Part shown: one piece after another, positions 1 to 29,898 of the stretch
How the letters are laid out: each line of letters begins with the position of its first letter
Position numbering within the stretch: position 1 is the stretch's first letter
Virus record (IMG/VR): IMGVR_UViG_3300042400_001151
Coordinates: 1-29,898 of that record
From: a virus
DNA: 29,898 nt
Strand: one strand, 5' to 3'
Translations under genes and position numbers: made by a program
Notes under the pieces: model-generated
What the model saw: the letters and a program-made list of their open reading frames with translations, nothing else
Told to the model about the DNA's origin: nothing
Databases searched by the model: none

Positions 1-515
1 TAAGCTGGAATGACGTACAACGACAAGTACAAGAGTTGGTGCGGCAAATGTGGCTGGATCGTTGGACTCCGGACTACGTGGTTGGCATCACAAGGGGTGG
101 CCTAGTTCCAGCTAACTTGATCAGTCAGTATTTGGATTGTCCCATGGAAACCCTACAAGTTAGATTGCGTGACGGCAACGAAAACGAATGTGAAAGCAAT
201 TTATGGATGGCCGAAGATGCTTTTAACGGTAAAAACATTCTGGTTGTAGATGACATCAACGATTCTGGTGCTACACTCAACTGGATCAGACGAGATTGGA
301 CCTCCGGTTGCTTACCCGACGACGAACGATGGAATTCATTGTGGGGCAATAATGTGCGTATTGCCACCTTGTACGACAATGAAAGTAGCGAGTGTATTAC
401 TGATGTTGACTATTCCGCTGAAGTAATCAACAAGTTCAATGACCCGCAATGGATTGTTTTTCCTTGGGAAGAATGGTGGCGTCGTTGGAATCCTGAACAG
501 CAACATGTTGACTGA
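1..515 (+). CDS. Phosphoribosyltransferase, 5' end outside the window
   Basis: This is a type I phosphoribosyltransferase, an enzyme that joins a purine-type base to PRPP. The diagnostic feature is the PRPP loop, read as ILVVDDINDSGATL: hydrophobic strand, two acids, then the glycine/threonine turn. Near the start, GITRGGLVPA is the usual loop of xanthine/hypoxanthine-type enzymes. The frame stays open to the first bases of the window and reads SWNDVQRQVQELVRQM before the TTG at 36, so the gene begins upstream and position 36 is not the real start. The exact base is not clear; a xanthine- or guanine-type salvage enzyme is most likely. Its 3' end carries the promoter for the next gene. Confidence 0.82.
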   Translation, partial: SWNDVQRQVQELVRQMWLDRWTPDYVVGITRGGLVPANLISQYLDCPMETLQVRLRDGNENECESNLWMAEDAFNGKNILVVDDINDSGATLNWIRRDWTSGCLPDDERWNSLWGNNVRIATLYDNESSECITDVDYSAEVINKFNDPQWIVFPWEEWWRRWNPEQQHVD

Positions 516-536
516 TCTAAATAACTGTGTTACACT
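508..536 (+). promoter_or_regulatory. Sigma70-type promoter before queE
   Basis: TTGACT (508-513), 17-base spacer, TACACT (531-536). It lies across the end of the phosphoribosyltransferase gene and would start transcription just before the queE ribosome binding site. The -10 box is weaker than in the other promoters of the window. Confidence 0.55.
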
Positions 537-558
537 AAATGAAATGTGAGGATTTTAA

Positions 559-1440
559 ATGTTTGGTACCAATGAAATCGTAGGCAAGAAGTATTTTGCA
601 GATGCTCCTGTTGACAGCTTGTTTGTAACAAGTATGTTCTTTACGCTACAAGGTGAGGGACCATATTCAGGTATGCCAGCTTTGTTCATACGTTTGGCCA
701 AATGTAATTTGGATTGCAGCTTCTGCGATACATTCTTTGACGACGGTGACTGGATGACTTACGACCAAATCGAAACTAAGATGGAACAAACTATCCAAGC
801 ATTCTGGACCGACAAAGGTAAGGATGTTCCTGCGTGGGCACACGTACCCAACTTGCCGGGCAAAAAGTTTCCCAACATTGTGTTGGTTATGACAGGTGGG
901 GAGCCCTTGATCCAGGAAAACATTTCGGAGTTTATGGCGCAACAGTTGCACAACTTTAAGGAAGTGCAAGTTGAAAGCAACGGCATTCCGGATACTGTAG
1001 TACCTCCTGGTGTTACATTAGTATGTAGTCCCAAGTGTGTAGAAAAGAATGGTCGTGCCATCAAGTACTTTGCACCCAGTAAGACTATCCTGGATCGTGC
1101 AGACTGCTTGAAGTTTGTTGTGAGTGCTGATCCTGAAAGCCCCTACAGTAGCGTTCCTGACTGGGCATTGGCCTGGCGTGATCGCACAGGCAAGCAGATC
1201 TACTGTAGCCCAATGAATGTGTACAACAGTTTACCGCAGAAGATCAAACTGTTACGGTCTGAGAAAGGCACTATCACAATGGCTGAGCGTAGTACTGTAG
1301 ATGAGGTTATCAGTTTCTGGGAACCCGGCCTGTTAAACTTAGAAGCCAATCAACGCAATCATGAATACACAGGACAATACTGTGTAGAGAATGGCCTGCG
1401 TTTGAATCTACAACAACACTTGTATGCAAGCTTGGCTTGA
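559..1440 (+). CDS. queE: 7-carboxy-7-deazaguanine synthase (QueE), radical SAM
   Basis: QueE converts 6-carboxy-tetrahydropterin to 7-carboxy-7-deazaguanine, the ring-contraction step toward preQ0, used in queuosine and in 7-deazaguanine DNA modification. The radical SAM cluster motif is the CNLDCSFC segment (C-x3-C-x2-C), preceded by the family signature FTLQGEGPYSG. A second glycine-rich motif, TGGEPL, fits the SAM site. At 293 residues it is longer than many bacterial QueE proteins and has an insert after the cysteines. GTGAGGA lies upstream of the ATG. No queC, queD or queF is in the window, so either they lie elsewhere or QueE acts alone. Phage copies are known for phages with deazaguanine DNA. 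Confidence 0.92.
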   Translation: MFGTNEIVGKKYFADAPVDSLFVTSMFFTLQGEGPYSGMPALFIRLAKCNLDCSFCDTFFDDGDWMTYDQIETKMEQTIQAFWTDKGKDVPAWAHVPNLPGKKFPNIVLVMTGGEPLIQENISEFMAQQLHNFKEVQVESNGIPDTVVPPGVTLVCSPKCVEKNGRAIKYFAPSKTILDRADCLKFVVSADPESPYSSVPDWALAWRDRTGKQIYCSPMNVYNSLPQKIKLLRSEKGTITMAERSTVDEVISFWEPGLLNLEANQRNHEYTGQYCVENGLRLNLQQHLYASLA

Positions 1441-1442
1441 TT

Positions 1443-1676
1443 ATGCCAATGGACCCTATTTGGCATCGCATCGACCAGGCTTTTTGGAATCTTGCTAGAT
1501 GGGATTTGAAATTTGCTTGGCGGCCAAAACGATGCGAATTCAGTAAAAAATGGATATGGTTCAAACTAGCTTACCGCGGTACAGCAGTGTATACGGGACC
1601 TAACATGCCCGAATACGAATATCGTTGGGCTACCAAAGAAGAATACTTGATAGCACGACTCAAAGGAAAAGTATGA
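1443..1676 (+). CDS. Small Trp/Arg-rich protein of unknown function
   Basis: A 77-residue protein not recognised. It is unusually rich in tryptophan (seven) and basic residues, with the segments FWNLARWDLKFAWRPKR and KKWIWFKLAYRG, and ends in an acidic/basic tail (ATKEEYLIARLKGKV). I chose ATG 1443; an in-frame TTG at 1437 overlaps the queE stop and is possible. It overlaps the next gene by four bases, which suggests translational coupling. No signal peptide or membrane segment is evident. Confidence 0.6.
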   Translation: MPMDPIWHRIDQAFWNLARWDLKFAWRPKRCEFSKKWIWFKLAYRGTAVYTGPNMPEYEYRWATKEEYLIARLKGKV

Positions 1677-2137
1677 CCAACTCTGCCAAAGGACGCAACA
1701 GCTTTGACGTCGATGTTGGCAATGTTGTGGTGCCATTTTTTAATCGCAATGTCACACCTTACCCCACAGAAGCAGGTGCGCCGGCGTTTGATCTAGTACC
1801 GGTTACTAGACAAAAAGACATCATGTTGAACGTGGCTCGTATGCATGCCGAGCAAGAGTACAACAGGATTATGGAACTGGTGTCAGTGTTGCAACGACAA
1901 GCTGATGAGATTAAACGCAGATTAGATTTGACCGACATGGTACATGCAGCTAAGTACGAATTCCAGATAGCACATGGGCAAATCTATTGGTTAGCCCAGG
2001 ACACGCGACGCAACGAACTTATCTTGTGTGGTATGGGACCAGACGGTTGGTCAGCTGGTCCACCTGCATGGTATCAATATATTACAGCAGTAAAGTGGTT
2101 GGGAGACCACACTTGGATCGAAGTAAAGGACAAATGA
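1673..2137 (+). CDS. DUF2452-like protein
   Basis: A 154-residue protein resembling the DUF2452 family, recalled from family features rather than searched. Those features are an N-terminal N-P/PFF region, a central helix with ARMHAEQEYNRIMELVSVL followed by RQADEIKRRLDLT, and a C-terminal part with FQIAHGQIYWLAQD and LCGMGPDGW. The middle probably forms a coiled coil. The function of the family is unknown; it occurs in bacteria and phages. The ATG at 1673 overlaps the upstream stop. A longer reading from 1625 adds residues encoded on top of the upstream gene and is unlikely. Confidence 0.65.
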   Translation: MTNSAKGRNSFDVDVGNVVVPFFNRNVTPYPTEAGAPAFDLVPVTRQKDIMLNVARMHAEQEYNRIMELVSVLQRQADEIKRRLDLTDMVHAAKYEFQIAHGQIYWLAQDTRRNELILCGMGPDGWSAGPPAWYQYITAVKWLGDHTWIEVKDK

Positions 2138-2138
2138 T

Positions 2139-2528
2139 ATGTTTGATAAATTAAAGAAAATGTTTGGGGTAGCAGAACCTGTTGCACCCCCTGTTGAAGT
2201 TAAAAAGACAACTAAAAAGAAACCCGTTAAAGGCGAAAAGGAGTCGGCCACCGAACGTGGCGATCCTTATGTGGCTATTCTCAGTATGGATGTAGATCCT
2301 GAAAACATACATGCTGGTTCATTTGAACTGGATTGGAATGACAAGTTTGTTGCCAATCTAATACGTGCTGGCTATGTGGGCAAGACTGATGCCGACATCG
2401 TGGATCAATGGTTCCAAAACGTTTGTCGTCATGTGGTCATGGAAACTTGGGAACAAGAACAGGCTATGAACCCCACACGCTTTACACGCAGTCGTGACTT
2501 GGGCAACGGACGCACGGAGGTTTCTTGA
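2139..2528 (+). CDS. Phage protein of unknown function with Lys-rich linker
   Basis: A 129-residue protein. It begins with an amphipathic helix (MFDKLKKMFGV), then a Pro/Val/Lys-rich low-complexity linker (about residues 12-38), then a folded acidic domain with AILSMDVDPENIHAGSFELD and WNDKFVANLIRAGY. The C-terminal part contains DIVDQWFQNVCRHVVMETW. I do not recognise a family. It starts one base after the upstream stop and overlaps the next gene by four bases, so it belongs to the same translation unit as its neighbours. Confidence 0.65.
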   Translation: MFDKLKKMFGVAEPVAPPVEVKKTTKKKPVKGEKESATERGDPYVAILSMDVDPENIHAGSFELDWNDKFVANLIRAGYVGKTDADIVDQWFQNVCRHVVMETWEQEQAMNPTRFTRSRDLGNGRTEVS

Positions 2529-3235
2529 TCCTTTACGTAAACGGCGATAGTCATACCGCAGGGGCAGAAGCAGTAAATGCACATGCCTTTGCCGAAGATG
2601 ATCCTTTCTTAAACTACTTGGGGCGCCTACCGCACCCGGCCAACTTGGCTGTGAGTTGGGGCAAGAAGATGGCCGACATTGCCAAGTTTGGTTTTCAATG
2701 TGATGCAGAATCTGCTGCCAGCAACCACAGAATCATACGTACCACACGACACTGGCTTAGCCAACGTCCCAGAGCTGCCGAAAACAGCCTGTTGATCATA
2801 CAGTGGTCCACGTGGGAAAGGCAAGAATGGTTAATCGACGGTGTATACCATCAGGTCAATGCCAGCGGTGTTGATCAAGTACCCGAAAGTCATCAACAAG
2901 CCTACAAAAAATACATTGCCGACATCAACTGGTATGATGTTTGTGTCAGAGCCCATAAAATGATTTGGGATTTCCACCAAGAGCTACAGCAACAACAAAT
3001 ACCTCATGTATTTTTCAATGGCAATACTGCTCTAGAAGAAATACCACCAGACCAAAGACTGGATTGGGGATCCGCTTACATCGAACCTTACAATGCCAAA
3101 ATGACCTATAGTCAGTGGCTTTTGGACAACGGTTTTGAAACTGTTGCACCAGATTCCTGGCATTTCGGCAAGGAAGCCCATAGTGCTTGGGCCAGTTTTA
3201 TGTTACAATACATTGTCAAACACAAACTTATCTAG
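2525..3235 (+). CDS. SGNH-type hydrolase-like protein
   Basis: A 236-residue protein whose first residues ILYVNGDSHTAGAEA match block I of SGNH/GDSL hydrolases, here GDSH. A later SNHRIIRTT segment could be the block with the conserved Asn, and the C-terminal DSWHFGKEAHSAWA supplies the Asp-x-x-His-like dyad. Such enzymes cleave ester or acetyl groups on lipids or polysaccharides. The start is TTG 2525, overlapping the upstream stop, with GGAGG at 2516-2520. The gene at 22599-23249 shares the RIIRTT segment and is a likely paralogue. The target is unknown; host surface glycans are possible. Confidence 0.68.
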   Translation: MILYVNGDSHTAGAEAVNAHAFAEDDPFLNYLGRLPHPANLAVSWGKKMADIAKFGFQCDAESAASNHRIIRTTRHWLSQRPRAAENSLLIIQWSTWERQEWLIDGVYHQVNASGVDQVPESHQQAYKKYIADINWYDVCVRAHKMIWDFHQELQQQQIPHVFFNGNTALEEIPPDQRLDWGSAYIEPYNAKMTYSQWLLDNGFETVAPDSWHFGKEAHSAWASFMLQYIVKHKLI

Positions 3236-3241
3236 GCTTCA

Positions 3242-4264
3242 ATGAAATACGTTCTTATAGACACAGCTAACCTGTTCTTTCGTGCTCGCCATGTGGCCTT
3301 TCGTGCCGCAGATGAATGGGAGAAAGTAGGCTACGCTCTCCACATAACTCTTAGTGCTGTAAATAAAGTAGTTAACAAATTCGGTGCTGACCATGTGGTA
3401 TTTGCTTTGGAAGGTCGCAGTTGGCGCAAAGATGTTTACGCACCTTACAAGCGAAACCGCAGTGATGCTAGAGCAGCACAAACAGAAAAAGAGCAAGCTG
3501 AGGACAAGTTGTTCTGGGAAACGTTCGATCATTTGACTAAATACTTGGCTGAGAGTACAAATTGCTCAGTAATCAGAAACGAAAACGCAGAAGCCGACGA
3601 TATCATTGCTCGTTGGATAGCATTACACCCCCAAGATCATCACGTAATTATTTCAAGCGATACTGACTTTGTTCAACTGTTGGCCGAGAATGTGGACCAA
3701 TACAACGGCATCACTGATGAATTACTGACTGTGCGCGGGATATTCGATGCCAAAGGTAAACCGGTCATAGACAAGAAAACCAAACTACCAAAAACTATTC
3801 CCAACCCTGAATGGCTGTTGTTCGAAAAATGTATGCGTGGCGATTCCAGCGACAATGTGTTTTCGGCATATCCCGGTGTGCGTGTCAAAGGTACAAAAAA
3901 CAAAGTGGGCTTAACAGAAGCATTCGAAGATCGCAGCCGGCAGGGCTATGCCTGGAACAATCTCATGTTGCAACGCTGGACTGATCCTGACGGCGTAGAA
4001 CATCGTGTGCTGGATGACTACGAGCGCAATCGTTTGCTGATTGACTTACGTGCTCAACCTGTAGAGATTAAACAAGCAGTTGATGGCAGCATCCGTGGCA
4101 TGATCAGCCATAAAGATGTAGGTCAGGTGGGCATTAGATTCATGAAGTTTTGTGGCAAATATGAACTGGTCAAGGCCAGTGAATCAGCCGAGCAATATGC
4201 TCGCTGGTTAAATGAAACATACAAAGGAGTGCTAGATGATTGTAGCGAAACCAGTAATTCCTAA
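3242..4264 (+). CDS. 5'-3' exonuclease / flap endonuclease
   Basis: A 340-residue 5'-3' exonuclease of the PIN/FEN fold, which removes RNA primers and flaps during phage DNA replication. Metal-binding acids are visible in order: LIDTANLFFRA (residues 5-15), FALEGRSWRKDVYAPYKRNR with the basic clamp, ENAEADDIIARW, SSDTDFVQLL and GDSSDNV. The last opens the helix-three-turn-helix DNA-binding part. The length is near the usual size of phage enzymes without a polymerase domain. It lies six bases after the previous gene, and its 3' end overlaps the next gene by 29 bases. Confidence 0.9.
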   Translation: MKYVLIDTANLFFRARHVAFRAADEWEKVGYALHITLSAVNKVVNKFGADHVVFALEGRSWRKDVYAPYKRNRSDARAAQTEKEQAEDKLFWETFDHLTKYLAESTNCSVIRNENAEADDIIARWIALHPQDHHVIISSDTDFVQLLAENVDQYNGITDELLTVRGIFDAKGKPVIDKKTKLPKTIPNPEWLLFEKCMRGDSSDNVFSAYPGVRVKGTKNKVGLTEAFEDRSRQGYAWNNLMLQRWTDPDGVEHRVLDDYERNRLLIDLRAQPVEIKQAVDGSIRGMISHKDVGQVGIRFMKFCGKYELVKASESAEQYARWLNETYKGVLDDCSETSNS

Positions 4265-4688
4265 TCAATTTTGGATACTAAAACAAAATGATCGCAAGGT
4301 TGGCAACATAGAAGCCAGCGCCGAAGGATTCAGTGTAAAGATTGGTGATCAAGTCAACAGTTATAAAACCATCAACACCATCAAGCAAAAGATAGCAATT
4401 GCTTTTGAACCTGTGGTAAAGAAACTGGGCTCGGTCACTATTGGAAACACAGTACACGGTTACCCTACTAACGGTATGCCTTACAATGCCATTTACGATG
4501 TCAAGCACCAAGTGCCGCTTTGGACACGTGAGCCCAAATCCAAAAGTTGGTACGCAGCCGGGTGGTATCTAGTCAAACAAGGCCGTAGTTGGACAACTGA
4601 ACTATGCCCAAAATTAATTACATTACAACGCTACCCATACCAGGGTCCGTATTACACTGAGGAACAAGCCAATGAGCAACGTGTTTAG
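4236..4688 (+). CDS. Conserved-looking phage protein of unknown function
   Basis: A 150-residue soluble protein. The N-terminal part (NQFWILKQNDRKVGNIEAS, then VNSYKTINTIKQKIAIAF) reads like a short beta-sheet and helix module. The C-terminal half has several aromatic turns (GYPTNGMPYNAIYDV, SWYAAGWYLVK, YPYQGPYYTEEQA). The small protein at 6596-6895 shares a similar style, but I cannot show homology. ATG 4236 lies inside the exonuclease gene and has AAAGGAG upstream. The end overlaps the next gene by 17 bases. Confidence 0.65.
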   Translation: MIVAKPVIPNQFWILKQNDRKVGNIEASAEGFSVKIGDQVNSYKTINTIKQKIAIAFEPVVKKLGSVTIGNTVHGYPTNGMPYNAIYDVKHQVPLWTREPKSKSWYAAGWYLVKQGRSWTTELCPKLITLQRYPYQGPYYTEEQANEQRV

Positions 4689-5043
4689 AGACCAAGCAAA
4701 ATTTATGAATGCCTGCGGACAAACTGTAGGATCTCGCAATCAGGATCAGTTCGACTTGTATCTTAAATTGATACAAGAAGAAGTCAGCGAACTACAAACC
4801 GCAGTCGATAACAACGATCGTGTTGAACAGTTAGATGCCTTGATTGACATCATGGTTGTCACTGTTGGTGCTGTACAGAGTTTAGGAGTGGATGGCGAAG
4901 GTGCGTGGAAAGAAGTCATGAGCACAAACTTTGCCAAGATTGATTCCTTAACTGGTCGTGTTCGTAAACGCGAAGATGGCAAGGTGCTAAAACCTGTAGG
5001 CTGGCGTCCACCAGAATTGTCTAAATACATTAACCGGGAATAA
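4672..5043 (+). CDS. MazG-like nucleotide pyrophosphohydrolase
   Basis: A 123-residue member of the all-alpha NTP pyrophosphohydrolase superfamily (MazG, HisE and dUTPase-2 relatives), which hydrolyse nucleoside triphosphates to monophosphate and pyrophosphate. The magnesium-binding acids are visible as LIQEEVSEL and, one helix later, EQLDALIDIMVVTVGAV. The C-terminal tail after RVRKREDGKV is probably the substrate lid. Its substrate cannot be read from sequence. A second superfamily member is at 12343-12624. The start overlaps the upstream gene. Confidence 0.82.
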   Translation: MSNVFRDQAKFMNACGQTVGSRNQDQFDLYLKLIQEEVSELQTAVDNNDRVEQLDALIDIMVVTVGAVQSLGVDGEGAWKEVMSTNFAKIDSLTGRVRKREDGKVLKPVGWRPPELSKYINRE

Positions 5044-5053
5044 GGAGAAAGCA

Positions 5054-5728
5054 ATGACTACTGCTGTATATAGAACTGCCACTGAAGTAAACGATGCTAT
5101 GTTGCGTGTTTACAATTATATGTTTTTGGCCATTGTGATCAGTGGCATTGTGAGTTATTTTGTAGGGACAAGTCCAGATCTGTTGAAGTTTTTCTTTACT
5201 GGTTGGATCAAATGGATTGTGATATTTGCACCCTTGGTTGCTGTAATAGGTATTGTATTTGCCATGGCTACCAAACCTCCACGTGAGTTGGCCCTCCTAA
5301 TGTTGGCTGGATTCAGTGCCTTAATGGGTTTGAGTTTTGCCATGATCTTTGCTGTGTTTACTCTGGGCAGTATTGCAATGGCATTCATGTCAGCGGCTGT
5401 GTTGTTTGGTACCATGAGCTTGTACGGGTATTTCACTAGACGAGATCTCACCAGCATTGGTCAGTTCCTGTTCATTGGCCTGATTGCTGTGGTCATTGCC
5501 AGTGTCATCAATGTGTTTGTGGGCAGTAGTGTAATGACCATGGTTATCTCGGCCATTGCTGTGATTGTGTTTACTGGACTCACTGCGTATGACACACAGA
5601 AAATTCGTGAGATGGTTTCAGAAGAAACATCTGGATCAGTTGAAGTCATGGGTGCGTTGACCTTGTACTTGGACTTTATTAACATATTCCTGAGTCTGTT
5701 ACAACTGTTTGGTGGGAAGAAAGATTGA
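5054..5728 (+). CDS. Bax inhibitor-1 / YccA-type membrane protein
   Basis: A 224-residue polytopic inner-membrane protein of the BI-1 (YccA/YbhL) family, with about seven hydrophobic segments from residue 22 to the end. Family markers are GLSFAMIFAVF, the TGLTAYDTQKI motif before the last segments, and the C-terminal ALTLYLDFINIFLSLLQL. Bacterial relatives form calcium-leak or proton-linked channels and interact with the FtsH protease. AAGGAGAAAGC precedes the ATG. In a phage it could modulate membrane stability or FtsH during infection, which is inference. The stop overlaps the next start. Confidence 0.9.
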   Translation: MTTAVYRTATEVNDAMLRVYNYMFLAIVISGIVSYFVGTSPDLLKFFFTGWIKWIVIFAPLVAVIGIVFAMATKPPRELALLMLAGFSALMGLSFAMIFAVFTLGSIAMAFMSAAVLFGTMSLYGYFTRRDLTSIGQFLFIGLIAVVIASVINVFVGSSVMTMVISAIAVIVFTGLTAYDTQKIREMVSEETSGSVEVMGALTLYLDFINIFLSLLQLFGGKKD

Positions 5729-5973
5729 TGCGCACACGAGAACAAGTTATTACCGGCATGTGCTACACTTGGCGGCATGATTACGGTCTAGTCAAGGATC
5801 CAGAATACAAACATCATGCCAGCGATTTTATCGATGCTATCTCAGCTGGTATGTATCAGTGGGAACGCGAACAACTGTGGAAACAGATGGCCCAGATATT
5901 TGACAATGATATTGCCCCGCACATGGAGTTTCGTGCGGCAGCGACGTCGAGAAATATCTGTGACAACGATTAG
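5728..5973 (+). CDS. Small acidic protein of unknown function
   Basis: An 81-residue protein with Trp/Tyr clusters (TGMCYTWRHDYGLVKDPE) and a helical part (SDFIDAISAGMYQWEREQLWKQMAQIF). I do not recognise it. ATG 5728 forms an ATGA-type overlap with the BI-1 stop. The 3' end meets the opposite-strand gene tail to tail, with four bases shared. Confidence 0.6.
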   Translation: MRTREQVITGMCYTWRHDYGLVKDPEYKHHASDFIDAISAGMYQWEREQLWKQMAQIFDNDIAPHMEFRAAATSRNICDND

Positions 5974-6272
5974 ATTGATTTCAGCAGTTCAAATTTCTTA
6001 GAATCGTAAACTTTGTGGTGACTTTCGCCGTCCGGAGTCACCCAAAGTACATGTACCATTCTGCCATTTACTTGTAGTCGCCAGCAGCCATAAATGCGAC
6101 GATTAGCACTGGTTGAATAGGCCAGTCTGAAATCAGCAGAGTCCGGTATAGGACACTTTTTCTGTGTTAATACTATTTGTCCACCGGCATCATTCTCCAT
6201 CACAGCCACTTCGTCGTCTGCTGATACCGTTGCTGTGAATAATAACAGTACGACAGCTAACCATCGTTTCAT
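5970..6272 (-). CDS. Small secreted protein with signal peptide
   Basis: A 100-residue protein on the minus strand. It starts with a clear Sec signal peptide (MKRWLAVVLLLFTATVSADD; cleavage expected after VSA). The mature part has two cysteines (KKCPIPDSADF and IYGCWRLQVNG) that could form a disulfide, and ends with HVLWVTPDGESHHKVYDSKKFELL. GGAG lies at the right distance before the ATG, and a TATAAT with a weak TTTAAC -35 box sits upstream on the minus strand. It is probably periplasmic. One of the few minus-strand genes here; several of the others are also exported or small. Confidence 0.72.
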   Translation of the reverse strand: MKRWLAVVLLLFTATVSADDEVAVMENDAGGQIVLTQKKCPIPDSADFRLAYSTSANRRIYGCWRLQVNGRMVHVLWVTPDGESHHKVYDSKKFELLKSI

Positions 6273-6339
6273 TTTGGTCTCCAGGATATTATTATATAGC
6301 TGTTTCGCAGACAGTTAAATATCTCACAGGAGACTTTAC

Positions 6340-6552
6340 ATGAGTTTACACATTAATCGTTTTGTTGATCGAATCAAGGCAGCTGATGCTAGACAACAAC
6401 GCGACTTTACTATGAGCATGAGTGATGCCAAGGATCTACACGCAGATATCACCAAACTGTTGTTAGCTCTTCAGACTTTACATGATCAAGGCACAGCTAC
6501 AGCCACCAATAACCCCACTATAGAACTGGAAGTCACAGGCGGTGCCTTCTAA
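6340..6552 (+). CDS. Small helical phage protein
   Basis: A 70-residue protein preceded by ACAGGAGAC. Residues 5-50 look like two amphipathic helices (NRFVDRIKAADARQQRDF, then AKDLHADITKLLLALQTL), with a short flexible Thr/Asn-rich tail. It resembles small conserved proteins of T4-like phages in style only. No function can be assigned. Confidence 0.62.
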   Translation: MSLHINRFVDRIKAADARQQRDFTMSMSDAKDLHADITKLLLALQTLHDQGTATATNNPTIELEVTGGAF

Positions 6553-6595
6553 TAACGGCTTACATTTTAGATAAATAAATGTAGGAGTTTAATGA

Positions 6596-6895
6596 ATGAG
6601 CAGACCTAAACCTCAAGTGTTAGTTGAGCTAACAAACCGAAGTACTTACAAGACTGAACAGGTCTTGGCGGCCGAAGGCATATGGGCAGTGTTCTTCGAC
6701 GGTAAGCCCATCAACCTTAAGACATCAAATCTGTTGGTTCAGTACCCTGGGCCTAAATACAAAAAGGTGTCGTTCTCCAATCAAGGCCATGCCATCAACT
6801 TGGCCAAAAAGTTAAACACACAATTCAAAACTGACAAGTTTTCAGTGGTGCTGTTGACACAAGGGGAGACCATATTCCCCCATGACAAAACATAA
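6596..6895 (+). CDS. Small phage protein of unknown function
   Basis: A 99-residue basic protein: an N-terminal strand (KPQVLVELTNRS), a middle with IWAVFFDGKPINLKTSN and KYKKVSFSNQGHAINLAKKL, and a C-terminal strand (FSVVLLTQGE). The pattern suggests a small alpha/beta fold. An in-frame GTAGGAG lies upstream; a second ATG four bases earlier is in another frame. The end overlaps the next gene by 14 bases. Not recognised. Confidence 0.62.
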   Translation: MSRPKPQVLVELTNRSTYKTEQVLAAEGIWAVFFDGKPINLKTSNLLVQYPGPKYKKVSFSNQGHAINLAKKLNTQFKTDKFSVVLLTQGETIFPHDKT

Positions 6896-7256
6896 ACTAA
6901 CCAAACGTCTAATAGAATTACTGCCCGAGGATCATCGGCTTTCTATTGAAGAAGCTATGATCCTTTGGTACACCAATATCAGAAACAACGGCGGATTTCG
7001 CTTGACCCAGAATGGTTTTCAGGCAATGAAAATATTGGGACTAGAATCTTGGGCAGTGCCCTTGACTGACATCAAGATAACCATGGATAAGAATCTCTTG
7101 CTGGCCCTGGATCGCAAGTTGACTTGGCCTTATTTCATCGACTACAAGAAAAAAGAAATTGTATTTTATTCCAGCCGAGAAGCTGTCATGGCCACCATGT
7201 ACGGATCGATTAAGAATTGGTTAGACAATATGCCCGAGCGACGATCAGTTCCTTAG
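6882..7256 (+). CDS. Phage protein of unknown function
   Basis: A 124-residue protein with a basic N-terminus (MTKHKLTKRLIELLPEDHR), a helical first half (IEEAMILWYTNIRNN, FRLTQNGFQAMKILGL) that could be a winged-helix-like module, and a second half with WPYFIDYKKKEIVFYSSREA. T4-like phages carry proteins with a similar 'fRLT..G...L' look, but I cannot name the family. It is the last gene of this run; a promoter follows. Confidence 0.65.
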   Translation: MTKHKLTKRLIELLPEDHRLSIEEAMILWYTNIRNNGGFRLTQNGFQAMKILGLESWAVPLTDIKITMDKNLLLALDRKLTWPYFIDYKKKEIVFYSSREAVMATMYGSIKNWLDNMPERRSVP

Positions 7257-7279
7257 AGTGTTGTGTTTTTGCGATCTAG

Positions 7280-7308
7280 TTGACCGCTAATTAGGTTTAC
7301 AGTATAAT
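7280..7308 (+). promoter_or_regulatory. Sigma70-type promoter
   Basis: TTGACC (7280-7285), 17-base spacer, TATAAT (7303-7308). The -10 box is perfect. It would drive the unit starting at 7342, including the nine-gene array. The leader is about 25 bases and carries CAGGAG before the ATG. Confidence 0.8.
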
Positions 7309-7341
7309 TATATTTTATATACTAAACTCAGGAGCTGTATA

Positions 7342-7575
7342 ATGCACCCCGACAATATTGATCCCAGAATGTTTCTTGATATGAATAATAAACAATTATC
7401 CCAATGGGTCGACAACAAAAGCCCGGATGAAATTTTGGCCGCGGTACGAGCCATTAAGGCAGAAATGAGCCGACTACAAGAAGAAATTTTTGAAGAGATT
7501 GACCAAGAGATGCAGGACGAAGATCAAGACTTGTCAGAAGCCACGGCAGTTATCAATCGAATTCGGGCTATGTAA
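7342..7575 (+). CDS. Small acidic coiled-coil protein
   Basis: A 77-residue acidic protein: an N-terminal NIDPRMFLDMNNKQLSQWV helix, then a long helical stretch (SPDEILAAVRAIKAEMSRL, QEEIFEEIDQEMQDEDQD) typical of a coiled coil. First gene after the promoter at 7280-7308. Its stop shares one base with the next start. Function unknown. Confidence 0.65.
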   Translation: MHPDNIDPRMFLDMNNKQLSQWVDNKSPDEILAAVRAIKAEMSRLQEEIFEEIDQEMQDEDQDLSEATAVINRIRAM

Positions 7576-7814
7576 TGACAGAAAAGAAACCACTTAAAGT
7601 AATTTTTGATCCTGGTTGTTTCAACAGCTTCGAAGGCACCCAAGCGGAACTGGATGAGTTTGTAAAACAAATTCAAGAGTTTGCAGAGTCAGGATTACTG
7701 TTTGAAAACAGTGTAGAGCTAACTGATGAAGATATCGAAGAGCTGGACGAAGAAACTCGTCAGCAGATTATTCGTGCATTGGAGCGCGGTGATGACAAAA
7801 GATCGCTCAACTAA
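7575..7814 (+). CDS. Small acidic protein of unknown function
   Basis: A 79-residue acidic protein. It begins with a strand (LKVIFDPGCFNSFEGTQAEL) followed by helices (LDEFVKQIQEFAESG, LTDEDIEELDEETRQQIIRAL). I do not recognise it. It overlaps the next gene by 23 bases, where the second gene starts within the codons for its C-terminal GDDKRSLN. Confidence 0.65.
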   Translation: MTEKKPLKVIFDPGCFNSFEGTQAELDEFVKQIQEFAESGLLFENSVELTDEDIEELDEETRQQIIRALERGDDKRSLN

Positions 7815-8310
7815 ACCCAGTACCAGTCCAGAACGCGACGACTTTGCCAAGTCGTTGGAGGACGACGATCAACGGCTGAATTTTTTACAAAGCATGAGTG
7901 AAATGAAAAAACAGCAAGAGTCTGATCCTGAGTGGCAAAAAGACAATCTCGAATGGGATCTGCGTACCAGCGTCAAGATGGTGGGTTGTGTTCGTGACAG
8001 CGAAATCTACGCACAAAATCTATATGCTGCTATGTGTAATAGGGAATTTCAACGCAACGACACTTGGCCCCGATTAACTGATCAAGTATGGAGTTGCAGT
8101 TGGCGTTATGCTGGTGGTATTGTTGCTGACATGTGTGGTAAAGGCGATTACATGGATTGGTACTGTTCGGGCATACGCAACGACGGATACCAAGATGACA
8201 CTGATGTTGCTTACCCCGCAGGGTTTGTAGCCGAAGGTGTGGTCACTGACGAAATACGTGCGGACCTGTTTGAACTGGGATGGTTGGTGATTGACGATGC
8301 AAAAGATTAA
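7792..8310 (+). CDS. Phage protein of unknown function
   Basis: A 172-residue protein. The N-terminal 50 residues are charged and helical (RDDFAKSLEDDDQRLNFLQS). The folded part has a Cys/Trp-rich core (SCSWRYAGGIVADMCGKGDY, MDWYCSGIRNDGY), and the C-terminus reads VTDEIRADLFELGWLVID. The segment GFVAEGVVTDEIRADLFELG resembles small conserved phage proteins, but I cannot name it. ATG 7792 has GGAGCG upstream; a longer frame from 7726 runs through the previous gene and is less likely. The end overlaps the first array gene by 14 bases. Confidence 0.65.
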   Translation: MTKDRSTKPSTSPERDDFAKSLEDDDQRLNFLQSMSEMKKQQESDPEWQKDNLEWDLRTSVKMVGCVRDSEIYAQNLYAAMCNREFQRNDTWPRLTDQVWSCSWRYAGGIVADMCGKGDYMDWYCSGIRNDGYQDDTDVAYPAGFVAEGVVTDEIRADLFELGWLVIDDAKD

Positions 8311-8533
8311 AACTACAGATGTCTATCGTGCTAGAGATTGTGTCCAATGGCTGATAAAAAATATAGGGCCCGAAGTCAGTGTACAGGGATCAAGTATTCA
8401 GAGCCTAGGCTGGCATCTGTGGACGCAGGGTTCCACTCGCGACGGCCGGGTTGATCCACCAGTTTATATTATCGAAGTGAATGACCATGTAGATGATGAT
8501 ACACAACTATTGTTTGCATTGAAATGGTCGTGA
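8297..8533 (+). CDS. LRWS-tail array protein 1 of 9
   Basis: A 78-residue protein opening a tandem run of nine divergent paralogues. The N-terminal half has RDCVQWLIKNIGPE, matching the array's W-x-x-x-N/K element, and the C-terminus is DDDTQLLFALKWS, a conservative variant of the FxLRWS tail. The middle (SLGWHLWTQGSTRDGRVDPP) is longer than in other members. An in-frame TTG at 8291 is possible, but ATG 8297 is preferred. The last codons are written ATTGAAATGGTCGTGA, so the next gene's GTG overlaps the stop. Confidence 0.65.
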   Translation: MQKIKTTDVYRARDCVQWLIKNIGPEVSVQGSSIQSLGWHLWTQGSTRDGRVDPPVYIIEVNDHVDDDTQLLFALKWS

Positions 8534-8730
8534 CTACTGTATACTTGGCGGCTGGTAGTGATTTTGACGGCATGATCGACTGGGCTGTAGATAACTGTAC
8601 CAGCTTTGTTGGGTATCGGATGCTGGAACTGGATTACGAAGAAAAAGTCGTCCGGGACTGTTGGTTTAAATTGGAAATTGAGTTTGGCGATCCACAAGAC
8701 CAAACACTGTTTGAGTTGAGGTTTGGATGA
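8530..8730 (+). CDS. LRWS-tail array protein 2 of 9
   Basis: A 66-residue paralogue. It shows GMIDWAVDNCTSF near residue 15 (the W-A-x-x-N-C element shared with member 5) and ends EIEFGDPQDQTLFELRFG. I chose GTG 8530 because every other junction of the array has the same four-base NTGA overlap; an in-frame ATG at 8524 would lengthen the overlap by six bases. The tail is encoded by TTGAGGTTTGGATGA, which supplies GAGGT before the next start. Confidence 0.68.
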   Translation: MTTVYLAAGSDFDGMIDWAVDNCTSFVGYRMLELDYEEKVVRDCWFKLEIEFGDPQDQTLFELRFG

Positions 8731-8948
8731 CATATCACAAAATCATGTCGGATCTATTTAATCGGTATCTGTTTGAGCCTTGGGACAAGGTGACACAGCA
8801 AGCCATGGAACGTGACTTCAGAGCTGCTTGCCCAGGTCCATACTTTTTAGCCTGGCGTTCAGAGCTGGATGATGATCACATGCCCCGGTACAATTTGATA
8901 TTTGCTGATCCTCGAGACGCAACTGCTTGGTACTTGAGGTGGACATGA
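8727..8948 (+). CDS. LRWS-tail array protein 3 of 9
   Basis: A 73-residue paralogue with FEPWDKVTQQAMERDF in the first half and the tail LIFADPRDATAWYLRWT. The ADPRDAT element matches the D-x-x-x-A-T element before the tail in other members. ATG 8727 overlaps the stop of member 2 by four bases. Its own end reads TTGAGGTGGACATGA. Confidence 0.7.
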   Translation: MTYHKIMSDLFNRYLFEPWDKVTQQAMERDFRAACPGPYFLAWRSELDDDHMPRYNLIFADPRDATAWYLRWT

Positions 8949-9142
8949 TACGCTTACCCGTTGAACCTTACTGGGTTAATGCTGCTGAATGGTGGTTGGC
9001 CAACCACAACAGCAACACAGAAGAATTTTGTTACTGGCTGTACACTCAAGGTGTGTTTCCGGTTAAACGCCAAAGTTTTTACCCTTGGATTGAGTTTGAG
9101 GATCCCGAACAGGCCTTGATGTTTCAGTTGAGGTGGTCATGA
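8945..9142 (+). CDS. LRWS-tail array protein 4 of 9
   Basis: A 65-residue aromatic-rich paralogue (YWVNAAEWWLANHNSN, then EFCYWLYTQG) ending IEFEDPEQALMFQLRWS. ATG 8945 overlaps the previous stop; a longer in-frame reading from 8927 would lie on the previous gene's tail codons. Its end, TTGAGGTGGTCATGA at 9128-9142, is one of three exact copies of the junction motif. Confidence 0.7.
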   Translation: MIRLPVEPYWVNAAEWWLANHNSNTEEFCYWLYTQGVFPVKRQSFYPWIEFEDPEQALMFQLRWS

Positions 9143-9327
9143 AAAGCACAAGAGTTACATTACCTTACGATATATTTTGGACACCGTTGGATTGGGCCAA
9201 AGAGAATTGTCCAAGTTACATTACCAACAATCTTCATCGGAACAAGGATGGTATCGATCCAGGTAGAATTGATTACTTTTTCGGCGACGCAGCAGAAGCC
9301 ACTGTGTTTGCGTTGAGGTGGTCGTGA
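9139..9327 (+). CDS. LRWS-tail array protein 5 of 9
   Basis: A 62-residue paralogue with IFWTPLDWAKENCPSY, closely matching member 2 in the W-A-x-x-N-C element, and the tail YFFGDAAEATVFALRWS. ATG 9139 overlaps the previous stop by four bases. It ends TTGAGGTGGTCGTGA (9313-9327), giving the next gene a GTG start. Confidence 0.7.
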   Translation: MKSTRVTLPYDIFWTPLDWAKENCPSYITNNLHRNKDGIDPGRIDYFFGDAAEATVFALRWS

Positions 9328-9521
9328 GAACTTTTCGTGGCTGGTATGTTGCCAGCGTCATGCCACCGGAAATCACTCCATATCGTGGATGGCTACCTTG
9401 TATCGACTGGTGCGAACAAAAGTTTGGGCCCAGTGGCCAGGATTGGTTGTACAACAGCGAGGGTGTATTTGAATTTAAAAATGACGCAGATCGTACAATG
9501 TTTGCGTTGAGGTGGTCATGA
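9324..9521 (+). CDS. LRWS-tail array protein 6 of 9
   Basis: A 65-residue paralogue with WLPCIDWCEQKFGPSGQDW and the tail VFEFKNDADRTMFALRWS. The W-C-E-Q-K-F element pairs it with member 9 (W-C-Q-A-K-F). The start is GTG 9324, at the usual NTGA overlap; an upstream in-frame codon at 9318 is less likely. It ends in an exact TTGAGGTGGTCATGA (9507-9521). Confidence 0.7.
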   Translation: MRTFRGWYVASVMPPEITPYRGWLPCIDWCEQKFGPSGQDWLYNSEGVFEFKNDADRTMFALRWS

Positions 9522-9712
9522 TAAAAACTCGGTATAAATGTAGATACCCGACCGAGGTCGACGTTAAAGAAAGAGAAGAAATTCTTCAGGAACTCTGGCC
9601 AGGACTCCGACTGGCACCTGGGGTCTGGGATTTTGTCACCAACGAATGGTTATATACAATATGTTTTGAGCAGGAAAAAGACTACACTTGGTTTATGTTG
9701 AAACAGAGATGA
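9518..9712 (+). CDS. LRWS-tail array protein 7 of 9 (most divergent)
   Basis: A 64-residue protein whose tail is FEQEKDYTWFMLKQR, so the LRWS ending has been lost although phenylalanine and leucine keep their places. The first half is charged (TEVDVKEREEILQELWPG). Its DNA tail, TTGAAACAGAGATGA, also lacks the GAGGTGG run, so the next gene has only a weak ribosome binding site, though the ATGA overlap is kept. Confidence 0.66.
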   Translation: MIKTRYKCRYPTEVDVKEREEILQELWPGLRLAPGVWDFVTNEWLYTICFEQEKDYTWFMLKQR

Positions 9713-9930
9713 ATCGAGTCAACCTCAAAGCTTATCCCAGATTCTGGACGGATTTTGCGGATCGCGTCAACGAACAGATTGATCCAAGTGCGCCTGTGTC
9801 GGGGCATGACATCAAACGTTGGATGCAGTCCTGGTACGGCATAAATGTACATATAATGCATTCAGGTTCCTTGGGAGAGGTTTACATGGTGGGTCGGGAT
9901 TACACAGCGTTTGTATTGAGGTGGTCATGA
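9709..9930 (+). CDS. LRWS-tail array protein 8 of 9
   Basis: A 73-residue paralogue with YPRFWTDFADRVNEQ in the first half, a central KRWMQSWYGINVHIMHSG and the tail YMVGRDYTAFVLRWS. The RDYTAF-x-LRW ending aligns with member 7 (KDYTWF-x-L), suggesting these two are sister copies. It ends in an exact TTGAGGTGGTCATGA (9916-9930). Confidence 0.7.
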   Translation: MNRVNLKAYPRFWTDFADRVNEQIDPSAPVSGHDIKRWMQSWYGINVHIMHSGSLGEVYMVGRDYTAFVLRWS

Positions 9931-10100
9931 GCGAAGTAGAACTGGATCAATACCAAACAAAAGAACTGGATCAAATGATCAATTGGTGTCAAGCCAAGTT
10001 TGCTGCCGGTACTTGGAAGGTCATATTTGACGAACACAGCACTAGATTTCAGTTTGACCGTGGTCGAGATGCTGTGGCTTTTTTGCGACACTGGAAATAA
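9927..10100 (+). CDS. LRWS-tail array protein 9 of 9
   Basis: A 57-residue protein closing the array. It has LDQMINWCQAKFAAGTW, very like member 6, and the tail RFQFDRGRDAVAFLRHWK, a variant without the final serine. It ends in TAA instead of TGA, is not overlapped by another gene, and is followed directly by a promoter, so the junction motif is lost exactly where it is no longer needed. Confidence 0.68.
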   Translation: MSEVELDQYQTKELDQMINWCQAKFAAGTWKVIFDEHSTRFQFDRGRDAVAFLRHWK

Positions 10101-10106
10101 TGACCA

Positions 10107-10135
10107 TTGACTGCACCAGCTGATCATGCTATAAT
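10107..10135 (+). promoter_or_regulatory. Sigma70-type promoter
   Basis: TTGACT (10107-10112), 17-base spacer, TATAAT (10130-10135), right after the last array gene. It should drive 10165-11599. A GGAAC ribosome binding site follows before the ATG. Confidence 0.78.
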
Positions 10136-10164
10136 GCAGTGTACAGTTAATAAAAGGAACAGCA

Positions 10165-10419
10165 ATGAAAAAAATCGTATCGTTTTTGCGTTGGGAATTT
10201 GCGGGTTGCACTCGTAGTCCAAGTTTTTGGGGTGCCATGATTGTGATCCTAGGACTTGTAATGTTTTTGTTTGATTGTCCAAAACCTTGGCCCTTTGCTG
10301 CCATTGTTGTGGGCTTTGTTATGAACTTTGTAGACATGATTTACTGCTGGATCCGATTCCGGGTAGCCATGTACAAGATGGATCAAGAGTCAGTGGCTCG
10401 TAAACTTCAAAAGGATTAA
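10165..10419 (+). CDS. Small two-helix membrane protein
   Basis: An 84-residue protein with two hydrophobic segments: about residues 23-38 (FWGAMIVILGLVMFLF) and 46-62 (FAAIVVGFVMNFVDMIY), followed by a basic cytoplasmic tail. AAAAGGAACAGC precedes the ATG. It is first behind the promoter at 10107-10135. No family recognised; it could be an inner-membrane accessory or exclusion factor, but nothing shows that. Confidence 0.68.
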   Translation: MKKIVSFLRWEFAGCTRSPSFWGAMIVILGLVMFLFDCPKPWPFAAIVVGFVMNFVDMIYCWIRFRVAMYKMDQESVARKLQKD

Positions 10420-10421
10420 AA

Positions 10422-10646
10422 ATGCCATACGTATCAGTAGATGTTGATGTTGACTTAGCTGACTTTGACACCGATGACTTGATTCAAGAGTTAGAACGCC
10501 GTGGTGATGCCTATAATACTGAAGGTGTTGATGCCGATGAGGCCAGAGAACGTCTCGAAAAAGTCTATCAACTTCGTCGCACCGGGCAGAATTATGAAGC
10601 TGCATTGGATCAACTGATTTATTATGTGCTAGGGAAAATTGCATAA
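10422..10646 (+). CDS. Small acidic helical protein
   Basis: A 74-residue protein. The opening VSVDVDVDLADFDTDDLIQE resembles small phage proteins that alternate strand and acidic helix, and the rest is helical (ARERLEKVYQLRRTGQ). It starts two bases after the previous stop and shares one base with the next start. Function unknown. Confidence 0.65.
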   Translation: MPYVSVDVDVDLADFDTDDLIQELERRGDAYNTEGVDADEARERLEKVYQLRRTGQNYEAALDQLIYYVLGKIA

Positions 10647-11599
10647 TGGCCACTCGCAAACAAAAAGAACAGTTGATGGATACCTTGCGATTTACTCCGC
10701 GTACGATCACCATCACTTTATCTGGATACGGTGGGGAGATTGCAATGGGCACAGTGGATCCTGCCACTGCTCGCTACTGGATTGGGCGTGATGATTTTGA
10801 AGAGTATGCAACTTCGTGGTCAATGGAAGAAAATTTTGCAGATGTTCCAGTTGAGCATAGATTTATCACCGGGGGAGACTGGTATGACTGCGACAACCTA
10901 GCACACACCTCTGGTGTAGAAATGAGTGCAGGCTGTTGGCTCGCTGTCACTGACGACATGACCGGTGAAACCTTGTTAGAAACAGAACTTGACCCCGAAG
11001 TGTTAGCGGGCTTGGGAATTGGGGTCGCCGAGTTTGAAAACGTCGAAGTAGATACTGGACCCGGAAGGGCTATTTTTGTGGGACAGAACTTTGAAAAAGG
11101 CCTATTCTTTCAAACTGAAGTTGAGATCACCCAACCATTTGACCCTAAGCAGTTGTCATTTGCCTACAGTACCTATGATGGTTGGCGTGTATGCCAAGGT
11201 GTAGAATACGCCGGCGAAGAGCTGGATGGCCAGGATGCTTACAGTACTATGGGCAAGAGCAGTAGCTATCAACTGTTCATGAGCGACGAGGACGACGAAG
11301 CACTAGATCTCTTAGATAAGGCCAACGTAAAGATTGTAGACTACAATGTAGAAGTATTAGAAGGTGAAGAAACTTGGAGTCAGCGTGTGATTGACGAGAG
11401 TGATGTAGGTCCTTGGCATGATACCCTGGATCATGATCCAGTTCATGTAGGCTACTACGATTGCAGAGTGCTGAGCTCTGTATGGCCAGAACAGCGACTG
11501 CGATGGTCTGGAACGGACTGGTTCATGGACAACGGAGATCCCATGCGATTGCATGTTAGCCACTGGCGTGGTTTAAACCGTCCTGTGGTTGACCAGTAA
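10646..11599 (+). CDS. Large phage protein of unknown function
   Basis: A 317-residue acidic protein, the largest unknown gene on this strand. The N-terminal region has TITITLSGYGGEIAMGTVD followed by RYWIGRDDFEEYATSW. The middle contains paired aromatic-acidic segments (GDWYDCDNLAHTSG, TYDGWRVCQGVEYAGEELD), and the C-terminal part YYDCRVLSSVWPEQRLRW and FMDNGDPMRLHVSHWRG. No signal peptide or membrane segment. The two halves look like related beta-rich domains, but I cannot demonstrate a repeat. The -35 box of the tRNA promoter lies within its last codons. Confidence 0.68.
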   Translation: MATRKQKEQLMDTLRFTPRTITITLSGYGGEIAMGTVDPATARYWIGRDDFEEYATSWSMEENFADVPVEHRFITGGDWYDCDNLAHTSGVEMSAGCWLAVTDDMTGETLLETELDPEVLAGLGIGVAEFENVEVDTGPGRAIFVGQNFEKGLFFQTEVEITQPFDPKQLSFAYSTYDGWRVCQGVEYAGEELDGQDAYSTMGKSSSYQLFMSDEDDEALDLLDKANVKIVDYNVEVLEGEETWSQRVIDESDVGPWHDTLDHDPVHVGYYDCRVLSSVWPEQRLRWSGTDWFMDNGDPMRLHVSHWRGLNRPVVDQ

Positions 11600-11617
11600 C
11601 AGTAGATCCTGTATAAT
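11589..11617 (+). promoter_or_regulatory. Sigma70-type promoter for the first tRNA pair
   Basis: TTGACC (11589-11594), 17-base spacer, TATAAT (11612-11617). The -35 box lies in the end of the preceding gene. It would drive tRNA-Met, tRNA-Arg, the small SGNH gene and onward. Confidence 0.8.
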
Positions 11618-11649
11618 GTATTTTTAGTCAGCAGTATAAGTAAAGTTCC

Positions 11650-11729
11650 GCCCCTTTAGCTCATGCTTTGGTTAGAGCAGCGGTCTCATAAACCGTTGGT
11701 GGTGTGTTCGACTCACACAGGGGGCACCA
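11650..11729 (+). tRNA. tRNA-Met (or Ile2), anticodon CAT
   Basis: The acceptor stem GCCCCTT pairs with AGGGGGC, and ACCA is encoded. The anticodon loop is CTCATAA. The D loop is long (12 bases). It is not an initiator: the first pair is a normal G-C. The acceptor and D arm resemble bacterial tRNA-Ile2, whose CAU is modified to lysidine, so either identity is possible. Confidence 0.88.
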
Positions 11730-11734
11730 ACAAT

Positions 11735-11809
11735 CTGGCGTTAGTATAATGGATAATACAAGCGGCTTCTACCCGCTGAATGTGAGTTCGATTCTTGCAC
11801 GCCGGGCCA
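11735..11809 (+). tRNA. tRNA-Arg, anticodon TCT
   Basis: The acceptor CTGGCGT pairs with ACGCCGG, discriminator G, encoded CCA. The anticodon arm AGCGG-CTTCTAC-CCGCT is clean; the T stem uses wobble pairs around TTCGATT. It lies five bases after the previous tRNA and would read the rare AGA codon. Confidence 0.9.
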
Positions 11810-11823
11810 ACTTCAGGTGATAT

Positions 11824-12243
11824 ATGTTAGAATGTTTAATCGTAGGTGACAGTATTGCAGTGGGTACCAAACAGTTTGCCCCTGCTTGTGAATTGCAAGG
11901 TAAAGGTGGTATCAATACTTGGCAGTTTAATCGGATGTATCCGGGTTCGTTTTATGCGGAAACTGTGATCATCAGTTTAGGGTCAAATGATCATCAGTAT
12001 GTTAAATCATATGATGAGTTGTTTGAAATGCGTCAGCGTGTGGGTGCCAAGCGTGTTTTTTGGGTCTTGCCAGCTGGTAACTTGAAAGCCAGCAATGTAC
12101 CGATTGAACGCATACAAGGTTATGTGCGTGAGATTGCACAATCGTATGGTGACACAGTGTTACCTATTAACGGATTACAAAAGGATGGTATCCATCCTTC
12201 GTGGTCAGGCTACAAGAACATTGTGGCTGAAACAAAAAAGTAG
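11824..12243 (+). CDS. Small SGNH/GDSL-type hydrolase
   Basis: A 139-residue protein with the family blocks in order: LIVGDSIAVGTKQF (Ser nucleophile in GDS), ETVIISLGSNDHQYV (the GxND block) and QKDGIHPSWSGY (the D-x-x-H dyad). It is shorter than typical SGNH esterases but keeps all catalytic positions, and lacks a signal peptide. It sits between tRNA genes, so it is probably co-transcribed with them. The substrate is unknown; an acetyl or acyl esterase is likely. AGGTGA precedes the ATG. Confidence 0.86.
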   Translation: MLECLIVGDSIAVGTKQFAPACELQGKGGINTWQFNRMYPGSFYAETVIISLGSNDHQYVKSYDELFEMRQRVGAKRVFWVLPAGNLKASNVPIERIQGYVREIAQSYGDTVLPINGLQKDGIHPSWSGYKNIVAETKK

Positions 12244-12248
12244 TAAAT

Positions 12249-12333
12249 GCGATGGTGGTGAAATAGGTAGACACAAGAGACTTAAAATCTCTCGGCGAAA
12301 GCCATGCCGGTTCGATTCCGGCCCGTCGCACCA
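12249..12333 (+). tRNA. tRNA-Leu, anticodon TAA
   Basis: Type II tRNA with a long variable arm (CGGCGAAAGCC). Acceptor GCGATGG/CCGTCGC, encoded ACCA, anticodon arm AGAGA-CTTAAAA-TCTCT, T loop TTCGATT. It begins five bases after the stop of the hydrolase gene. Confidence 0.93.
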
Positions 12334-12342
12334 AAGGATAAT

Positions 12343-12624
12343 ATGAATGAAAGAGTACAAGAAATTTTAGACATCCTGCAGGAAGAATGCGGGGAGGTCA
12401 TTGTTGAAGTCAGCAAGTGTCGTAGATTTGGTCTGGACTCAGTGCATTACAAAACTGGAGAGCTGCACCAAGCAATGCTGGAACAAGAGCTGGGCGATGT
12501 ATTGGCCATGATCAAACTCTTGGTTGAACACGGTGCAGTTTCCATGGAAGCATTGGAAGCTGCCGGTGAAAGAAAGTTAGAAAAACTCCGCAAATGGAGT
12601 ACAATCTTTGGCGAAACTAAATAG
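12343..12624 (+). CDS. MazG-like nucleotide pyrophosphohydrolase (second copy)
   Basis: A 93-residue all-alpha pyrophosphohydrolase. The EExxE-type motif reads LQEECGEVIVEVSK, and the second acid pair is in QELGDVLAMIKLL. A basic tail (ERKLEKLRKWSTIFG) closes the protein. ATG 12343 lies ten bases after tRNA-Leu with AAAGGA upstream. It is only distantly like the protein at 4672-5043, so the two probably act on different nucleotides. Confidence 0.83.
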   Translation: MNERVQEILDILQEECGEVIVEVSKCRRFGLDSVHYKTGELHQAMLEQELGDVLAMIKLLVEHGAVSMEALEAAGERKLEKLRKWSTIFGETK

Positions 12625-12633
12625 ACTTGTCGG

Positions 12634-12662
12634 TTGACAAGGTATAAATAAACTCATATAAT
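12634..12662 (+). promoter_or_regulatory. Consensus sigma70 promoter
   Basis: A perfect TTGACA (12634-12639), 17-base spacer and perfect TATAAT (12657-12662). The spacer also contains TATAAATA, the T4 late promoter octamer. Transcription should begin near 12669, at the ATG of a small reading frame. Confidence 0.88.
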
Positions 12663-12669
12663 TACTGCT

Positions 12670-12801
12670 ATGAAACATATCAATCATTCGTTCGCACAGT
12701 CCATACAACAGCCCAAGACGGTCACAGTGGCCTATTGGTCAAATTGCGGCTTTGCGACAATGATTAATAGCGATCGCGAACCAGCAGGGGGTCTTAGTTA
12801 G
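12670..12801 (+). CDS. Possible leaderless 43-residue leader peptide
   Basis: A 43-codon frame that starts at the predicted transcription start of the consensus promoter, so it has no room for a Shine-Dalgarno. It reads MKHINHSFAQSIQQPKTVTV and continues AYWSNCGFATMINSDREP to GGLS. The TAG stop lies in the first arm of a hairpin (12793-12831) that directly precedes a strong terminator. This layout suggests a leader peptide or a small RNA with a chance frame; there is no homology evidence. Confidence 0.35.
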   Translation: MKHINHSFAQSIQQPKTVTVAYWSNCGFATMINSDREPAGGLS

Positions 12802-12831
12802 ACTATAAATTTATTTTATATATTAACTAAG
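12793..12831 (+). promoter_or_regulatory. Hairpin before terminator (attenuator-like)
   Basis: CTTAGTTA (12793-12800) pairs with TAACTAAG (12824-12831) around an AT-rich loop. It contains the stop of the leader frame and abuts the terminator stem. Confidence 0.5.
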
Positions 12832-12832
12832 G

Positions 12833-12866
12833 CCTCGGAACTAAAAACTCCGAGGTTTTTCTTTTT
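12833..12866 (+). terminator. Rho-independent terminator
   Basis: CCTCGGA (12833-12839) pairs with TCCGAGG (12849-12855), followed by TTTTTCTTTTT. It would end a transcript of about 200 bases from the promoter at 12634. Confidence 0.88.
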
Positions 12867-12871
12867 GCAAA

Positions 12872-13037
12872 GGTGGAAATAGGTAACGAGAACCCGCAGC
12901 CCACCATAAACATGCTGCGAATGGGCGGGGTTCCGGATGTGAAATTGCTGGCGGTAACAGCAAGAGTAAGATGGACAGTAGTGGGACAACCACTACAATT
13001 TATAAAGCGCATTGTGTTCAGTGTGCTTTATAAATTG
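12872..13037 (+). ncRNA. Candidate structured RNA upstream of tRNA-Ile
   Basis: No convincing gene fills this stretch, but it is rich in hairpins: GAACCC/GGGTTC around a CCCA/TGGG element, TTGCTG-GCGGTAA-CAGCAA (12945-12963), GTAGTGG-GACAA-CCACTAC (12978-12996) and a 15-16 pair stem (12996-13011 with 13022-13037, one G-U). I recognise no known RNA family. It could be a stable RNA or a processed leader of the tRNA transcript. A GTG-started frame through it is probably chance. Confidence 0.4.
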
Positions 13038-13046
13038 CGAGTTTAT

Positions 13047-13121
13047 ACCAGGTTAGCTCAGTGGTAGAGCAGCGGCTTGATAAGCCGTTGGTCACAAGTT
13101 CAAATCTTGTATCTGGTACCA
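13047..13121 (+). tRNA. tRNA-Ile, anticodon GAT
   Basis: Acceptor ACCAGGT/ATCTGGT, D arm GCTC-GAGC, anticodon arm GCGGC-TTGATAA-GCCGT, T arm ACAAG-TTCAAAT-CTTGT, encoded ACCA. It follows the long hairpin at 12996-13037. Confidence 0.93.
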
Positions 13122-13125
13122 GTCG

Positions 13126-13200
13126 GGGCTGTTAGTGCTAATGGGAACACATCTGGTTTGCAACCAGAAATTGAGAGTTCGATTCTCTCACGGTCCACCA
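13126..13200 (+). tRNA. tRNA-Ala, anticodon TGC
   Basis: Acceptor GGGCTGT/ACGGTCC with two wobble pairs, anticodon arm TCTGG-TTTGCAA-CCAGA, T arm GAGAG-TTCGATT-CTCTC, encoded ACCA. The D arm is irregular (GTG/CAC). The usual alanine G3-U70 pair is present as G3-T70. Confidence 0.86.
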
Positions 13201-13243
13201 AGTTCGTTGCTATATACACGAGTATGTAGTATATTAGTTTATG

Positions 13244-13317
13244 GCGGGTATGATGTAGTGGTAACCTATCTCGTTGCCAACGAGAATTTGCCAGTTCGAT
13301 TCTGGCTACCCGCTCCA
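13244..13317 (+). tRNA. tRNA-Gly, anticodon GCC
   Basis: Acceptor GCGGGTA/TACCCGC, anticodon arm TCTCG-TTGCCAA-CGAGA, T arm GCCAG-TTCGATT-CTGGC, discriminator T and encoded CCA, as usual for glycine. Confidence 0.93.
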
Positions 13318-13323
13318 AGTTTT

Positions 13324-13399
13324 ATCCCCTTAGTGTTTAACGGCAGCACGACGGTCTCCAAAACCGCAAGACTAAGTTCGAATCTTAGAGGGGGTGCCA
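13324..13399 (+). tRNA. tRNA-Trp, anticodon CCA
   Basis: Acceptor ATCCCCT/AGGGGGT, anticodon loop CTCCAAA on a CGGT/ACCG stem with an A-C outer mismatch, T arm CTAAG-TTCGAAT-CTTAG, discriminator G, encoded CCA. Six bases separate it from tRNA-Gly. Confidence 0.9.
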
Positions 13400-13425
13400 A
13401 CACAGTTTAACCAAAAAGGTGTCAC

Positions 13426-13908
13426 ATGCGCAGTATCAACATAGAAGAAGTAAAGGAATTCATTGAAGCACAAGGTCCCAATACTAGAATCTACATTGGT
13501 GGCGACAGCGAACGTTTCTCCGTTGGCGAAGACTGGTACGCTGATTACACCTTGGCCATTGTGGTACACATCAACGGCAACAACGGTTGCAAGATCTTTG
13601 GTGAGGTACAGCGTGAACGCGACTGGGACCAAAAGAAAAATAAACCACGTATGCGTCTCATGACGGAAGTGTATAAGATTGCTGAACTGTACTTGAAACT
13701 ACAGGATGTGTTGGAAGATCGCTTGGTTGAAGTACACCTGGACATCAACCCAGACGAAATGTACGGCAGTTCGTGTGTAGTCAACGAAGCTGTGGGCTAT
13801 ATTCGAGGCATGTGCAATGTTGTGCCTTTTGTCAAGCCACGTGCGTTTGCTGCCAGTTACGCAGCAGATCGTTTGAAAGAAGTCTTAAACGCACAACAAG
13901 CAGCATAA
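13426..13908 (+). CDS. DUF458-type RNase H-like protein
   Basis: A 160-residue protein resembling the DUF458 (YkuK) family of RNase H-like fold proteins. Markers are RIYIGGDSERF (first strand with Asp), DYTLAIVVHINGNNGCKIFG (second and third strands) and LVEVHLDINPDEMYGSSCVV (a strand with a second acid). The C-terminus VPFVKPRAFAASYAADRL carries a last possible metal-site region. It may be a nuclease, but the activity of the family is not established to my knowledge. AAAAAGGTG precedes the ATG. Confidence 0.74.
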   Translation: MRSINIEEVKEFIEAQGPNTRIYIGGDSERFSVGEDWYADYTLAIVVHINGNNGCKIFGEVQRERDWDQKKNKPRMRLMTEVYKIAELYLKLQDVLEDRLVEVHLDINPDEMYGSSCVVNEAVGYIRGMCNVVPFVKPRAFAASYAADRLKEVLNAQQAA

Positions 13909-13913
13909 GAAAT

Positions 13914-13988
13914 CGCTCCTATAGTATAAAGGTATTACACCTCCTTGGTAAGGCGGAAACATCGGATCGTTACCGGTTAGGAGCACCA
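13914..13988 (+). tRNA. tRNA-Thr, anticodon GGT
   Basis: Acceptor GCTCCTA/TAGGAGC, anticodon loop TTGGTAA with one T-C mismatch in the stem, encoded ACCA. The T loop is ATCGTTA, a departure from the usual TTCRANY. It starts five bases after the DUF458 gene stop. Confidence 0.84.
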
Positions 13989-13992
13989 ACAT

Positions 13993-14070
13993 GGTGGGAT
14001 GGCAGAGTGGTCCAATGCACGTGACTGCAAATCTCGACAACCGTCGGTTCAAATCCGACTCCCACCTCCA
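13993..14070 (+). tRNA. tRNA-Cys, anticodon GCA
   Basis: Acceptor GGTGGGA/TCCCACC, anticodon loop CTGCAAA (one T-T mismatch in the stem), T arm GTCGG-TTCAAAT-CCGAC, and discriminator T, the cysteine identity base, with encoded CCA. Confidence 0.9.
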
Positions 14071-14075
14071 CAAAT

Positions 14076-14170
14076 GGTAGATAGCACTGGTGTGCGGCTG
14101 AGATTTATAAACTCGGGAGAGCGGTCAGATGGGCTGCAACGGGTAGGTTCGAATCCTACATCTACTACCA
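14076..14170 (+). tRNA. Unusual type II tRNA, anticodon unclear (possibly TAT)
   Basis: A 95-base tRNA with acceptor GGTAGAT/ATCTACT (first pair G-T), a sound T arm GTAGG-TTCGAAT-CCTAC and encoded ACCA. The variable arm is long: GCGGTC-AGATG-GGCTGC. The anticodon stem CTGAG/CTCGG closes a nine-base loop ATTTATAAA, centred on TAT. Type II tRNAs normally carry Leu, Ser or Tyr, and none of their anticodons sits properly here. An A-A closing pair would give a seven-base loop with TAT (Ile). It may be decayed or specialised. Confidence 0.6.
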
Positions 14171-14176
14171 AGTATT

Positions 14177-14251
14177 GCCCTGTTATTATAATGACTATTA
14201 TGCCTGTTTTGTAATCAGGAGATGGCAGTTTGATTCTGTCACGGGGCACCA
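14177..14251 (+). tRNA. tRNA-Thr, anticodon TGT (copy 1)
   Basis: Acceptor GCCCTGT/ACGGGGC, anticodon loop TTTGTAA on a CCTG/CAGG stem with a T-T inner mismatch, T loop TTTGATT, encoded ACCA. A second TGT gene is at 22517-22591; the two differ clearly, so they are not a recent duplication. Confidence 0.85.
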
Positions 14252-14259
14252 AGTACTAT

Positions 14260-14336
14260 ATCCGCGTAGCTCAACTGGATAGAGCAACGGTCTACGAAGC
14301 CGTAGGTTGGGGGCTCGAATCCCTCCGTGGATACCA
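14260..14336 (+). tRNA. tRNA-Arg, anticodon ACG
   Basis: Acceptor ATCCGCG/CGTGGAT, D arm GCTC-GAGC, anticodon arm ACGGT-CTACGAA-GCCGT, T loop CTCGAAT, encoded ACCA. A34 would need conversion to inosine by host TadA. It ends two bases before the end of the opposite-strand gene. Confidence 0.9.
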
Positions 14337-14337
14337 A

Positions 14338-15270
14338 TTAATCAATGAACTCTGTGCGAATATATCGCTGCGGATCAAACTTAAACAAGTCCTGCATAGA
14401 AATGTCTACGACATGTCCTATTTGAAACTCCAAGGGCAAAGAGTCAACTGTACGGCCATACTTTTCAGCCCATTGTTGAAAGTGTGCAGAGCGATAGATT
14501 TCTTCACGACGACGGTTGAGATGTATGCAGTATCCACCGTAGGATCCTTCTCGGCCACGAGCATCTTGGGCTGTGGGATCATCTTCTTCAAAGTAGCTCT
14601 GTAGCATACACTTACCTAGAATACTGGCATTGAGAGTCACAGGAGCTCCGTGGGAGAAATCCATGGGTTCGTAGTTGAAGCTTTGATCATAGGAATCAAA
14701 CGGTAAATAACAGGTCTTAATTATTTCGCCGGTTATGCTGGCAGGGTTGTTTATTATCCAAGTAGGCAAAATCCATTCGCTACTGTTGTTTTGATACTGT
14801 AGTTTAGTAGGCGTAGTTACACTTACTTCTAAACAGTGTACAGCTTCGTTAATTTGTCCAATCACGCTGTACCATCGAGCAAAATCCCAATCTGCAGGCG
14901 GAACAAAATTTTCATCAAAGGGATTGGGTTCAGTTGACTGTTTATACCACCATTCACAATTGTAAGTAAAAAATCTATGTAGTGTGTTGAGAGTCTGTTG
15001 GCTGAAATCAAACTCTGCTGGCAGGTTAAAAGGTATCGCATAGCCTGCATCACGCATTATGTTGACGGAATCTTCAATAATTTTCCATTGCGTTTTGTGA
15101 TCAACTGTGCTTGGCCCAGGTAGTTTAAACTCATCTGAAAAGAACATGCGATAGTAGTCAGGTTGACGATCAGTCAAAGCCTGAAAAAACTTGAACCATT
15201 TTTCAATAGTGGGGTGTTGTTTTAACTGGATCGAAACATGAGTGTTTGGAAAGATTAGTTTTAGTTGCAT
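14338..15270 (-). CDS. Minus-strand phage protein of unknown function
   Basis: A 310-residue soluble protein and the longest minus-strand gene of the window. Segments include KLIFPNTHVSIQLKQHPTIE, a Trp/Tyr-rich middle (FFTYNCEWWYKQS, WDFARWYSVIGQINEAVHCL), SEWILPTWIINNPASITG, and a C-terminal part with GREGSYGGYCIHLNRRREEI. No signal peptide. I do not recognise a family. It stops within the tRNA-Arg flank and begins opposite to 15294, so it interrupts the plus-strand tRNA run. Confidence 0.7.
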   Translation of the reverse strand: MQLKLIFPNTHVSIQLKQHPTIEKWFKFFQALTDRQPDYYRMFFSDEFKLPGPSTVDHKTQWKIIEDSVNIMRDAGYAIPFNLPAEFDFSQQTLNTLHRFFTYNCEWWYKQSTEPNPFDENFVPPADWDFARWYSVIGQINEAVHCLEVSVTTPTKLQYQNNSSEWILPTWIINNPASITGEIIKTCYLPFDSYDQSFNYEPMDFSHGAPVTLNASILGKCMLQSYFEEDDPTAQDARGREGSYGGYCIHLNRRREEIYRSAHFQQWAEKYGRTVDSLPLEFQIGHVVDISMQDLFKFDPQRYIRTEFID

Positions 15271-15293
15271 AAAAGTACTTATAGGAGTAATCT

Positions 15294-15476
15294 GTGAAAC
15301 CGATTATATTTGAAAACCCTAGAACACGCGAGCGAGTCGTCTGTGATGACCTACGCAACATCGCTGTTATAGAAGGGGAAGAATACTTGGCTGTGCGTCG
15401 CCCAGATCAGCCACGGGTGTTCTTGATAAAAAGATCTGCTGTGGTGCGGGTAAAAACGCCGCATAACTACAAGTGA
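15294..15476 (+). CDS. Small basic protein of unknown function
   Basis: A 60-residue protein starting at GTG 15294 with TAGGAG seven bases upstream. It reads as a small beta-barrel-like sequence: PIIFENPRTRERVVCDDLRN, then EEYLAVRRPDQPRVFLIKRS. Not recognised. It lies one base before the next gene. Confidence 0.6.
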   Translation: MKPIIFENPRTRERVVCDDLRNIAVIEGEEYLAVRRPDQPRVFLIKRSAVVRVKTPHNYK

Positions 15477-15477
15477 A

Positions 15478-15951
15478 ATGGACATACTATTCTCACTGTT
15501 TTTATTTTTTGCACCTCCCCCACTGCCTGCGGCGCCGTCAAGTGATTGCGACAGCTACATTGTGGGGTTTAGAGGCTTGAACAGAGCATTTGATCAACCG
15601 GCATTTGATCAGTATGCGGATCAGCGTAGCAGTTGTAGTCTTGTGTACGATTACACAGAAGCTGATTTGGCCGTACAGTTTGTGGATACAGTGACTGAAC
15701 CTTACGAGTTGTATGGATACAGTGCCGGTGCTGTGGCTGTTGGTCAAGTGCTACGGCAAGCACGACGACTGCCCAGTTATGTGATTACTGTGGGGGCCTT
15801 GGCTTCGGTTGATGTGAATTTTGCCCGATATGGGGTAAGGTTTGACAACTGGTTTGATGAGTCCGGTCGTGGATCACGTTCGCCTGGACGTTATATACCC
15901 AGGGTGTCACATGATCGTATACAGGCCTACATCAACAGATTTTATCAATAG
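15478..15951 (+). CDS. Alpha/beta-hydrolase-like exported protein
   Basis: A 157-residue protein with a hydrophobic N-terminus (MDILFSLFLFFAPPPLPA) that looks like a signal peptide, although it lacks basic residues. The mature part contains YIVGFRGLNRAFDQPAFDQY and the nucleophile elbow ELYGYSAGAVAVGQVL (G-x-S-x-G). A later strand SYVITVGALAS and a C-terminal RVSHDRIQAYI supply a possible acid and catalytic His. It is short for the fold. A secreted or periplasmic esterase/lipase is plausible. A promoter begins just after it. Confidence 0.66.
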   Translation: MDILFSLFLFFAPPPLPAAPSSDCDSYIVGFRGLNRAFDQPAFDQYADQRSSCSLVYDYTEADLAVQFVDTVTEPYELYGYSAGAVAVGQVLRQARRLPSYVITVGALASVDVNFARYGVRFDNWFDESGRGSRSPGRYIPRVSHDRIQAYINRFYQ

Positions 15952-15954
15952 AGG

Positions 15955-15983
15955 TTGACCTGTTGCACAGTATCAGCTATAAT
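15955..15983 (+). promoter_or_regulatory. Sigma70-type promoter for tRNA-Leu(TAG) cluster
   Basis: TTGACC (15955-15960), 17-base spacer, TATAAT (15978-15983), 15 bases before tRNA-Leu(TAG). Confidence 0.82.
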
Positions 15984-15998
15984 AGTTTTTTAGTAAAT

Positions 15999-16083
15999 GC
16001 CCTGGTGGCGGAATTGGTAGACGCACCGGATTTAGGTTCCGGCACCGCAAGGCGTGGGAGTTCGAGTCTCCCCTGGGGCACCA
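15999..16083 (+). tRNA. tRNA-Leu, anticodon TAG
   Basis: Type II. Acceptor GCCCTGG/CTGGGGC, anticodon arm CCGGA-TTTAGGT-TCCGG, variable arm CACCGCAAGGCGT, T arm GGGAG-TTCGAGT-CTCCC, encoded ACCA. Confidence 0.94.
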
Positions 16084-16092
16084 TGATTTTAA

Positions 16093-16169
16093 GGGTCGTT
16101 AGCTCAGTTGGTACGAGCGTCTCGTTTACACCGAGAATGTCGGCGGTTCGAGCCCGTCACGACCCACCA
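16093..16169 (+). tRNA. tRNA-Val, anticodon TAC
   Basis: Acceptor GGGTCGT/ACGACCC, D arm GCTC-GAGC, anticodon arm TCTCG-TTTACAC-CGAGA, encoded ACCA. Confidence 0.94.
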
Positions 16170-16184
16170 TTTATAGGATTTATA

Positions 16185-16400
16185 ATGTTTCTTAAACTCA
16201 CAAACGCAGCACCTGACTACAAGGGCATGCCCCTAGCTGTTCGATCTGATATAGTGTTGTCGGTATTTCAAACTACACTAAATCGCGGAACAGAAGATGC
16301 ACCCTCGCAGGAGTCGGTGACTGTTGTGTACAGCCCGCAGGCTTCTTGGGAAGTGGAAGAAACTGTTGATCAAGTCGTTGAACAATTAAATAAGTTCTAA
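16185..16400 (+). CDS. Small FlbD-like protein (tentative)
   Basis: A 71-residue protein between tRNA-Val and tRNA-Pro. It begins MFLKLTNAAPDYKGMPLAV, continues with SDIVLSVFQTT and VTVVYSPQASWEVEETVDQV, and ends VEQLNKF. The order strand-loop-strand and the ending with a V-x-E-T/S-V-x-x-V motif recall FlbD-type small proteins, but similarity is weak and the role unclear. ATG 16185 with TAGGA upstream; longer frames run through the tRNAs and are discarded. Confidence 0.55.
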   Translation: MFLKLTNAAPDYKGMPLAVRSDIVLSVFQTTLNRGTEDAPSQESVTVVYSPQASWEVEETVDQVVEQLNKF

Positions 16401-16408
16401 GTTTTATT

Positions 16409-16485
16409 CGGAGTGTGGCGCAGTCTGGTAGCGCACCTGGTTTGGGACCAGGGGGTCCAAGGTTCGAATCCTTGTACTCCGACCA
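16409..16485 (+). tRNA. tRNA-Pro, anticodon TGG
   Basis: Acceptor CGGAGTG/TACTCCG with the C1-G72 pair typical of bacterial proline tRNA, anticodon arm CCTGG-TTTGGGA-CCAGG, T arm CAAGG-TTCGAAT-CCTTG, encoded ACCA. Confidence 0.94.
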
Positions 16486-16493
16486 TGTTTTAT

Positions 16494-16570
16494 TCCCCGA
16501 TAGCTCAGTTGGTAGATGCGTCTGACTGTTAATCAGAATGTCGCTGGTTCGAGTCCAGCTCGGGGAGCCA
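16494..16570 (+). tRNA. tRNA-Asn, anticodon GTT
   Basis: Acceptor TCCCCGA/TCGGGGA, discriminator G, anticodon arm TCTGA-CTGTTAA-TCAGA, T arm GCTGG-TTCGAGT-CCAGC, encoded CCA. Confidence 0.94.
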
Positions 16571-16576
16571 TTTTGT

Positions 16577-16650
16577 TGGTCCATAGTGTAATGGTAGCAC
16601 TACAGATTTTGATTCTGTCAGTCAAGGTTCGAACCCTTGTGGGCCTGCCA
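16577..16650 (+). tRNA. tRNA-Gln, anticodon TTG
   Basis: Acceptor TGGTCCA/TGGGCCT, with the open first pair (T1-T72) that fits the weak 1-72 pair of glutamine tRNA. Discriminator G, anticodon arm ACAGA-TTTTGAT-TCTGT, T arm CAAGG-TTCGAAC-CCTTG, encoded CCA. Confidence 0.9.
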
Positions 16651-16656
16651 CGCAAT

Positions 16657-16731
16657 CGGTCTTTCGTTCAACGGATAGGATGCTTGGCTTCGAACCAAGC
16701 GATGTGGGTTCGATTCCTGCAAGACCGGCCA
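16657..16731 (+). tRNA. tRNA-Arg, anticodon TCG
   Basis: Acceptor CGGTCTT/AAGACCG, anticodon loop CTTCGAA on a CTTGG/CCAAG stem, T loop TTCGATT, discriminator G, encoded CCA. Third arginine tRNA after TCT and ACG. Confidence 0.92.
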
Positions 16732-16734
16732 AGA

Positions 16735-16754
16735 GTGTTGTATTTTTACAACAC
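16735..16754 (+). other. Hairpin after tRNA-Arg(TCG)
   Basis: GTGTTGT (16735-16741) pairs with ACAACAC (16748-16754). There is no U-run after it, so it is more likely a 3' trailer or RNA-processing hairpin than a terminator. A promoter starts six bases later. Confidence 0.45.
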
Positions 16755-16759
16755 CAGAC

Positions 16760-16788
16760 TTGACCCCAAATACACCGAGTGCTATAAT
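16760..16788 (+). promoter_or_regulatory. Sigma70-type promoter
   Basis: TTGACC (16760-16765), 17-base spacer, TATAAT (16783-16788). It drives 16819-17251 and the following tRNA-Lys. Confidence 0.82.
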
Positions 16789-16818
16789 ACTTACTTGTTA
16801 ATCAATGAGGAGTTTATT

Positions 16819-17121
16819 ATGCAAGCTCGCAACTTTATTAACAAGTATAACGCCAGCAACAAGTCTGCGGGCTTTAGCACTTACGACAGTGTCAAAGCAA
16901 CAGAGAAGTGGCTGGAGTACGCACTAGACGTTATGGACATGCAAGACGCCATGATGCGGTCGTTGGATTTTAACGAGAAGTACATGTTAGCTCAAGCTCT
17001 AGTAGTAGCGGAGCGTAAAAAAGCCTACATGTACCGTCACAAAAACTTTGATCTCAAACGTGCGTCAACATTGCTTAGTGCTGTTAAAAACAGTCAAAAA
17101 CAATTTAATTTTACGGAGTAA
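16819..17121 (+). CDS. Helical basic protein of unknown function
   Basis: A 100-residue protein with GAGGAG upstream of ATG 16819. It is mostly helical: ARNFINKYNASNKSAGFSTY, KATEKWLEYALDVMDMQDAM, then LAQALVVAERKKAYMYRHKN and a basic tail. No family recognised. It is followed four bases later by a second small basic gene, and both sit on the transcript leading into tRNA-Lys. Confidence 0.65.
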   Translation: MQARNFINKYNASNKSAGFSTYDSVKATEKWLEYALDVMDMQDAMMRSLDFNEKYMLAQALVVAERKKAYMYRHKNFDLKRASTLLSAVKNSQKQFNFTE

Positions 17122-17125
17122 TAAA

Positions 17126-17251
17126 ATGTTAGTTAAACCTAAAAATATATTTGCTGTATTAGCAAATAAACGGAAAGCGGGCTCGCACCGCAAGAGCAAT
17201 AAAGCTCTAAGAAAGTTAGCAAGACAATCGGGGTATAACTCAATTGGCTAG
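17126..17251 (+). CDS. Small strongly basic protein overlapping tRNA-Lys
   Basis: A 41-residue protein starting MLVKPKNIFAVLANKRKAGS and continuing HRKSNKALRKLARQ, with ACGGAG upstream. It is about one third Lys/Arg, suggesting nucleic-acid binding. Its last seven codons (GYNSIG and stop) are the first 23 bases of tRNA-Lys, so an intact tRNA removes the mRNA end. Too short for firm assignment. Confidence 0.5.
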   Translation: MLVKPKNIFAVLANKRKAGSHRKSNKALRKLARQSGYNSIG

Positions 17252-17304
17252 AGTAGTCGGCTTTTACCCGACCTATCAGAGTTCAAGTCTCTGTGCCCCG
17301 ACCA
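17229..17304 (+). tRNA. tRNA-Lys, anticodon TTT
   Basis: Acceptor CGGGGTA/TGCCCCG, D arm ACTC-GAGT, anticodon arm GTCGG-CTTTTAC-CCGAC, T arm CAGAG-TTCAAGT-CTCTG, encoded ACCA. Its 5' end overlaps the preceding small gene. Confidence 0.92.
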
Positions 17305-17371
17305 TATAAAAACACATTTTTCTGAACGCCAGTCGCTCGCAGTGCAGAGTAGGTCAAGTGTGTTTCTATAT
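17304..17371 (+). other. Spacer with long inverted repeat between tRNAs
   Basis: Thirteen bases at 17304-17316 pair with 17359-17371, with one mismatch, enclosing about 42 bases. The repeat occupies the whole gap between tRNA-Lys and the next tRNA and probably folds in the precursor, possibly for processing. Confidence 0.4.
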
Positions 17372-17448
17372 GGTGATGTAGCTCAGCGGGTCAGAGCAGG
17401 CGATTCATATTCGCAAGGTCGGGGATTCAACTTCCTCCATCACTACCA
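17372..17448 (+). tRNA. tRNA-Ile2 or tRNA-Met, anticodon CAT
   Basis: Acceptor GGTGATG/CATCACT (G1-T72 wobble), encoded ACCA, anticodon loop TTCATAT on GCGA/TCGC. This anticodon stem resembles bacterial tRNA-Ile2 (GGCGA...TCGC), so lysidine-modified Ile decoding AUA is a fair possibility. The T loop is TTCAACT. It is not an initiator. Confidence 0.82.
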
Positions 17449-17453
17449 AGCAA

Positions 17454-17570
17454 TGAACGAAGATATCCGAGCAGTGTTAAATGCACACGGGTTATCTTTA
17501 CTAACCGCCTAGTGGCGTACCCCTGCCGAAGGAAATCTGGTCGTGGCAGTGAGGATATCTTTGTTCACCA
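17454..17570 (+). ncRNA. Four-armed tRNA-like RNA with CCA end
   Basis: It lies between two tRNAs and ends in ACCA. A 14-15 pair terminal stem (17454-17468 with 17553-17567, one G-U) replaces the seven-pair acceptor. Inside, in cloverleaf order, are GTGT-TAAATGC-ACAC, GGTTA-TCTTTAC-TAACC (a seven-base loop like an anticodon arm, but with C where U33 belongs), GCC-TAGT-GGC (variable-arm-like) and CTGCC/GGCAG around a 17-base loop. No T-loop consensus is present. I know no such family; it may be a derived tRNA or a novel RNA. Confidence 0.55.
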
Positions 17571-17576
17571 TTCAAC

Positions 17577-17664
17577 GGGCAAGTGGCAGAGAGGCCGATT
17601 GCGTCAGTCTTGAAAACTGAAGGCCGGAAACGGTCCGTGAGTTCGAATCTCACCTTGCCCTCCA
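17577..17664 (+). tRNA. tRNA-Ser, anticodon TGA
   Basis: Type II. Acceptor GGGCAAG/CTTGCCC, anticodon arm TCAGT-CTTGAAA-ACTGA, variable arm GGCCGGAAACGGTCC, T loop TTCGAAT. The discriminator is T, where serine tRNAs usually have G. CCA is encoded. Confidence 0.92.
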
Positions 17665-17681
17665 TATTGTAGAGAGAGAAA

Positions 17682-17909
17682 ATGTACCGAGTATATTGGA
17701 CCGCAGCAGACGGTTCCGCACGTAGTGAAGACTATGTAGAAATGGTGGCAGCACTAACGGAAGCCAATCGCTTGCGTAATGAAGGCCGTGCCTATGTTGT
17801 TATGGCCAGCGAAAACCCCAACCAAGTGGGTCGGATGGGTGTGGATTCAGTTGAGAATGGGCATCTTCCCAGCGGTGAAGCCTACACTTGGAAGATGCGC
17901 AGAACTTAG
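17682..17909 (+). CDS. Small phage protein of unknown function
   Basis: A 75-residue protein with GAGAGAGAAA before ATG 17682. It has an N-terminal strand (YRVYWTAADGSARSEDY), a helix (EMVAALTEANRLRNEGRAYV) and a C-terminal GVDSVENGHLPSGEAYTW. The arrangement resembles small strand-helix-strand proteins seen in phages. Function unknown. The end meets the minus-strand nuclease gene. Confidence 0.62.
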   Translation: MYRVYWTAADGSARSEDYVEMVAALTEANRLRNEGRAYVVMASENPNQVGRMGVDSVENGHLPSGEAYTWKMRRT

Positions 17910-18343
17910 TTACACCAAGATGTTTTTGCTTCGCCGTAGTATTCTCTAGCAAAACCATTTTGAATCAACATCATTCGTAGGCTTTGTCCATTTAGTAAAA
18001 CATCACCCAGCACACGGCCACCGTATTTGTCCCAATCCATTAAAACAACTTGACGCTGTTGAGCGGCTGCTATTAATCGTTTGGTAAATTCTGTGGCAGC
18101 AGCACCGCGTACAGCTTCTGCAGGGCACTGAGCACGATGTCCTTTTTCGGGTGTATCGACACCAAACACACGGATGCTGAGTTCTTGTTTAAGTGGCGGG
18201 GGTAAAAAGGTTGCTTGGAATGCTACTGTATCGCCGTCGATCACTCGTGTGATTACAGCATCATAAGTGACGCCGGCCTTTTGACGTGGTTGTGCTGACA
18301 CCAGCACAGGTACTAAGCAAAGCAATAATAATAATTTTTTCAT
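17906..18343 (-). CDS. Secreted staphylococcal-nuclease-like protein
   Basis: A 145-residue thermonuclease (SNase) homologue. It has a Sec signal peptide (MKKLLLLLCLVPVLVSAQ) and then the OB-fold core: ITRVIDGDTVAFQ (Asp of the calcium site), LSIRVFGVDTPEKG (Arg plus Asp-Thr), and the last catalytic region WDKYGGRVLGDVLLNGQS and MLIQNGFAREY. The RVFGVDTPE and KYGGR motifs carry the two catalytic arginines. It probably degrades DNA or RNA in the periplasm or outside the cell. Minus strand, within the tRNA region. Confidence 0.9.
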   Translation of the reverse strand: MKKLLLLLCLVPVLVSAQPRQKAGVTYDAVITRVIDGDTVAFQATFLPPPLKQELSIRVFGVDTPEKGHRAQCPAEAVRGAAATEFTKRLIAAAQQRQVVLMDWDKYGGRVLGDVLLNGQSLRMMLIQNGFAREYYGEAKTSWCN

Positions 18344-18368
18344 TCAAAATCTCCTGTAATGTATTTAA

Positions 18369-18444
18369 CCCGACTAAGCTAACCTGGTGGAAGCGTGTGC
18401 CTGAAGAGCACGAGGGCGTGGATCGAAACCACGAGTCGGGACCA
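18369..18444 (+). tRNA. tRNA-Phe, anticodon GAA
   Basis: Acceptor CCCGACT/AGTCGGG, D arm GCT/AGC, anticodon loop CTGAAGA on TGTGC/GCACG, T arm CGTGG-ATCGAAA-CCACG, encoded ACCA. The T loop starts with A instead of T. Confidence 0.86.
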
Positions 18445-18469
18445 TGTGTTGTAAAACAGCACAAAGTAG

Positions 18470-18498
18470 TTGACCAGTAATCACTAGGGTGCTATAAT
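18470..18498 (+). promoter_or_regulatory. Sigma70-type promoter of the Glu-Tyr-Asp tRNA unit
   Basis: TTGACC (18470-18475), 17-base spacer, TATAAT (18493-18498). It precedes the boxA-like leader. Confidence 0.83.
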
Positions 18499-18524
18499 AG
18501 CTGTATAGTAAGTAATGCACAAAA

Positions 18525-18621
18525 CGTTCTTTAAAAATTCAACGCAATATTGAAACACATTGCGACGTTGTTCTAGACAGCACCCATAAAGAGAGTAGTG
18601 TGTTTCAATATTGTGTTGAAT
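18525..18621 (+). promoter_or_regulatory. boxA-like sequence and long processing stem
   Basis: CGTTCTTTAAAAATT (18525-18539) resembles the boxA antitermination element of rRNA leaders, in the form seen in betaproteobacteria. Directly after it, 18537-18559 pairs with 18599-18621 (22-23 pairs with one G-U), like an RNase III substrate. The arrangement promoter-boxA-stem-tRNA copies the layout of an rRNA operon leader. Confidence 0.55.
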
Positions 18622-18624
18622 AAT

Positions 18625-18700
18625 GCTCGGTTCGTCTATCGGTTTAGGACACCGCCCTTTCACGGCGGGAAGAGGGGTTCAATTCCCCTACCGAGTACCA
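18625..18700 (+). tRNA. tRNA-Glu, anticodon TTC
   Basis: Acceptor GCTCGGT/ACCGAGT (first pair G-T), anticodon arm CCGCC-CTTTCAC-GGCGG, T arm AGGGG-TTCAATT-CCCCT, encoded ACCA. Four bases after the long stem. Confidence 0.92.
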
Positions 18701-18706
18701 AGTTTC

Positions 18707-18791
18707 GGAGTAGAAGCATCAACGGTGATGCAGTGGATTGTAAATCCGCCGCGCTTGCGCACGCCTGGTTCGATCCCAGGATACTCCACCA
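18707..18791 (+). tRNA. tRNA-Tyr, anticodon GTA
   Basis: Type II. Acceptor GGAGTAG/ATACTCC with the seventh pair open, anticodon arm GTGGA-TTGTAAA-TCCGC, variable arm CGCGCTTGCGCACG, T arm CCTGG-TTCGATC-CCAGG, encoded ACCA. Confidence 0.92.
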
Positions 18792-18799
18792 TATAACAT

Positions 18800-18874
18800 G
18801 GTCCTATAGTATATCGGTGAGTATGGCGCCCTGTCACGGCGCAGAGACGGGTTCGATTCCCGTTGGGACCGCCA
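18800..18874 (+). tRNA. tRNA-Asp, anticodon GTC
   Basis: Acceptor GGTCCTA/TGGGACC, discriminator G, anticodon arm GCGCC-CTGTCAC-GGCGC, T arm ACGGG-TTCGATT-CCCGT, encoded CCA. Confidence 0.93.
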
Positions 18875-18912
18875 AATAATTTCTGCTGTTGTTTTTGTTC
18901 ATAATTACTAGC

Positions 18913-19356
18913 ATGAAATCAATATTGTTTGAAACACAATCAGGAAAACCCTGTGCCACTTGTAGCAAATGCTGCGAAGGGTGGTTGACCGGAAATGCCT
19001 ACGGGTTTGAATTCAAACCTGGTACACCGTGTAAATTTATTACCGGCAGTGGTTGTGGAATATATGCTGCCAGGCCCGAGGATCCCTGTAAAACTTTTCG
19101 GTGCCATTGGAAAACCAATCCCCGTATGCCGGATTGGATGCGACCAGACCTCAGTGGTGTGATTACACTGGTTAGATATTTGGGAACTTATCGATATTTG
19201 GTTTTACACAGCACCGGACAGATACCGGATCCTAGAGTTTTAATCTGGGCCGACGAATGGGCCGAATCGGGTGGAAATGTTATTTTTTATTCGTACGATG
19301 GTGTAAAGACTTTTAGCAAGAACAACGAGTTCATTGAACTTGTTGCAAAAATGTAG
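18913..19356 (+). CDS. Cysteine-cluster protein (YkgJ-like)
   Basis: A 147-residue protein with the metal-binding CATCSKCCEGW segment near the N-terminus, then CKFITGSGCGIYAARPEDPC and CKTFRCHW. This order of seven or more cysteines is typical of the YkgJ-type zinc/iron-chelating domain family, whose role is unclear. The C-terminal half (RYLGTYRYLVLHSTGQIP, LIWADEWAESGGNV) is not part of the usual motif. The start is uncertain: ATG 18913 has no clear ribosome binding site, and a TTG at 18889 is in frame. Confidence 0.74.
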   Translation: MKSILFETQSGKPCATCSKCCEGWLTGNAYGFEFKPGTPCKFITGSGCGIYAARPEDPCKTFRCHWKTNPRMPDWMRPDLSGVITLVRYLGTYRYLVLHSTGQIPDPRVLIWADEWAESGGNVIFYSYDGVKTFSKNNEFIELVAKM

Positions 19357-19363
19357 TATCTGA

Positions 19364-19396
19364 GCAGGGTTCGTATAGTGGTAATACCTCAGCCTT
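19364..19396 (+). pseudogene. 5' fragment of a tRNA, cut in the anticodon loop
   Basis: GCAGGGT, TC, GTAT-AGTGGTA-ATAC and the stem TCAGC-CTT form the 5' half of a tRNA (acceptor strand, D arm, first half of the anticodon arm). Then the sequence turns AT-rich and no matching 3' half (ACCCTGC) appears. The homing endonuclease gene starts 15 bases later. The D and anticodon arms resemble Gly-type tRNAs, but the identity is lost. Confidence 0.72.
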
Positions 19397-19411
19397 GAGA
19401 TAAATACAATT

Positions 19412-19993
19412 ATGAAAAACAAATATAATTGGATTGAAGTTCAAAAATATTACGACAACGGGCATACAATTTTAGAAACCGCAGCTAAATTTGGAATGAC
19501 TAAACAAAACTTATCAAATAGTAAGTTCTTTAAATCAAGACCAAAGTCGGAGCAGAAAAAAATGGCTACGGCAACTAGAATAAAAAATGGTAATTCTGGT
19601 CATTCCGAAATAACAAAGAAAAAGTTATCTAAAATAGCCATCGATAGAGGATTCGGTGGAAAGAATTATAGAAAGATTTTTAATTATAAAGGAATCATAT
19701 TAGAATCATCATATGAGTTAACAGTAGCACAAGAATTAGATAAGCACAATATAAGTTGGAGTCGGCCAAAAAGAATGCCTTGGATAGATATTACCGGTAA
19801 AAAAAGACATTATACCCCAGATTTTTATTTGCCAGAATACAATATCTATTTAGATCCTAAAAATAATTATTTGATTTCGAAAGATTTAAACAAAATCATC
19901 TTGTGTTCATTACAAAATAATGTTAAAATATATATGTTATCTAAGTTAGAATTAACTTGGGAAAGTATTAAAGTTAAAGCGGGATTAGTTTAA
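19412..19993 (+). CDS. PD-(D/E)XK-type homing endonuclease
   Basis: A 193-residue protein, clearly richer in A/T than its neighbours. The N-terminal part is a DNA-binding HTH-like module (VQKYYDNGHTILETAAKFG then TKQNLSNSKF), followed by a basic linker. The nuclease core has ILESSYELTVAQELDKHNI (acidic helix), RHYTPDFYLPEYNIYLDPKN (the PD...D-x-K active-site pair) and a final strand NNVKIYMLSKLE. It fits phage homing endonucleases of this fold. The stop lies inside tRNA-Gly(TCC), giving a 15-base overlap, and a tRNA fragment lies upstream. Confidence 0.84.
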   Translation: MKNKYNWIEVQKYYDNGHTILETAAKFGMTKQNLSNSKFFKSRPKSEQKKMATATRIKNGNSGHSEITKKKLSKIAIDRGFGGKNYRKIFNYKGIILESSYELTVAQELDKHNISWSRPKRMPWIDITGKKRHYTPDFYLPEYNIYLDPKNNYLISKDLNKIILCSLQNNVKIYMLSKLELTWESIKVKAGLV

Positions 19994-20052
19994 TGGTAAA
20001 ACTACAGATTTCCAATCTGTTGTTATCAGTTCGATTCTGATATTCCGCTCCA
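19979..20052 (+). tRNA. tRNA-Gly, anticodon TCC
   Basis: Acceptor GCGGGAT/ATTCCGC, anticodon arm ACAGA-TTTCCAA-TCTGT, T arm ATCAG-TTCGATT-CTGAT, discriminator T, encoded CCA. It is complete although its first 15 bases are also the end of the endonuclease gene. Confidence 0.92.
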
Positions 20053-20067
20053 TTTAGTTTGTTTTGA

Positions 20068-20141
20068 CGCAGGGTAGGGAAGATGGTCATCCCGCTAGGC
20101 TCATAACCTGGAGACCGCTGGTTCGAATCCAGCCTCTGCAT
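20068..20141 (+). tRNA. Initiator tRNA (fMet), anticodon CAT
   Basis: The first pair is C1 with A72, the mispair that marks bacterial initiator tRNA. D-stem GGGA/TCCC gives a purine at 11 and a pyrimidine at 24, also an initiator sign. The anticodon arm CTAGG-CTCATAA-CCTGG has two, not three, G-C pairs next to the loop. CCA is not encoded: TCAAAG follows, unlike the other tRNAs here. The anticodon is CAT. Confidence 0.8.
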
Positions 20142-20166
20142 CAAAGCAAATTAACGTGAGGACACA

Positions 20167-20361
20167 ATGAAAACAGTTATTAGCGAAACAGATGGTTTCA
20201 AGACCATATTAGAAGTCAAGACAGTAAAACGACCAGCTGGCTATTCTGAGCTGAAGTTTTCTACTGAATGGGACGGAGCTCGCCGCGACGGTAGCGAACA
20301 GGTGCAATATCGTTTATTATTGAGTCCGTTGCAAGTGAAAAATCTCAAGGATCTATTATGA
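20167..20361 (+). CDS. Small protein of unknown function
   Basis: A 64-residue protein: an N-terminal strand pair (MKTVISETDGFKTILEVKTV), a basic middle (KRPAGYSELKFSTEWDGARR) and a short helix at the end. GTGAGGAC precedes ATG 20167. Its end overlaps the next gene by four bases. Not recognised. Confidence 0.58.
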   Translation: MKTVISETDGFKTILEVKTVKRPAGYSELKFSTEWDGARRDGSEQVQYRLLLSPLQVKNLKDLL

Positions 20362-20522
20362 GCAAACTAACTGACACGCTGAAAGCAGCATTGGAAAAGA
20401 AAAAAGGTCATCATCACATTGAACCCGACGGTGCACCCGCAGTAGAGAAAAAAGCAAAAAAAACTGGTGCTACTACACCTGTTAAGAAGCCGGCTGCAAA
20501 GTCAGCAGGACGCGGCAGATGA
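20358..20522 (+). CDS. Small Lys/Ala-rich protein with His run
   Basis: A 54-residue protein that begins MSKLTDTLKAALEKKKGHHH, continues IEPDGAPAVEKKAKKTGATT and ends PVKKPAAKSAGRGR. The tail is histone H1-like: Lys, Ala, Pro and a final GRGR, so it is probably disordered and may bind nucleic acid. It overlaps the genes on both sides by four bases, which supports translation. Confidence 0.6.
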   Translation: MSKLTDTLKAALEKKKGHHHIEPDGAPAVEKKAKKTGATTPVKKPAAKSAGRGR

Positions 20523-21010
20523 AGCCCAGATTATTACAAGCCTATATGCGAACTGCAGAGACATTTGCAGAGCTTAGTCATGCTAGACGCTTGCACGTTG
20601 GTGCAATTGTAGTTAAAGACGACCGCATTATTAGCATCGGCTACAACGGTATGCCAGCAGGTTGGGACAACAACTGCGAGTATAAGGAGTACTTCTATTA
20701 CGGTCACAGTTTTGGAGATTCTGCTGCTGATTATTTTGATCAGACGGACGAAGATGGTAAGAGGTACAGATTAAAGACACGTCCAGAGGTGTTACACGCC
20801 GAGTCTAATGCTATTAGCAAGTTGGCTCGCAGCGGTGAATCAGGTGAAGGTGCCACTATGTTTATTACCCATGCACCTTGCATGGAATGCAGTAAATTGA
20901 TATACCAAAGCGGTATTCGTCGCGTGTATTTTGGGTCGGCTTATAGAGACGAGTCCGGAGTACAGTTTTTGAAGTCATGCGGTATTGCAGTAGAACAAAT
21001 GGAGCATTGA
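20519..21010 (+). CDS. dCMP/cytidine deaminase
   Basis: A 163-residue zinc-dependent deaminase. The zinc ligands and catalytic Glu are in VLHAESNAI (H-A-E) and APCMECSKLI (P-C-x-x-C). The N-terminal RRLHVGAIVVKDDRIISIGY and YNGMPAGWDN are also typical of dCMP deaminase, which supplies dUMP for dTMP synthesis. An insert (YGHSFGDSAADYFDQTDEDG) precedes the HAE motif. The last ten bases, including the stop, form the 5' end of tRNA-Ser(GCT). Overlaps the Lys-rich gene by four bases. Confidence 0.92.
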   Translation: MKPRLLQAYMRTAETFAELSHARRLHVGAIVVKDDRIISIGYNGMPAGWDNNCEYKEYFYYGHSFGDSAADYFDQTDEDGKRYRLKTRPEVLHAESNAISKLARSGESGEGATMFITHAPCMECSKLIYQSGIRRVYFGSAYRDESGVQFLKSCGIAVEQMEH

Positions 21011-21094
21011 CCGAGAGGCTTAAGGTACTTTCCTGCTAAGAAAGAGTCTGGGCAAAAACCTGGACCGTTGGTTCGAATCCAACATGCTCCGCCA
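21001..21094 (+). tRNA. tRNA-Ser, anticodon GCT
   Basis: Type II. Acceptor GGAGCAT/ATGCTCC, discriminator G, anticodon arm CTTTC-CTGCTAA-GAAAG, variable arm CTGGGCAAAAACCTGG, T arm GTTGG-TTCGAAT-CCAAC, encoded CCA. Its first ten bases are the last codons of the deaminase gene. Confidence 0.93.
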
Positions 21095-21113
21095 TTAATG
21101 ATCAACTAAAAAT

Positions 21114-21809
21114 ATGCAGATTTGGATTTATTTTTTACCCGGAGCCGGTGGCGACGGACTTGCTAATCTATTAGAATACGCCGATAACGCAGAAATAATA
21201 GATTCCGATCGGGATCCAAAACGCTGGCGTGTGCATAGATTTGTTGATGACCAACCCAAATTCTATGCCAATCCTGTTGACAACATCAGATGCTTTAGAA
21301 ACAATCGACCGTTTTTGTCTGCAGAAAATCAACTCAAAGCCAACTATGTTAGGCTGGTGGAAAACAACATACCCACCATTTGTACCTCACACGATGTCAC
21401 AAAAAAGTATTTGAATGCCAGTGATCAACAACACATACTGAAACACAATCAAATCAGTGTATACCTGTATCATCCTGATTATCGTAGATGTGTGTATCAA
21501 GCAGCACTGAAGAATTTGGTTCCCAAATTGCCGCCCATGGATTCCGACGATCATTATCCTGTAAGAGAAAACATTGACATTAAAAGTTTTGACTTTGTGT
21601 TGAACATCCAAGAAATACAGTCCGACTGGCTGGTTCTTGATCAATTCTGCAACACAGTTGGATTAAACTTAAATCTCAATCGATATCAAGAGTATTGTAA
21701 ACTGCAAGCCGGCGACGACGAATGGTATTTCCCTTGCTACAGCAACTTTCGGCCCAAGCGATATCGCAGTACAACAGTCGACGGCAATACCTTTTATACA
21801 GAAATATAA
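21114..21809 (+). CDS. Unknown protein, possible P-loop fold
   Basis: A 231-residue protein. It begins MQIWIYFLPGAGGDGLANLL, which looks like a P-loop-type turn at the end of a first strand, as in sulfotransferase-like phage proteins. Further parts are VDNIRCFRNNRPFLSAENQL, VENNIPTICTSHDVTKKYL and QISVYLYHPDYRRCVYQAAL, compatible with the alternating strands of such a fold. The active-site residues of sulfotransferases cannot be confirmed. It lies alone between tRNA-Ser and a small basic gene. Confidence 0.6.
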   Translation: MQIWIYFLPGAGGDGLANLLEYADNAEIIDSDRDPKRWRVHRFVDDQPKFYANPVDNIRCFRNNRPFLSAENQLKANYVRLVENNIPTICTSHDVTKKYLNASDQQHILKHNQISVYLYHPDYRRCVYQAALKNLVPKLPPMDSDDHYPVRENIDIKSFDFVLNIQEIQSDWLVLDQFCNTVGLNLNLNRYQEYCKLQAGDDEWYFPCYSNFRPKRYRSTTVDGNTFYTEI

Positions 21810-21851
21810 ACCCTCTGCTTGCTGTCTATAAGTAACAAAAAAGGAACAGCA

Positions 21852-22061
21852 ATGGCACAACGCAATCAAATCAGAGACCCCAACAAGACCAAAACTGGCA
21901 AGACCAGACTAGGTGGGTTAACAGTGGCCCAACTCACTGCCATGGTAGAAAAAGAAGGCAAGCGAAAGATTCGGGCAAAGATTCTCAATCGTATTCGTAT
22001 TGTGACCAGCCGTCCGGATTATGTAGCACCTGTAGTGGTTGCCACAGAGGTCAGCGAGTAA
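21852..22061 (+). CDS. Small basic protein of unknown function
   Basis: A 69-residue basic protein starting at ATG 21852 with AAAAAAGGAACAGC upstream. The segment KTKTGKTRLGGLTVAQLTAM is followed by a helix (EKEGKRKIRAKILNRIRIV), which looks like a nucleic-acid-binding region. No family recognised. It ends four bases before the next start. Confidence 0.6.
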   Translation: MAQRNQIRDPNKTKTGKTRLGGLTVAQLTAMVEKEGKRKIRAKILNRIRIVTSRPDYVAPVVVATEVSE

Positions 22062-22065
22062 ACTC

Positions 22066-22506
22066 ATGCTGACTTGCATTACCCACATAGATGATCCTTT
22101 GCTAGTACACTTAAAAGACGATCCTGTTCGACCAGAAATACCTGCTGAATTTAGAGTAGCAGCCAATAGATTTGTTTTGGCCTTGGTCGAGGATCAAGTT
22201 CGTGCCATGGTCTGTGTCAGCCTGCAGAATGCAGTACCAGCTGTGGTTGAGGATCTTGGTTCAACTGATACAGATGTTGATACTGCTATTTTTTACACTA
22301 TTTGGAGTTATGCGCCTGGCGCCGGAACTGAATTGTTGTTGTCGGCAGTGGACGACATACGTCGACAGTATCCTGAAATAAAAAGATTTGTAACACTCAG
22401 TCCCAAGACTGAAATGGCACGTAGATTTCACATCAAAAATGGTGCTGTTGTTTTTAGAGAAAACACAGACACCGTAAATTATGAGTACCTGATCAGCACT
22501 GAGTAA
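22066..22506 (+). CDS. GNAT-like acetyltransferase
   Basis: A 146-residue protein that fits the GNAT fold. The N-terminal part ITHIDDPLLVHLKDDPVRPE, the strand RAMVCVSLQNAVPAVV, and the helix after the CoA-loop-like APGAGTELLLSAVDDI are in the expected order. The end RRFHIKNGAVVFREN resembles the GNAT C-terminal 'FHxxNGA' segment. The acceptor substrate is unknown. ATG 22066; a longer reading from 22039 overlaps the previous gene. Confidence 0.72.
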   Translation: MLTCITHIDDPLLVHLKDDPVRPEIPAEFRVAANRFVLALVEDQVRAMVCVSLQNAVPAVVEDLGSTDTDVDTAIFYTIWSYAPGAGTELLLSAVDDIRRQYPEIKRFVTLSPKTEMARRFHIKNGAVVFRENTDTVNYEYLISTE

Positions 22507-22516
22507 ATATTTTCAC

Positions 22517-22591
22517 GCCCCTATAGTATAACGGCTATTACAGTTGACTTGTAATCATCAAATCCCAGTTCGATTCCGGGTGGGGGCACCA
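22517..22591 (+). tRNA. tRNA-Thr, anticodon TGT (copy 2)
   Basis: Acceptor GCCCCTA/TGGGGGC, anticodon arm GTTGA-CTTGTAA-TCATC (one T-T mismatch), T arm CCCAG-TTCGATT-CCGGG (one A-C mismatch), encoded ACCA. The same anticodon as 14177-14251. The mismatches suggest some decay. Confidence 0.83.
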
Positions 22592-22598
22592 ACAATTT

Positions 22599-23249
22599 AT
22601 GACAATACTATACAGCAACGGTTGTAGTTTTACTGACTGGCGATATATTCCTAGAGAACAACGCTATCCCATTATTATAGGTGAACGCCAGGGATGGTCG
22701 GTACACGATCGCGGTTTGCCTGGGTCCTGCAACAGCAGAATCATACGCACTACCATAAGAGATTGTTGTGAATTAATCAAAAACAATGAACCCATTGTTG
22801 CCTTAATTCAGTTGAGTTTTTTAAGTCGTTACGAATATGCCGGTACTCCAACCTCAGGCAATCGATGGAAATACGAAAACGGTGATTTGTTTGAGAGTAT
22901 TTCTCCCGGAAAAATACATGATTCGGACTCAGAAGTAGTTAACAGTTGGATTAAATCAACTTTGTTGTTACACAATGATCGAGCTGCTTACCTACAGCTA
23001 TTTGCCAGCCTTATCGGATTGACAGGATTTTTTCGCCAGCACAACATACGCTACTACATCTTTAATGGGCCAGCACAGAACAACATTTTTGAACCTACGG
23101 ATCTATATCAGTATTTGAAACAAGATCCCGGTGTGTTGGATCTGCAGACTTTTAACATGCTGGACCTAACAGGACGTCAACTGCATCCAGATACCGAGGG
23201 TATGATTGCAATAGCTGATTACTTTTGCAACTTATTGAATCAACGCTGA
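22599..23249 (+). CDS. SGNH-type hydrolase-like protein (third)
   Basis: A 216-residue protein that starts ILYSNGCSFTDWRY (SGNH block I with GCSFT in place of GDSL). It continues with DRGLPGSCNSRIIRTT, matching the RIIRTT segment of the gene at 2525-3235, and ends LHPDTEGMIAIADYFC with an Asp-x-x-like dyad region. The active serine could be Ser10. It starts eight bases after tRNA-Thr without a strong ribosome binding site. Substrate unknown. The two genes look like divergent paralogues. Confidence 0.68.
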   Translation: MTILYSNGCSFTDWRYIPREQRYPIIIGERQGWSVHDRGLPGSCNSRIIRTTIRDCCELIKNNEPIVALIQLSFLSRYEYAGTPTSGNRWKYENGDLFESISPGKIHDSDSEVVNSWIKSTLLLHNDRAAYLQLFASLIGLTGFFRQHNIRYYIFNGPAQNNIFEPTDLYQYLKQDPGVLDLQTFNMLDLTGRQLHPDTEGMIAIADYFCNLLNQR

Positions 23250-23359
23250 TTCATTAGGGCAATGGCTTCTCGCTTGAGACCTTGGCGTGCTAAAATACCA
23301 GCTGCTCTTGCTACAGCAAGCTCTTCAAATAAATTCCAGATTGCAGTTAAAATTTTCAC
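23240..23359 (-). CDS. Minus-strand micro-gene c: 39-residue amphipathic protein
   Basis: A 39-residue protein starting at GTG 23359: MKILTAIWNLFEELAVARAA and then GILARQGLKREAIALMNQR. The first part has the same ILTAI core as the preceding micro-gene. A single basic amphipathic helix is likely, as in DUF1127-type small proteins. It starts two bases after micro-gene b's stop and overlaps the plus-strand SGNH gene at the 3' end. Confidence 0.5.
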   Translation of the reverse strand: MKILTAIWNLFEELAVARAAGILARQGLKREAIALMNQR

Positions 23360-23361
23360 GA

Positions 23362-23454
23362 TTATTCCCATCCTCTTGTGCGTACAATCTGACCAACACG
23401 GTATTCTTCTAGGCGTTGCATGTAGTTGACGATTGCAGTTAAAATAGTTTTCAT
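23362..23454 (-). CDS. Minus-strand micro-gene b: 30-residue amphipathic protein
   Basis: A 30-residue protein (MKTILTAIVNYMQRLEEYRV and QIVRTRGWE after a Gly). ATG 23454 overlaps the DUF3563-like stop by four bases (ATGA), and GAGGAC lies upstream. The ILTAI-x-N core recurs in micro-gene c. The order and couplings make it likely to be translated, but the size makes it uncertain. Confidence 0.5.
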   Translation of the reverse strand: MKTILTAIVNYMQRLEEYRVGQIVRTRGWE

Positions 23455-23618
23455 AGTATTAGTCCTCGGTTTTGATGTGTTTCAAACTGTCGTTGTAAGT
23501 GTTCTACGTCGGCAGCAGACTTGGGCTGTTTCGAACTAACATAACGATCCAAGCGTGTGTGGTAATCTTGTTTTGGGAACATTTCGGCTAGTTTTTCTAG
23601 CATATTGATGATTGACAT
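23451..23618 (-). CDS. DUF3563-like small protein
   Basis: A 55-residue protein starting MSIINMLEKLAEMFPKQDYH and continuing TRLDRYVSSKQPKSAADVEH then LQRQFETHQNRGLIL. This length and order (N-terminal amphipathic helix, R-x-D/E-x-Y-L/V-S segment, A-D-x-E-x-L-x-R ending) resemble the DUF3563 family known mainly from Burkholderiales. I chose ATG 23618 because AAGGAAAGAC lies before it; an upstream ATG at 23654 has no such site. Head of a three-gene minus-strand unit. Confidence 0.66.
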   Translation of the reverse strand: MSIINMLEKLAEMFPKQDYHTRLDRYVSSKQPKSAADVEHLQRQFETHQNRGLIL

Positions 23619-23726
23619 TGTGTGTCTTTCCTTGTATAATATAGTATGACTCATGGTTTCTACTAATACTATTTACCATGCAACGCAATAAACTCAGTAT
23701 TTCTACTGAGACTTTGGAGAAATAAA

Positions 23727-24605
23727 ATGCGTGTAGATGTATGTTCAGATTTACATTTGGAATTTGCAGACCTGACTTTGCCTGGCGGCGATGTCCTAAT
23801 CATTTCAGGAGATGCTTGCGAAGCTCGCTACTTAAAAAAGAGTGACTACTCGCCAGATTCGGTACAATTTGCCTGGGAAGATCCACGCAAGAAAACTGGT
23901 CGTTACTACAGATTTTTTGAAGAAGAGTGTGTCAAGTATCGGAAAACCATCATGGTCATGGGTAACCACGAGCATTACGGCGGACAGTTTGAAAAGACAT
24001 ATGATCTCATACAGGAAAACCTACCAGCGCACGTACAGTTGATGGAAAAAGAAACTGCAGAAATTGACGGTGTGTTGTTTGTGGCAGCTACCCTTTGGAC
24101 TGACTGCAACGGTGCCGATAGTTTGACCATGTATCATCTCAAATCGGGCATGAACGATTATCGTATTATCACAATGAAGAACGGCGAGATCTATCATAAA
24201 CTCACACCCCAGCGCACGTTTGAAGAGCATATTCGTACTAAAGAATACATCGAACAAGTGTTGCGTAATAATCGAGAACGTGCTACTCCGCTGCCGGTTG
24301 TGGTAGTTACACACCATGCGCCCAGCAAGCTCAGTATCAAGCCGCGTTACGAAAACGATACCTTAATGAATGGCGGCTACAGTAGTGATCTCAGCGAGAT
24401 CATGTTGGACCATCCCGAAATTCGTGTTTGGACACATGGGCACACGCATGACGAGTTCAAGTACACCATTGGTGAAACCACTGTGCTTTGCAACCCACGG
24501 GGCTACGCAGGATATGAACCACGTGCCGATTCTTGGACCACTAAAGGCTTTGATATTGGTCAGGATGGTACAGTTGTTTTCGACCCAGATTGGACCGACA
24601 ACTAG
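23727..24605 (+). CDS. Calcineurin-like metallophosphoesterase
   Basis: A 292-residue phosphoesterase with all metal-site motifs: DVCSDLHLEF (D-x-H), VLIISGDACE (G-D), MVMGNHEHYG (GNHE), VVVTHHAPS (a His ligand) and WTHGHTHDEF (GHxH). It is near the size of YfcE/Icc-type or similar phosphodiesterases. The substrate may be a cyclic nucleotide, a nucleotide phosphate or DNA ends and cannot be told. GGAGAAATAAA precedes the ATG. It ends just before a strong promoter. Confidence 0.93.
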   Translation: MRVDVCSDLHLEFADLTLPGGDVLIISGDACEARYLKKSDYSPDSVQFAWEDPRKKTGRYYRFFEEECVKYRKTIMVMGNHEHYGGQFEKTYDLIQENLPAHVQLMEKETAEIDGVLFVAATLWTDCNGADSLTMYHLKSGMNDYRIITMKNGEIYHKLTPQRTFEEHIRTKEYIEQVLRNNRERATPLPVVVVTHHAPSKLSIKPRYENDTLMNGGYSSDLSEIMLDHPEIRVWTHGHTHDEFKYTIGETTVLCNPRGYAGYEPRADSWTTKGFDIGQDGTVVFDPDWTDN

Positions 24606-24634
24606 TTGACAACCTAGTCGTTTGTGTGTATAAT
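24606..24634 (+). promoter_or_regulatory. Consensus-like promoter of the omega gene
   Basis: TTGACA (24606-24611), 17-base spacer, TATAAT (24629-24634). Both boxes are perfect. It lies directly after the phosphoesterase stop. Confidence 0.88.
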
Positions 24635-24663
24635 ACATTACCATCAACTAACAAGGAATCAAA

Positions 24664-24906
24664 ATGGCTCGACTCACTAGCGAACTGGCAGCAGCCGCAG
24701 TTGGCAACAAATACGATTTAGTGTTGATTGCTTCGCGACGAGTACGCGAACTCCGACGTGGCTGGCATCCTAAAGTGGTCTGCAACAACGATCTTCCGGT
24801 CACTGCCCTGCGTGAAATTGAAGCCGGCTTGATTGGGCGCGACTACTTGCTGAAGCCACGCACACTAGATCGTCGAGAACGGCCGCCTGAGGACGAGGCT
24901 AAGTAA
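24664..24906 (+). CDS. rpoZ: RNA polymerase omega subunit homologue
   Basis: An 80-residue protein that matches the omega (RpoZ) layout: MARLTSE, then GNKYDLVLIASRRVRELRRG (bacterial omega: N-R-F-D-L-V-L-x-A-x-R), CNNDLPVTALREIEAGLI (bacterial: N-D-K-...-A-L-R-E-I-x-x-G-L-I), and a charged C-terminal tail. Omega clamps the beta-prime subunit and aids RNA polymerase assembly and ppGpp response. A dedicated consensus promoter and AAGGAATC before ATG 24664 suggest strong early expression. It could replace or compete with host omega; that is inference. Confidence 0.85.
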   Translation: MARLTSELAAAAVGNKYDLVLIASRRVRELRRGWHPKVVCNNDLPVTALREIEAGLIGRDYLLKPRTLDRRERPPEDEAK

Positions 24907-24926
24907 AGTATCTCGGAGATGGTTGT

Positions 24927-25085
24927 ATGATCCAGCATTTGAAAGAAAACAACATGACATATTTTCAGCATTTATTTTTTGCGCTGAAAATAGCAGGAAG
25001 CTTGGTGATACATGCTGTTCTGCCTTGGTTTTTCAAAACTTATGCCAGTGATCATTTATGTAATCGTAATCAACTCAAGGAGTAA
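24927..25085 (+). CDS. DUF6356-like small membrane protein
   Basis: A 52-residue protein: MIQHLKENNMTYFQHLFFAL, then KIAGSLVIHAVLPWFFKTYA and SDHLCNRNQLKE. It has one hydrophobic segment with HLFFAL and HAVLPWFF, a pattern (HLxFA...HAxxPxxF...S) that I recall from the DUF6356 family. CGGAGATGG precedes ATG 24927. It ends two bases before the next start; both may form a small membrane pair. Confidence 0.6.
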   Translation: MIQHLKENNMTYFQHLFFALKIAGSLVIHAVLPWFFKTYASDHLCNRNQLKE

Positions 25086-25087
25086 CA

Positions 25088-25294
25088 ATGAAGATTTTAA
25101 TTATATTGGCAATACTAGCAGTGGCATATTTGGTGTATCGTGCTGTCACAGTTGAAGCTGTAATTGAATTACCAGCCGAAGCGTCAGAACCCGAAGCTGC
25201 GCCTGTGGTTAAAACCATGAGCGATTCAGTCAAAGCAGCAATTGCTATCAGTATCACTGCTGCCGCTGTTGTTGCTGTGGCATTTTTGATGTAA
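25088..25294 (+). CDS. Small bitopic membrane protein
   Basis: A 68-residue protein with two hydrophobic ends: residues 3-16 (ILIILAILAVAYLV) and 50-67 (AIAISITAAAVVAVAFL), joined by an acidic linker (ELPAEASEPEAAPVV). ATG 25088 has AAGGAG upstream. It is not recognised. The tmRNA gene follows immediately. Confidence 0.62.
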   Translation: MKILIILAILAVAYLVYRAVTVEAVIELPAEASEPEAAPVVKTMSDSVKAAIAISITAAAVVAVAFLM

Positions 25295-25589
25295 AGAATT
25301 GTTGTATGAAGTGAAGAGAAAAGTGTTTTGGACGGGGGTGCAAATCCCCCCACCTCCACCTAAGTATATTGTGTAGTATATTTAGGTGGGGGTGTACTCA
25401 GTATTCGACAGGGCAAAGAGTATCAGAATGGACAACACGAGACAGAGACTCGCTAAAAGTAAACAACCATAAATGCAAACGATAGCATTTTTGGAGAAGA
25501 ACGCCTAGCAGCGTGATCACTCCCGGGGTAGGAAATACCTTGTAATCAAAACCACCTGATAGGGTCACTTTTATAGTGGCCCTTTTTTT
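25295..25589 (+). ncRNA. ssrA: Circularly permuted two-piece tmRNA
   Basis: tmRNA rescues stalled ribosomes and tags their products. The order here is permuted: the acceptor piece comes first, with T arm GGGGG-TGCAAAT-CCCCC and CACCTCC plus ACC (25334-25360). A 27-base intervening hairpin follows (25361-25387), and then the 5' piece GGGGGTGTACTCAGTATTCGA, whose GGGGGTG pairs with CACCTCC. The tag frame at 25475-25516 reads ANDSIFGEERLAA and TGA, and ends in LAA as tags must. The left boundary is uncertain. The T loop lacks the second T of TTCRANY. Two-piece forms are known in some betaproteobacteria. Confidence 0.86.
25562..25589 (+). terminator. Rho-independent terminator of the tmRNA
   Basis: GGGTCAC (25562-25568) pairs with GTGGCCC (25576-25582) with one T-G, and is followed by seven T (25583-25589). 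Confidence 0.88.
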
Positions 25590-25594
25590 GTGGT

Positions 25595-25602
25595 TATAAA
25601 TA
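25595..25602 (+). promoter_or_regulatory. Possible T4-late-type promoter octamer
   Basis: TATAAATA, identical to the T4 late promoter -10 octamer, lies 26 bases before the GTG of the next gene. No sigma70 -35 box is nearby. A single short match may be chance. Confidence 0.3.
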
Positions 25603-25627
25603 TCCCAACATTACACAGGAGAGACAG

Positions 25628-25954
25628 GTGTTATACCAAGGTACATTTAACGATCCTCACATGGAAGTCGACGGCGTTGTAAAAAGAGTATCTTATCAAT
25701 ATTGGGCACAACAAACCTTGAGTGCTGAAGAGTTTGAAAAATTTAAACAGGCAAAGCATAGACAAGATCTCATGTGGAACGAAATGAGGTCTCGCGGACT
25801 TGTAGAACTGTCATCAAATTCAGATGGCACAGCCAATGACGTTACACTCAAAAGCATAGTGTTGCACGATCCTGAATATGTAAAATACATGCGACAGATG
25901 CTGCGGGATCCGGCTGTGACTTGGCCCGGGCCCGGTATCAAACCAATTTATTAA
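25628..25954 (+). CDS. Phage protein of unknown function
   Basis: A 108-residue protein from GTG 25628, with CACAGGAGAGA upstream. Segments: LYQGTFNDPHMEVDGVVKRV, a helical middle (LSAEEFEKFKQAKHRQDLMW) and a C-terminal HDPEYVKYMRQMLRDPAVTW. No signal or membrane segment. It resembles small soluble proteins of phages, with no family named. The start codon choice rests on the ribosome binding site. Confidence 0.64.
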   Translation: MLYQGTFNDPHMEVDGVVKRVSYQYWAQQTLSAEEFEKFKQAKHRQDLMWNEMRSRGLVELSSNSDGTANDVTLKSIVLHDPEYVKYMRQMLRDPAVTWPGPGIKPIY

Positions 25955-26007
25955 ATCCCTATATATAAAAAATATCTGCGATTTTGGGTGTTTTTCCTTC
26001 AAAATAG

Positions 26008-26037
26008 TTGACATTCAGCTAGATCTTGCTATATAAT
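26008..26037 (+). promoter_or_regulatory. Promoter of the porin gene
   Basis: TTGACA (26008-26013), 18-base spacer, TATAAT (26032-26037), 44 bases before the porin ATG. The leader carries AAAGGAG. Confidence 0.85.
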
Positions 26038-26081
26038 TACTTGTCAGTTAAAAACTCTGTCAAATCCCTAAAGGAGAAGTT

Positions 26082-27224
26082 ATGAAACTTAATAAACTAT
26101 CGGCTGCGGTATTGGCCACAATGGCACTGGGCACTACTGCTCAAGCTCAATCGTCTGTGACACTGTATGGTCTCATCGACGGCGGCCTACGCTACCAATC
26201 AGTCAGCCTGGCCAACAGTGATGCCGTCACCAATATTGGTGGTGCTTATGGCGTACAGTCCGGCAACAGATTCGGCATTCGCGGCGTTGAAGATCTCGGC
26301 AACGGTAACCGTGCAATGTTTCAATTGGAAAACGGGTTCGACCTTGGCAACGGTACTAGCCAACAAGGCGGCCGTATGTTTGGTCGTGCAGCATGGTTTG
26401 GTCTTGAGAACAAAGGCTGGGGCGATGTTCGCCTGGGTCGTATGACCAACTTGGCCAGTGATTGGTTAGTAGGCGGTGTAGATCCATTTGCAGCCGGCTT
26501 TGGTCAGTTGAATATGGGCCATGCTTTTACATCCGGTAACACCTTGCGCTTAGACAATACCTTAATGTATCGTTCACCTGTTATGAGCGGTGTTCAAGCT
26601 GGTTTGGGATATTCGTTTGCCACTGGCTTGGCCTCTAATGGTGGCACAACAGGCTACGGGTTTGAGACATCAAACAACACACGTCAAATCACAGCTGGTT
26701 TGAAGTATGCTGCAGGTCCAGTTTATGCTGCCGCTTCTTATGACAAGGCCTATGCTGCCGAGTCATCGGCACAAAACGGACAGTCAGTTAACAACTGGAG
26801 CTTGGGTGCTTCTTATGATCTGAAAGTTGTGAAATTGGCAGCTGGTTACGGACAGACACGTGACGGCTTCTGGGCCGGGTCAGGTGCAGGTGGCACAGGT
26901 GCATCACTGGCAACAGGTCCAAACGGCAATACCAGTGCGTTGGTATTTGCTCCTGGTGTTGGCTACAACAGCTACATTGTTGGTGCTACTGTTCCTGTTA
27001 ATGCTGTGAGCCGTGTCATGGTTTCTTGGACAATGATTGCTCCCAACACCAACATGAAAGATGCTTACAACGCACAGAACCAAACGTCATACAACTTGGG
27101 TTACACATATGACTTCACCAAGCGTACAAACCTGTATGCTTACGTTGGTCAAAGTGTAAACTACGCCACTGTCGATACTGCCAAGAGCACTGTGGTCGGT
27201 GTTGGTATGCGTCACCAGTTCTGA
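26082..27224 (+). CDS. Outer-membrane trimeric porin (Burkholderiales type)
   Basis: A 380-residue beta-barrel porin. The signal peptide is MKLNKLSAAVLATMALGTTA, cut after the following QAQ. The mature start SSVTLYGLIDGGLRYQS is the hallmark of betaproteobacterial general porins, and the final strand ends VGVGMRHQF with the C-terminal Phe needed for BAM assembly. Other family segments are SGNRFGIRGVEDLGNGNRAM and GRAAWFGLENKGWGDVRLGR (before the constriction loop). It has its own strong promoter. A phage-linked porin could change permeability, block rival phages or provide a receptor decoy; none of this is shown. Confidence 0.93.
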   Translation: MKLNKLSAAVLATMALGTTAQAQSSVTLYGLIDGGLRYQSVSLANSDAVTNIGGAYGVQSGNRFGIRGVEDLGNGNRAMFQLENGFDLGNGTSQQGGRMFGRAAWFGLENKGWGDVRLGRMTNLASDWLVGGVDPFAAGFGQLNMGHAFTSGNTLRLDNTLMYRSPVMSGVQAGLGYSFATGLASNGGTTGYGFETSNNTRQITAGLKYAAGPVYAAASYDKAYAAESSAQNGQSVNNWSLGASYDLKVVKLAAGYGQTRDGFWAGSGAGGTGASLATGPNGNTSALVFAPGVGYNSYIVGATVPVNAVSRVMVSWTMIAPNTNMKDAYNAQNQTSYNLGYTYDFTKRTNLYAYVGQSVNYATVDTAKSTVVGVGMRHQF

Positions 27225-27238
27225 TCTAAAGGATAACA

Positions 27239-27784
27239 ATGAAAGCATTATTGGCAATTCTGTTATCCTCTATCGCTGCCCTGGCCAGTGCTCAAAGCAC
27301 TCCAGGGTATGTGACAGACAGTTCAGGCAAAGTTGTAAAGACCGGAAGTGACTTGTGTTTGCGTACAAGTTCGTGGACCTCAGCTTCGGCTGTAGAAGGC
27401 TGCGATCCTGTTGCAAAACCCCGAGCACCTGTTGTTACAGTAATTGATGCAGGCGTGCTGTTTACGTTTGATAGTAGTGTGTTGACCAAGGCAGGACAAG
27501 AAGCTTTAAATGCTTTGGTCAAACAGATCAAACCTGGCAACACTGTCAGCATTGTTGGACACACTGATCGAATTGGTGCTGCCAAGTACAATCAATCACT
27601 TAGCGATGCTCGCGCACGTTCAGTGGCTGCTTACTTGAGTTCCAAGGTCAAGGCCAACTACGCTGTCAACGGTGTCGGTTCAACTCGTCCATCGGGCAAG
27701 ACAGCACAGTGTACTGGTGCAGTCAATCAGAAATTAATTGATTGCTTGGCACCAGACCGTCGTGTGGTGATCACCATTCTGTAA
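27239..27784 (+). CDS. OmpA/MotB-domain outer-membrane-linked protein
   Basis: A 181-residue protein. A signal peptide (MKALLAILLSSIAALASAQS) is followed by a short N-terminal part with a Cys pair region (DLCLRTSSWTSASAVEGCDP), then the C-terminal OmpA-like domain: GVLFTFDSSVLTKAGQEAL, SIVGHTDRIGAAKYNQSLSD and ARARSVAAYLSSK, ending DRRVVITIL. The D-x-x-G-x-x-x-Y-N-x-x-L-S-x-x-R-A pattern binds peptidoglycan. No beta-barrel is present. It is 14 bases after the porin, so the two are probably one operon. A strong terminator follows. Confidence 0.93.
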   Translation: MKALLAILLSSIAALASAQSTPGYVTDSSGKVVKTGSDLCLRTSSWTSASAVEGCDPVAKPRAPVVTVIDAGVLFTFDSSVLTKAGQEALNALVKQIKPGNTVSIVGHTDRIGAAKYNQSLSDARARSVAAYLSSKVKANYAVNGVGSTRPSGKTAQCTGAVNQKLIDCLAPDRRVVITIL

Positions 27785-27809
27785 ACGTACACTAATTAGC
27801 GTACACCTT

Positions 27810-27835
27810 AATCCCGCTTCGGCGGGATTTTCTTT
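27810..27835 (+). terminator. Rho-independent terminator of the porin-OmpA operon
   Basis: AATCCCGC pairs with GCGGGATT around a TTCG tetraloop, followed by TTTTCTTT. Very stable. Confidence 0.92.
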
Positions 27836-27904
27836 GTGTGTATATAACTTATATTCCATTAACAGTAAATATAATGCAGGTAAAAAATAACAGGAGCGTT
27901 TACA

Positions 27905-28351
27905 ATGAGAACCGTGCTGACAGCATTGCTGGCACTAACGGTCGTAGGCGGCAGTACACAAGCCAGCGAGTTAGTGCATCAGTTTGCAAGCCCAGCCTTC
28001 AGTGGCCAGGGCTACTCGGCACATGTGTTGACCATAGAACAACTAGAAGCACAGCGTCGACAAAAACTCAAAGACGAAAAACAATCAGCCATAGACAAGG
28101 CCGAGCGTGATGCCAAGAACACCACCTTGGCCAAGTTTATTGTAAACTTAGAGTCAAGAATCTATGCTCAACTCAGCAAGCAGTTGGCCGACAACATGTT
28201 TGGTGAATCTGACAAGACCACTGGCACTTTGGATTTTCAAGGCAGCAGTATTACCTGGTTCAAGAATGGCAGTTCGGTGACACTGACCATTATAGACACC
28301 AATGGCAGTAGAACAGAAATCACCGTACCGATCTCGAGTTTTGCGTTCTAG
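27905..28351 (+). CDS. csgF: Curli assembly protein CsgF
   Basis: A 148-residue CsgF-like protein. In bacteria CsgF binds CsgG at the outer membrane and helps the nucleator anchor curli fibres. The signal peptide is MRTVLTALLALTVVGGSTQA. The mature N-terminus ELVHQFASPAFSGQGYSAHV matches the F-x-N/S-P-x-F element that binds CsgG. The middle TLAKFIVNLESRIYAQLSKQ and the C-terminal TLDFQGSSITWFKNGSSVTL plus TEITVPISSF fit the family. An extra Lys-rich coil (QLEAQRRQKLKDEKQSAID) follows the N-terminal element. It leads the csgF-csgG-curlin unit. Confidence 0.83.
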   Translation: MRTVLTALLALTVVGGSTQASELVHQFASPAFSGQGYSAHVLTIEQLEAQRRQKLKDEKQSAIDKAERDAKNTTLAKFIVNLESRIYAQLSKQLADNMFGESDKTTGTLDFQGSSITWFKNGSSVTLTIIDTNGSRTEITVPISSFAF

Positions 28352-28352
28352 T

Positions 28353-29126
28353 ATGCGTATCTTAGCCCCTCTCTTACTTGCCTTGACCCTGGGCGGGTGT
28401 GCTCATATACACATGGAGGCTGCCAAAGAAGAGCCTGTGGAAATTAAGCCACGTGTGAATCTCATTGAAAAGATTCCGCCCTTGGATGGCCCTGTAATTA
28501 CTGTGGCAGTGTATGGGTTTGCTGACAAGACCGGACAACTAAAGCCCAATGACAAGTTGGCTGTGTTTAGCAAGGCTGTAACGCAAGGTGCCGAAGTATT
28601 CTTGATCAAGAGTTTGAAAGATGTACCTGGTTGGTTTCGTGTGGTTGAACGTGTAGGATTAGATAATCTAATCAAGGAACGGCAGTTGATCAGAAACCAA
28701 CGTGAAGTTTACGAAGGCAAAGATGCCAAGCCACTAAAGCCCATGATAGTGGCTGGACTCATAATAGAAGGTGGCATCATTGGTTATGATAGCAACATAA
28801 GATCTGGCGGCAACGGTGCTAGAATTCTGGGAATTGGCGGAAGCCAGCAGTATCGGGTTGATGAGGTAGTAGTGAGCATAAGACTCATATCTGTCAACTC
28901 AGGGGAAGTGCTGATCAGCAACAGCATCTCCAAAACAATATACAGTACAGCTCATACCTTGGGCGCACTGAAATTCTTTGACTCGGCTACCATGAGCGTG
29001 GAATTGGAAAACGGTGCAACCTTGAATGAGCCCACAACTTATGCAGTACGTGTGGCCATTGAGCAGGCTGTGTATGAAATGATCATGAGCGGAGAACGTT
29101 CGGGTCTATGGCGGTTCAAAAAATAA
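28353..29126 (+). CDS. csgG: Curli secretion channel lipoprotein CsgG
   Basis: A 257-residue CsgG homologue, the nonameric outer-membrane channel that exports curlin subunits. The lipobox is LLLALTLGGC, and the mature region opens with a KPRVNLIEKIPPLDGPVITV stretch. Family motifs are VAVYGFADKTGQLKPND, WFRVVERVGLDNLIKERQLI, VAGLIIEGGIIGYDSNIRSG and the strand GEVLISNSISKTIYST. Length is near the E. coli protein (277). ATG 28353 follows the csgF stop by one base; longer frames run through csgF. Confidence 0.92.
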   Translation: MRILAPLLLALTLGGCAHIHMEAAKEEPVEIKPRVNLIEKIPPLDGPVITVAVYGFADKTGQLKPNDKLAVFSKAVTQGAEVFLIKSLKDVPGWFRVVERVGLDNLIKERQLIRNQREVYEGKDAKPLKPMIVAGLIIEGGIIGYDSNIRSGGNGARILGIGGSQQYRVDEVVVSIRLISVNSGEVLISNSISKTIYSTAHTLGALKFFDSATMSVELENGATLNEPTTYAVRVAIEQAVYEMIMSGERSGLWRFKK

Positions 29127-29147
29127 TAATAATAAAAGGAGCACAAA

Positions 29148-29759
29148 ATGCTTAAACGTTTAGGAATCATGACAGTCATGGCTGCCCTGTTTTGGGGTTC
29201 AGGAGTTCAGGCCAACGATGTTTACATTGAACAGGTAGGCGATGGTGCCACTGTGACCATAACACAAGATGGAAGTAGTAATCGTATAGGCACCAGTAAC
29301 ACACCGTCTATTTTCAAAGGTGATGCCAACTTGGTAACTATTGATCAGATTGGCAGCTCAAATGAGTTAGACATTGTGATCAACGGCACTGCTGTCACTG
29401 CAATTGTAACTACCAATGGCAGCAACAATATACAGACCATAAACTGCGGAACTGCTAACACAGCCAGCTGCGGAAGTTCGTTTATCAAACAACAAGTTGA
29501 TGGTGACAACAACACAGTGACACAAAACTTGGTGGCAGCGTCGACACAGCACAGTGAGATCTTGATAACTGGTGACTATAACACAGTGACTCATACTACA
29601 TCAGGATCTGGTGCACATTCTGGAATCATAACTGTCACGGGTGGTATAGCACTTGGCGGTAATACCATTAGCTTAACACAAGGCGGAACCAATGCACAAC
29701 AAGCAACTATTACGTCAACTGGTAACAGCAACTCTATTACTGTCAATCAGTCCAACTAG
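29148..29759 (+). CDS. Curlin-repeat fibre subunit (CsgA/CsgB-like)
   Basis: A 203-residue secreted protein with signal peptide MLKRLGIMTVMAALFWGSGV plus QA. The mature part is a series of degenerate curlin repeats of about 22 residues with Gln, Gly and Asn at fixed positions: VYIEQVGDGATVTITQDGSS, LVTIDQIGSSNELDIVINGT, NTVTQN and NTISLTQGGTNAQQATITST, then GNSNSITVNQSN. Two cysteines in the middle are unusual for curlin. It could be the major subunit or the nucleator. AAAAGGAGCAC precedes the ATG. Its end is overlapped by the next gene. Confidence 0.85.
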   Translation: MLKRLGIMTVMAALFWGSGVQANDVYIEQVGDGATVTITQDGSSNRIGTSNTPSIFKGDANLVTIDQIGSSNELDIVINGTAVTAIVTTNGSNNIQTINCGTANTASCGSSFIKQQVDGDNNTVTQNLVAASTQHSEILITGDYNTVTHTTSGSGAHSGIITVTGGIALGGNTISLTQGGTNAQQATITSTGNSNSITVNQSN

Positions 29760-29898
29760 TTGGGCAGCACCAGTAGGACGAGTCACCGAACAGACTGGTC
29801 CTACTGAAATTGTTAGAAATAAAAAAAGTGTCGCTAGTTCAGTAGACACCCCTGTTGAAATGCAGGATACAGTGACCACTGCCAAGAGCCGTGTGACC
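29692..29898 (+). CDS. FecR-domain protein with signal peptide, 3' end outside the window
   Basis: A partial gene starting at ATG 29692, inside the last 68 bases of the curlin gene in another frame. The first residues MHNKQLLRQLVTATLLLSIS and PTSWA form a signal peptide. The mature part APVGRVTEQTGPTEIVRNKK then VDTPVEMQDTVTTAKSRVT matches the FecR-domain opening (vG-x-V...G...v.R...v...D.v.T...). FecR-domain proteins of this exported type occur with surface and secretion systems. AAGGCGG precedes the ATG. The overlap suggests coupling to curlin translation. Confidence 0.72.
   Translation, partial: MHNKQLLRQLVTATLLLSISPTSWAAPVGRVTEQTGPTEIVRNKKSVASSVDTPVEMQDTVTTAKSRVT

Follow-up and report, generated by a model that had tools for sequence, protein, structure and literature searches.

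Phage-borne tmRNA genes, including those of the two-piece form, have been catalogued in several studies. The 2022 paper on the OM43 phage Melnitz listed 402 phages carrying a tmRNA; among the 133 distinct structures represented, 53 were two-piece, and 50 of those 53 were marine or aquatic. The paper already described tmRNA and csgGF in one phage (PMC9004378). A 2025 database comprises 79 unique phage tmRNAs and introduced the Rfam model RF04321 (PMC11915505). Furthermore, tmRNA together with SmpB is reported for huge phages in another paper (PMC7162821). A permuted tmRNA beside tRNAs and an omega homologue was regarded as unusual for a phage in the first-pass annotation of the DNA analyzed here, a view that does not survive these counts: in addition to the 53 two-piece structures (PMC9004378), approximately 70 further permuted tmRNA calls were obtained in IMG/VR with one strict pattern, and permuted tmRNAs scored above the cut-off in 17 of 26 curli-bearing related phage contigs and in six of eight in another checked set.

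The window, i.e., the whole stretch of 29,898 bases analyzed here, is the complete IMG/VR virus record IMGVR_UViG_3300042400_001151 and represents a 29.9-kb fragment of a phage genome. A permuted two-piece tmRNA gene is located at 25299–25560 on the plus strand, where ARAGORN calls it as tmRNA* with the tag ANDSIFGEERLAA. The covariance-model search proposed in the first-pass annotation places this gene above the cut-off in both relevant Rfam models, namely tmRNA_permuted RF04321 (117.9 bits, cut-off 47, E 1e-22, model positions 1–213) and beta_tmRNA RF01850 (101.8 bits, cut-off 84, E 3.7e-30), and a chance match is excluded because of these E-values. A sequence from another freshwater metagenome (L061) is 99.8% identical to the window over 11,237 bp and represents the same phage; since it was assembled independently, the window tmRNA is no assembly accident. 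A blastn search of the window tmRNA against 50,697 phage records returned nothing, or chance matches only (E up to 10). The original description of a permuted two-piece tmRNA in a phage context is thus upheld by the ARAGORN call, both Rfam models, and a syntenic contig bearing the T4-type capsid protein gp23. As judged from its sequence, the gene very probably encodes a functional two-piece tmRNA that is carried by a large T4-like phage from fresh water and that, while of the permuted type known from betaproteobacteria, belongs to a lineage specific to phages.

The anatomy of the two pieces agrees with the order first described, the acceptor piece lying 5′ of the coding piece. Briefly, the 5′ part of the acceptor piece (25299–25333; Rfam) consists of a P2 strand and a D-loop-like region with the TTGTTGTATGAAG..GTGTT motif common to the phage-only group discussed below, followed by the T arm GGGGG-TGCAAAT-CCCCC (25334–25350) and the acceptor 3′ strand CACCTCC (25351–25357), both supported by Rfam and covariation, and by the discriminator A, CC, and then T (25358–25361), such that the CCA is incompletely encoded. 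The intervening sequence of 26–27 nt (25361/25362–25387) lengthens the acceptor stem by 13 bp and closes with a 4-nt loop. The coding piece begins with the acceptor 5′ strand GGGGGTG (25388–25394; Rfam and covariation) and contains the first stem of PK1, CGAG/CTCG (25438–25452), the ARAGORN-called tag reading frame for ANDSIFGEERLAA with its TGA stop (25475–25516; GCA..GCG TGA), and the 3′ pseudoknot region (25525–25557), and an intrinsic terminator is predicted directly 3′ of the tmRNA (25561–25589), so that the tag frame, stop, and terminator are placed as previously noted; all of these features lie on the plus strand. The seven-base acceptor strands, which had been proposed to pair across a 27-base hairpin, do so at seven of seven positions, including the G3-U70 wobble, and the intervening hairpin and acceptor stem of the precursor form a single 20-bp helix. 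The folding z-score of the full precursor (−3.94) is mostly owed to this helix, and the coding piece, when folded freely by itself, yielded no significant signal (z −1.41).

A separate observation concerns the spacer of another permuted phage tmRNA (L179:1537–2085, contig G031; tag ANESVYQLAA, acceptor CCGGTCC/GGGCCGG). An ORF of 152 aa lies complete within its intervening sequence of 531 nt and matches the HNH endonuclease model marginally (Pfam HNH, 20.0 bits; cut-off 21.4), and split hits similar to L179 are present on contig G019 (L178/L180). This ORF possibly encodes a homing endonuclease lodged in the spacer that is removed from a permuted tmRNA; a single literature search found no report of an endonuclease ORF in such a spacer.

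Conservation of the structure was assessed in 16 distinct phage tmRNAs, most of which were obtained from the covariance model rather than from a fixed stem pattern. The acceptor and T-stem cells pair in 100% of cases in this set, double-sided changes amount to 33 compared with 9.5 in shuffles, and the structures break down when slid out of register. Acceptor stems include GGGGGTG/CACCTCC in the window, GGGGCTG/CAGCTCC in the related contig L142, and GGGCCTG/CAGGTCC among the other phage relatives, and all 16 have U·G at position 3, i.e., the alanine signal G3·U70 does not vary among them. On this covariation, the tRNA-like domain of the window tmRNA is under selection. Intact pseudoknots, which the first-pass annotation had named as supporting evidence, are found only in part: the first helix of each is supported, whereas the 3′ pseudoknot forms two of four pairs in its second helix and a second helix of PK1, although looked for in the window tmRNA, is not evident. 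The PK1 first stem varies in step with that of two relatives (CGAC/GTCG in L142 and L165). In 11 hand-cut rows, a procedure biased towards structure (the MAFFT alignment was left unused owing to a one-column shift), the first helix of the 3′ pseudoknot (GGTA/TACC in the window) is 100% paired and covarying (GGTA/TACC, GGCA/TGCC), and the second is well supported in the relatives. The weak second helices would suit a decayed pseudogene; however, the acceptor stem, T arm, tag frame, and terminator are complete and covariation extends across the relatives, rendering decay very improbable. The readings as a chance match or a pseudogene were both rejected in accordance with the Rfam scores and covariation.

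The tRNAs and omega homologue mentioned as neighbors in the first-pass annotation were both recovered. ARAGORN and Rfam combined yield 28 tRNAs between 11.6 and 22.6 kb of the window, and an RNA polymerase omega homologue of 80 aa (24664–24906, plus strand; Pfam RNA_pol_Rpb6, 1.5e-12) precedes a small DUF6356 ORF (24927–25085, plus strand; Pfam) and a 68-aa ORF with no function assigned by Pfam search (25088–25294, plus strand), which lies directly upstream of the tmRNA. A sigma-70 promoter with a perfect consensus (TTGACA-17-TATAAT, 12/12; 24606–24634, plus strand) is located ahead of omega and is present at the same position and score in L142; therefore, omega, the DUF6356 ORF, the 68-aa ORF, the tmRNA, and the terminator likely constitute one transcription unit. 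Ten sigma-70 promoters matching 11–12 of the 12 consensus bases are found in the window, all on the plus strand (7280, 10107, 11589, 12634, 15955, 16760, 18470, 23612, 24606, and 26008), compared with 0.85 in shuffles. The number of TATAAATA late-type boxes in the window, one of which lies at 25595, is not above chance (2 vs. 0.93 expected).

Several additional features of the region are of note in their own right. Of 21 related phage contigs, 6 have an omega homologue that scores above the cut-off, and in at least L142 it adjoins the tmRNA. Downstream of the tmRNA, a phage-borne Porin_4 porin, an OmpA-family protein, CsgF, CsgG, and a curlin-repeat (amyloid-type) protein are encoded at 26082–29759; pelagimyophages are said in published papers to be without csgA/B, and the Melnitz record nonetheless has curlin-repeat proteins beside csgG. 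A Bax inhibitor-1 family membrane protein is encoded at 5054–5728 (Pfam Bax1-I, 3.5e-57), and approximately nine small tandem ORFs at 8291–10100, mostly with a similar C-terminus (..F.LRWS / ..FALRWS), apparently represent a duplicated small phage protein family.

The closest syntenic relative, L142, is IMG/VR contig 3300044535_002275 (159.5 kb), which carries gp23 and retains the gene order phosphoesterase, omega, tmRNA, porin, OmpA, csgF, csgG, and curlin-repeat protein, with identities to the window of 86% (omega), 59% (porin), 57% (OmpA), 86% (csgF), 91% (csgG), and 82% (curlin-repeat protein). Relatives of CsgG occur at 63 viral loci, the contigs being up to 364 kb long, and gp23 is encoded in 11 of 21 related contigs, that of L142 included; on these gene contents, the setting is a large T4-like phage. 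The clade has no close isolate, the best CsgG match being 49%, and the porin shows at best 33–37% identity to seven betaproteobacterial-type genomes, which points to no particular host. The adjoining porin, OmpA, and curli genes are bacterial-looking and might suggest that the gene was taken up from a bacterium only recently, or that a piece of bacterial chromosome was wrongly assembled or binned as viral. Such an origin is extremely improbable considering the near-identical second assembly, the conservation of the whole block on a gp23-bearing contig, the viral contigs that share CsgG, and the nearest tmRNAs, which are those of phages; contamination was rejected on the synteny and the second assembly. 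In a tree of 79 tmRNA cores, the bootstrap of which had not settled, the window groups with L142 and L165 (100/95) within a phage-only group of 12 (84/98), and the bacterial permuted genes, sampled as 7 pattern hits and 15 genomes above the cut-off out of 399 of the order, fall outside that group. Within this sampling, the tree argues for a phage lineage of the window tmRNA and not for recent capture.

SmpB was detected in none of the 21 related phage contigs, compared with 10 of 14 control genomes, although the gene could lie outside the contigs as assembled; the phage tmRNA presumably uses the SmpB of its host. If the phage tmRNA must share SmpB with the host, as its absence from these contigs implies, it might compete with the host system, either by titrating host SmpB or by altering the fate of host products, and a precedent exists in the proposal for the tag-less tmRNA of mycobacteriophage DS6A (PMC4131195). 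By contrast with DS6A, which has a tRNA-like domain only and no coding part, the window phage has an intact tag frame, and almost all relatives retain varied tag frames, nearly always with an -AA end, which a decoy would not need. Competition of this type is therefore quite unlikely. The most likely role of the tmRNA is to provide additional rescue capacity during infection, together with the phage tRNAs; it is less likely to act as a decoy or in re-routing.

The tag ANDSIFGEERLAA comprises 13 aa in an open frame from the resume codon to the stop and has a hydrophobic end of the -LAA type. A search of 84,980 prokaryote genomes with the degenerate pattern ANDxxFGEERLAA returned no match, and in IMG/VR the pattern matches only L061, i.e., the same phage, and L145/L156 (tag ANDAYFGEERLAA); thus, the window tag is unrecorded, in line with its initial description as new. 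It had further been described as longer than the common type, which is correct with respect to the usual 10 aa, but it is short compared with the 22–31 aa of sister phages. Phage tags are mostly 9–31 aa, although ARAGORN sometimes gives only the last 8–10 aa of long ones, whereas the tags of the fetched bacterial permuted genes are 10 aa, except for the doubtful call L206. Tags of 22–31 aa were observed in L038, L072, L161, L163, L164, L166, L167, L155, L170, and the marine L006–L078 groups, and several of them consist of an N-terminal extension and a canonical 10-aa tag, such as ANADTFEFGALNFTGNTVGA+ANEGRFALAA in L038 and ANANTTEETMTFTWDLPV+ANESAYALAA in L072. Odd tags are accordingly the rule in related phages, and the 13 aa of the window are a mild departure in which LAA is retained.

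These tags may represent a functional change, in which FGEERLAA or the longer extensions direct products to another protease or adaptor or slow their destruction. The phage-to-bacterial difference in length, the occurrence of FGEERLAA in two phages with otherwise different acceptor stems, and its absence as a pattern from the prokaryote genomes are consistent with such a change; the retained LAA end and the freely varying interiors of known tmRNA tags speak against it, and it is considered unlikely, if less so than competition for SmpB. Different routing of the tagged products to ClpXP or adaptors is conceivable but not supported by these results. A broader proposal, that the tmRNAs of large freshwater T4-like phages form a separate lineage no longer bound to the 10-aa tag of bacteria, whose tags of 13–31 aa would mark rescued products for handling unlike that of host-tagged ones, is doubtful, slightly more so than the functional change itself.

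With rescue capacity as the preferred role, the following course is proposed by analogy with established tmRNA biology. Early in infection, the promoter at 24606 would be used by host sigma-70 RNA polymerase, with transcription running through omega, both small ORFs, and the tmRNA precursor and ending at the terminator at 25561–25589. Host RNase P and tRNA 3′ processing would then excise the intervening hairpin of 26–27 nt, and the CCA-adding enzyme would complete the acceptor end, of which ACC-U is encoded, leaving two pieces that remain associated through the acceptor stem and P2. AlaRS would charge the tmRNA through G3-U70, and host SmpB, with EF-Tu, would deliver it to ribosomes stalled on truncated mRNA, such that alanine and ANDSIFGEERLAA are added to the unfinished protein, which would be passed to ClpXP-type proteases. 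Together with the approximately 28 phage tRNAs, the tmRNA may keep ribosomes available during mRNA destruction, as a phage-lineage ribosome-rescue RNA produced together with the omega/tRNA block.

Among known systems, the beta-type permuted tmRNAs (RF01850) of the Azospira, Accumulibacter, and Propionivibrio loci (L147–L152) share with the window the gene order, GGGGGTG/CACCTCC, G3-U70, the ACCTAAG..TTAGGT extension into the intervening hairpin, the CCTTGT-AA-CAAA motif, and the terminator, and in bacterial genes such as L149/L150 the intervening hairpin likewise prolongs the acceptor stem. The window differs from them in its phage-lineage 5′ piece (TGTATGAAG..), its weaker 3′ pseudoknot, and its 13-aa tag in place of ANDERFA(I/L)AA. 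Phage Melnitz (MZ577097; PMC9004378), a T4-like myophage, similarly encodes a permuted tmRNA with csgF-csgG-curlin downstream; ssrA in this record lies approximately 4–5 kb upstream of the csgF-csgG-curlin repeat genes, and there is therefore a precedent for curli genes close to a permuted phage tmRNA. However, the Melnitz tmRNA is reported as alpha-type, under a glutamine riboswitch, with the tag ANDNYVPVDYALAA (PMC9004378), no omega or porin is annotated beside it, and its CsgG is 49% identical to that of the window. L142 differs from the window in its tag (AANDELFLAAA), whereas L145/L156, despite a different tag, end in FGEERLAA as in the window (L156); the acceptor stems of L142 and L145/L156 are changed in compensating pairs and their intervening sequences are 86–88 nt. 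The huge phages resemble the window in having tmRNA within an expanded translation gene set, and permuted beta-type genes are not described in the available part of that paper (PMC7162821). The window tmRNA is beta-type and lies beside omega and a porin, in a group of freshwater relatives without isolates, and its tag is unrecorded. With this locus, the known two-piece tmRNAs of phages gain a well-supported member that is beta-type and of a phage lineage; such genes are common (17 of 26 checked contigs) in uncultured large freshwater curli-bearing phages with no SmpB found. This renders testable whether a phage tmRNA provides extra rescue capacity only or whether divergent tags alter the fate of rescued proteins.
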